64,000 nt of DNA from positions 310,001-374,000 of the forward strand of contig NZ_QTJY01000003.1 in the NCBI RefSeq assembly GCF_003703975.1, given 5' to 3'. The notes under the pieces are model-generated. The model saw only the letters and a program-made list of their open reading frames with translations, ran no database searches and was not told where the DNA came from. Below, piece after piece: positions 1 through 64,000 of the stretch; within the stretch, counting starts at the first letter, position 1; every line of letters starts with the position of its first letter. Made by a program: the position numbers and the translations under genes. The DNA is from Larkinella soli. Its GTDB lineage: Bacteria > Bacteroidota > Bacteroidia > Cytophagales > Spirosomataceae.

Positions 1-1
1 C

Positions 2-256
2 GACAGCCGGATTTTTACCCTCGGCCCGGTTCCGGTCCAGGCATCGGGTTATCCGGAAACTCCGTTGACGGATCGCGAGCTGGAAGTGGCCGGTCTGATT
101 CTGGACGAGCTTTCGAGCAATCAGATTGCGGAGCGGCTGTTCATTTCCTTCAACACGGTGGAAACACACCGGAAACGGATCTATCAGAAGCTGGGGATCA
201 CCACCTCGCTGGGTCTGATGAAGTATTCCCTCAGCCGTGGTTTATTAAAGCGGTAA
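2..256 (+). CDS. Response regulator, LuxR/NarL-type HTH, C-terminal part (5' end outside window)
   Basis: The reading frame is open from the window edge to a TAA at 254-256. The visible 84 residues hold a complete LuxR-type helix-turn-helix: the TDRELEVA start, the recognition region SFNTVETHRKRIYQKLG and a short helical tail. In this family the domain binds DNA after phosphorylation of an N-terminal receiver domain, which would lie upstream of the window. The gene converges on the histidine kinase at 231-2351 and their 3' ends overlap by 26 bp. The two may be partners, though convergent orientation is unusual for a two-component pair. The domain is clear; the partner is an inference. Confidence 0.85.
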   Translation, partial: DSRIFTLGPVPVQASGYPETPLTDRELEVAGLILDELSSNQIAERLFISFNTVETHRKRIYQKLGITTSLGLMKYSLSRGLLKR

Positions 257-2351
257 GGGGAAGCAGGATGCTGACCTGAGTGCCGGAAGGCAGGTCGGGC
301 TCGAACCAGAGCTGCGCGCCGATAGCCGTGGCCCTTTCCCGGATGTTTTTCAGTCCCATGCCGTTGCGGTTCTGATCGGTAAGGCCGATGCCGTTGTCGA
401 AGACCTGTACCGAGAGCCATTCGTCGTCCCGTTCCAGCCGGATCTGGGCCTGGGTGGCCTGCGAGTGCCGCAGGATGTTCGTACACAGCTCCAGGCAGAT
501 GACGTACAGATTGAACCGGACGGATTCGGGCAGCGGCAGTTCCCCGATCCGATCGGCGGAAAGGGAGAAGCTGGTCCGGCCGGCCATGTTGAGCTTGACC
601 ACCAGGTTTTGCAGAACCGTTTCGAAGTCCTGATGCAGCAGTTGCTCGGGGATCAGGTTGTGGGAAAGCTGCCGGATCTGCGTCAGGGCGTCGTCGAGCA
701 ATTCGAGGCTATTCTGGTAAAGCGTCTTTTCGCGCGGGGGCAGATGGTCGGCGTCCATCGTCTGGAAGGTCATCTTGGTAGCGCCCAGGAGGCTGCTGAC
801 CCGGTCGTGCAGTTCGGAAGCGACCCGTTTGCGTTCGATGGTCTGCCCTTTGATCAGGGCCATTTCGATCTCCCGGTTTTTGGTCCGCAGCGCCCGGTTG
901 GTCCGACGCAGGCGAAGGCTGTAATACAGCAGCAGAAGCCCCAGGAGGCTGATCACCACCAGACCCGCGACCAGCAGGTTGCGCTGTTTTTTCTGGGCGT
1001 TGATTCCCATATTCAGCTGGTCGATTTTCAGGTGCCGGATCATGGCCTGCTGCCGGGCCTGCTTCTGCATGGCCGCGGTTTTCAGCTGCTGTTTCTCCAG
1101 CTGATACCGCAGGGCGCTGGTCTGTTCCCGGTTCAGCAGTTCATTGGTCCGGTTGATGCTGTTCAGCCGGTCGATTTCGGCCTGTTTGGCCAGCGTCTGG
1201 TACCGTTCCTGCTGCAGCAGCCGCTCCTGTTCGAAGGCCAGTTCGAGCCGCTGCCGTTCGAGGAGAGCTTTTTGTTTGAGACTTTCGCTCTGGTTCAGAG
1301 CCAGTTGCTGCTCCTGTTTTTTCTGGAGAAACAGGCGCTGGTACTCGAAGGCGTTTTTCCAGTCCTGGAGCTGTTCGTGGGCCCGGACCAGCACCGAATA
1401 GGCCGTCAGAATCGTAATATGAACCCGGCTGTTTTTATCGAGGGCCTGGCGGGCGGCCGCGATGGCTTCGTCGTACTGCTGAATGTCCAGGTAGGCCGCG
1501 GCCAGGTCGGCCAGCGCGTCCGACTGCGGCATGGGCGCTTTCAGCTGGCCCCAGAGACTCACCGACTGCTTCAGGTACGGGATGGCGAGGGCCGGTTTTT
1601 TCTGTCTCTGATAGAGCTGTCCGAGGTCGTTGGACAGGTAGGCTTTGTTGGAGAGCGGGGCCGGTTCGCGGTGCAGCACCTGCCAGGCCGTCAGGTATTG
1701 CTTTTCGGCTTCCTCCAGCCGGCTGCGGTGCAGGAAGGCATTGGCCAGGTTGCGGTGCAGGTCGGCCCGGTTGATGAAATCACCGGCGGGGTCCTTGTCG
1801 AACCATTCGATGCCCTTTCCGTAATAGGTGGCGGCCTCCTCGTATTCATCGAGCATCATGCTCACGCTGCCGAGATTGCGGTAGATGCGCCACCGGAAAC
1901 GGTCATACTGGGCCGGATCGGTTTCCACCAGGGACAGCAGGCGGTAGTTGATCCGGATCGACTCGGGCGGACTGTTTCTGGACACCCGGTAATACCGCTC
2001 GGCCAGCAGCAGGCCCTTGATCTGGTATTTGATGTTCTTTTTCTGTTCGGCCAGCCGAATCAGCTGGTTCGTAGCCGTCAGTGAGCTGTCGCGGTAGCGG
2101 GAGCCGCTGTACAGGACGTAGGCCAGGAAATGGAGATATTCCAGCCGGGCGGAATCGACGACCGGCGAGGGACGGAAGTGGTTCAGATCTGAAATCCGTT
2201 CGCGGGTTTTATTCAGGAGGCTGTCCACATAGACGCGATCCGTCGCCCGATCGAAGTTGAAAGGGGGCGTCAGGACGATCTGCGCCCGGGAGGACCCGGT
2301 CAGGAGCAAAAAGCCGATCAGTAACAGAGGTAGGGTTCGACAGCACTTCAT
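231..2351 (-). CDS. TPR-containing sensor histidine kinase (HisKA_3/NarX type)
   Basis: This is a 706-residue sensor. A signal peptide (residues 1-24, ending SRAQ) is followed by a periplasmic TPR-like helical region (about 50-350), a long Gln/Arg-rich coiled coil (about 350-455), one membrane segment (about 459-478) and a cytoplasmic kinase. The phospho-acceptor is H515 in ASELHDRVSSLLG, which is typical of HisKA_3 kinases that pair with LuxR-type regulators. The ATPase boxes are visible as ELCTNILRHS (N), DNGIGL (G1) and GMGLKNIRERA (G2). The last codons overlap the convergent LuxR-type gene. The ligand cannot be read from the sequence. The family is certain; the pairing with the neighbouring regulator is inferred. 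Confidence 0.92.
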   Translation of the reverse strand: MKCCRTLPLLLIGFLLLTGSSRAQIVLTPPFNFDRATDRVYVDSLLNKTRERISDLNHFRPSPVVDSARLEYLHFLAYVLYSGSRYRDSSLTATNQLIRLAEQKKNIKYQIKGLLLAERYYRVSRNSPPESIRINYRLLSLVETDPAQYDRFRWRIYRNLGSVSMMLDEYEEAATYYGKGIEWFDKDPAGDFINRADLHRNLANAFLHRSRLEEAEKQYLTAWQVLHREPAPLSNKAYLSNDLGQLYQRQKKPALAIPYLKQSVSLWGQLKAPMPQSDALADLAAAYLDIQQYDEAIAAARQALDKNSRVHITILTAYSVLVRAHEQLQDWKNAFEYQRLFLQKKQEQQLALNQSESLKQKALLERQRLELAFEQERLLQQERYQTLAKQAEIDRLNSINRTNELLNREQTSALRYQLEKQQLKTAAMQKQARQQAMIRHLKIDQLNMGINAQKKQRNLLVAGLVVISLLGLLLLYYSLRLRRTNRALRTKNREIEMALIKGQTIERKRVASELHDRVSSLLGATKMTFQTMDADHLPPREKTLYQNSLELLDDALTQIRQLSHNLIPEQLLHQDFETVLQNLVVKLNMAGRTSFSLSADRIGELPLPESVRFNLYVICLELCTNILRHSQATQAQIRLERDDEWLSVQVFDNGIGLTDQNRNGMGLKNIRERATAIGAQLWFEPDLPSGTQVSILLPLTALINHG

Positions 2352-2701
2352 CGTGAACCTGAAACAGAATAAAGCCCGGAAATCATTCGGACTTCGTCCG
2401 GTTTTGACGCCAGATCACCGAATTGGGTGACCAAAAAACCGGAAGGCCGGGATTCTCCGGATGCCGAAAATTCGGAACGTTGCGGCCCGTAAGAATCTGA
2501 TTAACAGTTGCCAAGTTAACCATTCCTGCTCAGGAACCGAATTTTTATGACCTCCGCTTAGGGAACGGTCGAAAAAGACCCGGTTTCCGGGGAATAAACG
2601 GGGTTTGCGCCCACCCGAAAACAAAAAGTCCCTGCCTTTGCCGGGCAGGGACCTGAACATGGAATATTCGAAAACCGATGGAGTAAAACCGGCCGCTGTC
2701 C
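2352..2701. other. Intergenic stretch, 350 bp
   Basis: No convincing coding frame is present; the frames that stay open read as low-quality Arg/Phe-rich peptides. The only structure seen is the terminator hairpin at 2623-2652. The promoter of the histidine kinase at 2351 should lie near the left end, but no good TAnnTTTG box was found there. Confidence 0.5.
2623..2652 (-). terminator. Rho-independent terminator of the beta-propeller gene
   Basis: A perfect 9-bp stem, GTCCCTGCC (2628-2636) and GGCAGGGAC (2644-2652), with a 7-nt loop. On the minus strand it is followed directly by TTTTT. It lies 50 bp after the stop of the gene ending at 2702. Confidence 0.85.
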
Positions 2702-3514
2702 TTAATCCAGCCGGTAAGCGGCAACGGATCTGGCCATGAACGTCGGTACATAGATGATCCGCTGGGCCGGGTCGTAGCCGATGTCGGCGGTATTCTTTTT
2801 CTGCGAACGGGTATCCAGCAGGGTCTGCGTCTTGCCGTCCCGGCCGAGGTAATACACCACGCCGACCCAGCTGGTTACGATGAAATCACCCTGACCGACC
2901 GGCTCGATGCCGTCCCCTCCGAACTCCAGGCTGCCGAGCACCTCCTGCTTCTTGTCGGCCCCGACTTTATAGATCTCCTTCGCCGTCAGAACGTACAGGT
3001 CGGACCCTACCGCCTTCAGGCCGTTGACGCCTTTCAGATTGCTGAGGAACAGGGTGGGCTTGTCGCCGGTGATCTGGTGGACATTGCCCATTTTGCTGTC
3101 GGACACATATACCGCTCCTTTGCCGTCGATGGTCACGTCGTTCAGGCCGGTGGCCCCTTCGATGGGAATCTTTTTCTGAACTTTCCCGGAGGCCACATCG
3201 ACCACCACCACATCCGAAACGTCGGCGACGTACATTTTGCCGTTCGAGATGCCCATGCCTTTCGGCGCGTGCAGACCGCTGACCCAGGATGCGTTCATGA
3301 TTTTACCGTTCTTGCCGACCTTGGCGATTCCGCCTTTCCCATCGGTATCCCAGGGGTTGCCGTCGATCAGCGAAACATACAGTACATCCTTATCCGCCAG
3401 AACGGATTCGGGGGTCGCCAGGGTGGAATCGCTCTCCCAGATTTTGGTCAGCTGGTGCTGCGCCCGGGTATGGCCGCCCCACAACAGACAGCAGAGAATG
3501 AGTGCTTTTTTCAT
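2702..3514 (-). CDS. Secreted SMP-30/NHL-like beta-propeller protein
   Basis: This is a 270-residue exported protein. The start is placed at the ATG at 3514 because it begins a standard signal peptide (MKKALILCCLLWGG, ending TRAQ); the upstream in-frame ATG would add 36 residues of no signal character. The mature part is made of repeated short beta-strand units (GKMYVADVSDVVVVD, GAVYVSDSKMGNVHQI, SDLYVLTAKEIYKV), as in SMP-30/gluconolactonase-like six-bladed propellers. A hydrolase activity is possible but no catalytic residue set can be confirmed. It has its own terminator at 2623-2652, and a -7 box on the minus strand at 3706-3713 (TATCTTTG) may be its promoter, giving a long leader. Confidence 0.75.
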   Translation of the reverse strand: MKKALILCCLLWGGHTRAQHQLTKIWESDSTLATPESVLADKDVLYVSLIDGNPWDTDGKGGIAKVGKNGKIMNASWVSGLHAPKGMGISNGKMYVADVSDVVVVDVASGKVQKKIPIEGATGLNDVTIDGKGAVYVSDSKMGNVHQITGDKPTLFLSNLKGVNGLKAVGSDLYVLTAKEIYKVGADKKQEVLGSLEFGGDGIEPVGQGDFIVTSWVGVVYYLGRDGKTQTLLDTRSQKKNTADIGYDPAQRIIYVPTFMARSVAAYRLD

Positions 3515-3680
3515 CGAAAACAGGCTTTGGAATGGTGAAAGGAATCGAAGAACTGTCGAATCCAAAGATAGGGAAGGAAACCGTATAACCGCAATGCTAT
3601 TTTTCCGGCCGCTGAAACGCATCCGGCAGCCGCTCCGCCCCCGGGATACCGCTTACTCAATTCTCTGAAACCGGCAGAAT

Positions 3681-3727
3681 TATTTTACAAAAATTTTCTT
3701 ATTTGCAAAGATATTTTACAAAAATTT
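3681..3727. repeat. 16-bp direct repeat next to a start codon
   Basis: TATTTTACAAAAATTT occurs twice, at 3681-3696 and 3712-3727, with a 31-bp period; the second copy ends at the ATG of the 60-aa gene. Between them on the minus strand is a TATCTTTG -7 box (3713-3706). The pair could be an operator for the divergent genes at 3514 and 3728. Confidence 0.5.
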
Positions 3728-3910
3728 ATGGAAAAGCCAGCCATAACGAAAGAAGAACTCCTGGGGATGATCGAGCGGGCCCGGGTAGTGGAGGAGCACG
3801 CTCAGGAACAGATCCGTCACTGGAAAAAAGAAGAGATCGCCGGGAAGACCGAGCGGCTGCAGCGCGAGGCCGAACTGGCTGCCCTGAAAGCGCCCGACGC
3901 TTTGGATTAA
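3728..3910 (+). CDS. Small highly charged helical protein, function unknown
   Basis: A 60-residue protein rich in Glu, Lys and Arg, with a heptad-like pattern (EELLGMIERARVVEEHAQ, then RLQREAELAALKA) that suggests a single long helix or short coiled coil. There is no signal peptide or membrane segment. The stop overlaps the stop of the convergent response regulator at 3907 by four bases. Because the regulator runs the opposite way, co-transcription is excluded. No family is recognised. The charged, clean composition argues that the frame is real. Confidence 0.55.
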   Translation: MEKPAITKEELLGMIERARVVEEHAQEQIRHWKKEEIAGKTERLQREAELAALKAPDALD

Positions 3911-4320
3911 GAACGGATCAGCGGGCGCCGGTTCAACCATTGCGTCCGGATCAGCCCGAAGGTGCGGTTGATGTCTACGACGCGGAAGGGTTTGACGAAA
4001 TAGGTGGTCAGACCCAGCTGGTGGCACCGCTCGATGTGCTGATCGAAGTCCGAGGAAGTCAGCATATATACCGGCAGATCCCGGGTGGCCGGCTGGGCCC
4101 GCAGTTCGGCCAGCGCATCAATGCCGTTCATGATCGGCATGTTGATGTCCAGAATGGCAAAGTCCGGCTCCAGACTGGAAGTGTCCAGGGCTTCGACCAG
4201 TTCCTTTCCGTTGTTGAACAGCCTGACTTTCGCGAGGGGGAACGTTTTCTTCAGGTACTCCAGATAAATTTCGGCATCATCTTCATCGTCTTCGGCCAGA
4301 AATATGAGAAAGGGATCCAT
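3907..4320 (-). CDS. Single-domain response regulator (CheY-like receiver)
   Basis: 137 residues form one receiver domain and nothing else. The acidic pocket is ED at residues 10-12, the phospho-acceptor is D58 in AILDINMPIMNG, followed by T88 and K110 (VKPF). Stand-alone receivers of this type (Rcp1/CheY-like) in Bacteroidota usually pass phosphate to or from histidine kinases encoded elsewhere or act by protein binding. No cognate kinase is adjacent. A good minus-strand promoter lies at 4353-4360. The family call is certain and the partner is unknown. Confidence 0.93.
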   Translation of the reverse strand: MDPFLIFLAEDDEDDAEIYLEYLKKTFPLAKVRLFNNGKELVEALDTSSLEPDFAILDINMPIMNGIDALAELRAQPATRDLPVYMLTSSDFDQHIERCHQLGLTTYFVKPFRVVDINRTFGLIRTQWLNRRPLIRS

Positions 4321-4352
4321 TATTTATATGAACGTCACAGTGTTATACGTTT

Positions 4353-4360
4353 GAAAGGTA
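4353..4360 (-). promoter_or_regulatory. -7 box of the response-regulator promoter
   Basis: TACCTTTC on the minus strand, close to the Bacteroidota TAnnTTTG. A T-rich -33 region (TTTTTTAG) sits 21 bp upstream, and the start codon at 4320 is about 33 bp downstream. Confidence 0.5.
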
Positions 4361-4559
4361 GTGGATTTGACCGACATTCCTAAAAAATTTTAAAAAGTTT
4401 TTTTCTGCGGTTTGGTCCAAAAACCGGGAAACACGGCCTGCAACGGACCGTTTGAGGCCGGTCGGCAGGAAAATTACCAGTCAAAGGGGGAACAGCCGGG
4501 AATGAGACATCCTAAAAGTCGGCGCAGTTTCGTTTATTTACCAGCCACTGTCGACCCGA

Positions 4560-6965
4560 ATGCGCGCCTTCTTTTCTCTACTCCTTCTTCTGCCGGCCGG
4601 GGCCGTTCTGGCCCAGACGGGCAACGTAACGCTTTCCGGGTCGGTGCGCGACGCCCATTCCAGGATTGTGCTGCCCTACGTCACCCTGACCCTGCTTTCC
4701 TCCGCGGACAGTGTCTTTGCAGCCGGTGGTATCACCAACGAAGAGGGGCTGTTTTCGGTTGGCCCCGTCCAACCCGGCGAGTACCGCCTGCGTATTACGC
4801 TGGTCGGATACAAAACCCGGCTTCAGCCGGTGCTGGTCGGTCGGGCCAGTGATTTTCTGAACCTCGGTACGATTGAACTAACCGAAGAAACCACCCAGCT
4901 GAGCGAGGTGGTCGTTACGGCCCAGGCCGAAGCGGTAGCTCAGGCCATGGACAAGAAAACCTTTACGCTGGCCGAGAACCTCAGCCAGGCCGGCGGGTCG
5001 GTGCTGGAAGCCATGAAAAACCTGCCGGGCATCACCGTCGGTGGCGAAGGGCAGGTGCTGCTGCGCGGCAGCGACCGCGTCATGGTCCTGATCGACGGGC
5101 GGCAAACGGCATTGACCGGTATCGGCGGCCAATCGGGGCTGGCCAGTCTTCCGGCCTCGGCCGTCGACCGGATCGAGATCATCAATAACCCCTCCGCAAA
5201 GTTCGACGCCAACGGCAACGCCGGGATCATCAATATTATCTACAAAAAAGAGCAAAAATCAGGCTTCAACGGCAAGGTCGGAATGTCGGTGGGCCTGGGA
5301 GCGCTCTGGGTCCGGCGCGATAACTACCCGACCATCCGTCCGCAGTACCGGGCTACGCCGAAGCTCAACCCCTCTATTTCACTCAATTACCGAAAAAATA
5401 AGCTCAACCTGTTTTTTCAGGGGGATAACCTCTACACCCAAACACTGAATAAAAACGAGTTCACCGACCGCTTCTATCCCGACGGGCAGGTCGTTCGTCA
5501 GCAATTGAAGCGCAACCGCAATACCAACATCGTCACCGGCAAAGGCGGTCTTGACTGGTTTTTCGACGACCAAAACACGCTGACGGTTTCCGGCCTGTTC
5601 AGCAGTGAAAAAATCCTTGATCGGGGCGACGAGCCCTTTTTCGACGGCAGTCTGTCGGAGCGGCTGCGGCTTTGGCAGTTTCTGGAAGATGAACTCAAAA
5701 CGACCGTGACGGCAACCATCGCCTGGCAGCACAAATTCAGACAACCCGGCCGATTGCTGAATGTGGGGCTGAATTACACCTTTCACCGTGAAGACGAAAA
5801 GTACTTCTTCGACAACATCCTGCCGACCTTCACCGGCCGCGATTCCTTCAAGCTGCTTTCCGACGAAAACGTGGCTGATCTGACCGTCGACTACGTGCAG
5901 CCGCTGCGTTACGGCCGGCTGGAGACCGGCGCCAAATTTCGCCGTCGGTGGATTCCGACGAACATGCAGTTTTTTCCGGGGTTGAACTCGCCCTTAGACG
6001 TCGATGCGGGTGGGCGGGCCACCTATACGGAGGTGATTCCGGCCCTGTATGGCAACTACGTCATCGAGACCAGGAATCTGGAAGTTGAAGCGGGGCTGCG
6101 GCTGGAGTATGTCGATTTGCGGTATGAGGTCAATCCCAATCACAACACCTATAAAAGCGACGGCTATCAGTACGCGCAGCCGTTTCCGAATCTGCGGCTG
6201 AGTTATAAGGTAAGCGACAACAACCGGCTTTCGTTCTTCTACAACCGCCGGGTCGACCGGCCCAATGAGGTGGACATCCGGATCTTCCCGAAATATGACG
6301 ATGCCGAAATCATCAAGGTGGGCAATCCCGGTCTTCGTCCGCAGTTCACCACTTCCTACGAACTGGGCTACCGGACCAACTGGGCGGGGGGTTACCTGTA
6401 CTCGGCCCTCTATCACAAGGAAATGCAGGCTACCATCGCCCGTATCGGCACGGTAGTCCCTAACAGTACGCTCATTTACAACGTGTTCCAGAACGCGGGC
6501 AACAGCCGCAGTACGGGTGTGGAGGTCGTGCTGTCCCATAGTCCGGCCAGGTGGGGGACGCTGAACCTGAACCTGAACGGTTACCGGAACACCATCGACG
6601 CCTTCAGCGTCGTCAACCGGTATCCGGTCACCAGCCCCTTTTCGGCGATCCGGCAGCAGTTGTTTTCGGGGAACATCAAACTGAACGGACTCTTCCGATT
6701 ACCCCGGCAGGTGGAAGCGCAGTTCACGGCCCAGTATCTTGCCCCCGATCTGATCCCGCAGGGGCGCGTCGACGCCCGCTTCTCGGTGGATGTGGGGCTG
6801 AAAAAGGTCCTCCGGCAGGGCAAGGGGGAAGTATTTCTGAACGGCACCGACATCGCCAATACGCTCGTGCTCCGGCGCGAGGTGAAGGGGAACGGGTTCC
6901 GTTATACCAGCACCGACTACTACGAAACGCAGGTCGTGCGGCTGGGCTACAACCAGAAGTTTTAG
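4560..6965 (+). CDS. TonB-dependent outer-membrane receptor (OMP beta-barrel family 3)
   Basis: An 801-residue protein with a signal peptide (residues 1-19, ending VLAQ), a carboxypeptidase-regulatory-like beta-sandwich (about 25-110), a plug domain (LPGITVGGEGQVLLRGS, VLIDGRQT, VDRIEIINNPSAKFDANG) and a large beta-barrel ending in an aromatic residue (YNQKF). The NPSAKFDA(N)G motif is typical of the TonB-linked family with a C-terminal OMP_b-brl_3 barrel, distinct from SusC. Such proteins import or bind unknown ligands; no SusD-like partner is adjacent. It stands alone, between a response regulator and tRNA-Arg. The substrate is unknown. Confidence 0.9.
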   Translation: MRAFFSLLLLLPAGAVLAQTGNVTLSGSVRDAHSRIVLPYVTLTLLSSADSVFAAGGITNEEGLFSVGPVQPGEYRLRITLVGYKTRLQPVLVGRASDFLNLGTIELTEETTQLSEVVVTAQAEAVAQAMDKKTFTLAENLSQAGGSVLEAMKNLPGITVGGEGQVLLRGSDRVMVLIDGRQTALTGIGGQSGLASLPASAVDRIEIINNPSAKFDANGNAGIINIIYKKEQKSGFNGKVGMSVGLGALWVRRDNYPTIRPQYRATPKLNPSISLNYRKNKLNLFFQGDNLYTQTLNKNEFTDRFYPDGQVVRQQLKRNRNTNIVTGKGGLDWFFDDQNTLTVSGLFSSEKILDRGDEPFFDGSLSERLRLWQFLEDELKTTVTATIAWQHKFRQPGRLLNVGLNYTFHREDEKYFFDNILPTFTGRDSFKLLSDENVADLTVDYVQPLRYGRLETGAKFRRRWIPTNMQFFPGLNSPLDVDAGGRATYTEVIPALYGNYVIETRNLEVEAGLRLEYVDLRYEVNPNHNTYKSDGYQYAQPFPNLRLSYKVSDNNRLSFFYNRRVDRPNEVDIRIFPKYDDAEIIKVGNPGLRPQFTTSYELGYRTNWAGGYLYSALYHKEMQATIARIGTVVPNSTLIYNVFQNAGNSRSTGVEVVLSHSPARWGTLNLNLNGYRNTIDAFSVVNRYPVTSPFSAIRQQLFSGNIKLNGLFRLPRQVEAQFTAQYLAPDLIPQGRVDARFSVDVGLKKVLRQGKGEVFLNGTDIANTLVLRREVKGNGFRYTSTDYYETQVVRLGYNQKF

Positions 6966-6983
6966 GAAATGTAAAAAAGAAAA

Positions 6984-7024
6984 AAGGCAGGTGCCTAAAT
7001 CAATCGTTTAGAGCCGCCTGCCTT
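6984..7024 (-). terminator. Terminator of tRNA-Arg
   Basis: Outer stem AAGGCAGG (6984-6991) with CCTGCCTT (7017-7024) and inner stem CTAAA with TTTAG. On the minus strand the hairpin is followed by TTTTCTTTTTT. It may also stop transcription of the receptor gene ending at 6965, although no T-run follows on the plus strand. Confidence 0.75.
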
Positions 7025-7033
7025 GATCAATCG

Positions 7034-7107
<74 letters not shown>

Positions 7108-7132
7108 GGACGCATTCCTGCGCTGGATGCCC

Positions 7133-7163
7133 CAAAAGTACGGCAATGGCGGCAATTCCCCAA
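7133..7163 (-). promoter_or_regulatory. Promoter of tRNA-Arg
   Basis: -7 box TACTTTTG (7140-7133 on the minus strand) and -33 TTG (7163-7161) separated by 20 bp, about 26 bp before the mature tRNA 5' end. The layout fits the Bacteroidota consensus. Confidence 0.7.
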
Positions 7164-7234
7164 GTGGCTCCTTGAGAATTGCGGTTCTGAGGCTTTCGGC
7201 TCCTGCCCACCTGCCGTTACCCGGAGGCCGGTCC

Positions 7235-8203
7235 TCAGATTTTGGCGGACGCCCACTTCCATCCATTGCCTGCTTTTTCGGCCCGGCCGATGCCCGGAAA
7301 TTCGAAATGGAAAGCCTGAATGGGAAGGCCGGCTTCCGCAGCGAGAGACAGCAGCCGGCTTCTGGACTTCCGCGCTTCGGCATGGTCCAGGTCATAATTG
7401 GTCTGCCAGTCGAGATGTTCGATGTGGAGCGGATGCAGAAACGCATCCGAAATATAGATCAGGCCCTTCCCCTCCGACGCCAGCCGGACGGCAATCTGTC
7501 CGGGCGTATGCCCGGGAATCCGGATAGCCGTTACACCCGGAGAGATTTCGGCTTCCTGCCCCCGGAGAAGTTCCAGATTCCCCTTATTCAGGGGCTCGAT
7601 GTTGTTCCTGATGAAGAGGTAGAACATCGGTGACTGGCCCGCCGACCGGTCGGAGCGCCAGAAATCCCACTCCGCTTCGTGCAGCACCACTCTGGCTTTG
7701 GGAAAATTTGGGGTTCCGGCATCACTGTATACCCCGCCGATATGGTCCGGATGGAAATGCGTCAGAACGAGGGTGGTAATTTCTTCGGGACGAACGCCTT
7801 CCCGGGCCAGAATTTCCAGCAGCCGGCCCTGAAACTGGTAGGATTTCCCCCGGAATGTGATCGGTTCCCGGGAATACCCGATGCCGGTATCAATCAGAAT
7901 CTTATCCGAGCCGTTCTCTATCAGCATGGAAACAAACGGAGACGGGATGTTGTCGGGTTTCTGCTGATATCGTTCCAGCGCCCGGCTCACCTCCTCGTCC
8001 GGGACGTTTATGAAGTAATCCTTCCCCAGGTATTTGAACATCTGGTCCTTGAAAACCCGGCATTTGAACTTCCCGATCGTGAAGGCGTACGATTCATACT
8101 CCGCCAGCCCGGGACGGAGGGAAAAGTCGGGCCGGGTTGCGGCTAAAAACGGCAGGGAGAGGAACAGCTCTCCGTTCTTCCGCAGAAACTCTCTTCGTTC
8201 CAT
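7235..8203 (-). CDS. Exported metallo-beta-lactamase-fold hydrolase
   Basis: 322 residues. The N-terminus (ERREFLRK, then a hydrophobic stretch) resembles a Tat signal, suggesting export in folded form. The metal-binding motif THFHPDH provides H149, H151, D153 and H154. A second His (RIPGHTPGQ) and an Asp (YISDAFLHP) complete the two-zinc site. Architecture and length match quorum-quenching lactonase-like or methyl parathion hydrolase-like MBL proteins of Bacteroidota. The substrate cannot be read from the sequence. It lies 107 bp downstream of the acetyltransferase start on the same strand, but the gap argues for separate transcription. Confidence 0.88.
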   Translation of the reverse strand: MERREFLRKNGELFLSLPFLAATRPDFSLRPGLAEYESYAFTIGKFKCRVFKDQMFKYLGKDYFINVPDEEVSRALERYQQKPDNIPSPFVSMLIENGSDKILIDTGIGYSREPITFRGKSYQFQGRLLEILAREGVRPEEITTLVLTHFHPDHIGGVYSDAGTPNFPKARVVLHEAEWDFWRSDRSAGQSPMFYLFIRNNIEPLNKGNLELLRGQEAEISPGVTAIRIPGHTPGQIAVRLASEGKGLIYISDAFLHPLHIEHLDWQTNYDLDHAEARKSRSRLLSLAAEAGLPIQAFHFEFPGIGRAEKAGNGWKWASAKI

Positions 8204-8310
8204 GGTATTCCTTTTCTATCGATAAAAATCTCTTCAGGCCTTTCCGCCGAACTGGAGAAGCCGGACAGGAACGCGGCCCTTTTCCGCTTCGCAAAAAACA
8301 TTTCCGATCA

Positions 8311-8775
8311 CTAAAATTGTCCGTGTGATCCATTCAGCGGATACGTAAAATGGATCACCTGCCTTGCCGCACCGCCCGTGGTCCGGTAAAAGTCAATAGC
8401 CTGCGTATCCTCCTGATCCGCCTGTACAAACAGCTCCTCCATACCCAGACGGCCGCAGTATTGCATCAGTTGCCGGAGTAATTCCGTCCCGATCCCCTGC
8501 CCCTGCCAGGTGGGATGAACCGCTATATCATATAAATAGACAACCGGCTTTTCCGAATGAATTTGCATTAAAACGTAGGCCGTCAAGCCCCCAACGACCT
8601 GATGATCCAGCCGGGCGACAAACACCATAAAATCAGCCCGTTCCAGCAGGCGTTGCCGATGTTCGGGCCGGACTCCGGCTTCCGGGCCGGTTTCCAAAAC
8701 GTCCCGGAACAGGTGAATCAGATCAAGGAACGGCTCCGCGTCTTCCTGTGTCAATTTTCTCACTTCGACATTCAT
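8311..8775 (-). CDS. GNAT-family N-acetyltransferase
   Basis: 154 residues. The acetyl-CoA loop QGQGIGTELL (motif A) follows the strand VYLYDIAVHP, and motif B-like FVQADQEDTQAIDFYRTTGG follows. Overall length and the C-terminal Tyr (DFYRTTGG) are as in aminoglycoside 3-N-acetyltransferase AacC1-like GNATs. The closest resemblance may be to AAC(3)-I-type enzymes, yet the substrate is not determined by these motifs. There is no signal peptide, so it is cytoplasmic. Confidence 0.88.
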   Translation of the reverse strand: MNVEVRKLTQEDAEPFLDLIHLFRDVLETGPEAGVRPEHRQRLLERADFMVFVARLDHQVVGGLTAYVLMQIHSEKPVVYLYDIAVHPTWQGQGIGTELLRQLMQYCGRLGMEELFVQADQEDTQAIDFYRTTGGAARQVIHFTYPLNGSHGQF

Positions 8776-8819
8776 CGGGATCGCGTACAGGGGATGACGG
8801 TTAGGAGGCTACCAACAGG

Positions 8820-8861
8820 AAAAGGCAGGAGAAAGCCGGAACTACCCGGCTCTCTCCTGCC
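8820..8861 (-). terminator. Terminator of the trypsin-fold gene
   Basis: GGCAGGAGA (8824-8832) pairs with TCTCCTGCC (8853-8861), and AGCCGG (8834-8839) with CCGGCT (8846-8851), with one internal mismatch. The hairpin is followed by TTTT on the minus strand and lies just after the stop at 8866. Confidence 0.75.
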
Positions 8862-8865
8862 CGGT

Positions 8866-10698
8866 TTACAGCTTCAGCAGTTTGGTGGTAAAGGTCTGCG
8901 TTCCGTCGTTGACCTGTACCAGATAGAGCCCGGCCGGAAGCGGTGTGCCGTTCTGGTCGGTGCCGTTCCATTGCACCCCGGTCCGACCCGTTGCCGCCTG
9001 GTTCGGAGTAAGCGTGGCGACGGGCACGCCGGCCGTGTTGAGGATGCGCACCGACACGGGCCCTCTCTCCTCAAACCGGTAGGTTATGTCGGTTTTCTCC
9101 CGGAAGGGGTTGGGGTATGCCCGCACCTTCTCCGCCGTTTCCGCACTTTCGGGCCGCTCGTGAGCACCCAGGGTTTCAGCCAAAGCCCTATTCCGGGCGA
9201 TGGAGGACTCAGCCGCTTTCCGCGCCCCCCCATTCGACGATCCTATAATCACCCTGCCCACGGGCGCCCGCAGCGTCAGGGGCCGGTTGAAGGTGACTGC
9301 GCCCGAATAGGTACCCCGGGCGATATAGACCGTATAATCGCTGGGCGCGTGCTGGGCGGCCTGCTGCAGGGTCCGGTAGGGCTTATGAATTTCGCCGGTG
9401 GGCTGGTCATACAATCCTTCCGCGTCGACGTAGGCGGATTTAGCCTGATAAAACCTGGCCACCTCGTCCCGAAACGCTTCGTCCTGAAACCCCAGCCCGT
9501 AACCCGGCAGGGCAATATCCGGCTCGCCGAAAGTGGATTTGGTGACACTGGATTGGTTGTGAACGCCAATCGCTACGTTCGACCCCTGGTAGGTGACGGG
9601 GCCGCCCATGTCGCCCGAAAACGACGGGGTTTCATAGATCATAAACCGGTCACGGTCACCGTTTTTCAGGGTGGTCAGGTGTTCGTTCTGCTCCAACAGA
9701 GAGGTCTGCGTCAGTTGCAGGGTTTTGTATGTAGTAGTGCCTTCCAGAACGGCGCCGTCGGCTCCATAATGGAAAATATCCACCGGTATGCCCCCGTTCC
9801 CCTTCGCGTCGATGGCGAAATTGCCGGGGTTGGTCGCGATGCGGAAATATTCCTGCTGGCGTTCGCCGGGCCGCAGGCCGGTGCCGTTGGGCAGCGGTTC
9901 AAAAACCACCCAGCCGTAATAAAAGAACCAGGATGAAAGGTAGGGTTCGGCTTTGAAGTACAGGGAACCCGACCGGGGCAGCGTCCGATTTTTCAAAGGA
10001 TACTGGTCCTGGGGCGCAGGGTGCATGACCGTGCCGCCGACCGAGGGCGGCACGTTGAACTCGATGACGTCATAGGGGTCGGTCTGGCTGAAATAGTGGT
10101 CGTACATATTCCAGGACGTCACGATGGACCCGTTGGGGGCAATCCAGCCCGTGCCGTACGCGTGCGTCCCGTTGGTAAACCGGCCCACGGCTTTGGCATA
10201 CGGATGCGTTTCCGTAAGGTTCGTCGCAGTGGAGGTCACGGTTCGGGCCGAAAGGCCGGGGTTTCCCGCAGCCTGTCGGGCGCTTCGTGCCCGCTCGTCT
10301 GTAATCCTGACGTCAGAAAGACGCACGGTATTGCGGTCGCCGGCAGCGGCAAACAGCGATACGTTCACCGATTGACCGTTGAAGTACGCCGAGCTGTAGT
10401 GCCAGTCCCGGAGATCCTGCTTTCTCAGCTCCTGCCGGGCGCCGTCGCTGCCTTCCAGCACCAGATAGCTGTTTTCACCCAGTTCCGTACCGGCGAAGTA
10501 CAGCCGAAGAAACGTCGTGTGGGGTTGCGTCACCTGCGTCAGGAACCGCAGGTGATCGCGGCCCGGCGGATCGCCCGTATATCGGAAGGAATGCGGCACC
10601 ATTTTCTGAGCCTCCGCCGAACTGCCGAGCAGGCAGATCAGACCGACGAGGAAAAGATTGATTGCTTTCACAGTGGCTGCTGGGTTAATGTATCTCAC
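8866..10698 (-). CDS. Secreted trypsin-fold protein lacking the catalytic Ser and His, with T9SS sorting domain
   Basis: 610 residues: signal peptide (about 10-31, ending AEAQ), a beta-rich N-terminal domain, a trypsin-like domain (about 165-405) and a C-terminal T9SS type A sorting domain (about 530-610, starting YPNPF and ending KLLKL). The trypsin landmarks are present but altered. The active-site serine loop reads SGDMGGPV, so Ser is replaced by M364, and the histidine segment reads IVTSWNMYD where VTAAHC is expected, so His is replaced by N197. It is therefore probably a catalytically dead protease homologue displayed on the surface. The GTG at 10698 overlaps the stop of the upstream gene (GTGA), suggesting translational coupling; GTG at 10671 is an alternative start giving a more standard signal peptide. 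Confidence 0.8.
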   Translation of the reverse strand: MRYINPAATVKAINLFLVGLICLLGSSAEAQKMVPHSFRYTGDPPGRDHLRFLTQVTQPHTTFLRLYFAGTELGENSYLVLEGSDGARQELRKQDLRDWHYSSAYFNGQSVNVSLFAAAGDRNTVRLSDVRITDERARSARQAAGNPGLSARTVTSTATNLTETHPYAKAVGRFTNGTHAYGTGWIAPNGSIVTSWNMYDHYFSQTDPYDVIEFNVPPSVGGTVMHPAPQDQYPLKNRTLPRSGSLYFKAEPYLSSWFFYYGWVVFEPLPNGTGLRPGERQQEYFRIATNPGNFAIDAKGNGGIPVDIFHYGADGAVLEGTTTYKTLQLTQTSLLEQNEHLTTLKNGDRDRFMIYETPSFSGDMGGPVTYQGSNVAIGVHNQSSVTKSTFGEPDIALPGYGLGFQDEAFRDEVARFYQAKSAYVDAEGLYDQPTGEIHKPYRTLQQAAQHAPSDYTVYIARGTYSGAVTFNRPLTLRAPVGRVIIGSSNGGARKAAESSIARNRALAETLGAHERPESAETAEKVRAYPNPFREKTDITYRFEERGPVSVRILNTAGVPVATLTPNQAATGRTGVQWNGTDQNGTPLPAGLYLVQVNDGTQTFTTKLLKL

Positions 10699-11990
10699 TG
10701 AAGACTAACCAGTACCAGCACCAGCCCCGTGCCCTTCTCCAGCGCCGTCATGGCTTTGCCGAGAATGGCTCCCTGAGCCTGACTGCGGTCCGACGCCTTC
10801 ATGGCATGACCCGCCGTGGGCGACGTCGTGAGCAGATCGCCCGGCCGGATGGCTCCATACCGGGCGTCGACCCGGCAATACACCCGCCCCGTCAGCGCCA
10901 CAGGGTGTTGCCCGTCGGCGAGCGTTCCGGCCTGCCCCATCAGCATCCCCGGCTGCACGTCGCCCGCCCCGCTCACGATACCGGCCACCGTTCTGTCGTA
11001 CGCCTGCCGGGCCACCCGCAGGTGACCCGGTTTTTCCGGATCGATACTGACCACCGTACCCGGCAGCAGCGTTTCGCCCCCCTCGATGTCGAAGTGTTCG
11101 GCGAGGTCGGCCCCGCCGGTGATTTCGAGGACTTTGGTCGAGGTGGTTCCGTTGACCTGTAACGTTTTGGAGGGGGCCGTGAGGCCGATGCCGACGTTTC
11201 CGTTGGGCGTAATCACCATCGTTGCCTCGTTGGAACTGGCGGTTTTGGAAAAAACCAGCTTACCGGCCCCGGCCCCCCAGCTGCTGTTGGCTACCCCGAT
11301 GCGCCAGGCCGCTCCGCCCCCACCCGGATTGATGAGTTTAAGCTGCATATCACTCTCCGAAGCGACGCTCAACCGGGCTTCGTTGTCGGTAGTTCCGACT
11401 TTCACCTTGCCCCCGCCGTTGGCGAGGTGGACGTTCTGTTCCGAATCGTTATTGATGTACAGCGGGTCGCTGCTTTCGATCTGGTTGCCGTCGAGGGCCA
11501 GCATGTGAATGTTATCCCCCACCTTCGAGTGAAGGCGCAGGGCACCGTCCGCCACATAATTGCCTGATTTCGAAACGTTTGCTCCGTACACCGTGAAGAC
11601 GGTCGGGTGGTCGGCGCTGATACCCAGCCGGGCCGTTCCGGGCGTCATGGCGAACAGCATGGACCCGTTGTGCCGGATGCGGAACGTCTCTTCGTTGCTG
11701 ATCGACCAGAGGGTGGCCGTGCCGTTCAGCAGGCTTCTCCGCAGTTCGATACCGGCCGTCTGGTCGTTTAACTGATTACCACCTATCGAACTGACTCTCA
11801 GATAGGTATCCACGGTATTCTGTACGTCCAGGCTCCGCTGGGGAGTCGCCGTCCCGACGCCAACTTTCACCGTCGGAAGAACGTACTGGTTGCCGCCGGC
11901 CGATAACCATTGCGCCGGCGATTGAAACGGGCGAAGCAACAGACCCGCCAGGCAGGCCATCCTCAGAAGGTTTGCAAAACACTTGTTCAT
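10695..11990 (-). CDS. Secreted fibre-like protein, function unknown
   Basis: 431 residues from the ATG at 11990, chosen because it opens a signal peptide (ACLAGLLLRPFQSPAQ); an upstream in-frame start would add 16 residues. The body has short repeated beta units (VKVGVGTATPQRSLDVQN, TPNGNVGIGLTAPSKTLQVN) like those of phage tail-fibre and Bacteroidota surface proteins. The C-terminal 130 residues (ADLAEHFDIEGGETLLPGTV, then GRVYCRVDARYGAIRPGDLL) form a conserved module that follows such fibres in this phylum. No autocleavage S74 domain is seen. It is coupled to the trypsin-fold gene downstream, so the two may act together at the surface. Confidence 0.65.
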   Translation of the reverse strand: MNKCFANLLRMACLAGLLLRPFQSPAQWLSAGGNQYVLPTVKVGVGTATPQRSLDVQNTVDTYLRVSSIGGNQLNDQTAGIELRRSLLNGTATLWSISNEETFRIRHNGSMLFAMTPGTARLGISADHPTVFTVYGANVSKSGNYVADGALRLHSKVGDNIHMLALDGNQIESSDPLYINNDSEQNVHLANGGGKVKVGTTDNEARLSVASESDMQLKLINPGGGGAAWRIGVANSSWGAGAGKLVFSKTASSNEATMVITPNGNVGIGLTAPSKTLQVNGTTSTKVLEITGGADLAEHFDIEGGETLLPGTVVSIDPEKPGHLRVARQAYDRTVAGIVSGAGDVQPGMLMGQAGTLADGQHPVALTGRVYCRVDARYGAIRPGDLLTTSPTAGHAMKASDRSQAQGAILGKAMTALEKGTGLVLVLVSLQ

Positions 11991-12049
11991 TGAAGTATTG
12001 TGTGAAGTTTTTTGGTTAAGACCGACTAAAAAAGCCATAGCTTCCCCAA

Positions 12050-12074
12050 CCCGGAGCAGGTATACTGCTCCGGG
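12050..12074. repeat. Perfect 10-bp inverted repeat
   Basis: CCCGGAGCAG and CTGCTCCGGG with a GTATA loop, between the lipoprotein stop (12113) and the fibre-like gene start (11990). On the minus strand only TT follows the stem, so termination would be weak; it may attenuate read-through or protect a 3' end. Confidence 0.5.
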
Positions 12075-12112
12075 AAAAAGGTTCTACCGGGTGGGGAGAT
12101 GGTCGGGCCGGA

Positions 12113-12829
12113 TCAGTTGTTCGGTACGGCCAGGTACACCTCGATGATCCGGGGTGTCATGGAGACGATGCGGATACCGCCATACTGGAACTGGTTCATC
12201 GGTTTCATCACCTTAAAAAGGAACAGGTCGCCCTGCTGGTACACCGGAGGCTCCTGGTTGTTATCCACCCAGTAGGTTTCAAACAGACCCGGGCGCTCTT
12301 TCACCATATGTTCGAGGGTCTTGAGGGAGAGATAGGCGGGATTGAACCAGGTGGTTTCCATCGCATCCCCGGACTCAAACGTGTAGGTCAGTTCGCTCCA
12401 CATCGTTCTGGACATTTCGATCTGGGCGTTGTGGTACAGATTGAAATGGGTCTTGTAGGTCGTGGCCGCCGGCCGGCCGTTCAGGAAATCGAAACTGTTG
12501 AGCGCGCCGTTCGACAGCGTAAACACCGTCGGAATCTGGTTGGGGTCGGTCCCGGCCGGGTAGACCGGCCACTCGATCCTCCAGGTGTGGCATTTGGTGT
12601 GTGCCCACAGACCGTATTCGGGAATGAACGTCTGGCGGGTAATCGTAGGGTGCGCCAGGGGCTGCCCGCCCGGATTGGAATTGTAGCCTCCGATCCCGTT
12701 CGGGGGAGGATTTAGAACGACCTGATCGGCGCGTGTGGCCTGAACCTGCCGATCAATGAAGTTTTCCCTGCAACCGCTCAGCCCCATCAGGAAGAGGGCG
12801 AAGACGGTAACTCCTTTTACGTGCTGCAT
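12113..12829 (-). CDS. Putative lipoprotein, function unknown
   Basis: 238 residues with a type II signal peptide; the lipobox is GLSGC with the lipidated Cys at position 20. The mature part is rich in aromatic residues (WRIEWPVYPAG, TYKTHFNLYHNAQIEM, ETYWVDNNQEPPVYQQG) and probably a beta-sandwich. No family is recognised. It precedes the fibre-like and trypsin-fold genes on the same strand, with a hairpin between, so it may belong to the same surface system. A good promoter (-7 TACCTTTG) lies about 75 bp upstream. Confidence 0.7.
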   Translation of the reverse strand: MQHVKGVTVFALFLMGLSGCRENFIDRQVQATRADQVVLNPPPNGIGGYNSNPGGQPLAHPTITRQTFIPEYGLWAHTKCHTWRIEWPVYPAGTDPNQIPTVFTLSNGALNSFDFLNGRPAATTYKTHFNLYHNAQIEMSRTMWSELTYTFESGDAMETTWFNPAYLSLKTLEHMVKERPGLFETYWVDNNQEPPVYQQGDLFLFKVMKPMNQFQYGGIRIVSMTPRIIEVYLAVPNN

Positions 12830-12901
12830 TTTAGTTGGTGTGGAAAAAGAGGAATTGGTTGCCTACTGCTTACAGGTGATTCGGCCGATACCTTACGGCA
12901 A

Positions 12902-12937
12902 CAAAGGTAGGGCGGGCTCCCTGCCGGGGGCTAACAC
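12902..12937 (-). promoter_or_regulatory. Promoter of the lipoprotein gene
   Basis: -7 box TACCTTTG (12909-12902 on the minus strand); 21 bp upstream the -33 region reads GTGTTAG (12937-12931). The start codon is at 12829. Confidence 0.55.
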
Positions 12938-13008
12938 GGACTTCCCAGAAAATAGCATGGATGTAACACGAAGCGATTACTCGCAAAAAGCCGCTACTAA
13001 TCAATTAT

Positions 13009-16000
13009 TTACAAAAAGGCATCCGAAGAGCTTTCGGCTTTTTGTTTCGCAAATTCGGAGGGCAGCATTCCGAACTGCTCCTTAAAGCAACGGGAGAAAT
13101 AGGAAAGATGCTGGAAACCGGAGAGGTAAGCGGCCTCGGCAATCGGGATGCCGGGTTGCTGCAGGAGGTCGGCGGCCCGCTGCAGCCGGATGTAGCGGAT
13201 GAAATCGGAGGCCGACTGGTCGGTGAGCGCTTTCAGCTTCCGGTGCAGCTGCATCCGGCTCATGCCCATTTCCCGCTGAAGCCCTTCCACGCTGAAGGCT
13301 TCGTCGGCGATGTGTTCGTCGATGATGCGGACGGTTTTTTCCAGAAACTCGGCTTCGCGGTCGCGGAGGGGTGTTCCGGAAGGTTGCAGCAGCACCTCCC
13401 GACTGTATTTCCGGCGCAGGAGGTCCCGCTGGGTGAGCATGCCGTCGATGCGGGCCACCAGTTCGTCGAGGGCAAACGGCTTGGCCAGATACTGCTCGGC
13501 CCCGCCCCCAAACCCTTCTTTCCGGGACTCGACATCGTCTTTGGCTGTCAGCAGGATCACCGGAATGTGGCTGGTAAGGTCGTCTGCTTTCAGGTGGCGG
13601 GTCATCGAAAAACCGTCCATCACCGGCATCATCACATCAGAAATGATCAGGTCCGGAACCACCCGGCGGGCCATTTCCAGCCCTTCGTCGCCCCGCTTGG
13701 CCTGCACGACCCGGAAGCGGCCGGAGAGTTGCCCGCGGAGGTAATCGTTCAGTTCGGGGTGGTCTTCCACCAGCAGCAGCGTGGGTTTGTCCTCCCCGCC
13801 GGCTTCGGCCCGTTCCTCTTCCGCCACCGGATCGGAGGCCGTCAAGGCGATGCCGGGGGGCGTTGGGGAAACGACCGGGGTCACTCCGTCGGCGTCCGGC
13901 GCTGCCGCGGCTTCCAGCGGCAGCCGGACCTCAAACGTACTGCCCATTGCGGGCCGGCTTATCACCTGAATCGAGCCGTTGCCCAGTTCGACCAGTTCTT
14001 TGGTCAGGGCCAGCCCCAGACCGGTACCCTCGAAAGCCCGCGTTTGGGAGGGATCGATCTGGTAAAAGCGGTCAAAGATGCGGGTTTGCAGCGATTCGGG
14101 AATGCCGATGCCCGTGTCGCTGACGACGAGCCGAAGACCGGTCGCGGGGTCTACCTCCGCCCGCAGGGTGACCTCTCCGCCCGCCGGGGTAAACTTGACG
14201 GCGTTGGCCAGCAGGTTGTACACGATCTTTTCGAGCTTATCGCGGTCGAAAGCCGCTACCCACTCGGTCTCGGGCAGATCGATCCGGTAATGCAGCTGCT
14301 TGCCGGCGGCCATGGGCTGAAAGTACTGGGCGGTCTGCCGGAGAAAGCCGATCAGGTGGCCCGGCTGCCGGTTCATGGTCAGCATCCCCATTTCGGCCCG
14401 GGCCAGATCGAGCAGCTGGTTCACCAGCCGCAGCAGTCGGTTGGCGTTCCGCTCCATCATGTGGGTTTCTTCCGGACTGATGGCTTCCCGTTTCTGGAGC
14501 GGAGCCAGAATAAGCTGAAGGGGGGTCCGGAACTCGTGCGAAATGTTGGCGAAAAACCGGGACTTCACCCGGTCCAGCTGTTTGATGTAATCCGCTTCGA
14601 TTTGCAGGATTCTGGCCTTTTTAGCCTCTTCTTCAGCCAGCGCCTGGGCAATTTTGCTGCTGCAGATGGCCGCAATGGTTTGCAGGGCTTCCTGATGATG
14701 CTCTTTGAAGAACCCTTTTTCGGGGTGTTCCGAGTCGATAACCCCAATGACCTGGTTCTGGAGCAGCAGCGGAACGGCCAGTTCAGCGGATCGCACCTCG
14801 TCGTCGACGACATAACGCGGGTCCTGGGTGGTGTCCGTTACAATTTCCGGTTGGCCCGTCCGGGCGACGCTTCCCACGATGCCCTCGCCGAGCGGAATGA
14901 CCAGCGGGTTGAGGATGGAATAGGCCTCCGGGTTCTTGTTCCCGTAGGCGGCTTTCTGCACCAGGGCCGTCCGGTCTTCGTTGAGCAGGTAGATGACGCA
15001 ATCGACAAAGCCCAGCCGGGCTATGCAGTTTTTAGCCACATCCCACAGAATTTCGTCCACCGTATTTTTGCCGTACAGCGAGGTGGCGAAGTAGTGGATG
15101 GTTTCGTCTATTTCCTGCCGGAGTTGCAGGCTTTGCGAAAGCCGGTATTGTTCGTTTTCCAGGGAAAGCTTCAGGTTGCGCTGCCGGAGTTTATACCGAT
15201 TGAAAAGCAGATAGCCGATCAAAGCGCCCAGCAGTACGAAGGCGATCAGGGTGACGATCAGCGTCCGGTGCTGGCTTAGCGACGCCTGCTGGGCCTGCAG
15301 GCGAAGGTTCTGCACACGCAGTTCACGGTCTTTCTGTTCGCCCTGGTATCGCGCCTGGAGGTCGGCAATCTGCCGGGACAATTCCGCAGACTGCAGACTG
15401 TCGGTCAGGAGCTGGTACTGGCGTTGGGCGATCACGGCTTCCCTGGGTTTGCCCAGCACGCCGTAAATCAGGGGCAAATTGGACAGAACCAGCTGCTGAA
15501 GACTTTTGGACCGGATTCGTTCGGCGATGACCAGCGCCCGCTGCGAATACTGCAGCGCCTGCGGAAAATCGCCCATGTCCCTGTAAAGCAGCGCCAGGTC
15601 CGCATAGGAACCGCCGATGTTCAGCTGATTGTCGTTTTTCAGGTCGATGGCCAGCGACTGGTTGTAGAACTTCCGCGCCTTGCCGAACTCCTTCCGAATG
15701 CGGTAAATCCTGGCCAGGTTATGAAACGTGTTGCCTATCGCCTGCTCATCCCGCCGGGCCGTCTGGATGTTCAACGCCTTCAGACCCGCCTGCAGGGACC
15801 GGTCGTAATCTTTTTTGTCGAAGTATACGTTGCCCAGGTTGCCGTAAATGGCCCCGAGCAGGGCCGTGTCCTGCCGCGCTTCCGCGATTTTCAGGGCCTG
15901 CTGGTTGGCCTCGATGCTCGCATCGTACAGTTTCATGTAACGGTTGATGACGCCCACGGCCATGTAGGCGCGGCAAAGGTACCGCTGCTCGCCCAGCCTG

Positions 16001-16308
16001 TGGAAAATTGAAAGCCCGGCTTTGGCGACAGCGAGCGCACCGGCGTTGTCACCCCGGTCGGCGTAGAGCCGGGCCAGCCGTTGGTAAGCTTTTCCTTCCG
16101 ATAAGGTAAGGTGATGCTTCCGTGCCAGCGTCAGGGCGGTTTGGGCAGCCTTCAGCGCCTGTTCGGGCTGGGAGGAAGTGAGTTGCTCCGCCCGTTCCAG
16201 CTGCCGGTTTACCGTTTCCTGAGCAACACCGGTCTGGGCCAGGACCGAAGCGGCTTCCGGACCGGCAACAAGGAGAAAGCAAAACAGGAACCGGAAGAGT
16301 GAAGGCAT
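13009..16308 (-). CDS. Hybrid two-component sensor (TPR-GAF-HisKA-HATPase-REC-AraC)
   Basis: 1,099 residues from the ATG at 16308, which opens the signal peptide PSLFRFLFCFLLVAG. In order: signal peptide, about six TPR repeats (40-310), coiled coil, membrane segment (LIVTLIAFVLLGALIGYLLF, about 365-385), GAF domain, HisKA with NISHEFRTPL, HATPase (GTGLGLALTKELV), receiver with D in IISDVMMPVMDG and K in LAKPF, and an AraC-type double HTH (HRKLKALTDQSASDFIRYIR, then SYFSRCFKEQFGM). All parts of a two-component system are thus in one membrane-anchored chain, as in Bacteroidota one-chain regulators, but with TPR/GAF sensing rather than the beta-propeller of HTCS. Target genes are unknown. Confidence 0.93.
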   Translation of the reverse strand: MPSLFRFLFCFLLVAGPEAASVLAQTGVAQETVNRQLERAEQLTSSQPEQALKAAQTALTLARKHHLTLSEGKAYQRLARLYADRGDNAGALAVAKAGLSIFHRLGEQRYLCRAYMAVGVINRYMKLYDASIEANQQALKIAEARQDTALLGAIYGNLGNVYFDKKDYDRSLQAGLKALNIQTARRDEQAIGNTFHNLARIYRIRKEFGKARKFYNQSLAIDLKNDNQLNIGGSYADLALLYRDMGDFPQALQYSQRALVIAERIRSKSLQQLVLSNLPLIYGVLGKPREAVIAQRQYQLLTDSLQSAELSRQIADLQARYQGEQKDRELRVQNLRLQAQQASLSQHRTLIVTLIAFVLLGALIGYLLFNRYKLRQRNLKLSLENEQYRLSQSLQLRQEIDETIHYFATSLYGKNTVDEILWDVAKNCIARLGFVDCVIYLLNEDRTALVQKAAYGNKNPEAYSILNPLVIPLGEGIVGSVARTGQPEIVTDTTQDPRYVVDDEVRSAELAVPLLLQNQVIGVIDSEHPEKGFFKEHHQEALQTIAAICSSKIAQALAEEEAKKARILQIEADYIKQLDRVKSRFFANISHEFRTPLQLILAPLQKREAISPEETHMMERNANRLLRLVNQLLDLARAEMGMLTMNRQPGHLIGFLRQTAQYFQPMAAGKQLHYRIDLPETEWVAAFDRDKLEKIVYNLLANAVKFTPAGGEVTLRAEVDPATGLRLVVSDTGIGIPESLQTRIFDRFYQIDPSQTRAFEGTGLGLALTKELVELGNGSIQVISRPAMGSTFEVRLPLEAAAAPDADGVTPVVSPTPPGIALTASDPVAEEERAEAGGEDKPTLLLVEDHPELNDYLRGQLSGRFRVVQAKRGDEGLEMARRVVPDLIISDVMMPVMDGFSMTRHLKADDLTSHIPVILLTAKDDVESRKEGFGGGAEQYLAKPFALDELVARIDGMLTQRDLLRRKYSREVLLQPSGTPLRDREAEFLEKTVRIIDEHIADEAFSVEGLQREMGMSRMQLHRKLKALTDQSASDFIRYIRLQRAADLLQQPGIPIAEAAYLSGFQHLSYFSRCFKEQFGMLPSEFAKQKAESSSDAFL

Positions 16309-16475
16309 AGAGATCAGGGCAGAACCTGGTGTTCGGCGTTCTTTCCGCAAAAAATAGGGCAGACCGTGGCCTGGATGGGACGGTCATATTGCGCAAAAAG
16401 GATCCCGGCCCCGCGAGACGGCATCCGGTTGAGCAGCCGAATATACGAAGGGACATACGGCTGGGAATAAAGGAT

Positions 16476-17030
16476 TTAGGCAACGGTTGTCCGGCCGCCC
16501 GCCCGGGCGCTCAGAAGGTCTTTGACCAGCGAAATGTTCAGCGCCCCGTAGCCGTAGATTAGAACCGGCAGGAGATACAGAAAGTAAATCCGCCAGGTGA
16601 ACGTCTCGACCAGGTGGGTAGTATAGAAAGCATTGAAGTCGTAGTCCGGGAATTCGACCAGCAGGTAACGGACGGTCTGGGTAAAGGGGTTGAACACCGG
16701 AAACGCCAGCAGCAGGACGGGCAGAAACGTCAGCTCGTACAGCCCGATGCCTCCGGGAGTTAGCCGGACGGACCGGAGGGCCAGGCCCTGGTGAACGAGG
16801 TTGATCAGCATCAGGACGATCAGCAGGGTTACGATCTCCGGAAGCACGGCGCCCCGCATGAGTATCCCGAAATAACTGCCTGCGCCCCCGAACGATTGCA
16901 TAATCGCCATCTTTTTCTCGAAGGAAAACAGCCACGTCAGGGCTTCAAAAAAGGCAACGCCGACCAGCAGGATGGCGACCCCGATCAGGGGATTTTTCAG
17001 AAAACGGCGGGTAATCGGTAAGGAGTGCAT
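16476..17030 (-). CDS. Four-helix integral membrane protein, function unknown
   Basis: 184 residues with four hydrophobic segments (about 15-35, 60-84, 97-120 and 148-170) and a Phe/Tyr-rich loop between the last two. There is no recognisable motif and no DNA-binding tail. It lies 167 bp upstream of the hybrid sensor on the same strand, so it could be co-expressed. It resembles the membrane part of some LytTR-type regulators of this phylum, without the LytTR domain; that likeness is weak. Confidence 0.6.
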   Translation of the reverse strand: MHSLPITRRFLKNPLIGVAILLVGVAFFEALTWLFSFEKKMAIMQSFGGAGSYFGILMRGAVLPEIVTLLIVLMLINLVHQGLALRSVRLTPGGIGLYELTFLPVLLLAFPVFNPFTQTVRYLLVEFPDYDFNAFYTTHLVETFTWRIYFLYLLPVLIYGYGALNISLVKDLLSARAGGRTTVA

Positions 17031-17329
17031 GGTTCAGACAAAATCAGCTTTGATAATTCCGGTGAAAACGTCCCGGAAGAACCGCCGGAGTACGGTAAAC
17101 CGAAGGGGTGCATTGCGTTTCCTGTGTCTCATTGGGAAGATTGGCAGAATTTATCGGTATAATGGTTTATCTGTCAGCAATATACTCTTCTTTCCTTTTC
17201 CGACAATTACTTTCCTGAAAAAGCGCAATAGTTGATTTTATTGTCGAAAGGAGCCGTTCAGCAACCCAGTATTTCGGAGGGCAAGTATCCTTTTGACGAC
17301 GACGGAACCCGCAAACTTAAGGCAGGCAT

Positions 17330-18622
17330 ATGAAAATAGGGCTTTTATGGATCTTCTGGGGACTGTTTTCCTTCACCGGCTTTGCCCCGCCTGCTTCGGA
17401 GAAAAAACCCCGCATCCTGATCAGCACCGATCTTGGCGGTACCGACCCGGACGACAACCAGTCGATGATTCATTTCCTGATGTATGCCGACCGGTTCCGG
17501 GCCGAGGGCCTTGTCTCCTCCCCCTCCTACGGCAACGGTTCGCGGGAGAAGATCCTGGAAATGATCGACCTCTACAAGAAGGACCTTCCCCGACTGAGCC
17601 GCCAACGGAAGGACTACCCCAGCCCGGAGGCACTGAAGGCGGTCTGTAAACAGGGCCGCCACGGTCCGGCTCCCCTCAAAGGCTATACCGCCCCGACCGA
17701 GGGCTCGGAATGGATCGTCCGGTGTGCCCGCAAAGAAAGCCGGCAGCCGCTCTGGGTGCTGGTCTGGGGCGGCCTCGACGATCTGGCCCAGGCTCTGCAC
17801 GACGCTCCCGACATCCGCAGTCGAATCCGGGTGTACTGGATCGGCGGGCCGAACAAAAAATGGAGCGTCAATAGCTATGCCTATATTGTTGAAAACTTCC
17901 CGGACCTGTGGCTGATCGAAGCAAACGGCTCCTACCAGGGTTTCTTTGCCGATGCCGGGGCGCCGGACAGCCTGAGTAACCGAAATTATTATGATCGCTA
18001 TATCCGGGATGCCGGCTTTATGGGCAGGGATTTCGGAAAGTATTACCAGGGCAGCATCAAGATGGGCGACACACCGTCCCTGCTGTATGTGATGCACGGG
18101 AACCCGAACGACCCCGCCCGGGAAAGCTGGGGCGGCAGTTTCGAACCGTTCCGACACAGTCCGCGCCGGGTCTATCACCGGACCACCACGACGGCCGATA
18201 CCGTGCCGGTGTATTCCGTGGTTGAGTTTCACTTCAACGGCCCGGAGGTCGACCTGCCGCCGGATTCCGCCTGTTTTACGATGGCCGTGCAATCCCGGGC
18301 CGGGGAGCAGACCTGGCCGGGTTATTCTCTGGGGAAGGGGCGCTACGTCATCCGGTATGCCCCCAAACAGACCGAGGTGCTGACCTACCGGATTCGCTCG
18401 GAAATCCCCGGCTTTCCGGAGCAATCCGGGCAACTGGTCGTGAACAACGTCTGGCCTGGCCGACCGGGACCGGATGATTACCGGCTGGGCCCTCACTGGT
18501 ACACCGACCGGGCCGACCCTGCGCTGTTCCTCGGCATTCAGCAGGGCGCCCGGACGGTGCAGAAATGGCGCAGCGCCGTCCTGCTCGACTGGGCGACCCG
18601 CTGGGCCCGGCTGCGGGAATGA
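17330..18622 (+). CDS. DUF1593-type nucleoside-hydrolase-like secreted protein
   Basis: 430 residues with a signal peptide (about 1-24, FTGFAPPAS). The N-terminal domain carries ILISTDLGGTDPDDNQSM, the Asp-rich calcium-binding start of the nucleoside hydrolase fold, followed by LVWGGLDDLAQAL and RIRVYWIGGPN, as in DUF1593 proteins. The C-terminal 130 residues form a beta-sandwich, also typical of DUF1593 proteins, in which it has been linked with carbohydrate binding. The role is probably hydrolysis of a glycosidic or N-glycosidic bond outside the cytoplasm; the substrate is unknown. It is transcribed alone, divergent from the membrane protein gene 300 bp away. Confidence 0.82.
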   Translation: MKIGLLWIFWGLFSFTGFAPPASEKKPRILISTDLGGTDPDDNQSMIHFLMYADRFRAEGLVSSPSYGNGSREKILEMIDLYKKDLPRLSRQRKDYPSPEALKAVCKQGRHGPAPLKGYTAPTEGSEWIVRCARKESRQPLWVLVWGGLDDLAQALHDAPDIRSRIRVYWIGGPNKKWSVNSYAYIVENFPDLWLIEANGSYQGFFADAGAPDSLSNRNYYDRYIRDAGFMGRDFGKYYQGSIKMGDTPSLLYVMHGNPNDPARESWGGSFEPFRHSPRRVYHRTTTTADTVPVYSVVEFHFNGPEVDLPPDSACFTMAVQSRAGEQTWPGYSLGKGRYVIRYAPKQTEVLTYRIRSEIPGFPEQSGQLVVNNVWPGRPGPDDYRLGPHWYTDRADPALFLGIQQGARTVQKWRSAVLLDWATRWARLRE

Positions 18623-18640
18623 GGGTTGAAAATTCCCGGA

Positions 18641-18820
18641 TCAGTCGACGCTGTTGGCGTTCTTTTTCGTGTTCTTGCTGTCCGCGTCGGGCTTTTCGGT
18701 CGTTTTTTTGGTGGTGCGCTGGTGGCTGCCGTCCTTGCCCGCCTTGCCTTCTTCCTTCTGGTTCTTCGAACTGTTTCCCCCGCCCGACTGCGGAGCGTAA
18801 TATTTGACGAATCGATTCAT
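18641..18820 (-). CDS. 59-residue Lys-rich disordered protein
   Basis: The minus-strand frame runs from the ATG at 18820 to a TGA at 18641-18643. The product starts MNRFVKYYAPQSGGG and continues as a Lys/Glu/Asn/Thr-rich tail (SSKNQKEEGKAGKDG, TTKKTTEKPDADSKNTKKN) with almost no hydrophobic residues, so it should be disordered. The codon choice (AAG, GGC and GAC dominate) matches the GC-rich host, which argues for a real gene. It converges on the DUF1593 gene with 18 bp between stops. Function unknown; a nucleic-acid-binding or cell-envelope role is only a guess. Confidence 0.5.
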   Translation of the reverse strand: MNRFVKYYAPQSGGGNSSKNQKEEGKAGKDGSHQRTTKKTTEKPDADSKNTKKNANSVD

Positions 18821-18924
18821 ACCGTGTCGTGTTTTAGTGAACAGGCTTCACGGTCTCAACCGGGCGGGGGGCGGATTGTTGGGAGAATTAAGGGAATGGG
18901 ACGGTTTTTGCCGGGCCGGTCGGG

Positions 18925-19431
18925 TCAGGATGCCCGTTCAGGGATTGTACCCGTAATGATGTTCACCAGTACGCGTTCCACGGCCGAGATCCGCACCGAA
19001 GAGAACGCGGAGACCAGCTTCCGCATCAGGTAAGTAAATAGGCCGACCAGCAGAAAGAGAAAAAGAAACGGAACGACAGCCCCGGCGGTATGGCCGGGCT
19101 TAACACTGTTTAATAAAAAATAAAGCGTTAACGCGGCCAGGGGCAGGTAAACCAGAATGTGGGAGGCACTATCCGACGAAATGGTCATCGTGACCCTCAC
19201 CCCGCCGGGAGCCTCCTCCAGATGGCCGGTCAGATCGATATAAACCCGGGCCCGGCCCTGCTCGACGTACTGGAGCCACAGGTCATCCCCCTCGATCCGG
19301 CCCGTACAGACGATCTTTGCCAGAAAGAGACTGCCCCGCTGAACCACCAGCGGGGCCGCAAAGGCCGCAGCCAGCCGCCGTCGGGCCGTCTCGGGCGAGA
19401 CCGGCAGGAGCACTTCCCGGCGCGTTTCCAT
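18925..19431 (-). CDS. Membrane protein with N-terminal soluble domain, function unknown
   Basis: 168 residues. The first 90 form an alpha/beta domain (REVLLPVSPETARRRLAAAF, then VYIDLTGHLEEAPGGVRVTM) followed by two adjacent membrane segments (about 93-110 and 118-136) and a short tail. No signal peptide. The soluble part has the feel of a START/SRPBCC-like or polyketide-cyclase fold, but no motif confirms it. Transcribed away from the accessory island that starts just to its right. Confidence 0.6.
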   Translation of the reverse strand: METRREVLLPVSPETARRRLAAAFAAPLVVQRGSLFLAKIVCTGRIEGDDLWLQYVEQGRARVYIDLTGHLEEAPGGVRVTMTISSDSASHILVYLPLAALTLYFLLNSVKPGHTAGAVVPFLFLFLLVGLFTYLMRKLVSAFSSVRISAVERVLVNIITGTIPERAS

Positions 19432-19531
19432 GCGATCTACTTATTTATCGGATACCGGCTGTTGTCCGGTCACTGCCGGAAGCAGGCGGTTTTTCTAATG
19501 AAGCTATGGCGTTTTGGGGAAAAAGCAATAC

Positions 19532-19759
19532 ATGGAAGCACCCACAGAAAAGGATACCATCCAGACGGAAATAGCTGCCTTCGAAGAAATGCCTGATTGG
19601 GATTCCATGAAAAAGGCCATCCGCTTTCGGCATGATTCAGAAGGAAATAGCACACAATCAACCATACCACGCCAGGGCTGTTGCGCAATGAGTTACGACC
19701 GATTAAAAGAAAAATACGGGATCAATTTAGAGGGCAGGAGAAGCCGAAATAATGCGTAG
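19532..19759 (+). CDS. Small hypothetical protein at the left edge of the accessory island
   Basis: 75 residues from the ATG at 19532; a TTG 18 bp upstream is the alternative start. The sequence is charged (APTEKDTIQTEIAAFEEMPD, then MSYDRLKEKYGINLEGR) with no signal or membrane segment. No family recognised. The base composition is intermediate between the host and the AT-rich DNA that follows. It may be a whole small gene or the leftover of a longer one. Confidence 0.45.
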   Translation: MEAPTEKDTIQTEIAAFEEMPDWDSMKKAIRFRHDSEGNSTQSTIPRQGCCAMSYDRLKEKYGINLEGRRSRNNA

Positions 19760-20053
19760 AAATGAAAAAAATCAGCGAAAAAGTTACTACACGACTACAA
19801 AACAGGTTAAGTAATTAATAATCAATCTATTGTGTGTAGTAGAAGTGTAGTAAAAGTGTTTTTCTGTAGTTTTTGTTTTTTGGCTACTACACTTTTACTA
19901 CAAAACTTTTCGCTTAACCTTGTCACCTTCAGGTATTTGCACAATTGTAGTAGTGTAGTAGAAAACACCCTCCTGATTTTCAAAGTGAATTTTTATGCAG
20001 GAAAATCATAGTCTTCAAAAAGTTCAAACCGGAAGGCAGGTTACGGTTCACCG
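19760..20053. other. AT-rich non-coding stretch with heptamer array
   Basis: No convincing gene. It holds the TGTAGTA array at 19785-19960. A short frame from the ATG at 19995 stays open for 30 codons and stops at a TGA, one frame away from the fragment that follows, so it may be the broken start of that fragment. Confidence 0.5.
19785..19960. repeat. Ordered array of TGTAGTA heptamers (iteron/centromere-like)
   Basis: Seven exact copies: TACTACA at 19785, 19885 and 19896; TGTAGTA at 19835, 19846, 19946 and 19954. Near copies are at 19793 (GACTACA) and 19865 (TGTAGTT). They form four pairs of alternating orientation, starting at 19785, 19835, 19885 and 19946. The outer pairs have 8-bp and the inner pairs 11-bp spacing, so the whole array is roughly a mirror image. 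Flanking bits (AGGTTAAG at 19804 and CTTAACCT at 19913) repeat the symmetry. This is the layout of a replication origin or partition site. Confidence 0.7.
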
Positions 20054-20257
20054 GTGGTCCCGGTGGGTGGATGGGGATGGCGGCTGATCATTGTGGTGTG
20101 TCTGTTCGGCTGGGAGCCAAACAAACGGTGGAAAGCTACCCAGGTCCAGCTGCTAAATACTGACACGGAAGCCACGTATGATGTGGCACTGGAAGACTTC
20201 CGTAAATGGGTAGAAAACGGCAAACTGAAGCGGATCACCACCCCTTTCATTCTTTAG
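20054..20257 (+). pseudogene. Fragment of an unrecognised gene (C-terminal part)
   Basis: The frame opens at a GTG without a plausible N-terminus and codes for about 67 residues; the last 45 (NKRWKATQVQLLNTDTEA, then LEDFRKWVENGKLKRI) look like genuine protein. The local base composition is GC-rich like the host, between two AT-rich stretches. The absence of a proper start, and a different open frame just before it (19995-20084), suggest a frameshifted or truncated gene. No family is recognised. Confidence 0.35.
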
Positions 20258-20347
20258 CAACTTTGAACAACCCTATATTAAAAATATAAATCATACTAAA
20301 TTTAAAGTACTAAACCTTTTTGGCATTATAAAGGTTACTTTCAGAAA

Positions 20348-21094
20348 TTAAATTTCACCAAAACACGTTATAAGCTTTCTTTTATACGATTCTGTTGTAA
20401 TAGAGTTTCTAATCATTGTTTTCGCCATTGGATTTAACGTCGAATACTCAGTTTGAAAAAAGATTAAACAAATAGCATGAATATACGAGATAATAGACTT
20501 AGAAAAACCTAATACTTCATCCAATAACTGCACATTAGTTGCAATATCAGAAAGGAACGAATGCAAATCAAGATATTTTGTATTGCTACTATGAACGTAA
20601 TTGGATAGTAGTTTATAATTTTCTTGCCAATCTTTTTTTAAATCTTGAATTAGGAATTTAAGTTGGTTTAAATCTATATCGTTTAAAAAAGCATTATAGG
20701 GGAAATCATTTATATAATTCAAAAGATCCTCAACTTTATCAAAATTTCTTTTAGAAACATCCATCTCTTTTTTCAAGAATTCCACAGGGTGGTCTTTATA
20801 GTAGATAAAGACCACAATATTTTCAAGGCACCTCCTTAAAAGTATTAGAGCAGGCACTTTGAACCCGAGTAGAGCAAGAATCGTCATTTGGTTAAAATTC
20901 GATACTATTTCGTCAAAGTAAACCTTTGAATCATATTTGAATGCCTCATCCCAAAACTTTAAAGAAATTAAACTCATTATTGAGGAATTCAGAAAATTAT
21001 TAGATCCGAGTATAGTATCTACCTTTAAATTGTATTTACTATTCAGGAATTCAACAATTTCTTTTTTGGGTCCTTCAATTATTTGGTCTATCAT
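20348..21094 (-). CDS. DUF5677/HEPN-like helical protein, third gene of the ParA operon
   Basis: 248 residues, mainly helical. Two features stand out: LLRRCLENIVVFIYY near residue 85 and LLSNYVHSS near residue 163, the Arg...Glu and Tyr-Val-His pattern seen in DUF5677-like and other HEPN-type proteins, some of which are RNases in abortive-infection or toxin systems. The exact HEPN Rx4-6H motif is not obvious, so activity is uncertain. The start overlaps the stop of the preceding gene by 4 bp, so translation is probably coupled. Very AT-rich with Asn/Lys/Ile codons unlike the neighbours, a sign of horizontal transfer. Confidence 0.6.
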   Translation of the reverse strand: MIDQIIEGPKKEIVEFLNSKYNLKVDTILGSNNFLNSSIMSLISLKFWDEAFKYDSKVYFDEIVSNFNQMTILALLGFKVPALILLRRCLENIVVFIYYKDHPVEFLKKEMDVSKRNFDKVEDLLNYINDFPYNAFLNDIDLNQLKFLIQDLKKDWQENYKLLSNYVHSSNTKYLDLHSFLSDIATNVQLLDEVLGFSKSIISYIHAICLIFFQTEYSTLNPMAKTMIRNSITTESYKRKLITCFGEI

Positions 21095-21567
21095 TGCTTA
21101 TTGTAATTTTCAAAAAATTCAAGCCATGTATCAACAAAGTTTTTTACAACTTTATCTTTTTTACTTTCAGATAATTTAATTGAGTTAAATTCTTCCCAGG
21201 GAATAATAAACTTACTTAATTCTTTTGGTTTCTCTTCTGCGATAACGTAAACAATCCTGCCAATAATCTCTTCTCTTTTTTTCTTCTCCCAATATGGAAC
21301 TTTTATATTTAATGTCATTTCCGCAAATTTAACAATATCTCCATTTGATGGAAACTTATTTTTGTCTATTAGGATCGCTGGTATTGTTCCAATTAATTCA
21401 TGAATAACATTATACGATAGTTTGTTTCCATCATTAATTAATGCGAACAACTCACTCTTTGCTTCATTTATGGCATTGGAATTGCCTGAAAGAATATAAT
21501 TACTCCTTTTTAAAACATCTAGGATGTCCAAGAGTGTATATATTAATTCTTTTGTGCTATTTTTCAT
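21091..21567 (-). CDS. Hypothetical protein, second gene of the ParA operon
   Basis: 158 residues, helical, no signal peptide or membrane segment. Visible stretches: ELIYTLLDILDVLKRSNYIL at the N-terminus, IPAILIDKNKFPSNGDIVKF in the middle and NFVDTWLEFFENYNKQ at the end. No family recognised. It starts 1 bp after the ParA stop and overlaps the next gene by 4 bp, so all three are made from one message. In ParA systems the second gene often encodes the DNA-binding partner (ParB-like), but no helix-turn-helix is obvious here, so that role is not supported. AT-rich. Confidence 0.6.
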   Translation of the reverse strand: MKNSTKELIYTLLDILDVLKRSNYILSGNSNAINEAKSELFALINDGNKLSYNVIHELIGTIPAILIDKNKFPSNGDIVKFAEMTLNIKVPYWEKKKREEIIGRIVYVIAEEKPKELSKFIIPWEEFNSIKLSESKKDKVVKNFVDTWLEFFENYNKQ

Positions 21568-21568
21568 T

Positions 21569-22396
21569 TTAAAGTCTGATTTTTTGAATTAGCTCTGCGG
21601 CAATATTAACCAACTGATCCTGTATATCTCCTCCTAGCTCATATATAAATTTTGTTCCGCTTTCAGGAGAAAGTGAGTTTGCGATTGCTGCTCTATACAA
21701 CATCTCGTTTTGAAAAAGATTCCTTTGCCAGTCAGGATTTTGCTCAATTCTTGACTTTAAAGAGCTATAAATCCTTGTATGAGTAGGATGTTTCTGTGTT
21801 AAAATTATTCCAGTAAAGATTATATGACTTTCATATTCCCTTGACAAGTCATTTATATATGTCTGCAACATTGGTAACCCAAAAAGTGATAAGAAATCAA
21901 TTTTCATTGGCACCAAATAATATGTAGAGGAAAGTAACGCAGCTTTTATATAACCAGAAATTGTTGGCGGAGCATCAATTATCAATATGTCATATTTCTC
22001 ATAAAGCTTGTTTTCATTAATATAATTCTTCAATTTCAATGGACTCTCGCCAATGTTTGCTCTCATTATATTTAAATGGGATGGAATTATATCCAAATTT
22101 TCTATTACAGAAAATGCTTGTGTTTCTATTGGCTTTTCAGTTGATTCCGCTTTAACTACTGAAGGAAGTTCAGGCTCAAAAACCCCATAAATGGATTTTC
22201 TAGGATGATTAAGAATATCTTCTACATTGTTATCAGATAAACAATATTGGGTAGAATTCATTTGTGGGTCCATATCAATAAGCAAAACACGTTTATTAAA
22301 GTGTTTTGCTAATGTATATGAAATATTTACAGCAAGGGTTGTTTTACCAACACCGCCTTTCATATTTATGATGCAAACAATCTTTTTATTAGACAT
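21569..22396 (-). CDS. ParA/Soj-family ATPase
   Basis: 275 residues from the ATG at 22396; an ATG four codons upstream is an alternative. The deviant Walker A is MKGGVGKTTLAVN (residues 8-20), Walker A' is LLIDMDPQMNST and Walker B is ILIIDAPPTISGYIK. This is the ParA family, which segregates plasmids or positions cargo by ATP-dependent DNA binding. There is no N-terminal HTH, so it is a type Ib-like or chromosomal/accessory ParA. First gene of a three-gene operon in strongly AT-rich DNA; the partner genes are not recognisable ParBs. It may partition a lost plasmid or serve an accessory (for example defence) system. Confidence 0.88.
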   Translation of the reverse strand: MSNKKIVCIINMKGGVGKTTLAVNISYTLAKHFNKRVLLIDMDPQMNSTQYCLSDNNVEDILNHPRKSIYGVFEPELPSVVKAESTEKPIETQAFSVIENLDIIPSHLNIMRANIGESPLKLKNYINENKLYEKYDILIIDAPPTISGYIKAALLSSTYYLVPMKIDFLSLFGLPMLQTYINDLSREYESHIIFTGIILTQKHPTHTRIYSSLKSRIEQNPDWQRNLFQNEMLYRAAIANSLSPESGTKFIYELGGDIQDQLVNIAAELIQKIRL

Positions 22397-22850
22397 CTTG
22401 ATTACCATATTAAATTTTTACAAGTTTATTTGCTTTATATTAGGCATTTAAATAAAACACTACAAGAAAAACAAGCTTTTAACAAGGAGCAAAAATGATC
22501 CAACAGATTTCCAATAAAGTCAATAAACAAACTCTCAATATGGATTTTAGGTCAACACTTCACTTTTGCAAATTCTTTTTTGCCTGAAACTCTATTTCAA
22601 ATTAATAGAGATGTATATTTAAAACTCAGTTGGTAACCTCTTGTTATTTGAAATAAAAAAATAGGAATTAATTAAAATAACCATTAAAACAATCAATTTC
22701 CTTAATGACCTTGACAAAATAAAAACTAAATTTATTATTTCCAAGTTTTCAGATTTGCCCCACCGTATGACCTTCGCAACACCAGTAATGCTTGCGATTC
22801 CGGCTCATTGCCGGAATCGCAAGTACTTGAATCTCCGCTATCCATCCGGA
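22397..22850. other. AT-rich intergenic stretch, 454 bp
   Basis: Very AT-rich up to about 22750, with no frame worth calling; the promoter of the ParA operon should lie at its left end. At about 22755 composition changes back to GC-rich. The last part holds the inverted repeat at 22791-22823. Confidence 0.5.
22791..22823. repeat. Perfect 13-bp inverted repeat
   Basis: CTTGCGATTCCGG (22791-22803) and CCGGAATCGCAAG (22811-22823) with a 7-nt loop. It lies at the boundary of AT-rich and GC-rich DNA, 27 bp before the likely start of the 129-aa gene. No T-run follows, so it is not a standard terminator. Confidence 0.6.
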
Positions 22851-23240
22851 ATGGTACTAACGCCACAGCATGATCTCCTGCTTTTCTATGTCTGGGCAAT
22901 GGTCCAGACGGAAAAAGTTAAAATGCGTTCCTACGGTCGAACGCCCAAACCCCTCACCGATACCGTTCACCTCCAGATCCTCGAAGCTCACCACACCCGG
23001 AGCCGTATCCTGCTGAATGATGCTGAGGTGAGGATGTTCAACAAAACCGTGGATCTTTTCCTGTTTCAGGAGTTCTATCAGAAGGCCCAGAAGAATAAGC
23101 TCATGGGGATCAGTTTTGAACAGTCCCTGTTTGCCTTCATGGCCCAGTATGATCTGACCGCAGATGATCTGAATCCGGAAACGCTGAGCAGTCATTTATC
23201 AGGTACCGGCATTCTGGAGAGGTTGGTTTCCAAACACTGA
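22851..23240 (+). CDS. Hypothetical protein at the right end of the island
   Basis: 129 residues from the ATG at 22851. The frame is open 96 bp further up, but that part runs through a perfect inverted repeat and does not look coding. The product is mixed helical (LTPQHDLLLFYVWAMVQTEK, LFLFQEFYQKAQKNKLMG, LFAFMAQYDLTADDLNPETL) with no membrane segment. No family is recognised. Composition is GC-rich like the host, in contrast with the ParA operon on its left. Confidence 0.5.
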   Translation: MVLTPQHDLLLFYVWAMVQTEKVKMRSYGRTPKPLTDTVHLQILEAHHTRSRILLNDAEVRMFNKTVDLFLFQEFYQKAQKNKLMGISFEQSLFAFMAQYDLTADDLNPETLSSHLSGTGILERLVSKH

Positions 23241-23506
23241 AAAAGAGCACTTCACTTAACTACTAATCCCTATTTCCTTCAAAATACTTCTGGCAGAGAA
23301 TCGAACTGGAGATACAGGCAAGCGCCGTCGGGCTTAAACCTACCAGCAGCCAAACGGGTTCAACAATATGAATAGAAAATATAGGAAAAAGTGGCGATAA
23401 AGGATATTAAAGAATGGCAATCACTAAAATTTGTATTCAGAATTGCCAACATAGCGACAGGCACAAAAAAACCGTCAAAATCGTGTGATTTAGACGGTTT
23501 TTCAGG
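23241..23506. other. Intergenic stretch before the tRNA pair
   Basis: No gene seen. The only recognised feature is the tRNA terminator at its right end (23465-23502). Short remnants in this stretch are not attributable. Confidence 0.5.
23465..23502 (-). terminator. Terminator of the tRNA-Ser/tRNA-Pro unit
   Basis: AAAAACCGTC (23467-23476) pairs with GACGGTTTTT (23493-23502), with an inner AAATC/GATTT stem. On the minus strand a run of seven T follows. It begins 4 bp after the tRNA-Pro 3' end. Confidence 0.85.
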
Positions 23507-23581
23507 TCGGGGTGGCAGGATTCGAACCTGCGACCACCTGGTCCCAAACCAGGTACGCTAACCGGACTGCGCTACACCCCG
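23507..23581 (-). tRNA. tRNA-Pro (anticodon TGG)
   Basis: A 75-nt cloverleaf. Acceptor CGGGGTG pairs with CACCCCG, the anticodon stem is CCTGG/CCAGG with loop TTTGGGA, and the T arm contains GGTTCGAATCC. Discriminator A; CCA not encoded. It is 34 bp downstream of tRNA-Ser, probably in the same transcript. Confidence 0.97.
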
Positions 23582-23614
23582 GAGGAGTTCCGGAAACAGG
23601 ATCTCCAAAACCTC

Positions 23615-23703
<89 letters not shown>

Positions 23704-23735
23704 GTTTTCCCCACTCCGCTTCCGCAATGGGGACA

Positions 23736-23769
23736 CAAATATAGAGCAATTTCGTCCGTTTCGCCAAAA
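23736..23769 (-). promoter_or_regulatory. Promoter of the tRNA-Ser/tRNA-Pro unit
   Basis: -7 box TATATTTG (23743-23736 on the minus strand) and -33 TTTTG (23769-23765), 21 bp apart, about 33 bp before tRNA-Ser. Confidence 0.75.
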
Positions 23770-23776
23770 TCCCGAC

Positions 23777-23805
23777 TTGAAATCTTTTCATTTCTTATAA
23801 CTTCG
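23777..23805 (+). promoter_or_regulatory. Promoter of batB
   Basis: -33 TTG (23777-23779) and -7 TAACTTCG (23798-23805), 18 bp apart, about 65 bp before the ATG at 23871. It points away from the tRNA promoter, which overlaps the same gap. Confidence 0.6.
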
Positions 23806-23870
23806 CAGCCTGTGCCAACCGGCCCCAAAACGGCATTCTGCTCGTTATCAGCCGGATATTTGCCGCTTTC

Positions 23871-24833
23871 ATGACCTGGAATTTCAGCCTGACCCGGACC
23901 GAATACGTCTTCATCGCCGTCTTCCTGCTGCTCTACGCCCTCTATTTCTTCCGGACGTTCCGCGTGGCCAGGCAGCTGGGCACCTCCGCCTGGGCCACCA
24001 TCCCGAAGTTCTTCCTCCGTACCGGCTACCTCACCTTCCTGCTCATCGCCCTGCTCGGCCCCTCCTTCGGGGAAGCCGAAAAGGAACTCGTGGCCGAAGG
24101 GAAAGACATCTACATCGCCGTCGACCTGTCGAAGTCGATGGATGCGACCGACATCGCCCCCACCCGGCTCGAAAAGGTCAAGTTTGAACTGAACCGGCTG
24201 GTCGAGTCGCTGCCGGGCAACCGCTTCGGACTGCTGGTCTTCTCCACCGACGCCTATGTCCATGCCCCTTTGACCGCCGACCGGGCGGCCTATGCCACCT
24301 TCATCAAGTCGCTGACGACCCGCCTGGTGCCCGAATCCGGCACCAACCTCTGCTCGGTTCTCCAGCTGGCCCTCCGCAAACAGCTGGCCGAAACCTCCGC
24401 ACCCAACCAGACCAGGGTCGTGGTGGTGCTGACCGACGGCGAAGATTTCGGCGACTGCGAAAACGGCCTTCCCGAACGGCTCCGCACTTACGGCATCTCC
24501 CTCTTCGTGGTGGGCGTAGGCACCGAACGGGGCAGCATCATCCCGACGGCGCAGGGTAACCTCCGCGATGAACAGGGCGATTTGGCCCGCACTCGACTGA
24601 ACCGCGATTACCTCCGCCGACTGGCGCAGTCGGCCGGCGGGGCCTACCTCGAACTGAACGCGGCCTCAGGCACGCTGGACCCGCTGGCGCAGGCCATCGA
24701 CGGGCTGGAAAACCGCCTGATCGACCAGCGGAAGCTGGCCGTGACGACCAATAAGTATTATTATTTCCTGCTGGCCGCCCTGGCCCTGATCGCCATCGAC
24801 CTCGTCGTGGCGGTGCGCACCTTTCGCCTGTAG
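23871..24833 (+). CDS. batB: VWA-domain membrane protein BatB
   Basis: 320 residues. Two N-terminal membrane segments (about 10-28 and 51-64), a periplasmic or cytoplasmic von Willebrand A domain with the MIDAS motif DLSKSMD (D85, S87, S89), a later Thr (SGTNL) and Asp (VVLTDGED), and a C-terminal membrane segment (about 298-316). This is the layout of BatA/BatB of the Bacteroides aerotolerance (bat) operon; the order VWA-TPR with the next gene points to batB. The usual upstream moxR, DUF58 and batA genes are absent: tRNA genes stand in their place. Confidence 0.85.
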   Translation: MTWNFSLTRTEYVFIAVFLLLYALYFFRTFRVARQLGTSAWATIPKFFLRTGYLTFLLIALLGPSFGEAEKELVAEGKDIYIAVDLSKSMDATDIAPTRLEKVKFELNRLVESLPGNRFGLLVFSTDAYVHAPLTADRAAYATFIKSLTTRLVPESGTNLCSVLQLALRKQLAETSAPNQTRVVVVLTDGEDFGDCENGLPERLRTYGISLFVVGVGTERGSIIPTAQGNLRDEQGDLARTRLNRDYLRRLAQSAGGAYLELNAASGTLDPLAQAIDGLENRLIDQRKLAVTTNKYYYFLLAALALIAIDLVVAVRTFRL

Positions 24834-24862
24834 GCAGCCTCCGAAATCTGGAGAAGAATCCG

Positions 24863-24870
24863 TATTTTTG
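24863..24870 (+). promoter_or_regulatory. Possible internal -7 box before batC
   Basis: TATTTTTG fits TAnnTTTG, 22 bp before the ATG at 24892, but no -33 TTG is seen at the expected distance. Confidence 0.3.
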
Positions 24871-24891
24871 CACCGGTATCATCACCCCTGC

Positions 24892-25599
24892 ATGACCTAT
24901 CTGATTCTGTCGGTTCTGCTCTGGCTCTGGGACAACCGGTCTTTCGACAAGATCGCCCGAAACAACATCGCCCGAATGGAGGCCATGAAAGCCTACCGCT
25001 CCGGGGCCTACGAAAAGGCGGCCGAACAGTACGGTGCGCTGGTCCGTTCGTCCCTGTTTGTAGAGCCGTCGGCCCGGCTGAATCTGGCCCATTCGTATTT
25101 TCACCTGCGGCAGTTAGACCAGGCCCGGAGATATTATGAGCAGGTGGCCCAGGTCCGGCGGGCCGATCTGGCGGCAACGGCCGCTGTGCAGCTGGGTGTC
25201 ATTGCGGTCCTGAAAGGGGATTCGGCCACGGCCCTGACCTATTTCCGGAAGGCGCTCGACGCCCGCCCGAACGATCAGGCGGCCCAGTTCAATTACGAGC
25301 TGATCCGGAAAACCTATTCGGGCCAAACCCCACCGACCGCGGGCCGCAAAGTCAAACCCAGAACCCGGGCCGCCGAAACCGAATCGGAGGTCGACCGGAA
25401 CGCGGAACCGCAGGGCGGTAATGAACTGGAAAACAGCGACCGGCGGGATGAGCTGCTCCGGCGTCTGCGGTCGCTCAACCTGTCGGAAGAACAGGTCCTG
25501 AACATCCTGAACTCGATGCACGACAACGAGGTTCAGTATATACACCAGCGAAAACCGAAATCGTCCGCATCGGCGGGGCGCGATTTCGGAAAGTGGTAG
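24892..25599 (+). CDS. batC: TPR-domain protein BatC
   Basis: 235 residues from the ATG at 24892, which opens a short hydrophobic segment (TYLILSVLLWLW). TPR repeats cover about residues 30-120 (AYEKAAEQYGALVRSSL, LDQARRYYEQVAQVRRADL, GDSATALTYFRKALDARP), followed by a charged disordered stretch and a conserved tail (SEEQVLNILNSMHDNE, ending GKW) typical of BatC. It follows batB by 58 bp and should be a periplasmic partner of the VWA protein. The rest of the operon (batA, batD, batE) is not in the window. Confidence 0.8.
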   Translation: MTYLILSVLLWLWDNRSFDKIARNNIARMEAMKAYRSGAYEKAAEQYGALVRSSLFVEPSARLNLAHSYFHLRQLDQARRYYEQVAQVRRADLAATAAVQLGVIAVLKGDSATALTYFRKALDARPNDQAAQFNYELIRKTYSGQTPPTAGRKVKPRTRAAETESEVDRNAEPQGGNELENSDRRDELLRRLRSLNLSEEQVLNILNSMHDNEVQYIHQRKPKSSASAGRDFGKW

Positions 25600-25666
25600 C
25601 CGGGGAAACCGGTTGCCGGTCCGGCTTTCGGACCAGTCATCAACAAACCAAGACAACTCCTTGATC

Positions 25667-26842
25667 ATGAATGAAGTAGTCATAGTTTCGGCGGTACGTA
25701 CCCCGATCGGCAGTTTCGGCGGAACCCTGGCGGCTCTGTCGGCGACCGAACTGGGTGCTGCGGCCATCCGGGCGGCCGTCCAGCGGGCGGGCATCCGGCC
25801 GGAAGAGGTGGAAGAAGTGATTATGGGGAACGTGGTGTCGGCCAACCTCGGCCAGGCACCGGCCCGGCAGGCCACCCTGAAAGCCGGCCTGCCTACCAGC
25901 GTTCGCTGTACGACGGTCAATAAAGTGTGTGCCTCGGGCACGAAAGCCATCATGTTCGCGGCCCAGGCGATCCAGCTCGGTCAGGCCGACGTTGTCGTGG
26001 CCGGCGGCATGGAAAGTATGTCCAATGCCCCCTATTATATTTCAAAAGCCCGTTTCGGATACCGGTACGGCAACGGGGAACTGATCGACGGGCTGGCCAA
26101 AGACGGTCTGCTCGACCCGTTCGATCACTGTGCCATGGGCATCTACGCCGACCTGACGGCCAAAACCTACAACGTCAGCCGGGAAGCCCAGGACGAATAC
26201 GCCATGCGGTCCTACCGTCGATCGGCGGAAAATACCGACAACGGCCGGTTCGGCGCCGAAATCGTTCCGGTCGAAGTGAAGGAGGGAAAAATTACCCGGA
26301 CCGTCGCCGAGGACGAGGAATTCCGGAAAGTGGACTTCGAAAAGATACCAAATCTGAAACCGTCCTTCATGCCCGACGGAACCGTCACGGCGGCCAATGC
26401 GTCCAACCTCAGCGACGGCGCGTCGGCCCTGGTGGTGATGAGCCGGAAGAAAGCCGACGAGCTGGGGCTTAAACCGCTGGCCCGGATTCTGGGTTATGCC
26501 GACGCCGAGCAGATCCCGGCGCATTTCCCGACCTCGCCGGTGCTGGCGATTCCGGCCGCCCTGAAGCGGGCCGACGTCCGGGCCGATCAGGTCGATTTCT
26601 TCGAGATCAACGAAGCGTTCGCGGTCGTACCGATCGTATGCGGGCAGCTGCTGGAAATACCGGAGGAAAAGCTGAACGTCTTCGGCGGAGCGGTGTCGAT
26701 GGGGCACCCGCTGGGGGCTTCCGGCGCCCGCATCGTGACCACCCTGACTAACGTCCTGGCGCAGGAAAACGGCAAAATCGGGGCCGTCGGCATCTGTCAC
26801 GGCGGTGGCGGAGCGTCGGCCCTCGTGATTGAAAAGTTGTGA
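25667..26842 (+). CDS. Acetyl-CoA C-acetyltransferase (thiolase)
   Basis: 391 residues from the ATG at 25667, the normal thiolase start ([17 protein letters not shown]); the frame extends 54 bp upstream without homology. The catalytic set is complete: C88 in [12 protein letters not shown]347 in [12 protein letters not shown] and C377 in [10 protein letters not shown]. The enzyme condenses two acetyl-CoA to acetoacetyl-CoA or cleaves the product, in fatty-acid or ketone-body/PHB metabolism (AtoB/PhaA type). It is followed by purC after 17 bp, likely one operon although the pathways are unrelated. Confidence 0.95.
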
Positions 26843-26859
26843 ATGTAAACCCATAAAAC

Positions 26860-27807
26860 GTGCAGGCTTTAAAAGAAACCAACTTCCATTTCGACGGGCA
26901 AACCGGGTTCTACCGGGGCAAGGTCCGCGACGTTTACCCTTTTGAAGACCGCCTGGTGATGGTTGCCAGCGACCGGATTTCGGCCTTCGACGTCGTGCTG
27001 CCGCGACCCATTCCGTTCAAAGGCCAGGTGCTGAACCAGACGGCCGCGCACTTCCTGAAAGCCACGGCCGACCTCGTGCCCAACTGGCTGCTGGACGTTC
27101 CGGACCCGAACGTTAGCGTCGGACTGCGGTGCCGCCCCTATGCGGTCGAAATGGTGGTGCGGGGCTACCTGGCCGGACACGCCTGGCGCCAGTACCGGGC
27201 GGGCCACCGGACTCTCTGCGGGGTTTCGCTGCCCGAAGGACTGCGGGAGAACGACCGCCTGCCCGAACCGATCATCACGCCGACTACCAAAGCCCACGAG
27301 GGCCACGACGAAGATATTTCCCGGGAAGCGATTCTGGAACGAGGGATCGTACCCGAAAACGAGTATCTTCAACTGGAGGAATACGCCCGGGCGCTGTTCC
27401 GGCGCGGCACCGAAATGGCGGCCGAACGGGGGCTGATTCTGGTCGATACGAAATACGAATTCGGAAATCTGGACGGGGTCATCTACCTGATCGACGAGGT
27501 CCACACCCCGGACTCGTCCCGGTATTTCTACCTCGAATCGTATGAGGAAAACCTGCGTCAGGGTCTTCAGCAGAAGCAACTGTCGAAGGAATTCGTGCGG
27601 GAGTGGCTGATTGCCAACCATTTTCAGGGCAAGGAAGGCCAGACGGTTCCGGAAATGAGCGACGAATGGATCCGCCAGATTTCCGACCGTTACGTGGAAC
27701 TGTACGAAACCGTAACGGGGCAGGCGTTCGTCCGGGCCGAAACGGAAGACATTCCCGGCCGAATTGAAGAAAACATCCGCCGTTCGCTGACGGTCAATTA
27801 TCAATAA
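26860..27807 (+). CDS. purC: Phosphoribosylaminoimidazole-succinocarboxamide synthase
   Basis: 315 residues with a GTG start; the codon preceding frame has a stop, so no ATG is available upstream. Signature segments are GKVRDVYPF near the N-terminus, [39 protein letters not shown] and [11 protein letters not shown]. It performs the seventh step of de novo purine synthesis, joining aspartate to CAIR with ATP. The length is that of the longer bacterial/yeast type, not the 237-residue E. coli enzyme. It lies between thiolase and a STAS protein in one apparent operon. Confidence 0.96.
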
Positions 27808-27819
27808 TAGCCAATCGGT

Positions 27820-28242
27820 ATGAATTACGCCATTGAAAAGAATGAACAGTACGCGTTGATCACGCTCAACGAATCGGTGTTCGGCGGGGAAGTCCCGACG
27901 ACGTTCGAAACCCTGAGCCGAAACCTTTTCCGGGAAGGCTACAGCAACATCATCGTCGACTTCAATGCCACCGACGAGGTCGACGCCGGCGGGGTGTCGG
28001 TGATCCGGAAAATCAACCGGCATTGCATCAGTGAGGAGGGGCTGTTCGTGCTGGTCACCAAAAACGAGGAGGTGATCGATTTCCTGGACGAATCCAAACT
28101 CACCGACCTGACCATCCTGCCCACCGTGGAGGAAGCCGTCGACGCCATCTTCATGAATGAACTGGAAAACGATTTCCGCAGTGAAGACGACGATGCCTAC
28201 GAGGGCTTCGAAGGTGGTAGCAGCAACTCCAACGATTATTGA
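27820..28242 (+). CDS. STAS-domain protein without the phosphorylatable serine
   Basis: 140 residues. The first 105 form a STAS (anti-anti-sigma-like) fold: ALITLNESVFGGEVP, NIIVDFNATDEVDAGGVSVI, LFVLVTKNEEVIDFLDES. At the site where SpoIIAA-type proteins have Asp-Ser-Ser-Gly this protein has Asp-Ala-Gly-Gly (DAGGVSVI), so the phosphorylation switch is missing. An acidic, Ser/Asn-rich tail (about 112-140) follows. No anti-sigma kinase is adjacent; it ends the thiolase-purC operon. It is probably a constitutive partner-binding protein; the partner is unknown. Confidence 0.7.
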   Translation: MNYAIEKNEQYALITLNESVFGGEVPTTFETLSRNLFREGYSNIIVDFNATDEVDAGGVSVIRKINRHCISEEGLFVLVTKNEEVIDFLDESKLTDLTILPTVEEAVDAIFMNELENDFRSEDDDAYEGFEGGSSNSNDY

Positions 28243-28245
28243 ACC

Positions 28246-28283
28246 GAAACCGGGCAGGGTTCGGCCGAACCCTGCCCGGTTTC
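28246..28283. terminator. Bidirectional terminator, 38-bp perfect palindrome
   Basis: Two 19-bp arms (GAAACCGGGCAGGGTTCGG and its exact complement) meet without a loop spacer, between convergent genes whose stops are 4 bp and 2 bp away. Flanking T-runs are short, but position and stability indicate termination in both directions. Confidence 0.7.
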
Positions 28284-28284
28284 A

Positions 28285-29307
28285 TTATCTCCCGGCGGCC
28301 TGATAAATCTGCTCCACGACCGCCTGGAGAATGGCCCCTTCCTCCGCCGTGCAGACATTGGACGGTTTGCCGTCGCAGGCGTCCAGAAAAGCCGCGGTAT
28401 TTTTCAGCTGAATATCTTCTTCCTCCAGATACGGGAAATGCACGTCGGCCAGTTCACCGGCGAGTTCGGCATGAAGCACGAAGGGAAATAGCCGCGCTCC
28501 TCCCCGACTGCCGAAAACCTCCAGATTCCGGTCGCGGTCGGCCTGGGTGTTCAGGGCAAACGAGGTCGAAAGCATGATGGAGGCATTGTTTGGAAAGGAA
28601 AGGTAGGCCATGCAGGCATCCTCCACCCCGAATTTCGTCGGGTCCCAGCTCCCCATCAGACCCTTCCCCCCGGTTTTTCCGATAAAGTCGTAGGCATTCG
28701 CCAGAATCCGGTCGGGCTGCGCGTAGTCCATCGCGCAGAGCGCCAGGTCCAGAACATGGACGCCGAGGTCCATCAGCGAACCACCACCCTGCACGGCCCG
28801 GTCGGTGAAATATCCCCAGCCCGGTATTCCCCGCCGACGCAGAAAATGGGCCTTGATATGGTAGATTTCCCCCAGACGGCCTTCTTCCCGACACCGCATC
28901 AGCAGCGCCCATTCGGCGGCCTGCCGCAACTGGAGATTGTAGGCCAGCACCCGGCCCCGGCTTTTTGCCCGATCCGCCATGTCGCGGGCCTCGTGGGCGC
29001 TGATCGCAGGCGGCTTCTCGCAGAGGACATGGCAGCCGTATTCCAGCGCCATCGTCGTGAACGGATAATGCAGGTTGTTGGGCGTGCAGTTGACCATCAC
29101 GTCCGGCCCGACGGTCCGGAACATCTCCTCCGCATCGGAAAAGGCGTGCGGGATGCCGTGCCGGTCGGCCAGTGCGCGGGCCTTTCCGCCGTCGCGGCTG
29201 CAAACCGCCACGATGTCGACCCGTTCGGAAAGCTGTTTCAGCGCCGGGATATGGTTTTTGTCGGCAATACTGCCCCCACCGATGAGGACCGCCCTGTATT
29301 TCGTCAT
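28285..29307 (-). CDS. Gfo/Idh/MocA-family oxidoreductase
   Basis: 340 residues. N-terminal Rossmann fold with GGGSIADKNHIPAL for NAD(P) and the family hallmark CEKPPAIS (Glu-Lys-Pro), then an alpha/beta substrate domain (KAHFLRRRGIPGWGYFTDR, GGGSLMDLGVHVLDLAL). The GGGSLMDLGVHVLD segment with its His is the usual catalytic region. The enzyme oxidises a sugar or inositol-like substrate, which cannot be identified. It forms an operon with the epimerase upstream (18 bp gap) and probably deoC, a sugar-catabolism set. Confidence 0.92.
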   Translation of the reverse strand: MTKYRAVLIGGGSIADKNHIPALKQLSERVDIVAVCSRDGGKARALADRHGIPHAFSDAEEMFRTVGPDVMVNCTPNNLHYPFTTMALEYGCHVLCEKPPAISAHEARDMADRAKSRGRVLAYNLQLRQAAEWALLMRCREEGRLGEIYHIKAHFLRRRGIPGWGYFTDRAVQGGGSLMDLGVHVLDLALCAMDYAQPDRILANAYDFIGKTGGKGLMGSWDPTKFGVEDACMAYLSFPNNASIMLSTSFALNTQADRDRNLEVFGSRGGARLFPFVLHAELAGELADVHFPYLEEEDIQLKNTAAFLDACDGKPSNVCTAEEGAILQAVVEQIYQAAGR

Positions 29308-29325
29308 AACAAAGAGAAAACCGGA

Positions 29326-30234
29326 TCAGACAAACTGATTGAGGTAATTCCGGGCCGTCAGGATGGCCGTCTGAACGTCTTCGGGGCTGCCCTCGAAGGC
29401 CTTGTCTTCGACCTCGATGCACACCGGCCCCCGGTAGCGGACGTCGGTCAGGGCCGCGAAGAAATCCCGCCAGCGCACGTCGCCCAGACCGGGCAGCTTC
29501 GGCGAGTGGTATTCCAGCGGGTTGGCCATGATGCCGACGCGGTTCAGCTTGTCGCGGTAGACTTTCACATCCTTCAGGTGAATGTGGTGCAGCCGGTCTT
29601 TGTAGTCGTAAATGGGCCGCACTTCATCCATCATCTGGAAGATCAGGTGCGAAGGGTCGTAGTTGAGGCCCAGGATCGGCGACGGAATGATCTCAAACAT
29701 CCGGTCCCAGACGGCGGGGGTGGTGGCGAGGTTCTTGCCGCCGGGCCACTCGTCGTTCGTAAACCACATGGGGCAGTTTTCGATCCCGACCTTCACGTTT
29801 TCCTCCTCGGCGACTTTGATGAGGGCCGGCCAGTGTTCGGCATAGAGTTTCAGGTTCTCGGTCATACTGAGCGAGGGTGTGCGGCCGATGAAGGTGTTGA
29901 CCACCGGGACGCTTAGCTTCGAAGCCGCCCGAATCACCTTTTTGAGGTGTTCCCGGTAAAATTCGGCCTTCTCCGCATCCGGGTCGAGCGGGTTGGGATA
30001 ATACCCCAGGCCGGAGATGTAAATACCGTATTGGCGGGTCAGTTCCTGGATGCGGGCCACGTCCAAATGATCCACGTCGATGTGGGTGACGCCCGCATAC
30101 CGGCGGTTATCGGAATGATCGGTGGGCCAGCACATGACTTCCACGCATTTAAAGCGGTGTTCAGCCGCAAACTTCAGCACGTATTCCAGGTCGAAATCGC
30201 CCAGAATCGCACTGACGAAACCTAAATCAAGCAT
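29326..30234 (-). CDS. Sugar phosphate isomerase/epimerase (xylose isomerase-like TIM barrel)
   Basis: 302 residues of AP-endonuclease-2/xylose isomerase-like fold. Metal-binding residues are visible as GIENCPMWF (Glu), LNYDPSHL (Asp/His), HHIHLKDVK (His) and CIEVEDKAF (Glu). Such enzymes interconvert keto and aldo sugars or act as inosose dehydratase-like steps; with the neighbouring Gfo/Idh/MocA oxidoreductase this is a common pair in cyclitol or unusual-sugar use. No signal peptide. Confidence 0.9.
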   Translation of the reverse strand: MLDLGFVSAILGDFDLEYVLKFAAEHRFKCVEVMCWPTDHSDNRRYAGVTHIDVDHLDVARIQELTRQYGIYISGLGYYPNPLDPDAEKAEFYREHLKKVIRAASKLSVPVVNTFIGRTPSLSMTENLKLYAEHWPALIKVAEEENVKVGIENCPMWFTNDEWPGGKNLATTPAVWDRMFEIIPSPILGLNYDPSHLIFQMMDEVRPIYDYKDRLHHIHLKDVKVYRDKLNRVGIMANPLEYHSPKLPGLGDVRWRDFFAALTDVRYRGPVCIEVEDKAFEGSPEDVQTAILTARNYLNQFV

Positions 30235-30297
30235 GGTCTATAAAATGAGTCAGGAACGGAATAAATGATTAAACAGGTACGAAACCGGCGGTGGGAA

Positions 30298-30398
30298 ACC
30301 ACCCCCCGACCCCCTCCTCATCAAGGAGGGGGAGTGCGCTGCCACTTTCCAGTCCCTGCGAAGCCACCCCTCCTTAATGAGGAGGGGCCGGGGGTGGT
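30298..30398. repeat. Dispersed paired-palindrome element, copy 1
   Basis: Two inverted arms of ACCACCCCC(C)GGCCCCTCCT type, each holding its own palindrome (CCCTCC...GGAGGG), joined by a core with GTGCGCTGCCA and CCCTGCGAAGCC. The second copy is at 58267-58383 in reverse orientation. It starts 6 bp after the deoC stop, within an operon gap. REP/MITE-like; in RNA it would form stacked hairpins. Confidence 0.75.
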
Positions 30399-30404
30399 CA
30401 AACC

Positions 30405-31172
30405 TTAATATCCTTTAGTTTCTTTCACCTCCGCAGCAGGGACATCGGCGGCTACCGCTCCGAAGCGACGGTAGGCATCCTCCATGATGGCGGCTGTGGC
30501 GCTGGCACCCAGGCGGCTAACGCCCATCTGCTTCACCTTCAGCAGGCCGTCCAGCGTCCGGACCCCGCCGGCGGCTTTTACCTGCACGCCCGGACCGACA
30601 TGGGCGAGCATCAGCCGCAGGTCGGGTTCGGTGGCTCCTTCGTAGCCGTATTTGCCGTCGGCGCCCTTCACGAAGCCGTAACCGGTGGAGGTTTTGACGA
30701 ACTCGGCCCCTACCTGGGTGCAGATTTCGCAAAGGCGGATTTTATAGGAATCTTCCGGCAGGAAGTCGTTTTCGAAGATGACTTTCAGAATGGCGCCATT
30801 GTCCCGGCAGGCTTCCTTCACGGCCCGGATCTCGTCGGTTACATAGTCCCAGTCGTTGCCCAGCACCTTGCCGATGTTGACGACCATGTCGATTTCAACG
30901 GCCCCGTCGCGGCAGGCCTGGATGGTCTCGGCCACCTTAACGGCCACGCTGCTGTTTCCGTGCGGGAACCCGATCACCGTCCCGACCAGAACCTCACTTC
31001 CGGCCAGCAGTTCGGCCGCCATCGAAACGGCATACGGTTTGATGCATACCGATGCGACATCGTATTTCTTCGCCAGTTCGCACCCTTCGCGTAATTCGGC
31101 ATCGGTCATGGTGGGATGGAGCAGCGAATGGTCGATCATTTTGGCGATCTCCCGGATCAGGGTCTGGTTCAT
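30405..31172 (-). CDS. deoC: Deoxyribose-phosphate aldolase
   Basis: 255 residues of class I TIM-barrel aldolase. The Schiff-base lysine is in FVKTSTGYGF, a second Lys is in VQVKAAGGVRTL, and the start region IDHSLLHPTMTDAELREGCE and VGTVIGFPHGN are family hallmarks. It cleaves 2-deoxyribose-5-phosphate to acetaldehyde and glyceraldehyde-3-phosphate in deoxynucleoside catabolism. It is the first gene of the minus-strand sugar cluster, 56 bp from the divergent rnz; a repeat element separates it from the epimerase. Confidence 0.95.
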   Translation of the reverse strand: MNQTLIREIAKMIDHSLLHPTMTDAELREGCELAKKYDVASVCIKPYAVSMAAELLAGSEVLVGTVIGFPHGNSSVAVKVAETIQACRDGAVEIDMVVNIGKVLGNDWDYVTDEIRAVKEACRDNGAILKVIFENDFLPEDSYKIRLCEICTQVGAEFVKTSTGYGFVKGADGKYGYEGATEPDLRLMLAHVGPGVQVKAAGGVRTLDGLLKVKQMGVSRLGASATAAIMEDAYRRFGAVAADVPAAEVKETKGY

Positions 31173-31228
31173 GCAAGTAATTTTGAGTTTGGCAAACAGT
31201 ACGGAACAGCGGCAAGTTTACGAAAAAT

Positions 31229-32140
31229 ATGACATTCAACCTGACGATTCTCGGCAGCGGGTCGGCCACCCCGGTTCCGGGCCGACACCCGACCGCCCAG
31301 CTCATTTCCCACGAAGGTGATTATTTTCTGGTCGATTGCGGAGAAGGGACGCAGTACCGGCTCATGGAGCATCATTTCCGGCCCAGCCGGCTGAAATACA
31401 TCTTCATCAGCCACCTCCACGGCGACCATTATTTCGGACTGGTGCCCCTGCTGTCGAGCCTGAACCTGGCCGGCCGGACCGACGACCTCTGGCTGTTCGG
31501 CCCGCGGGGGCTGATGGACATCATGACCGTCCAGTTCCGGTATTCCGATACCCGCCTGAACTACCCGATTCATTTTACCGAAACCGACCCCCACCATCCC
31601 GCCCTGCTGCTCGATCACCCCAGCCTGACGGTGGAGTCCATCCCGCTCCAGCACCGCATCGACTGCACCGGGTATCTGTTCCGGGAAAAACCACGGAAGC
31701 GCAAACTGCTCCGGGAACGGCTCCCCTCCGACCTGCCATTTTCCTACCTGAAACAACTGAAGGAAGGGAAAGACGTGGTGAGCGAGTCGGGCCGGGTTCT
31801 TTACAGCGCCGGGGAATACAGCCTGCCCGCCCCCGCCCCCCGCGCCTACGCTTTCTGCTCCGATACCCGCTACAACGAGCAGATCATCGACCAGATCCGG
31901 GGCGTCGATCTGCTGTATCACGAAGCCACCTTTCTGGATGATCTGGCCGGAAGAGCCGGCGAAGTTTACCACACGACGGCCCGGCAGGCGGCCGCCATTG
32001 CCGAAAAAGCCGGCGTCGGCCGCCTGTTGATCGGGCATTTTTCCTCCCGTTACAAAACGACCGAAGGTTTTCTGAAAGAAGCAGGCAGCGTGTTCCCTCA
32101 AACCTACGAAGCAGTTGAAGGACAAACATTTACTATTTAG
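31229..32140 (+). CDS. rnz: Ribonuclease Z
   Basis: 303 residues of metallo-beta-lactamase fold. The zinc motif is SHLHGDHYFG (H62, H64, D66, H67), preceded by VDCGEGTQYRLM, and followed by a second set (SDTRYNEQI with Asp, HEATFLDD, LLIGHFSSRY with His). The exosite region (RKRKLLRERLPSDLPF) is the flexible arm that binds the tRNA. It trims the 3' trailer of pre-tRNAs; consistent with tRNA genes in this window lacking encoded CCA. Single gene between divergent deoC and convergent M4 protease. Confidence 0.95.
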   Translation: MTFNLTILGSGSATPVPGRHPTAQLISHEGDYFLVDCGEGTQYRLMEHHFRPSRLKYIFISHLHGDHYFGLVPLLSSLNLAGRTDDLWLFGPRGLMDIMTVQFRYSDTRLNYPIHFTETDPHHPALLLDHPSLTVESIPLQHRIDCTGYLFREKPRKRKLLRERLPSDLPFSYLKQLKEGKDVVSESGRVLYSAGEYSLPAPAPRAYAFCSDTRYNEQIIDQIRGVDLLYHEATFLDDLAGRAGEVYHTTARQAAAIAEKAGVGRLLIGHFSSRYKTTEGFLKEAGSVFPQTYEAVEGQTFTI

Positions 32141-32162
32141 AAACGGAAGTATAAAAATAGTA

Positions 32163-32209
32163 AAAGCCGGATAACGGGTTGAGGATGAACCTCTCCGCTA
32201 CCCGGCTTT
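32163..32209. terminator. Terminator between rnz and the M4 protease gene
   Basis: AAAGCCGG (32163-32170) pairs with CCGGCTTT (32202-32209), with an inner GAGG/CCTC stem. On the minus strand TTACTATTTTT follows, so it serves the protease best. Confidence 0.65.
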
Positions 32210-32222
32210 CGTGTCCGGCGGC

Positions 32223-35200
32223 TTACTGCTGCTTCAGAATCTTTTTGTGGGTAACTCCCTTCGGCGTCCGGATTTCCAGCACATACATGCCCGGCGAAAG
32301 GCGGCTCAGGTCGAGCGTATCGCGGTGGGTCGGCGTAGCGAACGATTGCCGCAGCACGGTGGCCCCGGAGGCCGAGGTAAGCGAGAGGGATTCCAGCCGC
32401 TCGGATTCGGAGATTTCCACCGTCAGGGAGCTGACGACCGGGTTCGGGTAGGTCTTCACCCCGTCGACCCAAGTCGGTTCGTTGCTGATGCCGGTGATGG
32501 CCAGCAGGCTGAATTTGCGCTCCACCGGCGTGGCGGCCGCAAACTCGTCGTTCCCGGCCTGCGTTGCCCGGATCGTCACCACGCCCGGCCCCTGGGGCGT
32601 TACCCGGCTGCCGTTCAGCGTGGCCGGCCCGGAAACGATCTGGAAGGTCACCGGCAGCTTGGAGCTGGCCGTGGCCGTCAGCGTGAACGACCCGTCGCCG
32701 GCGTAGCGGTCCGGAATCTCGTTGAAGGTGATCGTCTGGGCGGTTTTCTGGGCCTCCAGCCGGACGCCGTTCCCGTACCAGACTGCCCACTTGGCATTAT
32801 CATAGACTACTTCCGGATCGCTTTTCGGGCTGATCTTGTCCGCTTCCAGGTCGATTACCGCCACCTGTTCGATCTCGTCTTCGCTGATGGTATTGAAGAT
32901 GAGCTTGTTGTCCAGACGCGAGTAGCCCGGAAAACCGAGGGTATTGTTGATCACCACGTCCATCAGCTTGCCTTCCTTCAGGTCGGCCGCCAGAATCAGA
33001 TAGGATTCCTCCGTGGCGTCGTAATAGTCGAAGGTCAGCACGTCGGGGGAGTTTTTGGAGAACGACGGGTTTCCGATGCTCACCCCTTCCGGCAAACCGT
33101 TATACAGCTTTTCGATCTGCCCCTTGCCGAAGGTCTTCTTCGCCTTGTCCCACACCCGGATGAAGCCCACGTCCCAGTAGTCGTTCGCTTCGCCGTCGAG
33201 GTTGTTGAGCCGGTTGTAGGCGTCGTAGATGATATATTCGCCCGAATAATCCCACTCGAAGGAATCGGCATAGACGACATCGCCGGTCGTGACGCCCTCC
33301 GCGGTAGTGGGGTTATACAGGCCGTACCGCATCCACTTCTTCAGGTCGTAGCTGTAGACCCAGATCGAGGTGTCCTGCTCGGCGGTCAGGGCGGCCAGTT
33401 TGGTGCCGTCCTTGGAGATGGCGACGTTGTCCCAGATCGGTTCGTCGGAAACGATTACTTCCTTTGGGGTACCGGTCAGGTTGACGGCCCGGATTCGCTT
33501 GTCGGCCGACACGTAATAGGCCACCTTGCCGTCGTCGGTGATGCTTGGGCGGTGTTTGAGCTGCACCTTCACCTTCGCTTCGAACTTTTCGGAGCCGAAG
33601 GGAACGGTATACAGTTTCTCGTCACCCACGCCGTACAGCAGAATCATATCCTGGCCGTTGTTGGTGGGCAGGTTGTCTTTCGGGTCGTCGGGCTGCTGGT
33701 TGGTTTCCACGATGCCGACGGCGTCGAAGGCCTGTTTGGCCGCCGTCACTTCGTTGCTGGTAGCGCCGTAGAGATCACCGGCCGCCCGGATCACCGCCAG
33801 CCGCAGGTCCAGAAACTTGGACGAACGGGTCAGGTAATTGGTCAGCGCCCGGTAGTAAATCTGCTCGGCTTTCTCCTTGCCGATTTTGGTGGCGAACTGG
33901 TAATAGGCATGGTTCGGAATACCGCTGTTGCGGTGGACCCCGCCATTGTCTTCGGTCGTCACGATGAACTGCGACATGTGTTTCGGCTGGTAGCCGCGGG
34001 TTCCTTCACCGGCCTGGTTCGGGTTGGCGAAATTCCGCATGGCCCCGCCCGGATACTGGCTTTTGAGAACGATGTCCTCGCCCATCATCCAGTCGTCGCG
34101 GTCGAGCATGGTGCCGAAAATATCGGCAAACGACTCGTTGAGGGCACCCGACTGCTCCTTGTACTCCAGGTTGGCCGAGTTCTCGACCACCCCGTGCGTC
34201 ATTTCGTGACCGGCCACGTCGAGGCCGCCCGCCAGCGGTTTACAGAGCTTGTTGCCGTTTCCGTAGCCCATATACTGCCCGTTCCAGTAGGCGTTGTCCA
34301 TGCCGGTACCGTCCTCGTTGACGATGTTGATGATGGAAGTGATCGTGCCGCCCTTGCCGTTCAGGGAGTTCCGCTTGTGAACTTTCAGGAAGTATTCGTA
34401 GGCCAGCCCGGCATTGTAATGGGCCGAAATGGCGGTCGGTTTCCAGTTGGTATTGCTGGTCGAAACGATGTTCTTCACTTTCCACTTATCGCCGTAGGTA
34501 TTGTCGGCATCGAGTGTCACCAGCGCCCCGACCAGCTGCTTCGCCTTGATGGTGGCCTGCTCGTCGAACATGGGCCGCGAGAGGTCGATCATGAAGTATT
34601 CCTTGCCGTCCTGCAGCGTCTGGAAGGATCGGCTGACGCCGTTCAGGTCCTTGCCGGTCGCTTTCACGACGCCGTCGACCCCGCAGGTGTGGTTGTACTT
34701 ATCCAGAACCGCGCCGGTCTGGGCGTCGATGACGTACTGCCAGCGTTCGATCATATTCGGGCGGATGGTCATGCGGTAGGCCAGCTTCACCTCCCGGCCG
34801 ACGGGATAGAGGCACAACTCTCCTTCCGACGACTTCATTTTCAGCAGGTTTTCTCCGAACGTCCGCACCACCGATTCCCTGCCGACGTCTTTCAGCGCCA
34901 GCGAAGCCGCATCCCCGACCGTCAGGCGGGGTTGGGTGGAAACCGTGTTTTTCAGGGGGCGGTATTGCCCGTTGAGCAGCGTCACGGTACCTTCGGTCAG
35001 GTGCGCGATCAGCTCACTGCCGTAGACCGGTACGCCCTGATGGACCTGCGCCATCCGGATGTGGGTCTGGCCGAGGGCGTCGGTTTCCGTCCGGGTAATG
35101 GTAAACTGCTCTTCCGGGCGGTCGATTTTCAGGATGCCTTTCACCTGATTCAGAAAGGCGAAGGCGGAAGCCGTTCCGTTGATGCGGGCGCCTTTGCCGG

Positions 35201-35492
35201 CTCCGGGCCGGATGGGGGTGCGGTTTTCGATATAAACCGGTAGTTGAGAGGCCGTATCCCGGACGATCCGAAGGCGAAGCGGCCGGCTGTTCAGACGGGC
35301 GTTCGACAGGCCGGCGGCTACCCGGGCATTGACGCCGGACTGGGGAACGGGTGCGACGCCGGCGTTCAGGCGCTGGGCCAGACCGGGGGTAGGCAGGCCG
35401 GTTTTGTGCTTCCGCCCGAAGCCTGGTTGGGGTGCCTGGGCGGCCGCGCCGACGGCCCAGCCCATCAGGAGGCTGAATAGAAGTGGTTTCAT
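32223..35492 (-). CDS. Secreted M4-family metallopeptidase with T9SS sorting domain
   Basis: 1,089 residues: signal peptide (1-19, ending AAAQ), a FTP/PepSY-type propeptide (about 70-260), thermolysin-like catalytic domain (about 265-620), a beta-propeller-like region (about 640-940), an Ig-like part, and a T9SS type A sorting domain (about 1015-1089, YPNPV start). The zinc site is GHEMTH (H429, E430, H433) with E453 in NESFADIFG; the general acid is in GGVHRNSGIPNH. It is a secreted neutral protease, larger than bacillolysin because of the propeller. Active by its residues, unlike the trypsin-fold protein at 8.9 kb. Confidence 0.93.
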   Translation of the reverse strand: MKPLLFSLLMGWAVGAAAQAPQPGFGRKHKTGLPTPGLAQRLNAGVAPVPQSGVNARVAAGLSNARLNSRPLRLRIVRDTASQLPVYIENRTPIRPGAGKGARINGTASAFAFLNQVKGILKIDRPEEQFTITRTETDALGQTHIRMAQVHQGVPVYGSELIAHLTEGTVTLLNGQYRPLKNTVSTQPRLTVGDAASLALKDVGRESVVRTFGENLLKMKSSEGELCLYPVGREVKLAYRMTIRPNMIERWQYVIDAQTGAVLDKYNHTCGVDGVVKATGKDLNGVSRSFQTLQDGKEYFMIDLSRPMFDEQATIKAKQLVGALVTLDADNTYGDKWKVKNIVSTSNTNWKPTAISAHYNAGLAYEYFLKVHKRNSLNGKGGTITSIINIVNEDGTGMDNAYWNGQYMGYGNGNKLCKPLAGGLDVAGHEMTHGVVENSANLEYKEQSGALNESFADIFGTMLDRDDWMMGEDIVLKSQYPGGAMRNFANPNQAGEGTRGYQPKHMSQFIVTTEDNGGVHRNSGIPNHAYYQFATKIGKEKAEQIYYRALTNYLTRSSKFLDLRLAVIRAAGDLYGATSNEVTAAKQAFDAVGIVETNQQPDDPKDNLPTNNGQDMILLYGVGDEKLYTVPFGSEKFEAKVKVQLKHRPSITDDGKVAYYVSADKRIRAVNLTGTPKEVIVSDEPIWDNVAISKDGTKLAALTAEQDTSIWVYSYDLKKWMRYGLYNPTTAEGVTTGDVVYADSFEWDYSGEYIIYDAYNRLNNLDGEANDYWDVGFIRVWDKAKKTFGKGQIEKLYNGLPEGVSIGNPSFSKNSPDVLTFDYYDATEESYLILAADLKEGKLMDVVINNTLGFPGYSRLDNKLIFNTISEDEIEQVAVIDLEADKISPKSDPEVVYDNAKWAVWYGNGVRLEAQKTAQTITFNEIPDRYAGDGSFTLTATASSKLPVTFQIVSGPATLNGSRVTPQGPGVVTIRATQAGNDEFAAATPVERKFSLLAITGISNEPTWVDGVKTYPNPVVSSLTVEISESERLESLSLTSASGATVLRQSFATPTHRDTLDLSRLSPGMYVLEIRTPKGVTHKKILKQQ

Positions 35493-35534
35493 GGATAAGA
35501 GGTGTATTTGTTGTTGTATTAGGTACGCGTATGT

Positions 35535-35993
35535 TTAGTTCCGTTTTGCCGCCGGAACCAGCGCCATGAAGGCACTGTAAAACCGGGAAAAGGCTGCGGG
35601 GACCGGATTCTGGGGATCGCCCCAGGTCACCGTATACTCCTGCCGGCCTTTCTTCCACCGGACAAAGCGGTACTGGTTGCCGGAATGATCGAATTTCAGG
35701 CTCCGGATGCGGCATTCCTGTTCCAGCGTCCGGAACAGCTTCCGGGTGGCGGCTTTCGACTGCATCCCCAGAAAGGTAAACTCCTTATCCGCATCGGAAC
35801 GGCCGTAGAGCGCCCCGTTTTCGAGCAGGTAATAGGCCCCCGACGCCCCGGTAACCCCGCCCCCGCTTCCGACCACAATCTGCCGTTCCCGGTAAAGATC
35901 AGGACGAACCTTCCCGACGGGGGTCATCTGCGCCCGGACGGAAGTAACGGCGGGGAGGCCGAAAACCAGAAAGAAGAGTAAAAAGCGGATCAT
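35535..35993 (-). CDS. Small secreted protein, function unknown
   Basis: 152 residues with a signal peptide (about 1-21, ending VRAQ). The mature part is mixed alpha/beta with a Gly-rich early loop (VVGSGGGVTGASGAYYLLE) and a basic C-terminal half (FVRWKKGRQEYTVTWGDPQ). No family recognised. It lies 42 bp upstream of the M4 protease on the same strand, so it may be co-transcribed and could be an inhibitor or companion, though nothing in the sequence shows this. Its promoter is at 36017-36050. Confidence 0.65.
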   Translation of the reverse strand: MIRFLLFFLVFGLPAVTSVRAQMTPVGKVRPDLYRERQIVVGSGGGVTGASGAYYLLENGALYGRSDADKEFTFLGMQSKAATRKLFRTLEQECRIRSLKFDHSGNQYRFVRWKKGRQEYTVTWGDPQNPVPAAFSRFYSAFMALVPAAKRN

Positions 35994-36016
35994 GATGCGG
36001 TGTGTCGATGTGCGTT

Positions 36017-36050
36017 CGAAAGTAGACCATCCACTAACTTTTCGCTACAA
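36017..36050 (-). promoter_or_regulatory. Promoter of the small secreted protein / M4 protease unit
   Basis: -7 box TACTTTCG (36024-36017 on the minus strand) and -33 AATTGTA (TTG at 36050-36048), 23 bp from TTG to the -7 box. The start codon is at 35993, about 24 bp downstream. Confidence 0.6.
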
Positions 36051-36220
36051 TTCTACGGATGAGTCGTCAAAAACAGTTTCTGAAGCGTCACCGACTTGAG
36101 GGAACGGTAACAACGATATATGAAAACTTTTCTTTTCTTATCTTTGGAAGCCGGACCCCTCTCGTTGAAATAGGGGCGGTCCTACCCGAAGGTGAGTTGT
36201 ATTTCAACCGATTACCCACC

Positions 36221-37123
36221 ATGAACCCGTATTTTCCGATTGCGGTGGTGATTCCGACTTTCAACCGGAAGGAATGTCTGGCGGACCTGCTCCATCAATT
36301 ATTCGGTCAGCAGCCGGGGGATTTCACCCTGGAGATCGTCGTCGTGGTCGACGGGTCGTCCGACGGCACCCGGGAAATGCTGGAAACCGACTTTCCGGGG
36401 GTGCAGGTGGTGCAGGGGCCGGGCAACTGGTGGTTCACCCGGTCGGTCAACGAGGGCATCCGCTCCATCCGGTCCCGGCGGACTTCGACCTACGTTCTGA
36501 TCCTGAACGACGACTCGGTGGTCGAACCGGATTACCTCCGGCAGCTGACCCGGGCGCAGGCCGAAGCGGGCCCGGAGGCCATCGTGGGGAGCCTGTCGGT
36601 GACGGAAGAGTCGCCCCGGAGAATCACCTTCGGCGGCACGAAGCGAACGCTCCGCTGGCTGATGAAGACCATCGACTACGTGACCCCCTTTGAGCCGTAC
36701 GTGCCCGGGCGTCTCACCGGACTTCATCCGACCCAGAGCCTGAACGGACGCGGGACGCTGGTTCCTGTGGCGGTTTTCGACCGGATCGGCCTGCTCGACG
36801 AGCGCCGGTTCCCTCAGTACGGCTCCGACGACGATCTGGCCCTGACGGCCCTGCGGGCCGGTATTCCGGTGTATATTTCCTGGGATGCGGTGGTTTTCGA
36901 CCGCGTTCGGCTGACGGCGGCCGGCACGCCGTATCTCCATCCCTCCCTCAGCGTTTTTCTGAACAGCTTCTTCAATCGGTATTCGGTCAACTCCATCCGG
37001 AAAACCGTCTTTTTTTACCGGAAACACGGCCTTCCGCTGGTCTGGCCCCTCGGTGTCGCCCTGAGTGTAGCGGCCACCTGGCGGGCCTGGTTCTGGAAAT
37101 ACCGCCACATCCGTATCGAGTGA
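36221..37123 (+). CDS. Family 2 glycosyltransferase
   Basis: 301 residues from the ATG at 36221, which starts directly before the GT-A fold (FPIAVVIPTFNRKECLADLL); the frame is open 162 bp further but without homology. The nucleotide-binding and metal site is VLILNDDSVVEP, followed by acceptor-side elements SLNGRGTLVPVAVFDRIG and FPQYGSDDDLALTALR. It transfers a sugar from a nucleotide sugar during surface polysaccharide or glycan synthesis; donor unknown. It may form an operon with the next glycosyltransferase (25 bp gap). Confidence 0.9.
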   Translation: MNPYFPIAVVIPTFNRKECLADLLHQLFGQQPGDFTLEIVVVVDGSSDGTREMLETDFPGVQVVQGPGNWWFTRSVNEGIRSIRSRRTSTYVLILNDDSVVEPDYLRQLTRAQAEAGPEAIVGSLSVTEESPRRITFGGTKRTLRWLMKTIDYVTPFEPYVPGRLTGLHPTQSLNGRGTLVPVAVFDRIGLLDERRFPQYGSDDDLALTALRAGIPVYISWDAVVFDRVRLTAAGTPYLHPSLSVFLNSFFNRYSVNSIRKTVFFYRKHGLPLVWPLGVALSVAATWRAWFWKYRHIRIE

Positions 37124-37148
37124 GCCTCATCCTATCCTTCCATACACA

Positions 37149-38090
37149 ATGATGAAGTACCTGATTCTTTCTCCTACTAAAAATGAAGAAAAGTATATCG
37201 AAAAAACGCTCCGGTCGGTTTGTGCGCAGACGATCCGGCCGGTCAGATGGATTATTCTCGACGACGATTCGACGGATGCCACGCCGGCGCTGATCGAGCC
37301 TTACCGGAACCAGTACCCCTGGATCGAGCTGATCACCTTGCGAAACTTCCGCAACGACCTGAGAACCACCGGTGGACGAAGCGGGGCTTTGCTGAACCAT
37401 GCCCGCGAACTCATCCAGGATGAAGCCGTCGATTTCGTGGTCAAGATTGATTCGGACGTCGCGTTTGCACCGGATTTTTTCGAGCGGATTTTCCGGGAAT
37501 TTACCCGCGATCCGCAGCTGGGTCTGGCGTCGGGGCACCTGGTGCAGGACGGGCGGCCCGAAACGATCCGGGACTGGGAGGGCGTCCGGGGCGCCACCCG
37601 GATTTACCGCCGGGCCTGTTTCGATGCCATCGGCTCCTATTACACGATCCGGGGCGAAGACGAGATCGACACCTTTCTGGCCCGTCTGAAGGGCTGGCGC
37701 ACCCGTACTCTGCCGGTGCCGTTCGACCACCTGAAACCGGAGGGGGTCCGGCATCCTTCGCTGGTCAATCATTTCGAGACCGGGGAGTTCAAGGGCCGCA
37801 TCCCCTACCGCTTCGATTTCTTCCTGCTGACCCTTCTGAAGAATGCCCTGGCGCGGCCTTACGTCCTCGGCTCGCTGGTGCAGCTGGCCGCCTACATCCA
37901 ATCCCGCTGGATCCGGAGCGAACGCCCGTTCGATGCCGGCCTGACGTCCCACGTGCAGGCAATGCAGCAGAAAAAGCTCAAATCCCTGCTTCCGGCAATC
38001 GGGAAGCTGCTGCCCGGGCTGATCGGCCGAATCGGGCTGGAATTCGAGGTGGAATACACGTTTCTGGCCGAACAGTTTCTACAACTATAA
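37149..38090 (+). CDS. Family 2 glycosyltransferase
   Basis: 313 residues. GT-A core: YLILSPTKNEEKYIEKTLRS at the N-terminus, WIILDDDSTDATP, metal-binding VVKIDSDVAFAPDFF and catalytic region SYYTIRGEDEIDTFLA. The C-terminal part is helical (LLTLLKNALARPYVLGSLVQ) and may associate with the membrane. It resembles dolichyl/undecaprenyl-type or cellulose-synthase-like GT2s; the substrate is unknown. Second gene of a two-gene glycosyltransferase unit. Confidence 0.9.
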   Translation: MMKYLILSPTKNEEKYIEKTLRSVCAQTIRPVRWIILDDDSTDATPALIEPYRNQYPWIELITLRNFRNDLRTTGGRSGALLNHARELIQDEAVDFVVKIDSDVAFAPDFFERIFREFTRDPQLGLASGHLVQDGRPETIRDWEGVRGATRIYRRACFDAIGSYYTIRGEDEIDTFLARLKGWRTRTLPVPFDHLKPEGVRHPSLVNHFETGEFKGRIPYRFDFFLLTLLKNALARPYVLGSLVQLAAYIQSRWIRSERPFDAGLTSHVQAMQQKKLKSLLPAIGKLLPGLIGRIGLEFEVEYTFLAEQFLQL

Positions 38091-38390
38091 CCTTAGGTGA
38101 TCCTATCAGGGCAAAAATACCGCCTGATCGATTTTTTATCCGTTCAGTCAATTTCAATTTCTTATACGGTTCTATTCATTAACCAAGACATTTTTGTACC
38201 CTGTTTATAAATTGGATTGGTGCAAATGAAATTCCGCCAATTCGACTTTTTACAAAATATATTTTAACGTAACTTGCACATCCAACGCAAAAACAGAAGC
38301 GTCTACCTTGCTTTATAGTTTTTCATAAACCCACCTGTAGACCGCCTGATTTGCAAATTTTTAATAACAAAACCACAAAAAGAGTACACG
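38091..38390. other. AT-rich leader/promoter region of gltB
   Basis: 300 bp, AT-rich, with no gene. A weak terminator is at 38105-38137. TAACTTGC at about 38270 could serve as a -7 box for gltB, with a T-rich stretch 21 bp upstream. No known riboswitch was recognised. Confidence 0.4.
38105..38137 (+). terminator. Weak terminator of the glycosyltransferase unit
   Basis: ATCAGG (38105-38110) pairs with CCTGAT (38123-38128), followed by CGATTTTTT. The stem is short, so efficiency is uncertain. Confidence 0.45.
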
Positions 38391-41300
38391 ATGTCTGCTT
38401 CTGACGTACCGCAACTGGGCCTCTACCGGTCCGAGTTTGAACACGACGCCTGTGGGATTGGATTCGTCGCGCATGTGAAAGGCCGCAAGTCGCATCAGAT
38501 TGTGGAGGATGCCCTTACGATGCTGACCCGGATGGACCACCGGGGTGCGGTCGGCTACGAAACCAACACCGGTGACGGAGCGGGTATTCTGATTCAGATT
38601 CCCCATGAGCTATTTGTCGACGAATGCCGGAAGCTGGGTTTTTCCCTGCCCCCGGCCGGCGAATACGGCGTCGGGATGATGTTCATGCCGAAGGACGATC
38701 TGCTGCGCAAGGACTGCCGGGAGATTCTCAACCGCTCCATCAAAAAGCTGAACCTCGACCTGCTGGGTTACCGCGTCGTGCCGGTCGATTCTTCCGACCT
38801 CGGCAACGGCTCGCGCTCGGTAGAGCCGGTCATGGAGCAGGTGTTTATCCGAAAACCTGAAAACCTTACCTCCGACGAATTTGAGCGTAAACTTTACATT
38901 ATAAGAAATTACAGCACCCGCATCATCAACGAAACCGTTGCGGGCGTCAATAACGATTTTTATTACTCCTCCCTGTCGAGCCGGGTCATCACCTACAAGG
39001 GCCAGCTCACGACCAAGCAGCTGCGGGATTACTTCCCGGACCTGGGCCGGGAAGAACTGGTTTCGGCCATCGGCGTGGTGCATTCCCGCTTCTCGACGAA
39101 CACTTTTCCCTCGTGGAAACTGGCCCAGCCGTTCCGGTATATTGCCCACAACGGTGAGATTAACACCGTTAAGGGGAACGTCAACTGGATGAAGTCGGCC
39201 GAGGCCATGCTGGAATCGTCGCTCTTCACGCCGGAAGAACTCGACATGCTGAAACCGATCTGCAACCTCAGCCAGTCGGATTCGGCCAACCTCGACAACG
39301 CCATCGAACTGCTGGTCATGGCCGGGCGTTCACTGCCCCACGTCATGATGATGCTCATCCCGGAAGCCTGGGATGAAAACGACCAGATGGACCCTGTCCG
39401 CCGGGCCTTCTACGAATACCACGCGGCCATCATCGAGCCGTGGGACGGCCCTGCGTCGATCTCCTTCACCGACGGCCGCATCGTGGGCGCCACCCTCGAC
39501 CGCAACGGTCTGCGCCCCTCGCGCTACTGGGTAACCGAAGACGACGTGGTTATCATGGCGTCCGAAGCGGGCGTCAACGACGTCGATCCCGCCAAAGTGG
39601 TCAGGAAAGGCCGGCTGCAGCCGGGTCGGATGTTCGTCGTAGACCTCGAACAGGGCCGCATCATCAGCGACGAGGAACTGAAAGCCGACATCTGCGCCCG
39701 TCAGCCGTACCAGCAGTGGCTCGACGAATACAAGATCAAGATCAACGACCTGCCGAAACCCGCCCGCACGTTCAGCCACATGCGGAAGCAGGACATTACC
39801 CAGCGCCAGCAGGCGTTCGGCTTCACGGCGGAAGACCTCCGCATGATCATCGGCCCCATGGCCGAAACCGGTCTGGAAGCCCTGGGCTCGATGGGTACGG
39901 ACGCTCCGCTGGCCGTGCTGTCGGAACAGAGCCAGCACCTCGCCAACTACTTCAAACAGCTCTTTGCCCAGGTGACCAACCCCCCGATCGACTCGATCCG
40001 GGAGCGGGCCATCATGTCGCTGATCTCCTTCGTGGGGGCTACCGGCAATCTGCTGAGCGAGACGCCGGAACACTGCCGCCAGATCGAACTGGCCCAGCCG
40101 GTGCTGACCATCGAAGAATTCGACAAACTGCGGTTTGTGGATAAAAATCACTTCCAGGCCAAAACCATCAACACCTACTTCCGGGCCGACCAGGGCGGAA
40201 AGGGGCTGGAACGGGCGCTGGAACGCATCTGCCGCTACGCCGAAGACGCCATCGAGGACGGTTTCGAAATCATCATCCTCTCCGACCGCGCCATCGACTC
40301 CGACCATGCGCCGGTGCCGTCGCTGCTGGCGACCTCGGCCGTGCATCACCACCTGATCCGGAAGGGTCTGCGCGGGCAGGTCGGTATTCTGGTCGAAGCC
40401 GGCGACGTCTGGGAAACCCACCACTTCGCCACGCTGATCGGTTACGGAGCCTCGGGCATCAACCCGTACATGGCCTTCGAAACGATCACGGACATGAAGG
40501 AGCGCAACCTGATTCAGGTGGATTATCCGGTCGAAAAACTGCATCAGAATTACATCAAGGCCGTCAATAAGGAACTGCTCAAAATCTTCTCGAAAATGGG
40601 CATCTCGACCCTGCAATCCTATCAGGGAGCGATGATCTTCGAATGCCTCGGCCTGAACCGGGAGGTAGTCGATACCTACTTCACAGGCACGATCTCCCGG
40701 ATCGGCGGCATGGGGCTGGAGCAGATCGGCCGTGAAATCCTGGTTCGCCACCGGCAGGCCTTCCCCGAAAAACCCGTCGGCGCTCCGCGTCTGGAAGTGG
40801 GCGGAGTCTACCAGTGGAAGCAGCGCGGGGAAGCCCACCTGTTCAACCCGGAAACGATCCACCTGCTCCAGCAGGCTACCCGGAAAAACGACTACCAGGT
40901 TTACAAGAAATACGCCCGGCTGATCGACGACCAGACCGACAAAGCCCTCACGCTGCGCGGCCTGATGAAGTTCAAAAAGGGCAGCCCGGTTCCTCTCGAC
41001 GAAGTGGAGCCGATTGAAAGCATCTTCAAACGGTTCGCCACCGGCGCCATGTCCTTCGGGTCCATCTCCTGGGAAGCGCACACCACGCTGGCCATTGCCA
41101 TGAACCGCATCGGCGGCAAGAGCAACTCCGGGGAAGGCGGTGAGGACGAACTGCGGTACAAGCCGAATGAAAACGGCGACAACCTGAGTTCAGCCATCAA
41201 GCAGGTCGCTTCCGGCCGTTTCGGGGTGACCAGCCATTACCTGACCAACGCGAAGGAGCTTCAGATCAAAATGGCGCAGGGCGCCAAGCCCGGCGAGGGC

Positions 41301-42965
41301 GGCCAGTTGCCCGGCCACAAAGTCGACGACTGGATCGGCCGCACGCGGCACTCCACCCCCGGCGTGGGCCTGATCTCTCCCCCGCCCCACCACGACATTT
41401 ATTCCATCGAGGACCTGGCCCAGCTGATCTTCGACCTCAAGAATGCCAACCGCGAAGCCCGGATCAGCGTCAAGCTGGTGTCGGAAGCCGGCGTCGGCAC
41501 GATTGCGGCCGGGGTCGCCAAAGCCCATGCCGACCATATCCTGATCTCGGGTCACGACGGCGGTACGGGGGCCTCTCCGCTGAGCTCCATCCGGCATGCC
41601 GGTCTGCCCTGGGAACTGGGTCTGGCCGAAACGCACCAGACGCTGGTCCGCAACAAACTGCGGGGCCGCGTCACGGTCCAGGCCGACGGACAGATCCGGA
41701 CGGGCCGCGACCTGGCGATTGCCGCCCTGCTGGGCGCCGAAGAATTCGGGGTGGCCACGGCGGCCCTGGTTTCGGTCGGCTGTATCATGATGCGGAAATG
41801 CCATCTGAACACCTGTCCGGTGGGCGTAGCCACCCAGAACAAGGAACTGCGGGCGCTGTTTTCGGGCAAGCCGGAACACGTCGTCAGCATGTTCACCTTC
41901 CTGGCGACCGAACTGCGTGAAATCATGGCCGAGCTGGGCTTCCGGACCGTCAACGAGATGGTCGGTCAGGCCCATTTGCTCGAATTCCGGGACGACGTCG
42001 ATCACTGGAAATACAAAGCCGTCGACCTGTCGGCCATCCTCTACAAGGAGCCGGTCAACCTCGACGTGGCCCTCTACAGGCAGGAAGACCAGGATCACGG
42101 CATGGCCGACATTCTCGACTGGGATCTGCTGAAAGCTGCCCAGCCGGCCCTGAACGACGGCGAATCGGTGTATGGGGAGTATCCCATCATCAACCTAAAC
42201 CGGGCGGTCGGGACGGTTCTTTCCAACGAAATATCCAAAATTCACGGCGGCAAGGGGCTGCCCGACGGCACCATTCACTTCAAGTTCCGCGGAACGGCGG
42301 GCCAGAGCTTCGGCGCTTTCAACACCGCCGGCATCAAGCTTGAACTGGAAGGGGACGCCAACGACTATTTCGGCAAAGGGCTCTGCGGAGCGCAGCTGAT
42401 CGTCTACCCGGACCGGACGGCTCCGTTCAAACCGGAAGAGAACAGCATCGTCGGGAACGTGTCCTTCTACGGAGCCACCTCCGGCGAGGCCTACATTCGG
42501 GGGATGGCGGGCGAACGCTTCTGCGTCCGGAACTCCGGCGCCAAAGTCGTGGTCGAGGGCGTGGGCGACCACGGTCTGGAATACATGACCGGCGGTCTGG
42601 CCGTCATCCTCGGCTCGGTCGGCCGCAACTTTGCCGCCGGGATGTCGGGGGGGGTGGCTTACGTCTGGAATCAGGACGGCGACTTTGCCGCGAAGGTTAA
42701 CCGCGAAATGGTCAATCTGGAAGAGCTGGATGCCGACGATCTGGCGATCCTGAAGGAGTACGTGGAAAAACACTTCCAGTATACGACCAGCAACGTAGCC
42801 CTGCGGCTTATTCAGGACTGGGACAATCTGGCCGGGCAGTTCGTCAAGGTCATGCCGGGCGACTTCCGCAAGGCCCTGGCCGGACGCGGCATCTCGCTCA
42901 CCGACCAGATCCGCGACAAGAACGTCGTCTACCAGGACATCGTCGTCGATGTCGTCCACGGGTAA
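38391..42965 (+). CDS. gltB: Glutamate synthase large subunit
   Basis: 1,524 residues. A 20-residue propeptide precedes the catalytic C21 of the class II glutaminase (EHDACGIGFVAH). The central domain and the FMN-binding synthase barrel follow (SGHDGGTGASPLSSIRHAG), with the [3Fe-4S] cysteines in CIMMRKCHLNTCP, and the C-terminal beta-helix (GAKVVVEGVGDHGLEYMTGG). With GltD it converts 2-oxoglutarate and glutamine to two glutamates using NADPH. It is followed 47 bp later by gltD. Length is the usual 1,500. Confidence 0.98.
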   Translation: MSASDVPQLGLYRSEFEHDACGIGFVAHVKGRKSHQIVEDALTMLTRMDHRGAVGYETNTGDGAGILIQIPHELFVDECRKLGFSLPPAGEYGVGMMFMPKDDLLRKDCREILNRSIKKLNLDLLGYRVVPVDSSDLGNGSRSVEPVMEQVFIRKPENLTSDEFERKLYIIRNYSTRIINETVAGVNNDFYYSSLSSRVITYKGQLTTKQLRDYFPDLGREELVSAIGVVHSRFSTNTFPSWKLAQPFRYIAHNGEINTVKGNVNWMKSAEAMLESSLFTPEELDMLKPICNLSQSDSANLDNAIELLVMAGRSLPHVMMMLIPEAWDENDQMDPVRRAFYEYHAAIIEPWDGPASISFTDGRIVGATLDRNGLRPSRYWVTEDDVVIMASEAGVNDVDPAKVVRKGRLQPGRMFVVDLEQGRIISDEELKADICARQPYQQWLDEYKIKINDLPKPARTFSHMRKQDITQRQQAFGFTAEDLRMIIGPMAETGLEALGSMGTDAPLAVLSEQSQHLANYFKQLFAQVTNPPIDSIRERAIMSLISFVGATGNLLSETPEHCRQIELAQPVLTIEEFDKLRFVDKNHFQAKTINTYFRADQGGKGLERALERICRYAEDAIEDGFEIIILSDRAIDSDHAPVPSLLATSAVHHHLIRKGLRGQVGILVEAGDVWETHHFATLIGYGASGINPYMAFETITDMKERNLIQVDYPVEKLHQNYIKAVNKELLKIFSKMGISTLQSYQGAMIFECLGLNREVVDTYFTGTISRIGGMGLEQIGREILVRHRQAFPEKPVGAPRLEVGGVYQWKQRGEAHLFNPETIHLLQQATRKNDYQVYKKYARLIDDQTDKALTLRGLMKFKKGSPVPLDEVEPIESIFKRFATGAMSFGSISWEAHTTLAIAMNRIGGKSNSGEGGEDELRYKPNENGDNLSSAIKQVASGRFGVTSHYLTNAKELQIKMAQGAKPGEGGQLPGHKVDDWIGRTRHSTPGVGLISPPPHHDIYSIEDLAQLIFDLKNANREARISVKLVSEAGVGTIAAGVAKAHADHILISGHDGGTGASPLSSIRHAGLPWELGLAETHQTLVRNKLRGRVTVQADGQIRTGRDLAIAALLGAEEFGVATAALVSVGCIMMRKCHLNTCPVGVATQNKELRALFSGKPEHVVSMFTFLATELREIMAELGFRTVNEMVGQAHLLEFRDDVDHWKYKAVDLSAILYKEPVNLDVALYRQEDQDHGMADILDWDLLKAAQPALNDGESVYGEYPIINLNRAVGTVLSNEISKIHGGKGLPDGTIHFKFRGTAGQSFGAFNTAGIKLELEGDANDYFGKGLCGAQLIVYPDRTAPFKPEENSIVGNVSFYGATSGEAYIRGMAGERFCVRNSGAKVVVEGVGDHGLEYMTGGLAVILGSVGRNFAAGMSGGVAYVWNQDGDFAAKVNREMVNLEELDADDLAILKEYVEKHFQYTTSNVALRLIQDWDNLAGQFVKVMPGDFRKALAGRGISLTDQIRDKNVVYQDIVVDVVHG

Positions 42966-43012
42966 TGCAGTTTCTCTTTCCAACCTCGAACAATTAGTCA
43001 GTACACAATACC

Positions 43013-44503
43013 ATGGGAAAACCGACCGGTTTTTTGGAATTCACCCGCGAACTGCCCAAAAAGCGTGACGTGCAGGAACGGGTTCACGATTACAGGGAAA
43101 TCGAACTTCCGTATGCCGAAGACGATACGCAGAAACAGGCGGCCCGCTGCATGGATTGCGGGATTCCGTTCTGCCATAACGGCTGTCCGCTGGGGAACAT
43201 CATTCCCGAATTCAACGACGCGGTGTACGAACAGAACTGGGAGTATGCCTACGAAATTCTGGCGTCGACCAACAATTTCCCCGAATTTACGGGCCGCATC
43301 TGCCCCGCCCCCTGCGAAGCTTCCTGCGTGCTGGGCATCAACAAGCCGCCCGTCGCCATCGAATTCATCGAAAAATCCATCATCGAAGCCGCCTTTGCCC
43401 GTGGCTTCGTGACCCCGAATAAGCCGGCCAAACCGACCGGCAAAAAGGTCGCCGTCGTCGGCTCCGGTCCGGCGGGTCTGGCGGCAGCCGCCCAGCTGAC
43501 CAAAGCCGGCCACCAGGTCACCGTGTTCGAACGGGCCGACCAGATCGGCGGGCTGCTGCGCTACGGCATTCCCGACTTCAAACTGGAGAAATGGGTGATC
43601 GACCGCCGACTGGCCGTCATGGAAGCCGAAGGGGTCATCTTCAAAACCAATACCAACGTCGGGGTCGACATCAAGGCCGGCGAACTGCTTCGGAACTTCG
43701 ACCTGGTCATGCTGACCGGCGGCTCGACCGTTCCGCGCGACCTCCCGATTCCGGGCCGGGACCTGAAAGGCGTTCACTTCGCCATGGAGTTCCTGAGCCA
43801 GCAGAACAAGCGGGTGGCCGAACGGCCGGTCAAGGTCGACCATCGGGGTGTTCCCTTTGCCGAGGGTGAAATCTGGGCGACGGGCAAAAACGTCGTGGTC
43901 ATCGGCGGGGGTGATACCGGCTCCGACTGTGTGGGTACCTCCAACCGCCACGGGGCCACTTCCGTGACGCAGATCGAACTGCTGCCGATGCCGCCGAAAG
44001 AGCGGGCCGAAAGCACGCCCTGGCCCAACTGGCCTATGATGCTGCGCACCTCCACCTCCCACGAGGAAGGCTGCGACCGGCACTGGTCCATCAATACCAA
44101 AGCCTTCATTGGGGACGAAAACGGCCACCTCAAGGCCCTCCGCATCGTCGACCTGGAGTGGCAGTCCGTGGACGGCCGGATGAAAATGGTCGAGGTGCCC
44201 GGTTCCGAGCGCGACATCGAATGCGAGCTGGCGCTGCTGGCCGCGGGCTTCCTGAACCCGCAGCAGGAAGGGCTGCTCAACGACCTCGGCGTCGAATACG
44301 ACGAGCGCGGCAACGTAAAAACGATCAACTACCAGTCGACCGTCCACCCGAAGGTGTTTGCCGCGGGTGACATGCGCCGGGGCCAGTCCCTGGTGGTATG
44401 GGCCATTTCGGAAGGCCGGGAAGCCGCCCGGGCGGCCGACGAATTCCTGATGGGCGAAACCCAGCTGGAAGCCAAAGCGCAATCCATGTTCGCGACCACG
44501 TAG
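43013..44503 (+). CDS. gltD: Glutamate synthase small subunit
   Basis: 496 residues. Four plus four N-terminal cysteines for two [4Fe-4S] clusters (CMDCGIPFCHNGCP and CPAPCEASC), an FAD-binding motif (VAVVGSGPAGLAAAAQL, about 143-160) and an NADPH-binding motif (VVVIGGGDTGSDCVG). It passes electrons from NADPH to GltB. Second gene of the gltBD operon, ending in a strong terminator at 44529-44558. Confidence 0.98.
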   Translation: MGKPTGFLEFTRELPKKRDVQERVHDYREIELPYAEDDTQKQAARCMDCGIPFCHNGCPLGNIIPEFNDAVYEQNWEYAYEILASTNNFPEFTGRICPAPCEASCVLGINKPPVAIEFIEKSIIEAAFARGFVTPNKPAKPTGKKVAVVGSGPAGLAAAAQLTKAGHQVTVFERADQIGGLLRYGIPDFKLEKWVIDRRLAVMEAEGVIFKTNTNVGVDIKAGELLRNFDLVMLTGGSTVPRDLPIPGRDLKGVHFAMEFLSQQNKRVAERPVKVDHRGVPFAEGEIWATGKNVVVIGGGDTGSDCVGTSNRHGATSVTQIELLPMPPKERAESTPWPNWPMMLRTSTSHEEGCDRHWSINTKAFIGDENGHLKALRIVDLEWQSVDGRMKMVEVPGSERDIECELALLAAGFLNPQQEGLLNDLGVEYDERGNVKTINYQSTVHPKVFAAGDMRRGQSLVVWAISEGREAARAADEFLMGETQLEAKAQSMFATT

Positions 44504-44528
44504 GTCACGGATGAAAACCGCATATGCA

Positions 44529-44558
44529 GCCGCCGGTTTTCGAACCGGCGGCTTTTTT
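44529..44558 (+). terminator. Terminator of gltBD
   Basis: GCCGCCGGTT (44529-44538) pairs with AACCGGCGGC (44543-44552), tetraloop TTCG, then six T. A textbook rho-independent terminator. Confidence 0.95.
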
Positions 44559-44574
44559 GTTAATGACCACGTTG

Positions 44575-44582
44575 TACCTTTG
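44575..44582 (+). promoter_or_regulatory. -7 box of the aminotransferase promoter
   Basis: TACCTTTG fits TAnnTTTG, 21 bp before the ATG at 44603. A TTTG lies only 15 bp upstream, shorter than the usual spacing. Confidence 0.5.
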
Positions 44583-44602
44583 CCCCACTTTTATCGCCTG
44601 CC

Positions 44603-45814
44603 ATGACGTTTTTAAAATCGAACCGGCTCAATAATTTACGCTACGAAATCCGCGGACCGGTCTACGAAAAAGCCCTCGAACTGGAGAGTCAGGGTTACAA
44701 AATCCTCTCGCTGAACATTGGCAATCCGGCGCCCTTCGGGTTCGATGCACCCGACGAAATCGTCCACGACATCATCCTTAACATCCGGAACGCGCAGGGC
44801 TATTCCGACTCACGCGGGCTGTTCGCGGCCCGCAAGGCGGTGATGCACCATACCCAGAACGTCGGTATCAAAGACGTCGCGATCAACGACATCTTCATCG
44901 GCAACGGCGTCAGCGAAATGATTCTGCTCTCGATGCAGGCGCTGATCAACGAAGGCGACGAAGTGCTGGTTCCCTCCCCCGACTACCCACTCTGGACCAC
45001 CTCCGTGGCCCTCTCCGGCGGCAAACCGGTCCATTACCTCTGCGACGAACAGGCCGACTGGAACCCGGACCTCGAAGACCTGGAGCGCAAAATCACGGCC
45101 CGCACCCGGGCCATCGTGGTGATCAATCCGAACAATCCCACCGGGGCGGTTTACGACCGGAGCGTACTGGAAGGAATCGCCCGCATCGCCGAAAAACACC
45201 GGCTGATCCTGTTCTCCGATGAGATTTACGATAAAATCCTGTACGACGGCGCGGTCCATTATCCGATTGCGACGATGGTGGAGGATACGCTCTGCGTGTC
45301 GATGGGCGGGCTTTCGAAGAATTACCGGGCAGCCGGTTTTCGGGGCGGCTGGCTGATCCTGAGCGGAGCCAAACACGAAGCCAAATCCTACATCGAAGGC
45401 CTGACCCTGCTCGCCAGCATGCGGCTCTGTGCCAACGTCCCGACGCAGTATGCCATCCAGACCGCCCTCGGTGGTTACCAGAGCATCAATGAACTGATTG
45501 CCCCGAGCGGGCGGCTCTACAAGCAGATCCACCTGGCGTACGACCGCATTACGGCCATCCCGGGGCTGTCGTGCGTGAAGCCGAAAGGGTCGCTGTATAT
45601 CTTCCCGAAGATCGACCTCTCGCAGTTTCATATTGCCGACGACGACGAGTTCGTGTTCGATCTGCTCGACGAACAGAAGGTGCTGGTGGTGGCCGGAACC
45701 GGGTTCAACTACGTCCACAACGACCATTTCCGCATCGTCTGCCTGCCCTCGGTTGACGAACTGAACCTGGCCATCGACCGCATCGAAGCCTTCCTGGAAA
45801 GCCGCCGGAAATAA
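44603..45814 (+). CDS. Class I/II aminotransferase, alanine aminotransferase-like
   Basis: 403 residues of PLP fold type I. The PLP lysine is K239 in MGGLSKNYRAAG, with the phosphate site GNGVSEM, VINPNNPTGAV and the Asp/Tyr of SDEIYDKI. N-terminal segment LKSNRLNNLRYEIRGP is typical of AlaA/AlaT-type enzymes that make alanine from pyruvate and glutamate. This fits its place directly after gltBD: glutamate produced there would be the amino donor. It has its own promoter and terminator, so it is not in the gltBD operon. Confidence 0.9.
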   Translation: MTFLKSNRLNNLRYEIRGPVYEKALELESQGYKILSLNIGNPAPFGFDAPDEIVHDIILNIRNAQGYSDSRGLFAARKAVMHHTQNVGIKDVAINDIFIGNGVSEMILLSMQALINEGDEVLVPSPDYPLWTTSVALSGGKPVHYLCDEQADWNPDLEDLERKITARTRAIVVINPNNPTGAVYDRSVLEGIARIAEKHRLILFSDEIYDKILYDGAVHYPIATMVEDTLCVSMGGLSKNYRAAGFRGGWLILSGAKHEAKSYIEGLTLLASMRLCANVPTQYAIQTALGGYQSINELIAPSGRLYKQIHLAYDRITAIPGLSCVKPKGSLYIFPKIDLSQFHIADDDEFVFDLLDEQKVLVVAGTGFNYVHNDHFRIVCLPSVDELNLAIDRIEAFLESRRK

Positions 45815-45831
45815 TCCGGCGGTTTCCTTTT
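45802..45831 (+). terminator. Terminator overlapping the aminotransferase stop
   Basis: CCGCCGGA (45802-45809) pairs with TCCGGCGG (45815-45822), loop AATAA containing the TAA stop, then TTTCCTTTT. The hairpin begins inside the coding sequence. Confidence 0.8.
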
Positions 45832-45953
45832 CCGGACCGGGCAAGCCGGGGCGGAGACAGTTGAAAAGTTGTTGATTTTTCGCCTTATTGCATCCTAACC
45901 GGCTGTCTGAGAACCGCCTGCCTCAAACTCCTTACGGAAAACATTTGACCACT

Positions 45954-46739
45954 ATGCCCTCCTTTACCAACAAGCGTACCAACCTTTACATTTTTCTGAG
46001 CGCCATCTTCCTGACGAACGCTATCGTCGCGGAGATCATCGGTGTGAAGATTTTTTCCGGGGAGACCCTGCTGGGCGTTCCCCCGGCCCGGATTCACCTG
46101 TTCGGCGACTTCGTGCTGGATTTCAACCTGACGGCCGGGGCCGTCATCTGGCCCTTCGTGTTCATCACTTCCGACATCATCAACGAGTATTTCGGCGTGC
46201 AGGGGGTCAAACGCATTTCCTACATGACGGCCGGCTTCATCGCCTACAGCTTCCTGATCATTTACGCCGTCACTCTCCTGCCGCCGGCCCAGTTCTGGCT
46301 GGAAGTCAACGCGAAGGACGCGGCCGGCAATCCCGTCAACATCGACAATGCCTTTGCCATGATCTTCCGGCAGGGCCTGGGCATCATCATCGGCTCGATC
46401 ACCGCCTTCCTGGTTTCCCAACTGCTCGACGCCACGGTGTTCCAGTCCCTGAAACGCATCACCGGCAGCCGCAAAATCTGGCTCCGGGCAACCGGTTCGA
46501 CGCTCGTCTCCCAGCTCATCGACAGTTTCGTAGTGCTGACCATCGCCTTCTATGTCTTCGGAAACTGGTCGTTTGCGCAGGTAACCGCCGTCGCCATCGT
46601 CAACTATATCTATAAATTCAGCGTTGCCATTCTGCTGACTCCGGTGCTGTACCTGGCGCATTATCTGATCGACGGTTACCTCGGGAAAGAACACGCCAAA
46701 GAGCTGGCCAACGAGTCGAGCATGAGCACCTTTATGTAA
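45954..46739 (+). CDS. Queuosine precursor transporter (YhhQ family)
   Basis: 261 residues from the ATG at 45954 (an earlier in-frame start would add 22 non-hydrophobic residues). About six membrane helices; hallmarks are NLYIFLSAIFLTNAIVAEIIG, GAVIWPFVFITSDIINEYFG and LRATGSTLVSQLIDSFVVL. The family imports preQ0/preQ1-type precursors for the queuosine modification of tRNA. No preQ1 riboswitch was recognised upstream. The gene ends 4 bp before the next one, so the two are co-transcribed. Confidence 0.9.
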   Translation: MPSFTNKRTNLYIFLSAIFLTNAIVAEIIGVKIFSGETLLGVPPARIHLFGDFVLDFNLTAGAVIWPFVFITSDIINEYFGVQGVKRISYMTAGFIAYSFLIIYAVTLLPPAQFWLEVNAKDAAGNPVNIDNAFAMIFRQGLGIIIGSITAFLVSQLLDATVFQSLKRITGSRKIWLRATGSTLVSQLIDSFVVLTIAFYVFGNWSFAQVTAVAIVNYIYKFSVAILLTPVLYLAHYLIDGYLGKEHAKELANESSMSTFM

Positions 46740-46743
46740 TCCG

Positions 46744-47616
46744 ATGAAAACGACCCTGATTGCCGTCCTGCTGGCGGTGCCGACAGGGCTGGTTCTGGCC
46801 CAGAGCCCGCTCAAAACCCTGGTGGAGACTGAAAAGCAGTTTGCCCAGTTTTCGAAGGAAAACACGACGAAAGCCGCGTTCAAAACCTTTCTGGCCCCCG
46901 ACGGCCTCCTTTTTCAGAAGGGCAAACCGGTCAACGGACAGAAATTCTGGGAAGAGTCGGAAGACCGCCCCGGCAAGCTGACCTGGCAGCCGGTGGCGGC
47001 TGATATTTCGGCTTCCGGCGACTTCGGCTATACGACCGGTCCCTGGGAGTTCCGGCCCAAAACGCTGGAGGACAAACCCGTGGCGTTCGGTCATTACGTC
47101 ACCGTCTGGAAAAAGCAGACCGACGGCAAGTTCCGGGCGGCCCTCGATCTGGGCATCACCCACCCTGCGCCCCCCCAGCCGCCGGTCGATGCCATCCGGG
47201 CGGCAACGGGCATCCGGAGCGTCACCAGTACCGATTCGGCCAAGGTGCGGAGCGAACTGCTGGCTTTCGACAATCAGTTTATCAAGGCGCTGGAAAAGAA
47301 CGGACCGGAAGCCACGTACCGGCTGCACCTGTCTCCTCAGGCCCGCGTTTACCGCATGGGGCGGCAACCCTTCACGGAGCGCCCGGCCATCGACTCCCTG
47401 CTGAAAAGACCGGAAACCGTTCAGTTCGATCCGCTGAACGCTTCCGTAGCCCCCTCGGGTGACCTCGGCTATGTATACGGGAATACCGTCGTGACGACCA
47501 CCGAGTCAGAAAAGGCGGTCCGGAGGGCAGGTAATTATCTCAGAATCTGGAAGAAAGACAGTCAGGGACAGTGGAAGATCGTTCTGGACCTGATCAATCT
47601 GGAACCACCCTCCTGA
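46744..47616 (+). CDS. Secreted protein with two NTF2-like (DUF4440/SnoaL) domains
   Basis: 290 residues with a signal peptide (1-19, ending VLAQ). Two repeats of an NTF2-like fold can be seen: LVETEKQFAQFSKENTTKAA...HYVTVWKKQTDGKFRAALDL and LLAFDNQFIKALEKNGPEA...YLRIWKKDSQGQWKIVLDLI. The repeated W-K-K-(D/Q)-(S/T)-(Q/D)-G motif shows the duplication. Such domains bind small ligands or act as isomerases; no catalytic residues can be assigned. It is downstream of the transporter with a 4-bp gap. Confidence 0.8.
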   Translation: MKTTLIAVLLAVPTGLVLAQSPLKTLVETEKQFAQFSKENTTKAAFKTFLAPDGLLFQKGKPVNGQKFWEESEDRPGKLTWQPVAADISASGDFGYTTGPWEFRPKTLEDKPVAFGHYVTVWKKQTDGKFRAALDLGITHPAPPQPPVDAIRAATGIRSVTSTDSAKVRSELLAFDNQFIKALEKNGPEATYRLHLSPQARVYRMGRQPFTERPAIDSLLKRPETVQFDPLNASVAPSGDLGYVYGNTVVTTTESEKAVRRAGNYLRIWKKDSQGQWKIVLDLINLEPPS

Positions 47617-47722
47617 ATACAAATCCCCCACCGGGAAGTCGGAAGTGGAAGAGCGGCCCTCTTTGATCCACTCCCCTCTCCACCGGCGAGGGATGGTTCG
47701 GTTAGGATAGGTTGGGTTGCGG

Positions 47723-48154
47723 TTAATTCAGCAGGGAGACGAAGCGGTCCGGCTGCTTCACCTCCACCTTCGGCGTGTCGATCCGGAACGATTTCCGGAC
47801 GGTCGTGAATCCGTCACTGACTTCGAAGGTGTACAGGCCGTCTTTCATCGTCGCCATTTCAAACTTGCGCCAGTAGGTTTTCAGCCGTTTGCTGACCTTT
47901 TCCGAATGCAGCACCTCATTGTCCTCGTTCAGCAACGACACCTTCAGCGGCACCTCGATGTAATTCTCGATGAGCAGGTTCATTTTGGTGGTGTGAATGG
48001 ACTGGTAGATGGCGACGCCCATGGCTTTGGTACGGCTGACGTTGGGGGCGGTTGCCAATTTCTCATTTTCTTTCCCGTCGTCGGTCGGGTCCGTTGCAAA
48101 AACCGGGGCGCTTGCCAGGAGCGCGATGGCGAGGAGGTTCAGGGCGCGTTTCAT
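47723..48154 (-). CDS. Small secreted protein in the Sus regulon
   Basis: 143 residues with a signal peptide (1-20, ending PVFA). The mature part has a beta-sandwich (MNLLIENYIEVPLKVSLLNE, GLYTFEVSDGFTTVRKSFRI), similar in feel to T9SS-type or Por-secretion-like domains but without a sorting tail. No family recognised. Its upstream element (48204-48253) has the layout shared with susC1, susC2 and two candidate small RNAs, so it is probably expressed together with the nutrient-uptake locus that follows on the right. Confidence 0.65.
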   Translation of the reverse strand: MKRALNLLAIALLASAPVFATDPTDDGKENEKLATAPNVSRTKAMGVAIYQSIHTTKMNLLIENYIEVPLKVSLLNEDNEVLHSEKVSKRLKTYWRKFEMATMKDGLYTFEVSDGFTTVRKSFRIDTPKVEVKQPDRFVSLLN

Positions 48155-48203
48155 ACGTACTTGCTGTTCAGTTGACCAATTAGTTTATCAGGTATCAATA
48201 GGA

Positions 48204-48253
48204 TAAAAGTAGCCGGACGCCACCGCCCCGGCCTACCCCATTTCAGGTGATTT
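48204..48253 (-). promoter_or_regulatory. Shared regulatory element E (before the 143-aa secreted protein)
   Basis: On the minus strand: AAATCACC (48253-48246), 6 nt, GGGGTAG (48239-48233), 21 nt, then TACTTTTA (48211-48204). Same order and identical spacing as at 53486, 58202 and 62551. Confidence 0.65.
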
Positions 48254-48303
48254 CCGCCAAAACGCCGTTCGGGGTGATAAGCGGTTAAAACCGCTGATAA
48301 ATA

Positions 48304-48331
48304 AAAAACCAGCCCAAAAAGGCTGGTTTTT
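48304..48331 (-). terminator. Terminator of susC1-susD1
   Basis: AAAAACCAGCC (48304-48314) pairs with GGCTGGTTTTT (48321-48331), 6-nt loop, followed by a T-run on the minus strand, 24 bp after the susD1 stop. Confidence 0.9.
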
Positions 48332-48354
48332 ATGGTTTGGGTCAGTCCCCATAC

Positions 48355-49896
48355 TCAATCGACGTCCCACCAGACGGGCGTCAGCACATCGCCCGGCGCG
48401 ATGCCGGTTGTGGTGATGTTGGGGTTTCTCTGGAGTTCCGAATCGACGTAGGGCAGCCGCTTCATGAACTTGCCGCCGGTAATGTTCACCACCGGGACGG
48501 AGAGCGCCGGGAAGCCGGTCCGGCGTTGTTCCGACCAGGCCTCTACCCCATTCAGACCGTACAGGGCCAGGTACTTCTGGGTAATGATGGCCTGAATCTT
48601 ATTGGTCTGTTTGGAATAATCGACGGTCGGCCGGGTCAGGTAGTCACCCACCTGAACACCGAACCGGGTCATGGATGCGGTGACGGCTTCCGAATACAGC
48701 TTCGCCGGGTCTTCGGCGGTGGTGCCGGTCCAGCCCCGCACGGCGGCTTCAGCCCGCAGGAACAGGCTTTCCTCGTACGCCATCAGCACGACAGGCCGCG
48801 CCTTGGCCGCGTTGTCGTCGGCGGCCGACACACCGCTGGCGGCCGAGGTTCCGGTGATGGCCCCGTTGCTGAACCGCTGCCCGATGAAGTATTTACCGGG
48901 GTAGGACGTATACTGGGCGGTATTGGTCGAGGTGGTGCCGTTGGGCGTGAAAACATACTCCGCTTCGGGCGTCCGCAGGTCGGCATCCAGGAAATAGACC
49001 GGGATGCGGGGGTCGCCGGCGGCCGTCATCAGGCTGCCGATGGTGGTGCTGGCCGTCAGGTTGTTGGGCAGGCGGAAGTTGGCCTGCCAGAGCGGATTTT
49101 CGGTGTTCGTCGTCGTTCCGTTGGCAAACTGGAAGCTCTCCCCGGCCCGCATAAAGGCCGACCCGGCCGAGGCATACAGCGCCTGAATCCCGGTCCGGGC
49201 CAGCGTCGGGTCCACCTGGCTCAGCCGGAGATAGAACCGCAGTTTCAGGGTGTTGGCCAGCCGGACCCAGCGGTCCATGCCGGCTTCGTTCCCCGCCGAA
49301 TAAATCATGTCGGCCGTTCCCGGAAAGCGCCCCTGCTTTTTGGCGATGTCGGCCTTGCCCTCATCGAGCAGCGCCTGCATCCCGGCATACACGTCCTTCT
49401 GGGTGTCGTATTTCGGGGTAATGGTCTTGTCGGCGTTCAGGGCCTCCGAGAACGGAATATCCCCGTACAGGTCCGTCAGGATGCCGAAGGTGTAGGCCTT
49501 CATGATCTTCGAGATGCCGACCATCCGCCATTCGTTCTGCGGGGTTCCCTTGTTGATCACGTCCTGAAAATCGGCCAGCGCCCCGGCATACAGGTTTACA
49601 AACTGCCCGCCCTGCCCGTCGAAGGTGGAGGAGGTAATGTTGAACTGATCCCAGACCCGGTACTGGTTTCCTCCGCGCGGGATAGTCCAGTACTGGGCCA
49701 TGATGCCGCCCAGAATGTTGAACTGTCCGCCGACGACGAAGGCCACCTGCGCCTGGCCGGCGGGCAGCAGCAGGTTGATGTCGGCCACCGACGGGTTGTT
49801 GGGGTCGGTATTGATGTCGAGATAATCCTTTTCGCAGGCGGTGTTGATGCCGAGCAGGGCCGTCAGCATCAGGGCTTTTATGACTTTGAGTTTCAT
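48355..49896 (-). CDS. SusD/RagB-like lipoprotein (SusD-like_2 type)
   Basis: 513 residues. Type II signal peptide with Cys at position 21 (NTACEK). TPR-like helical body with the usual landmarks (YLDINTDPNNPS, MVGISKIMKAYTFGILTDLYG, ADKTITPKYDTQKDVY) as in the SusD-like_2 subfamily, which often serves oligopeptide or unusual glycan uptake. It sits on the outer-membrane surface as a lid over SusC1. It follows susC1 after 26 bp. Substrate unknown; no glycoside hydrolase or peptidase gene is linked. Confidence 0.93.
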   Translation of the reverse strand: MKLKVIKALMLTALLGINTACEKDYLDINTDPNNPSVADINLLLPAGQAQVAFVVGGQFNILGGIMAQYWTIPRGGNQYRVWDQFNITSSTFDGQGGQFVNLYAGALADFQDVINKGTPQNEWRMVGISKIMKAYTFGILTDLYGDIPFSEALNADKTITPKYDTQKDVYAGMQALLDEGKADIAKKQGRFPGTADMIYSAGNEAGMDRWVRLANTLKLRFYLRLSQVDPTLARTGIQALYASAGSAFMRAGESFQFANGTTTNTENPLWQANFRLPNNLTASTTIGSLMTAAGDPRIPVYFLDADLRTPEAEYVFTPNGTTSTNTAQYTSYPGKYFIGQRFSNGAITGTSAASGVSAADDNAAKARPVVLMAYEESLFLRAEAAVRGWTGTTAEDPAKLYSEAVTASMTRFGVQVGDYLTRPTVDYSKQTNKIQAIITQKYLALYGLNGVEAWSEQRRTGFPALSVPVVNITGGKFMKRLPYVDSELQRNPNITTTGIAPGDVLTPVWWDVD

Positions 49897-49922
49897 GGGA
49901 TTTCGATGAATGTCGATGGAGA

Positions 49923-52900
49923 TTACAGGACGATTTTCAGGCTGGCGCCGTACGAACGGGCCGTCGGGTAGGCCAGGAACTCATACCCCTGCGAGTTGCC
50001 GGTACCGAAGGAACTGACCTCCGGGTCGACGTGCGGCTGGGATTTGGGCGTCCAGAGCATCAGGTTGCGGCCGATCAGCGACACCTGAATGTTCGTGAAG
50101 GGCGTTTTTCCGAGCAGCGTCTTCGGCAGGGCATAGCTCAGGCTCAGCTCGCGGAACTTCACGAACGACGCGTCGAACAGGGAATTTTCCCCGAAGTTCG
50201 CGACCGTCGACCAGTATTCGAAGCCGCCGTTGGTGGTGATGCTGGTGTTGGGCGTGAACGTACCGTCCTGATTCTGAGTCACCGAGTTAGGATAGACGAA
50301 CGGCTCGCGGTTGTTGTAGGTGGTTTCCTTCAGCGATCCGGCAAACCGGCCCTGATTGATCGTCTGGGAGAAGAACTTGCCGCCCTGGCGGGTATCGAAC
50401 AGCACGTTGAGCGACAGACCCTTGAACGAAACCGTGTTGCTCAGACCGGCCGTAAAGTCGGGCTGGATGCTGCCCAGCGACTGAAGCACGGGGTCGGCGA
50501 GCGGGCGGCCTGTGGTCGGGTTCACCACGACGCGGCCCTGCGGATCGCGCAGCATTCTGCTCCCGAAGAAGGTGCCGTAAGGTTCGCCCAGACGCGCCTG
50601 AAGGCCGGGCGACGCCAGACCGCCGAGGTTTACCGGGGCCAGGGGATTGTACAGCTCGGTTACCTCGTTGCGGTTCCGGGTGAAGTTGAACGACACATCC
50701 CAACGCAGACCGTTCCGCGCCCGCACCGGGGTGCCGGTCAGCAGCAGCTCGATCCCTTTGTTGGTCATGGCCCCGGCGTTCAGGGTCTGGGCCGCAAAGC
50801 CGGAGGTACTGGAGATCGGCACGTTCACGATCTGCTGGTCACTTTTCGAGTTGTAATAGGTGAAGTCGATGCCGAAGCGGTTGTTGAACATGAGCACTTC
50901 CGCCCCGACCTCCCAGGAGGTGGTCCGTTCGGAGCGCAGGTCCGGGTTGCCCCGGATGTTCCCGACGGAGAAGCCGGCTACCCCATTCAGGGGGAACTGG
51001 TATTGTCCCTGAAAACCGTCGACGATGCTGGTCCGGGTGTAGACCGGCAGAATCTGGTAGGCGTTGGCCACCTTGCCCACCTGGGCCGCGTTGGCCCGCA
51101 GCTTGACGTAGTTCAGATTCGTGCTTTTAATGTCGAAGGCCGCGGTCGGGATGAAGCTCACGCTGGCGCCCGGGTAAAAGAACGACCGGTTTTTGGAGGG
51201 CAGCGTGGAGGAGTAGTCGTTCCGGCCCGTGACGTCCAGAAACAGATAGTCCTTATACGACAGCTGCACGTCGCCGTAGATCCCGTACAGCCGGGTCCGG
51301 GAGTCGATGCGGGTGGTGACGATGGTGCTGGCGTTGCTGAGGTCATAGAAGTTCGGAACGATCAGCGGCTGGCCGTCATAAACACCCCGGGAACTGCTGT
51401 AATCCTGGAGGTTATGCCCCAGAATCACCTTCAGGTTGAGGTCCGAGGTCAGGTTCCGGTTCGCCGTAAGGATAAAGTCCGAGAGCAGGCTTTTGAAGGT
51501 CGTGTTGTCTTCCACATAGCGCCCGCCGACGGTGGCGATGGTTCCCTGGGCGAAAGTCTGGGTCCGCAGGTCGGAGTACATATCCGTTCCGATGCGATAG
51601 GTCAGGTTCAGCCAGGGCAGCGGATCATACGACACCTGCGCGTTTCCGAAAAACCGGTTGACGTTGTCTTTCAGCAGGTTGTTGTCGAGAAGCCAGTACG
51701 GGTTGTTCCGGAAGTCGGCCAGATAATAGCCGCGCAGGTCATACCGCGGGTCGTTGTAATCCTTCTGCTCGGTCAGTTCAATGTCGCGCGGGGTGTTGAA
51801 GATCGTCTGGAGAATATTCGAGCGGCCCTGCCCCTGAACGCCCCGATCACCCCCCGAGCGGGTGTAGGTGACCGAGATGTTGGTCGACACCTTGTTGTCG
51901 AAAAACCGGGTGCCGGCCCCTACGTTTACGGAGGTCCGCCGGTAGGCGGTATTCGGGATCATCGACTTCGTGTTGACGTCCGAAAAAGTCAGGATGTAGT
52001 TGGACGTGCCGTTGTTGTTCCGGATCGAGAACGAGTTGTTCAGCGACACGCCGGTATTGAAGAAGTTGCGGATGTTGTTCGGCTTGGCCGTCAGCGGAAT
52101 GGAATCCGGCGCTTCCAGCTGGCCGAGGGAATACAGCCCGTAGGTACGCCAGTCGGCCACCCGCCGGCCGTCCATCTTCGGCCCCCAGCTTATGTTTCCG
52201 GCATCGAGCAGGTCATATACGCCGTCGAAACCGGCGCCGTAGGTGTTCTGGTAATCCGGCAGCCGCAGCGGATTTTCAAAGCTGACCGCGCTGTTCAGGC
52301 TGATCTGGGGTTTGTCCGTAATGTTTTTGCTCCGGTTTTTGGTCGTGATGATGATGACGCCCGAAGCCGCCTGGGAGCCGTAAAGGGCGGCTGCGGCCGG
52401 GCCTTTCAGGATGGAAACCGACTCGATGTTGTTCGGATCGATGTCGGCGGCCCGGTTGGTGATGTCGACCCCGTTGTTGAGGTCCCCGCCCGTTCCGGCG
52501 TTGGAGGGCGTGCCGTTGCCGTTGATGATGGCGGTGGTGGTGTTGTTATTGTTGATGATGATCCCGTCGACGACATACAGCGGCTGGTTGTTGCCGTTGA
52601 ACGACTGCGCCCCCCGAATGACCACGCGGGTGGCTCCGCCGGCGGCCCCGGAGGCACTCGAAATCTGGACGCCGGCCACCCGGCCCTGCAGGGAGCGCAG
52701 CAGGTTGGCTTCGCTGGCCCGTACCAGTTCATCGCCCCGGACATTGGTGACGGCATACCCCAGCGTTTTCTTTTCCCGTTCGATGGCCGAGGCCGTCACG
52801 ACGACCTCCTCCAGAATGGCGGCCCCTTCTTCCAGCGTAATATCGAACCGGCTGCGGTTACCGACCGTAACTTCCTGCGTTTTAAACCCGATGAACGAAA

Positions 52901-53117
52901 AAACCAGGGTGGCGTTCGGCTCGACGTTGCTGAGCCGGAATGTCCCGTTCCCGTCGGTCGTCGTGCCCTGAGAAGTCCCTTTGATCCCCACGTTCACGCC
53001 CGGCATGGGCCCCTTGTCGGATGCGCTCCGGACAGTGCCGGAAACGGATCGGGTCTGGGCTAACCCAATCTGAATAAAAAGCAGCACCCCTACCAAACTT
53101 TGTAGTAGTAATTTCAT
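49923..53117 (-). CDS. SusC/RagA-type TonB-linked outer-membrane transporter (first pair)
   Basis: 1,064 residues: signal peptide (1-21, ending GLAQ), carboxypeptidase-regulatory domain (about 25-95, VSGTVRSASDKGPMPGVNVG), plug (LQGRVAGVQISSASGAAGG, RGAQSFNGNNQPLYVVDG, VSILKGPAAAALYGSQAASG) and a 22-strand barrel. Together with SusD1 it takes up nutrients powered by TonB. Element F at 53171-53220 is its predicted promoter. Length is typical. No N-terminal signal-transduction extension, so it is not tied to an anti-sigma/ECF system. Confidence 0.95.
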   Translation of the reverse strand: MKLLLQSLVGVLLFIQIGLAQTRSVSGTVRSASDKGPMPGVNVGIKGTSQGTTTDGNGTFRLSNVEPNATLVFSFIGFKTQEVTVGNRSRFDITLEEGAAILEEVVVTASAIEREKKTLGYAVTNVRGDELVRASEANLLRSLQGRVAGVQISSASGAAGGATRVVIRGAQSFNGNNQPLYVVDGIIINNNNTTTAIINGNGTPSNAGTGGDLNNGVDITNRAADIDPNNIESVSILKGPAAAALYGSQAASGVIIITTKNRSKNITDKPQISLNSAVSFENPLRLPDYQNTYGAGFDGVYDLLDAGNISWGPKMDGRRVADWRTYGLYSLGQLEAPDSIPLTAKPNNIRNFFNTGVSLNNSFSIRNNNGTSNYILTFSDVNTKSMIPNTAYRRTSVNVGAGTRFFDNKVSTNISVTYTRSGGDRGVQGQGRSNILQTIFNTPRDIELTEQKDYNDPRYDLRGYYLADFRNNPYWLLDNNLLKDNVNRFFGNAQVSYDPLPWLNLTYRIGTDMYSDLRTQTFAQGTIATVGGRYVEDNTTFKSLLSDFILTANRNLTSDLNLKVILGHNLQDYSSSRGVYDGQPLIVPNFYDLSNASTIVTTRIDSRTRLYGIYGDVQLSYKDYLFLDVTGRNDYSSTLPSKNRSFFYPGASVSFIPTAAFDIKSTNLNYVKLRANAAQVGKVANAYQILPVYTRTSIVDGFQGQYQFPLNGVAGFSVGNIRGNPDLRSERTTSWEVGAEVLMFNNRFGIDFTYYNSKSDQQIVNVPISSTSGFAAQTLNAGAMTNKGIELLLTGTPVRARNGLRWDVSFNFTRNRNEVTELYNPLAPVNLGGLASPGLQARLGEPYGTFFGSRMLRDPQGRVVVNPTTGRPLADPVLQSLGSIQPDFTAGLSNTVSFKGLSLNVLFDTRQGGKFFSQTINQGRFAGSLKETTYNNREPFVYPNSVTQNQDGTFTPNTSITTNGGFEYWSTVANFGENSLFDASFVKFRELSLSYALPKTLLGKTPFTNIQVSLIGRNLMLWTPKSQPHVDPEVSSFGTGNSQGYEFLAYPTARSYGASLKIVL

Positions 53118-53170
53118 TTGGTTTGTTGATTATTTGTTTGTTGTTAACAATTATGAAAAATGTTAAACAA

Positions 53171-53220
53171 CAAAGTTCATGAACCTTTAAAGCGGATTAA
53201 TCACGCAAAGCGGGGGATTT
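53171..53220 (-). promoter_or_regulatory. Shared regulatory element F (before susC1), degenerate right half
   Basis: On the minus strand: AAATCCCC (53220-53213), 6 nt, GCGTGAT (53206-53200), 21 nt, then GAACTTTG (53178-53171). The left half and spacing match the other copies; the right half matches 3 of 7 bases. Confidence 0.55.
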
Positions 53221-53344
53221 TAAATCGATTTTATTCGCGGAAAAAGCAGGATTTATTAGAAAATGGGGGAGAAAAACAAGGCCGGAAACCGCCTTTGCCG
53301 GACGCAGCCTTTTAACGTATTTTTCTTTCAACATCCTGAAAACC

Positions 53345-53480
53345 AATAAAAAGAATAAACCGGCCGAAGCGACCGGTTTATTCTTTTTACGTTCATCTCA
53401 TAGATTAGGTCCGGAGGTCCGGAACCTAACGCAATTCTCCTATCTGATGAGCACACTGCTTTGCCCTGCCCGTGTGTCAA
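53345..53480 (-). ncRNA. Candidate small RNA with its own promoter and terminator
   Basis: Starts just after a -7 box (TACTTTTG, 53493-53486) and ends in a strong terminator. Predicted structure: a CACAC/GTGTG stem near the 5' end, a central hairpin TTAGGT-CCGGA/TCCGG-ACCTAA, a CATC/GATG closing stem, then the 16-bp terminator. No good reading frame. Its promoter carries shared element D, so it should be co-regulated with the two susC genes. An alternative is a leader/attenuator of susC1, which has its own promoter. Confidence 0.45.
53348..53388. terminator. Strong terminator of the candidate small RNA
   Basis: A perfect 16-bp stem (AAAAAGAATAAACCGG, 53348-53363; partner 53373-53388) with a 9-nt loop, T-rich on both strands. 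It could stop transcription in both directions, and also read-through from susD2. Confidence 0.9.
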
Positions 53481-53485
53481 CAGAA

Positions 53486-53535
53486 CAAAAGTAGGCGCAT
53501 TATTTCGTCCTGCCCTACCCCATTAAAGGTGATTT
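53486..53535 (-). promoter_or_regulatory. Shared regulatory element D (before the candidate small RNA)
   Basis: On the minus strand: AAATCACC (53535-53528), 6 nt, GGGGTAG (53521-53515), 21 nt, then TACTTTTG (53493-53486). It lies directly after the susD2 stop codon (53537). Confidence 0.7.
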
Positions 53536-53536
53536 A

Positions 53537-54973
53537 TCAGGGATTTTGGTCCTGCGGTCCGATGGCATCGTTGGCGTCGATTTCAGTTTTGGGGAGCTTC
53601 ATAATAAACCGGGGATCGTTGGCCGGAATGTTGAATTTGAAAGCCGCCGAGTGGTTGCCCGTCCGAACCAGCGGGAGCTGCCGCCGTTTGAGATCCAGGA
53701 AGTTGATGCCCAGTTCCCCGTAGAGTTCCTTCCGGCGTTCCAGCAGAATCTCGCTGACCAGGGCCGCGCCGGTTTTGCCCGACTTGACGGCTTTGGGGTC
53801 ACGGCTTTTCTGAACTTCATACAGCAGATCGCCCGCGGTGGCATCCCCCAGTTCGGCCCGGGCCTCCGCTTCGATCAGATACATTTCCGGAACCCGCATC
53901 ATCGGCAATGCCTGGTTGAAGTCGGTGGTCGTCCCGAATTTCGTGGTGGCAAACCGCAGTTGGGCGTTGGTCTGGCCGGTCTTGTAGAAAAGGTTCCGGA
54001 CGTCGGTGGGCGAGAATCGGGCGACGAATTCCTCGTTGATGTAAAAATTGTCGTAGCCCGCCCCGGATTTTTCCCAGAACGAACTGGGTACGCCGTAATA
54101 CAGGGTCTGCTGGCCTTCGGTGGTGTTGGGGAAGGCCCACATCCACTCGGCACTGTTGATATCCTTGAACCCGGTACCGTATTCCTCAGGGTGCAGGGCG
54201 TACCCTTTCCGGGCGCTGACGGCCGCATCCCGCGCCTTCGCCCACTGGCCCTGCTCCAGATAAATCCGGGCCTGAAGCCCATAGGCGACGCTCTGGTTGA
54301 TGTTGCTCTTGAGCAGCCGGTTATTGTCCAGATTGGCGACCGCATACTCGATGTCGGCATTGATCTGGTCGAAGACCTGTTTGATGGTTCCGCGCGGCTT
54401 GCCCCCGGTTTCGATCGTCGTCGGCTCGGTATACACCGGGATGCCCGGGGCGTTCGGATCTTTCAGGATCGTGTGCTGAAATTCGCGGATGGCTTCGAAA
54501 TAGAGCCAGGCCCGCAGCGCCCGCCCCTCGGCGATCAGCCGCTTTTTGGAGGCTTCCGGGAAGTTGCTCTTCCCGACCCCGTCGATCAGAATGTTGGCCT
54601 GGTTGATGAACTCGTAGAAAAACGACCAGGTGAAGTTCACCCGGCGGTAGGTTGGTTCGCGGTTTTCGTGCCGGTAGTCGAACTGGTAATAACCGCCGGG
54701 ATTGATGACGTCGTCGCCCTTTTGCTCCCGCGTCAGGTTGATCGACACGAGGCCCCAGGTGTCGGTCACCCCTCCGGCAGTCGAGTTGAGGTTGCTCCAC
54801 TGGTTGCGGACCCAGCCGTAGATGCCGTTGAAAAAGGCGCGGGCGCCCTCTTCGGTGGAGAACACCTGCTGGGCCGACACCTGCTGGGTCGGCTGGGGTT
54901 CCTCCAGATACTGTTTGGAACAGGAGGCCAGGATGAGGCCGAGTCCCAGTATGATTTTGATGGTCTTGTTCAT
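53537..54973 (-). CDS. SusD/RagB-like lipoprotein
   Basis: 478 residues. Type II signal peptide with the lipidated Cys at position 18 (LASCSKQ), then SusD-family landmarks: QVFSTEEGARAFFNGIYGWV near the N-terminus, RALRAWLYFEAIREFQ, PVYTEPTTIETGGKPRGTI (TPR-like region), and the C-terminal YGELGINFLDLKRRQLPL. It caps the SusC2 transporter on the cell surface. It follows susC2 by 12 bp, so the two form one operon. The family (RagB/SusD, NucD-like) suits glycans or peptides; no substrate can be named. Confidence 0.94.
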   Translation of the reverse strand: MNKTIKIILGLGLILASCSKQYLEEPQPTQQVSAQQVFSTEEGARAFFNGIYGWVRNQWSNLNSTAGGVTDTWGLVSINLTREQKGDDVINPGGYYQFDYRHENREPTYRRVNFTWSFFYEFINQANILIDGVGKSNFPEASKKRLIAEGRALRAWLYFEAIREFQHTILKDPNAPGIPVYTEPTTIETGGKPRGTIKQVFDQINADIEYAVANLDNNRLLKSNINQSVAYGLQARIYLEQGQWAKARDAAVSARKGYALHPEEYGTGFKDINSAEWMWAFPNTTEGQQTLYYGVPSSFWEKSGAGYDNFYINEEFVARFSPTDVRNLFYKTGQTNAQLRFATTKFGTTTDFNQALPMMRVPEMYLIEAEARAELGDATAGDLLYEVQKSRDPKAVKSGKTGAALVSEILLERRKELYGELGINFLDLKRRQLPLVRTGNHSAAFKFNIPANDPRFIMKLPKTEIDANDAIGPQDQNP

Positions 54974-54985
54974 CGGATCGGTTGA

Positions 54986-57900
54986 TTAGAACGTCAGGTT
55001 GATACCGCCCGTCAGGGTCTTGAAAATGGACGAGGTGTTGCTGGTGGTCCCGTTGGGCAGGTTATTGGCGTTGGTGGTTTCGGGGTCGAGACCCTTTTTC
55101 GCGCCCGGCACCCAGGTCCAGTAGTTATCCGCCTGCACATACACCCTGAAATTCCGGACGAACCGCGCGGGCACTTTGACGTTGTAGCCCAGCGTCACGT
55201 TCCGCAGCCGGACGTAATCGCCCTTGAAGAGATAATTGGAAGACCGCTGTACGATGTCGGTATTGGTCGGGTCCAGGCGGGGTACGCCGGTTACATCCCC
55301 CGGTTTCTGCCAGCGGTTCAGCATGTCGGTATGAAGCTGGTAGCCGACCGCCGTAAACCCGTGCATGAGGCCGGTGTAATCGTAGTCGATGATCTTGTTC
55401 CCTCCGGCGAAGTTCAGCAGCAACGACAGATCGAAGCCCCGGTAGGTCAGCTTCGAGGTGAAACCGCCCAGCCATTTCGGAATGGCCGTTCCCTGGTAAT
55501 AATCGGTCGCGTCGCCCTGAACTTTGGTGGTGGTGCGCTCACCGGTCGGGTTGCCGCTCGCGTCCAGTACGTCCTGATACCACATCGCGCTGCCGTCCTG
55601 CGGATCGACGCCCGCATACAGCGGAATATGAAACTCATAGACCGACTTGCCGACTTCCCGCTGGAACTCCCCGCTCTTGATTACACCCTGCGGCAGGGAG
55701 GTGAGCCGGTTTTTGACGGTGGTGAAGTTGATGCCGGTTTCCCAGGTCAGGTTCTTCCCGCGGATGTTGACGGTATTGACGGCCAGTTCGATGCCCGAAT
55801 TGCGGAGGTCGCCGATATTTTCATCCACCGACGGAATGCCCGACGAGGGCACCAGAGGCCGCCCGAACAGCAGGTCGTAGGTATTTTTGACGTAATAATC
55901 CAGGTTGCCCCGGATGCGGTCCTGCAGGAAGCCAAAGTCGACGCCCACGTTCAGGGACGCCTGTTTTTCCCACGAAATCTGCGGATTGGCCAGATAGGTG
56001 AAGTAGACGCCGGAATTGGTCAGGTCGTTGTAACCGGTGCTGAACAGGCTCAGGTAGGGGAAGTAGTTGTCGGCAAGGATACCGCCGGCCTGGGTCAGCA
56101 GGCCGTTGTTCCCCAGGGTTCCGAAGCTGGCCCGCAGCTTGAGGAAACTCAGCGAGGTGATGGGTTTCACGAAGGCTTCCTCACTCAGCACCCACGAGGC
56201 CCCGACCGAGGGGAAGAAGCCCCAGCGCCGGCCGCCCTCCGGCGAGAACCGGCTCGACCCGTCCCGGCGAACCGTCGCTTCGAGGAACAGTTTATCCCGG
56301 TAGGAATACACCGCCCGGCCGAGGTAGCTGACGATGCGTTCGCGGTTGGTATAGCCGTTGGCAAATTCGGTCTGGGCGCCCGAACTGAGTTCCTTCAACC
56401 CGAAAAACGGAAAGCCGATCTTCTGCGAACTCATGGTTTCATACAGGAAATTATAGGCTTCGATGCTGCCCATCAGGTCGATGCTGTGCGGTCCGAACGC
56501 CTTCGTGTAGTTCACCATGTTGTTCCAGGTCCAGGAGGTGGTCAGGTCGTTCTGCCGGGTGACGCGACCGCCCACATTGGCCCCATTGCCCTGCCGGGGA
56601 TTCTCATAGTCGAGCAGGGAATAGGAATACCGGTCGATGCCGAAGTTGGAGCGGAGCCGCAGGCCGGGCAGGGGCCGCACTTCCGCAAAACCGTTCAGGG
56701 AGGTGGTGAACCGCTCGCGACGGGCGTCGTTCAGATAGGTGGTCGCCACCAGGTTCGAGGGGGTCAGCACCGGGCGGTCCTGGTTAACCTGACGGTCAGG
56801 ATTGGGATTCCCGAAGTCGTAGATCGGCTGGCCGTTGGCGTCGAGAACCAGGTTGCCCTTATCGTCGCGTTCGTACACCGGATAAATCGACGACATGGAC
56901 CGCGTGTACTGTACGACGTTATCGAAGCTGGACCCGCCCTGGGTCGGAGCGTTCTGATCGGCATAGACGAACTGGGTCCGAAGGCCGACCTGGAGCCAGT
57001 CTTTCAGATCGGAGGTCAGGTTCATACGGGCCGAAATCCGCTCGAATTTGGAGGTGATGAGATACCCCTCCTGCCCCAGATAGGCCGTAGAGAGAAAATA
57101 CCGGGTTTTGTCGTTTCCTCCGCCGACGCTTACCCCGACTTCCTTCCGGGCGGCATTCCGGTTGGTGAGTTCTTTGGTCCAGTCGGTATTCCAGAGCAGA
57201 TTCGCACCCGAAACCAGCTTACCGTCCGCGCCGACCGGCTGGGCGATGCCGTAGGGGTTGTACCGAAATTCGGACACCAGATTCTCGGAAGCAAATTGCT
57301 CGGGCTGGGGAATACCGGCGTCCTGCGCCAGGTTGCGGATGGCCTCCCACCCCAGTTCGAACTGCTGCTGCGTATTCAGAAACGAATATTCCTTCACAGC
57401 CCGCGACGACACCCCGTAGCTCGAATAGACGCTGATCTCGGTGGTTCCCTTCCTGCCCATTTTGGTGGTGATGAGAATCACGCCGTTGGCGGCCCGGGAC
57501 CCGTAGAGGGCCGCGGCCGAAGCGTCTTTCAGGACACTGATGTTGTCGATGTCACCCGGGTTGATGCTGTTGATGTTGCCCTGAAAGGGAATGCCGTCGA
57601 CCACAATGAGCGGGTTGGAGGAGGCATTGATGGAGCCGACGCCCCGGATGCGGATGGCCGGGTTGTCGCCGGGCTGGCCGGAGCCGTTGACGACCAGTAC
57701 GCCCGGGGCCGTTCCCTGAAGGGCCTGAACGGGCGATACCACCTGCTGCGCCCGGATCTGGTCCGCGTTGACGGCCGATACCGCACCGGTCAGCGCCCGC
57801 CGGGTCTGCTGCCCGTAGGCCACGACCACCACCTCCTGCAGCGAGCGGACATCGGCCGACAGGGAGACGTTGATGGTGCTGCGGTTCTGAACGGTAACTT

Positions 57901-58138
57901 CCTGGGGCATATATCCCACATAGGAGAAAACCAGCGTGGCGTTCGGCGGAACCGACAGGCGATAGGTGCCTTCAGGGTTGGTGGTAGTGCCGGTGCTCGT
58001 GCCTTTCACCACCACGCTGACGCCCGGCAGGTTGATGCCGTCCTCGGCAGCGGTGACTTTTCCCGTCACACTCACGTCCTGCGCCCAGGCCTGAACGGCC
58101 AATAACAGGACAACGGTAATGGATAGAATTGTTTTCAT
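54986..58138 (-). CDS. SusC/RagA-type TonB-linked outer-membrane transporter (second pair)
   Basis: 1,050 residues: signal peptide (1-19, ending AWAQ), carboxypeptidase-regulatory domain (about 22-90), plug with ALQGTAPGVLVVNGSGQPG, IRGVGSINASSNPLIVVDGI and ISVLKDASAAALYGSRAANG, then the barrel. The last three are the classic SusC signatures. With SusD2 it makes a surface uptake complex. Predicted promoter is element C at 58202-58251. It differs clearly in sequence from SusC1, so the pairs are not a recent duplication. Confidence 0.96.
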   Translation of the reverse strand: MKTILSITVVLLLAVQAWAQDVSVTGKVTAAEDGINLPGVSVVVKGTSTGTTTNPEGTYRLSVPPNATLVFSYVGYMPQEVTVQNRSTINVSLSADVRSLQEVVVVAYGQQTRRALTGAVSAVNADQIRAQQVVSPVQALQGTAPGVLVVNGSGQPGDNPAIRIRGVGSINASSNPLIVVDGIPFQGNINSINPGDIDNISVLKDASAAALYGSRAANGVILITTKMGRKGTTEISVYSSYGVSSRAVKEYSFLNTQQQFELGWEAIRNLAQDAGIPQPEQFASENLVSEFRYNPYGIAQPVGADGKLVSGANLLWNTDWTKELTNRNAARKEVGVSVGGGNDKTRYFLSTAYLGQEGYLITSKFERISARMNLTSDLKDWLQVGLRTQFVYADQNAPTQGGSSFDNVVQYTRSMSSIYPVYERDDKGNLVLDANGQPIYDFGNPNPDRQVNQDRPVLTPSNLVATTYLNDARRERFTTSLNGFAEVRPLPGLRLRSNFGIDRYSYSLLDYENPRQGNGANVGGRVTRQNDLTTSWTWNNMVNYTKAFGPHSIDLMGSIEAYNFLYETMSSQKIGFPFFGLKELSSGAQTEFANGYTNRERIVSYLGRAVYSYRDKLFLEATVRRDGSSRFSPEGGRRWGFFPSVGASWVLSEEAFVKPITSLSFLKLRASFGTLGNNGLLTQAGGILADNYFPYLSLFSTGYNDLTNSGVYFTYLANPQISWEKQASLNVGVDFGFLQDRIRGNLDYYVKNTYDLLFGRPLVPSSGIPSVDENIGDLRNSGIELAVNTVNIRGKNLTWETGINFTTVKNRLTSLPQGVIKSGEFQREVGKSVYEFHIPLYAGVDPQDGSAMWYQDVLDASGNPTGERTTTKVQGDATDYYQGTAIPKWLGGFTSKLTYRGFDLSLLLNFAGGNKIIDYDYTGLMHGFTAVGYQLHTDMLNRWQKPGDVTGVPRLDPTNTDIVQRSSNYLFKGDYVRLRNVTLGYNVKVPARFVRNFRVYVQADNYWTWVPGAKKGLDPETTNANNLPNGTTSNTSSIFKTLTGGINLTF

Positions 58139-58201
58139 AGAACGGATTGGACATGGGGTAGAGAATCAGGTTGTAATTCCCCTGCTGGGATAGTTTACAA
58201 A

Positions 58202-58251
58202 CAAATGTCCGAATCCGGGATGGGGGAATTCTACCCTTAAATGGGGGATTT
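58202..58251 (-). promoter_or_regulatory. Shared regulatory element C (before susC2)
   Basis: On the minus strand: AAATCCCC (58251-58244), 6 nt, AGGGTAG (58237-58231), 21 nt, then GACATTTG (58209-58202). A second TCCCCCAT lies inside the 21-nt spacer region (at about 58222-58229), one helical turn or two from the first. Confidence 0.65.
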
Positions 58252-58266
58252 TATCAGTCGGCGGGG

Positions 58267-58383
58267 ACCACCCCCAACCGGTGCGCCGGTCCGCCCCCTC
58301 CTTGGTAAGGAGGGGCGGCTACGCAGGGTTTGAATCTGGCAGCGCCCTCCCCCTCCTTACCAAGGAGGGGGTCGGGGGGTGGT
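58267..58383. repeat. Dispersed paired-palindrome element, copy 2
   Basis: Reverse-oriented copy of the element at 30298-30398. The shared core reads GGAGGGGGAGGGCGCTGCCA on the minus strand. The palindrome centre here is TTGGTAA in both arms, where copy 1 has TCATYAA in both. It ends directly at the stop of the response regulator (58384). Confidence 0.75.
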
Positions 58384-59034
58384 TCAGATCAGCCGGTCCT
58401 TGATGGCCTTTTCGATGGCCTCGGCTTTGGAGTGGACTTCGAGTTTCCAGTAAATATTCTTGATATGCGTCCGGATGGTTTCCTTGTCGACAAATAACTG
58501 CTCGGCGATGGTGGTGTAGCTTTTCCCTTTCGAGAGGAGTTCGAGCACTTCGGTTTCGCGGGCCGTGAGGGGCGAGTTGCGGTTCTTCTGGAACGAGGCC
58601 ACCACCATGCGGGCGATGTTGGTACTCATCGGCGCCCCCCCTTCCTGAATATCCCGGATGGCTTCCAGCAGGCGGGTGGGCTGCATGTTCTTGGTCAGGT
58701 AGCCCCCCGCTCCGGCGCATAACGCCTTGAAAACCAGCTCGTCATTTTCATAGACGGTGACCACGATGATATTGGTCTTGGGACGGAGCTTCTTGATTCG
58801 GGCGATGCCTTCGATGCCGTTCATGCCGGGCAGTTCGATGTCCATCAGAACGACGTCGGGGGCGTCCGTATGAATGTTCTTGATGGCATCTTCGCAGCGG
58901 TAGTACGTGTTGACGATCTTGAAGCCGTACGTACTGTTAATGAGCAGGGCAAAACCGTCGCGGATCAGGTTATCATCCTCGACGATGCAGATGCGGATGG
59001 TCTGCGGACTTCGTAACGGTTGAGTTACGTTCAT
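58384..59034 (-). CDS. NarL/LuxR-family response regulator of the Sus locus
   Basis: 216 residues from the ATG at 59034 (in-frame ATGs 12 and 48 bp further up precede only a hydrophobic run). Receiver domain with acidic pair VEDD, phospho-acceptor D65 in VVLMDIELPGMNG, T in IIVVTVYEND and K in YLTKNM; C-terminal LuxR HTH (LTARETEVLELLSKGKSY, KETIRTHIKNIYWKLEV). It lies between its likely sensor kinase and the susC2 operon, all on one strand. It is the best candidate to bind the shared elements A, C, D, E and F. The RR-kinase pairing is inferred from position. Confidence 0.92.
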   Translation of the reverse strand: MNVTQPLRSPQTIRICIVEDDNLIRDGFALLINSTYGFKIVNTYYRCEDAIKNIHTDAPDVVLMDIELPGMNGIEGIARIKKLRPKTNIIVVTVYENDELVFKALCAGAGGYLTKNMQPTRLLEAIRDIQEGGAPMSTNIARMVVASFQKNRNSPLTARETEVLELLSKGKSYTTIAEQLFVDKETIRTHIKNIYWKLEVHSKAEAIEKAIKDRLI

Positions 59035-59251
59035 GAGTGTGTTCATTAGAGTTTGCAGTAGGAAAATAAAGGGATTTGTCAAAAAACGGCCCCGTTTTTA
59101 CACCAACGGAACGATTGACTTTACGAAAGGGAGGTTGATGAAGCGGCAGATCGCCGGAGACTTCGTCCCGGTTCTCTGGTAATAGACACCCCCAATCCGG
59201 GGGACGTTGCGTTTAGACTTTCAATTTTTTTCAAATTCCTTCTCACCCGGT
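59035..59251. other. Gap between sensor kinase and response regulator, with a related palindrome
   Basis: At 59187-59205 the plus strand reads ACCCCCAATCCGGGGGAC, close to the centre of element A (TCCCCCAATCTGGGGTA), preceded by TAATAG as A is by TAATAA. No -7 box lies at the expected 21 bp on either strand. It may be a second regulator site or only a hairpin behind the kinase gene. Confidence 0.4.
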
Positions 59252-62200
59252 TCACCCAGGTTGCGGGATGTCCATCCGGAAGGTGATGGTCGTGCCCTCC
59301 ATCCGTTCCGAGGTGATCTCCACCCGGCCGCCGATCTTCTCGGCCCGGCTCTGGATGTTGTGCAGGCCGTTGCCCATCGACGACTTTCCGTTCGGCTGAA
59401 TGCCGATTCCGTTGTCCTTCAACTGCACCTCGATCCGCCGGTTCAGCATCGCGAAGGTAATCCGGGCCTCGGTAGCGTGGGAGTGCTTGAGCGTATTGCT
59501 CATGGCCTCCTTGAACAGGAAGATCAGGTGGCGGCTCGTCCCGACGGGCAGTACGGCCTTCCGGAGGTCGTCGGTGATGCCCAGCGCCTGAAAGGTAATC
59601 CGGGTCCGGTCGAAGACGTCGTCGCCGAAATCCTTCAGCCGGATGGCAATTTCCAGAAAGTTGTCATGTTCGGGATTGATGGCCCAGATAAAGTCCTTCG
59701 TTCCCTGATACAGCCGGTTGCTGTTGTCGCTGATTTTGGTCAGCAGGGGGGCGATCTCCTCCCCGTGGCCGTTCAGCTTGCTCTTGATGATCTCGGTCAG
59801 CATCGAAATGCGGGTGATCGTGTTTCCGAACTCGTCGTGCAGGTCCTGTGCGGCCATTTTCCGGACCCGCTCGTTCTCCGCCAGGGTCACGCGCTCCAGT
59901 TCCAGCAGATGCAGGACCCGTTTTTTAACCCGGTAGTTGTAATAGACCCGCGAACCGACCATGACCACGGCCAGCACCAGCACCAGGAACCACCACGTCT
60001 GCCAGAACGGCGGCAGCACCCGGATCGGAATCTGCAGGCCCGCCTTCGGGCCGTTCACGCGGTCGCTCCAGACGCCGTCGCTGTTGGAGCCCCTCACCTT
60101 CAGGATATACGTTCCGGGTTTCAGGTTCGTGAAGCTCACATACCGGCGGGTACCGCTATAGACCCAGTCGTCGTGGAAGCCTTCGAGCATGTAGGCGTAC
60201 TGGTTTTTCTGCGGGTTGGTAAAATCGAGGGAGGCAAACGAGAAGGAGAAGAAATTCTCGCCCGGCCGAATCTCGATCTCCGCATTCTGGGCCAGCAGGC
60301 TGTCGATGTTGACCGGCTTCTCGAATTTCTGAAAGGAGGTCAGCACCGTCCGGGGCAGATGGCGGTTGCGGGTCATCCGGAGCGGGTTGAAGCTGATCAG
60401 GGAGCCGATACCGCCGAAAAACATCTCTCCGTCGCGGCTCTGGTGGTAGGAGTTCATGTTGAACTCATTGATGGTCAGGCCGTCGTTGGCGTCGAAATTC
60501 TCGAACCGTTCCGTGGCCGGATCGAAGCACGAAAGACCCAGGTTGGTACTCATCCAGATGCGGCCCCGGGCGTCTTCGAGCGCCCCGTAGACCAGCCCGT
60601 TGGGCAGGCCGTCGCGCTCGGTATAATGGATGAACTTCTCTTTCCCGTCGCGGCCGTATACCATCTTGCTGAAACCCTTGTTGCTGCACACCCAGAACTG
60701 GTCGCGGCTGTCGCGCAGGAAGCCGAGCACCTGTTCCCCGATCAGGCTGTTGGGGTCTTTGGGATTATTTTCGTAGTGGGTGATCCGGCCGGTTTTCGGA
60801 TTGATCTTGTTCAGGCCGAAACCCGTTCCGACCCAGAGCATCCCGTTCCGGTCTTCCTGAACGGCATAGACCACGAAGGCCCGCAGGCTGTTGGGTTCTT
60901 TCGGATCGTAGCGGTAGGTGGTCACTGCGCCGGTGCGGGCATCGATCCTTCGGAGGCTCGAATACCCGCCTACCCAGAGGTTATCCCGGCTGTCTTCGTA
61001 GAGGCTCAGGACGCCGTCCCCCTGATCATCCGTTCCGGCGGACATTTCCTTGCCCGACCCGGCCAGCACTTTCACGAAATGATTCTTTTCCCGGTCGAAA
61101 CGGAACAGGCCGGCGGGGTTTCCGACCCAGAGCCGGCCCTTGCGGTCTTCCCGGATCGACTCGATCTTATCGCTTCCGATGCTGTTCGGGTTGGCGGGGT
61201 CGGCCCGGTACCGCTCCACCTGCATCGTCAGCCGGTCGATCTTCAGCAGGCCCTCGTGGGTGCCGACCCAGAGTTTTCCGGAGTGGTCCGTACAAAGGGC
61301 CCAGACCAGGTTGGCCGCCGACGATTGCTGCCGGTTGGTGATGATCGGCCACTGCCGGAACGTGTTCTTCGACCGGCTGTAGAGCTGCACGCCCGAATCG
61401 TGGGTGCCGATCCAGAGCACGTCCTCGTTGGGAGACGGTCCTTCGTAGATGGTGTTGATGTACCCGGTTTTCAGTCCTTTCCGGCCGAAGGGGTCCTCCC
61501 GGATGGAATCTTCATACCGGAGGTGCTGGTCGCTGATGATCCAGAACCGGCAGATGCCGCTTTTCTGGGTGCTGACCCACAGGATGTTGTTACGGTCGGC
61601 GTGAAGAGAGGTGATGACGTTGTCGCCGGTCTGGGCCGTGATTTCCCCCAGGATTTCCGACTGAACGAGTTTCGGATTGATCCGCGCCACCCCGTTGGTA
61701 GTGCCGACCCAGAGCGTTCCGTACCGGTCGACGGCCAGCGTTTTGACCCAGGAGGCAGGAAGCTGGTATTTCCGTTTTTCGGTACAGGCCACGATCGACA
61801 GCGGTTGGGTCGGTGCGGCTCCGGGCCGGGCCATCGGCAGTTCGGCCAGCCCGCCCCCCGTTCCGATCCAGAGGGTTCCGTTCGCATCGGGCAGCAGGGT
61901 CGTGACCACCTGAGAAGCCCGGTCGTCCGCGTTGCCCAGGCTGTAATGCTGTACCTGGTAGGAACCGTTCTTCCGGAAGACGAGCCGTTTCAGCCCCCAG
62001 CTCGTGCCGACCCACAGGGTTCCGAACCGGTCGGCTTTGACGGCATTGATGGTGGTGAGGTTAAACCGCCGGCGTTTGGGCTCGAGCAGGTCCCAGTACC
62101 GCTGAAACCGCCCGGTGAGGGGGTCATACCGATTGAGTCCGTTGATGGTGCCGACCCAGATGTGGCCCCGGGCGTCCTCACAGAGAGAAAGAATATGATC

Positions 62201-62491
62201 CTGGGAGAGCGTCGTGCTGTCGAAGGGATTGTGTTTATAGTGGGTGATCTGGTAGCCGTCGTAGCGGTTGAGGCCGTCCTGCGTACCGAACCATACATAC
62301 CCCCGGCTGTCTTTCAGAATGCAGAATACCTCGCTCTGGGAGAGGCCGTTGTCGACCGAAAGCTGATCCAGAAACCGGGAAGCGGAGCCGTGCCTGTACC
62401 AGGAGCTGCCTTTGGGCAGGTTCTGAACGGACTGACCCAGGCCCGCCGTCCGGAGGCTGAAAAGAATCAGTATGCCCAGTAGAGACCTCAT
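59252..62491 (-). CDS. Beta-propeller sensor histidine kinase of the Sus locus
   Basis: 1,079 residues from the ATG at 62491 (18 bp inside the longest frame; the predicted leader would be too short for the outer start). Signal peptide (RTAGLGQ end), then about fourteen Reg_prop units (each with WVGT or similar: VWFGTQDGLNRYDG, IWVGTINGLNRYDP, LWVGTHEGLLKIDR), a Y_Y_Y domain (FDFTN-like FASLDFTNPQKNQYAYMLEG), a membrane segment (TWWFLVLVLAVVMVG), and a HisKA_3 kinase with H in AAQDLHDEFGNTITRIS and ATPase boxes (EAMSNTLKHSHA, DNGIGIQ, GNGLHNIQSRA). It has the sensor of HTCS proteins but not their receiver/AraC parts, which are replaced by the separate NarL-type regulator. Confidence 0.94.
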   Translation of the reverse strand: MRSLLGILILFSLRTAGLGQSVQNLPKGSSWYRHGSASRFLDQLSVDNGLSQSEVFCILKDSRGYVWFGTQDGLNRYDGYQITHYKHNPFDSTTLSQDHILSLCEDARGHIWVGTINGLNRYDPLTGRFQRYWDLLEPKRRRFNLTTINAVKADRFGTLWVGTSWGLKRLVFRKNGSYQVQHYSLGNADDRASQVVTTLLPDANGTLWIGTGGGLAELPMARPGAAPTQPLSIVACTEKRKYQLPASWVKTLAVDRYGTLWVGTTNGVARINPKLVQSEILGEITAQTGDNVITSLHADRNNILWVSTQKSGICRFWIISDQHLRYEDSIREDPFGRKGLKTGYINTIYEGPSPNEDVLWIGTHDSGVQLYSRSKNTFRQWPIITNRQQSSAANLVWALCTDHSGKLWVGTHEGLLKIDRLTMQVERYRADPANPNSIGSDKIESIREDRKGRLWVGNPAGLFRFDREKNHFVKVLAGSGKEMSAGTDDQGDGVLSLYEDSRDNLWVGGYSSLRRIDARTGAVTTYRYDPKEPNSLRAFVVYAVQEDRNGMLWVGTGFGLNKINPKTGRITHYENNPKDPNSLIGEQVLGFLRDSRDQFWVCSNKGFSKMVYGRDGKEKFIHYTERDGLPNGLVYGALEDARGRIWMSTNLGLSCFDPATERFENFDANDGLTINEFNMNSYHQSRDGEMFFGGIGSLISFNPLRMTRNRHLPRTVLTSFQKFEKPVNIDSLLAQNAEIEIRPGENFFSFSFASLDFTNPQKNQYAYMLEGFHDDWVYSGTRRYVSFTNLKPGTYILKVRGSNSDGVWSDRVNGPKAGLQIPIRVLPPFWQTWWFLVLVLAVVMVGSRVYYNYRVKKRVLHLLELERVTLAENERVRKMAAQDLHDEFGNTITRISMLTEIIKSKLNGHGEEIAPLLTKISDNSNRLYQGTKDFIWAINPEHDNFLEIAIRLKDFGDDVFDRTRITFQALGITDDLRKAVLPVGTSRHLIFLFKEAMSNTLKHSHATEARITFAMLNRRIEVQLKDNGIGIQPNGKSSMGNGLHNIQSRAEKIGGRVEITSERMEGTTITFRMDIPQPG

Positions 62492-62522
62492 CCAGTCTGG
62501 GGGATACATATCCCCATTTTTA

Positions 62523-62530
62523 CAAAAATA
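62523..62530 (-). promoter_or_regulatory. -7 box of the sensor kinase promoter
   Basis: TATTTTTG on the minus strand, about 32 bp before the ATG at 62491. Operator A starts 20 bp upstream of it, so the kinase promoter and the plus-strand small RNA share the same site. Confidence 0.55.
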
Positions 62531-62550
62531 CGACGTTCCGGCGGCTTAAT

Positions 62551-62600
62551 AAATCCCCCAATCTGGGGTAATTCGATCGCGAATTCCGGCACTAACTTTG
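62551..62600 (+). promoter_or_regulatory. Shared regulatory element A (divergent, plus-strand promoter)
   Basis: On the plus strand: AAATCCCC (62551-62558), 6 nt, GGGGTAA (62565-62571), 21 nt, then TAACTTTG (62593-62600). The operator is nearly palindromic, and on the minus strand the kinase -7 box stands 20 bp away from it. Confidence 0.7.
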
Positions 62601-62605
62601 TTCAA

Positions 62606-62674
62606 ACATGTACATTTAGTTTAGGTTAAGAAAGCAGTAAAAGTAGCCTTGCGTCGACCAGGGCTATTTTTATT
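62606..62674 (+). ncRNA. Candidate small RNA facing trmH
   Basis: About 70 nt between the -7 box at 62593-62600 and the terminator at 62639-62673. It contains no reading frame beyond ATGTACATTTAG. Its 3' end touches the stop of the convergent methyltransferase gene. Element A before it is shared with the Sus promoters. It could also be just a short antisense or divergent transcript. Confidence 0.4.
62639..62673. terminator. Terminator between the candidate small RNA and the methyltransferase gene
   Basis: AAAAGTAGCCTT pairs with AGGGCTATTTTT (about 12 bp, one G-U), loop GCGTCGACC, then TATTTT. Also usable, more weakly, by the minus-strand methyltransferase gene. Confidence 0.7.
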
Positions 62675-63421
62675 TTACCGCCCCCGCCGGAGGTTGTCGC
62701 AGATCACCGCCGTGGCGATCCCGACGTTCAGCGACTCGGCCTCTCCATATCTCGGAATAGTGATGCGCCGGCCCACGAACCGCTCCACCTCCGGCCCGAT
62801 CCCGTTCGATTCGTTGCCCATCACGATGTACCCGGTTGTACCGAAGTCGGTGGTATGAACGCTGCCGCCGGTCAGAAACGCCCCGAACACCCGGGCGCCG
62901 TCCAGCCCGCCCAGATACTCCGCCAGGTCGCAGTAATACCAGGCGACGCGCGTAAAACTCCCCTTGCTGGCCGAAATGACCTTGGGATTGTAGACGTCGG
63001 CCGTCGAGGAAGAACAGATCAGTTTGCGGATGCCGTACCAGTCGGCGATCCGGAGGATGGTGCCGAGATTCCCGGGATCGCGGATGTCGTCCAGCACCAG
63101 CACAAATTCTTCGTTATCAGCGACTAAAACCCGGTTTTCCTTCGTTCCGGCTACAGCGAGGCAGCTGTCGTTGGTAGTCAGCGAACCGGCGCGGCCCAGT
63201 TCGTCGGGCGTCACCATTTCCAGCCGTACCCGTTGCTTATCCAGCAGCGGGGCATTTTCTTTGTAGAATGACTCGGTACTGAGAAGCACCTCGACCCGGT
63301 AATCAGACGTCAGCAGTTCGAGCACACTTTTGGCCCCTTCGACCAGAAAAGCGCCGTGTTCCTGCCGGTACTTTTTATGGTGTAACGACTGAATATACTT
63401 ACTTAGTGATTTGGAAAGCAT
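62675..63421 (-). CDS. TrmH/SpoU-family RNA 2'-O-methyltransferase
   Basis: 248 residues. An N-terminal substrate-binding part (RQEHGAFLVEGAKSVLELL) precedes the SPOUT domain with its knot motifs: VLVLDDIRDPGNLGTILRIAD (motif 1), YIVMGNESNGIGPEVE (motif 2) and ITIPRYGEAESLNVGIATAV (motif 3). It methylates ribose in rRNA or tRNA using S-adenosylmethionine; which base cannot be told (RlmB/TrmH-like). Its ATG overlaps the divergent tamL-like ATG (CATG). Confidence 0.93.
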   Translation of the reverse strand: MLSKSLSKYIQSLHHKKYRQEHGAFLVEGAKSVLELLTSDYRVEVLLSTESFYKENAPLLDKQRVRLEMVTPDELGRAGSLTTNDSCLAVAGTKENRVLVADNEEFVLVLDDIRDPGNLGTILRIADWYGIRKLICSSSTADVYNPKVISASKGSFTRVAWYYCDLAEYLGGLDGARVFGAFLTGGSVHTTDFGTTGYIVMGNESNGIGPEVERFVGRRITIPRYGEAESLNVGIATAVICDNLRRGR

Positions 63422-64000
63422 GAAGAATATTTTTTGGTTTCTCGGACTCGTGCTGTTCCTCTCGGCCTGCGTAAGTTCGGAAAAGTTACAGAAAAACCAG
63501 TATCTGCTCTACGGCCAGACCATCCGGGGGAACAAGGCCATTCCGAGCGGAGATCTGGAGGATCTGATTCCCCAGAAACCGAACCGGAGGCTGCTCCGGC
63601 TGCCCATCACCCCGGCCCTCTGGTTCTATCAGATCGGGTCGCGAAATTACAACCGCGAGGCCGTGCAGGCCGAACTCAACGCCAAACTCCAGGAATATGA
63701 AGCCCTGACGGCCCGCAACGACTCGACCAACGCCTTTAAAAAAGAAGTGAAGCGCATGAACCGGCAGATCACCCGACTGCGCCGGAAGGCCGAAGAAGGC
63801 AACTGGGTGATGCGCGTCCTGGGCGAACCCCCGGCCTACTTCGTGGAAGCCGACGCAAAGGAGAACGCCGAAAAAATGCAGCGGTACCTGTTCAACAAAG
63901 GGTTCTTTCTCGGGAAAGCCGGCTATTCCATCGACAGCAGCACGACGCTCGGACGGCGGGTGCGGGTGACCTATACCATCACGGAAAACATTCCTTTCCA
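63420..64000 (+). CDS. TamL/BamA-family outer-membrane assembly lipoprotein, N-terminal part
   Basis: The frame opens at the ATG at 63420 and is still open at the window end (193 codons visible). Type II signal peptide with lipobox LSAC and the lipidated Cys at position 17. After YLLYGQTIRGNKAIPSGDLEDLIPQKPNRRLLR a helical stretch follows and POTRA-like sequence begins (MQRYLFNKGFFLGKAGYSI, RRVRVTYTITENIPF). This arrangement fits TamL, the lipidated TamA homologue of Bacteroidota, which helps insert or translocate outer-membrane proteins. The barrel lies beyond the window. Confidence 0.82.
   Translation, partial: MKNIFWFLGLVLFLSACVSSEKLQKNQYLLYGQTIRGNKAIPSGDLEDLIPQKPNRRLLRLPITPALWFYQIGSRNYNREAVQAELNAKLQEYEALTARNDSTNAFKKEVKRMNRQITRLRRKAEEGNWVMRVLGEPPAYFVEADAKENAEKMQRYLFNKGFFLGKAGYSIDSSTTLGRRVRVTYTITENIPF

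Follow-up and report, generated by a model that had tools for sequence, protein, structure and literature searches.

A shared palindromic operator-promoter in a SusCD locus of Larkinella soli and its candidate two-component regulator

The locus and its operator-promoters

The window, a stretch of 64 000 nucleotides from Larkinella soli, contains two SusCD gene pairs next to genes for a response regulator and a sensor histidine kinase, together with two candidate small RNAs and a gene for a 143-amino acid secreted protein (Table 1). The regulator matched PF00072 (97.1 bits) and PF00196 (64 bits), both above the cut-off, and its residue D65, which we take to be the phospho-acceptor aspartate, is almost invariant (90% or more) in an alignment of 15 sequences. 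Kinase and regulator are encoded by separate genes and do not form one fused protein; the ATG at 62491 was chosen as the kinase start since it aligns within the genus. The 143-amino acid protein had no Pfam match, and its homologues display weak DUF3244 / Por_Secre_tail similarity.

Table 1. Genes, operator-promoters and candidate RNAs of the locus (window coordinates)
Feature	Position	Strand	Basis
143-aa protein gene	47723..48154	-	secretion read from sequence
Site 1, operator-promoter of 143-aa secreted protein gene	48204..48253	-	genome scan and 9-genome footprint
susD1, SusD-like lipoprotein	48355..49896	-	domain scan
susC1, TonB-dependent SusC-like transporter	49923..53117	-	domain scan
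Site 2, operator-promoter of susC1	53171..53220	-	genome scan and genus comparison
Candidate small RNA 1 of about 130 nt, with a hairpin, the invariant TCTATGAGATGAACGT and a terminator	53346..53481	-	conservation, fold
Site 3, operator-promoter of candidate small RNA 1	53486..53535	-	genome scan and genus comparison
susD2, SusD-like lipoprotein	53537..54973	-	domain scan
susC2, TonB-dependent SusC-like transporter	54986..58138	-	domain scan
Site 4, operator-promoter of susC2	58202..58251	-	window genome only among 9 Larkinella
Response regulator: receiver and GerE/LuxR-type DNA-binding domain; presumed operator binder	58384..59034	-	
Possible weak extra dyad upstream of regulator gene	59251..59271	-	10.1 bits in window
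Sensor histidine kinase: Reg_prop propeller, Y_Y_Y, HisKA_3, HATPase_c	59252..62491	-	domain scan
Operator-promoter of kinase gene, reverse reading of site 5	62523..62572	-	ATTACCCC-N6-GGGGATT-21-TATTTTTG; site in 9/9 Larkinella
Site 5, operator-promoter of candidate small RNA 2	62551..62600	+	palindrome 62551-62573 common to kinase promoter
Candidate small RNA 2: conserved 5' part, unpaired and containing AGTTTAGGTTAAG, followed by a terminator hairpin	62603..62674	+	

A sequence-only reading of the window had described five 50-nt units, each with a left element, a GGGGTAG-like heptamer and a -7 box. Their coordinates and strands were confirmed, as was the 8-6-7-21-8 geometry in all five. The TAnnTTTG-type box proposed for them is strict at sites 3 and 5 only (2/5), the other sites carrying TACTTTTA, GAACTTTG and GACATTTG. 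The right half of site 2, which had been regarded as degenerate, is not damaged: comparison with 8 genus mates revealed a dyad with another right half, in the form AAATC(C/A)CC-N6-GCGGGAT in 6 of them and AAATCCCC-N6-GCGTGAT in the other 2. Taken as a whole, the operator is palindromic rather than composed of a left element and a heptamer, a feature best seen in relatives because the Larkinella sites differ in one half. In regulator loci outside the genus it is nearly perfect (about TCMCCCA-N3-TGGGKGA); a loose palindrome search of the window yielded 8 matches versus 4.5 expected, which is not significant.

Site 5 reads as a palindrome in both directions, one leading to the sensor kinase gene and the other to small RNA 2. 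The kinase-side reading is a sixth site, absent from the earlier description, with the same geometry and a TATTTTTG box ahead of the kinase gene, which is a probable additional target of the operator system. The spacing is 21 nt in 38 of the 46 Larkinella sites collected and 22 nt in 8 (sites 1 and 3/4 were sought with patterns that demanded 21 nt, and each of the 9 genomes still yielded its site). No recognisable -33 element remains at the sites, the weakest of which is site 4 (21.5 bits). The palindrome centre lies 31 nt upstream of the -7 box and would therefore be at about -42 from the transcription start. The possible weak extra dyad near the regulator gene scores 12.6-16.7 bits in 8 genus mates, at about -140.

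Specificity and conservation

The pattern AAATCnCC-N7-GGGTA has five exact matches in the 6.92 Mb genome: four are sites 1, 3, 4 and 5, and the fifth is inside a 160-amino acid open frame, without a -7 box. Among 29 one-mismatch matches, none of the 25 inspected had a 6/6 box at the right distance. With two mismatches allowed, the pattern is no longer specific, since 557 matches were found versus 237 for a reversed control. A model of operator plus promoter (R1), with which 150 of 1620 first-look candidates were scored, gave six matches at E ≤ 0.0018, all in the locus, the next one having E 0.15. Six of the 29 R1 training rows are the locus sites themselves, so that independent weight is on the exact-pattern search and the comparative tests. 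An even spread over the genome, named beforehand as the outcome that would speak against a local regulon, was not seen: matches close to the exact pattern that also have a box occur in the locus alone.

Sites 1, 2 and 3 and both readings of site 5 are kept in 8 other Larkinella genomes, from which site 4 and susC2D2 are absent. The proposal that the NarL-type regulator is the binder gained support from its co-occurrence with the strict operator-promoter pattern in 59 genomes: the pattern is present in 10, all of them belonging to the 18 in which the regulator was matched at E ≤ 1e-60 (0/41 in the others), although these genomes are related and such counts do not represent independent events. 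All 15 strict matches are within 13 kb of the regulator gene. The strict pattern is missing from 8 of the 18 regulator-bearing genomes, in several of which a relaxed matrix gives sites. Of 33 regulator loci outside the genus, 26 contained a site of at least 22 bits by the Larkinella-trained matrix, where first-order Markov sequence would give 0.15, and the remaining 7 had no such position. Regions upstream of the kinase gene could be tested in 20 of the 33 loci (13 could not), and 15 of these score at least 20 in the forward direction versus 0.01 expected; 3 of the 5 misses carry a strong site in the opposite direction, and one locus (L193) has no site upstream of its kinase gene. The gene of a paralogous regulator (44% identity) is directly followed by a 22.4-bit site, so cross-talk is possible.

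The candidate small RNAs

Both small RNAs proposed from the sequence proved to be conserved, RNA 1 in Larkinella only, with a full-length score nowhere outside the genus, and RNA 2 also in other genera. For RNA 1, two near-complementary places were found elsewhere, neither at a gene start, and no target is therefore proposed. Model R2 gave weak matches at E 1e-4 to 0.01. RNA 2 folds into 33 unpaired nt followed by a hairpin (z -2.83) and scores 92.6 bits against model R3, of which it is a training member. At E ≤ 0.1, R3 had matches in 66 of 99 genomes; many of the lower-scoring matches may represent nothing but a terminator. The window genome has three copies of RNA 2, the local one and two elsewhere. 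Matches to Rfam microRNA and leader families at 58294-58371 and 48302-48350 were below the cut-off and were discarded.

In 9/9 Larkinella, the RNA 2 seed has a 9-nt perfect complement where an unlinked susC begins (start 130645 of contig C12 in genome G000), a count to be read with selection and background in mind; the complement extends to 13 nt in one genome (G027) and is merely 7-8 nt in 5 other scored genomes. Places complementary to the seed show no excess (10 versus 14 for the reversed pattern), and duplex energy singled out no target among 171 start regions, at least 8 of 30 shuffled seeds beating the real one. An unrelated SusC-like start (L184) matches the Siphonobacter seed over an equal length, which weakens the case for the start-region match in Siphonobacter. 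A second target considered, the start of a gene presumed from its sequence to be sdhB-like, is kept in 0 of 8 genus mates and was taken as chance. Thirty GTTTAGGTTAAG loci were also analysed (the first listed in each of 30 of the 49 matching genomes). A strong terminator (score 26 or more) directly follows in 10, that is in 10/20 of those in the same family and 0/10 outside it, where 5/10 have weak terminator calls of 11-19; the bare 12-mer is thus not enough.

It is possible, though doubtful, that the palindrome fires both ways, switching on the kinase gene and, from the other strand, an RNA resembling the FopS RNAs of Bacteroides that shuts down an unlinked susC by pairing across its start codon region, with a separate origin and with co-change of seed and target between Larkinella and Siphonobacter. 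If true, turning on one uptake system would turn off a rival one via a FopS-like RNA. Rather unlikely, in our view, is that the RNAs are not regulators at all, RNA 1 belonging to susC1 as its 5' leader or attenuator and RNA 2 being simply the terminator of an rRNA methylase gene. RNA 1 does sit between site 3 and susC1; however, susC1 has its own operator-promoter past the RNA 1 terminator in 9/9 genomes. Similarly, the RNA 2 hairpin directly follows the methylase gene and could terminate transcription arriving from either side, but the conserved part reaches well beyond the hairpin, the seed is kept behind an operator-promoter in 6 Siphonobacter genomes and it recurs ahead of terminators at two unlinked loci of the window genome.

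Proposed mechanism and relation to known systems

Beyond the sites, their geometry, their confinement to the locus, their conservation and their co-occurrence with the regulator, which computation established, we consider it likely that the locus is a self-contained two-component regulon whose regulator activates via the shared palindrome. The Reg_prop-type kinase would sense a ligand and phosphorylate the LuxR/NarL-type regulator, a dimer of which would bind the palindrome and stand in for the missing -33 element in class II activation of the primary sigma factor; a palindrome centre near -42 would fit such activation by the linked regulator. Predicted targets, with their presumed start points, are susC2D2, susC1D1, the 143-amino acid protein gene and small RNA 1, while the single palindrome with boxes on both sides would switch on small RNA 2 and, as positive feedback, the kinase gene, both small RNAs being presumably produced.

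Palindromes at promoters are equally common for repressors, and the sites overlap the place where a -33 element would sit, as expected if the same or another protein blocked RNA polymerase until released by ligand. This is improbable given the likely centre near -42, the lack of a recognisable -33 element and the 21- or 22-nt phase to the box in 46/46 collected Larkinella sites; repressor sites usually overlap the box or the start and do not need a fixed phase. A reading in which the element serves as the -35 region of a promoter for an alternative (ECF) sigma factor, favoured by the fixed distance to the downstream box, is very improbable, for the element is palindromic and at the kinase gene is flanked by boxes on either side, the downstream box is similar to the one used by the primary sigma factor (by the consensus in PMC7366714) and no sigma factor is among the 8 locus proteins scanned.

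The analysis provides a testable operator, a spacing rule and a promoter layout for such regulator loci across several Cytophagales genera. No operators for LuxR-type partners of Reg_prop kinases were found in the open-licence literature at the level of titles and abstracts. The analysis also offers a sequence-based route for assigning such regulators to SusCD transporters, together with a candidate example of a two-component system controlling small RNAs that may act on another transporter.

NarL/FixJ regulators are alike in having a receiver and a GerE domain, a palindromic operator, C-rich half sites and a probable position near -42. The NarL operator motif has a TACYNMT half site and a 2-nt centre, whereas here the half site is TCMCCCA with a 3-nt centre, and the partner kinase is a Reg_prop propeller sensor. 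The hybrid two-component systems (HTCS) of Bacteroides share the Reg_prop/Y_Y_Y sensor part beside SusCD genes and are akin to the locus kinase in these domains. In these systems kinase and regulator are fused, in contrast to the two separate proteins found here. HTCS have an AraC-type and not a LuxR-type (GerE) DNA-binding domain, and their operator is a direct repeat and not a palindrome, such repeats having been predicted for 16 HTCS at about 21 bp apart on average (PMC3878776).

The parallel between RNA 2 and the Bacteroides FopS RNAs, which are described as RbpB-bound and present in several copies per genome (PMC11697453), is tentative. RNA 2 had no match in the Rfam release used, which may or may not include FopS, and five seed-like letter strings were not found in the text of PMC11697453. 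Like FopS/GibS as described there, RNA 2 consists of an unpaired 5' seed followed by a terminator, has several copies per genome in intergenic and 3'-UTR settings and possibly pairs with a susC start. It differs in having 3 copies versus 14 for FopS, in coming from a different bacterial class and in its transcription being apparently tied to a local two-component operator.

Geometry and specificity of the operator-promoter unit

All five sites of the sequence-only reading were found where it had placed them, and its shared unit was recovered in each: a left part of 8 nt and a right part of 7 nt separated by 6 nt and, after exactly 21 nt, a -7 box of 8 nt. The TAnnTTTG type that it ascribed to the box holds strictly in sites 3 and 5 and not in sites 1, 2 and 4 (the Bacteroides primary promoter consensus is described in PMC7366714 as TAnnTTTG near -7 with TTTG near -33). 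Site 5, for which one direction had been given, is readable in both: on the minus strand the palindrome is followed by 21 nt and then by TATTTTTG, ahead of the kinase gene (whose start codon aligning across the genus is 62491, versus a longer frame starting at 62509). This double reading makes the kinase gene a likely target, and indicates that the predicted operator is a palindrome.

Features of the locus (positions in the window)
Feature	Position	Strand	Target or content
Site 1	48204-48253	-	143-aa protein
Site 2	53171-53220	-	susC1
RNA 1 (candidate)	53346-53481	-	
Site 3	53486-53535	-	RNA 1
susC2D2 with own operator	53537-58251	-	
Site 4	58202-58251	-	susC2
Inverted repeat, GC-rich	58284-58382		between regulator gene and site 4
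Repeat arms, both alike	58297-58313, 58352-58368		CCTCCTTGGTAAGGAGG
Response regulator, LuxR/NarL-type	58384-59034	-	GerE domain
susC2, susD2, susC1, susD1, 143-aa protein		-	in that order beyond the regulator
Extra dyad	59251-59271		ahead of regulator gene
Sensor kinase	59252-62491	-	Reg_prop, Y_Y_Y, HisKA_3, HATPase_c
Site 5, reverse box	62523-62530	-	kinase (likely)
Site 5	62551-62600	+	RNA 2
RNA 2 (candidate)	62603-62674	+	

Of 46 Larkinella sites, 38 have a spacing of 21 nt and 8 one of 22 nt; these eight are the sites read towards RNA 2 in the other eight Larkinella. The patterns collecting sites 1 and 3/4 demanded 21 nt; since every one of the nine genomes still yielded its site, none was lost to other spacing. 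Site 2 reads AAATC(C/A)CC-N6-GCGGGAT in six of the eight other genomes and AAATCCCC-N6-GCGTGAT in two. The extra dyad ahead of the regulator gene, weak in the window, lies about 140 nt upstream in these eight genomes (12.6–16.7 bits); at least 14 bits is reached in 15 of 49 loci (letter shuffles predict 0.2), and a few genomes enter this count twice.

In the 6.92 Mb genome holding the window, the core AAATCnCC-N7-GGGTA is matched exactly five times: at sites 1, 3, 4 and 5, and once, without a box, inside a 160-aa open frame. There are 29 one-mismatch matches (25 inspected, none with a complete and correctly spaced box) and 557 two-mismatch matches versus 237 for a reversed control, so that the pattern is unspecific once short of exactness. 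Scanning with R1, a sequence-only model of operator plus promoter, gave six matches at E ≤ 0.0018, every one of them within the locus, followed by one at E = 0.15 (150 of 1620 first-look candidates scored), a result that is partly circular because 6 of the 29 training rows are these sites.

The linked regulator and the distribution of its sites

Of 59 related genomes, 10 contain the strict unit. All 10 belong to the 18 whose regulator match has E ≤ 1e-60 (the other eight of these do not have it), and it is absent from the remaining 41; its 15 matches are all on the same contig as the regulator, at most 13 kb away. A matrix trained on Larkinella sites only was applied to 33 named loci outside the genus, in Arsenicibacter, Rhodocytophaga, Siphonobacter, Runella, Emticicia, Xanthocytophaga, a Catalimonadaceae strain and metagenome bins, leaving out two remote matches in other phyla (L216, L218) and a fragment (L217). 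At least 22 bits was reached in 26 loci, versus 0.15 expected in first-order Markov sequence (20 draws per locus), and the threshold was missed by seven. The kinase upstream region was testable in 20 loci, of which 15 reach 20 bits in forward orientation (0.01 expected), with the near-perfect palindrome AAATCCCCCAnnTTGGGTGAn as consensus. The five misses comprise strong reverse sites in L187, L188 and L189, 18.2 bits in L205, and L193, which has no site in this region. Clear sites accompany regulators down to about 64% identity. As the genomes compared are related, these counts are not independent events.

Because the site follows the regulator across genera, the linked NarL-type regulator, already favoured in the sequence-only reading, is the candidate binder of the predicted operator. 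The palindrome centre is 31 nt upstream of the box; with transcription assumed to start a few nucleotides after the box, the palindrome would be centred near -42. The sites show no evident -33 element, as had been claimed; such an arrangement would be the position of a class II activator.

A site of 22.4 bits lies about 40 nt past the gene of a paralogous regulator (44% identity) in the window genome, so related regulators may share the same layout. In that genome the dyads near paralogous regulators (44–46% identity) at L172 (G000:C1 around 180190), L173 and L175 are related to one another but not alike: one, with a box at 21 nt, is located about 40 nt past its regulator gene, and another has AATACG..CGTATT arms. 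Regulators of this type may have the layout in general.

The eight other Larkinella share one order of genes and sites: methylase, operator, kinase, regulator, site 3, RNA 1, terminator, site 2, susC1, susD1, site 1, 143-aa protein. Among the nine, only the window genome carries susC2D2, which has its own site 4 and lies between regulator and site 3; in the relative G033, susC2D2 is present at the locus, and the 20 kb covered there contain no susC1D1. It seems that transporter pairs are exchanged as whole units, with the control staying the same. The inverted repeat looks like a dispersed palindromic repeat, since its arm pair recurs at L174 on contig C26 of the window genome.

Two candidate small RNAs and a possible target

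RNA 1 (about 130 nt) has a far more stable fold than its shuffled versions (z = −6.57), with two helices in which 97.2% of cells are paired; the three pairs in which both partners have changed lie within the terminator helix, and TCTATGAGATGAACGT is invariant. Its model scores at least 117 bits in all nine Larkinella (all training rows) and at most 35 bits elsewhere (99 genomes). RNA 2, about 70 nt, consists of an unpaired 5' part carrying the seed, and a terminator (z = −2.83). Its model gives at least 91 bits in all nine Larkinella (training rows), and 49–69 bits for copies in the equivalent divergent position in four further genomes: G033 and G027 (training rows), G076 and G074 (outside training). 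The seed region is identical across six Siphonobacter genomes (seven loci, two from one genome). Rfam has a match for neither RNA. The window genome has three copies of the 12-mer GTTTAGGTTAAG, each directly followed by a terminator: at the RNA 2 locus, past a gene read from its sequence as a putative outer-membrane barrel protein, and past a paralogue of the 143-aa protein. This 125-aa paralogue (L133 1114-1491, G000:C25), directly followed by seed and terminator, resembles DUF3244 weakly, scoring slightly below the cut-off.

A search of the window genome for sequences complementary to the RNA 2 seed, allowing up to two mismatches, gave three self matches and seven others (10 versus 14 in the control, no excess). 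A start codon follows at 19 nt in two of these seven, in one case that of a SusC-like gene on contig C12. We hypothesize that RNA 2 might pair there. TTAACCTAA is kept in this start region in all nine Larkinella, and in three of them the complement extends to 15 nt if one G-U pair is allowed. The background comprised 855 other start regions, many of them from related genomes: eight reach at least 9 nt and none 15 with G-U. The seed differs in Siphonobacter G027, and there a 13-nt match to it is present in that genome's susC orthologue. Against such pairing, however, the target was picked by the seed search itself, a Rhodocytophaga SusC-like start matches the Siphonobacter seed equally (13 nt), the orthologues in five further genomes (G010, G033, G025, G011 and G024) match over only 7–8 nt, which 87 of the 855 background regions reach or exceed, and duplex energies are not decisive. 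The second of the two start-codon matches, at an sdhB-like gene, was rejected as a target, not being conserved.

Comparison with known systems

Searches of open-licence papers on this regulator type and on small RNAs of these genera gave nothing that, judged by title and abstract start, deals with this system. For Bacteroides HTCS, PMC3878776 describes predicted direct-repeat operators and fusions with AraC-type domains, whereas neither holds at the Larkinella locus. FopS RNAs are described as repressing SusC translation in Bacteroides (PMC11697453), to which the proposed pairing of RNA 2 at a susC start would be analogous.
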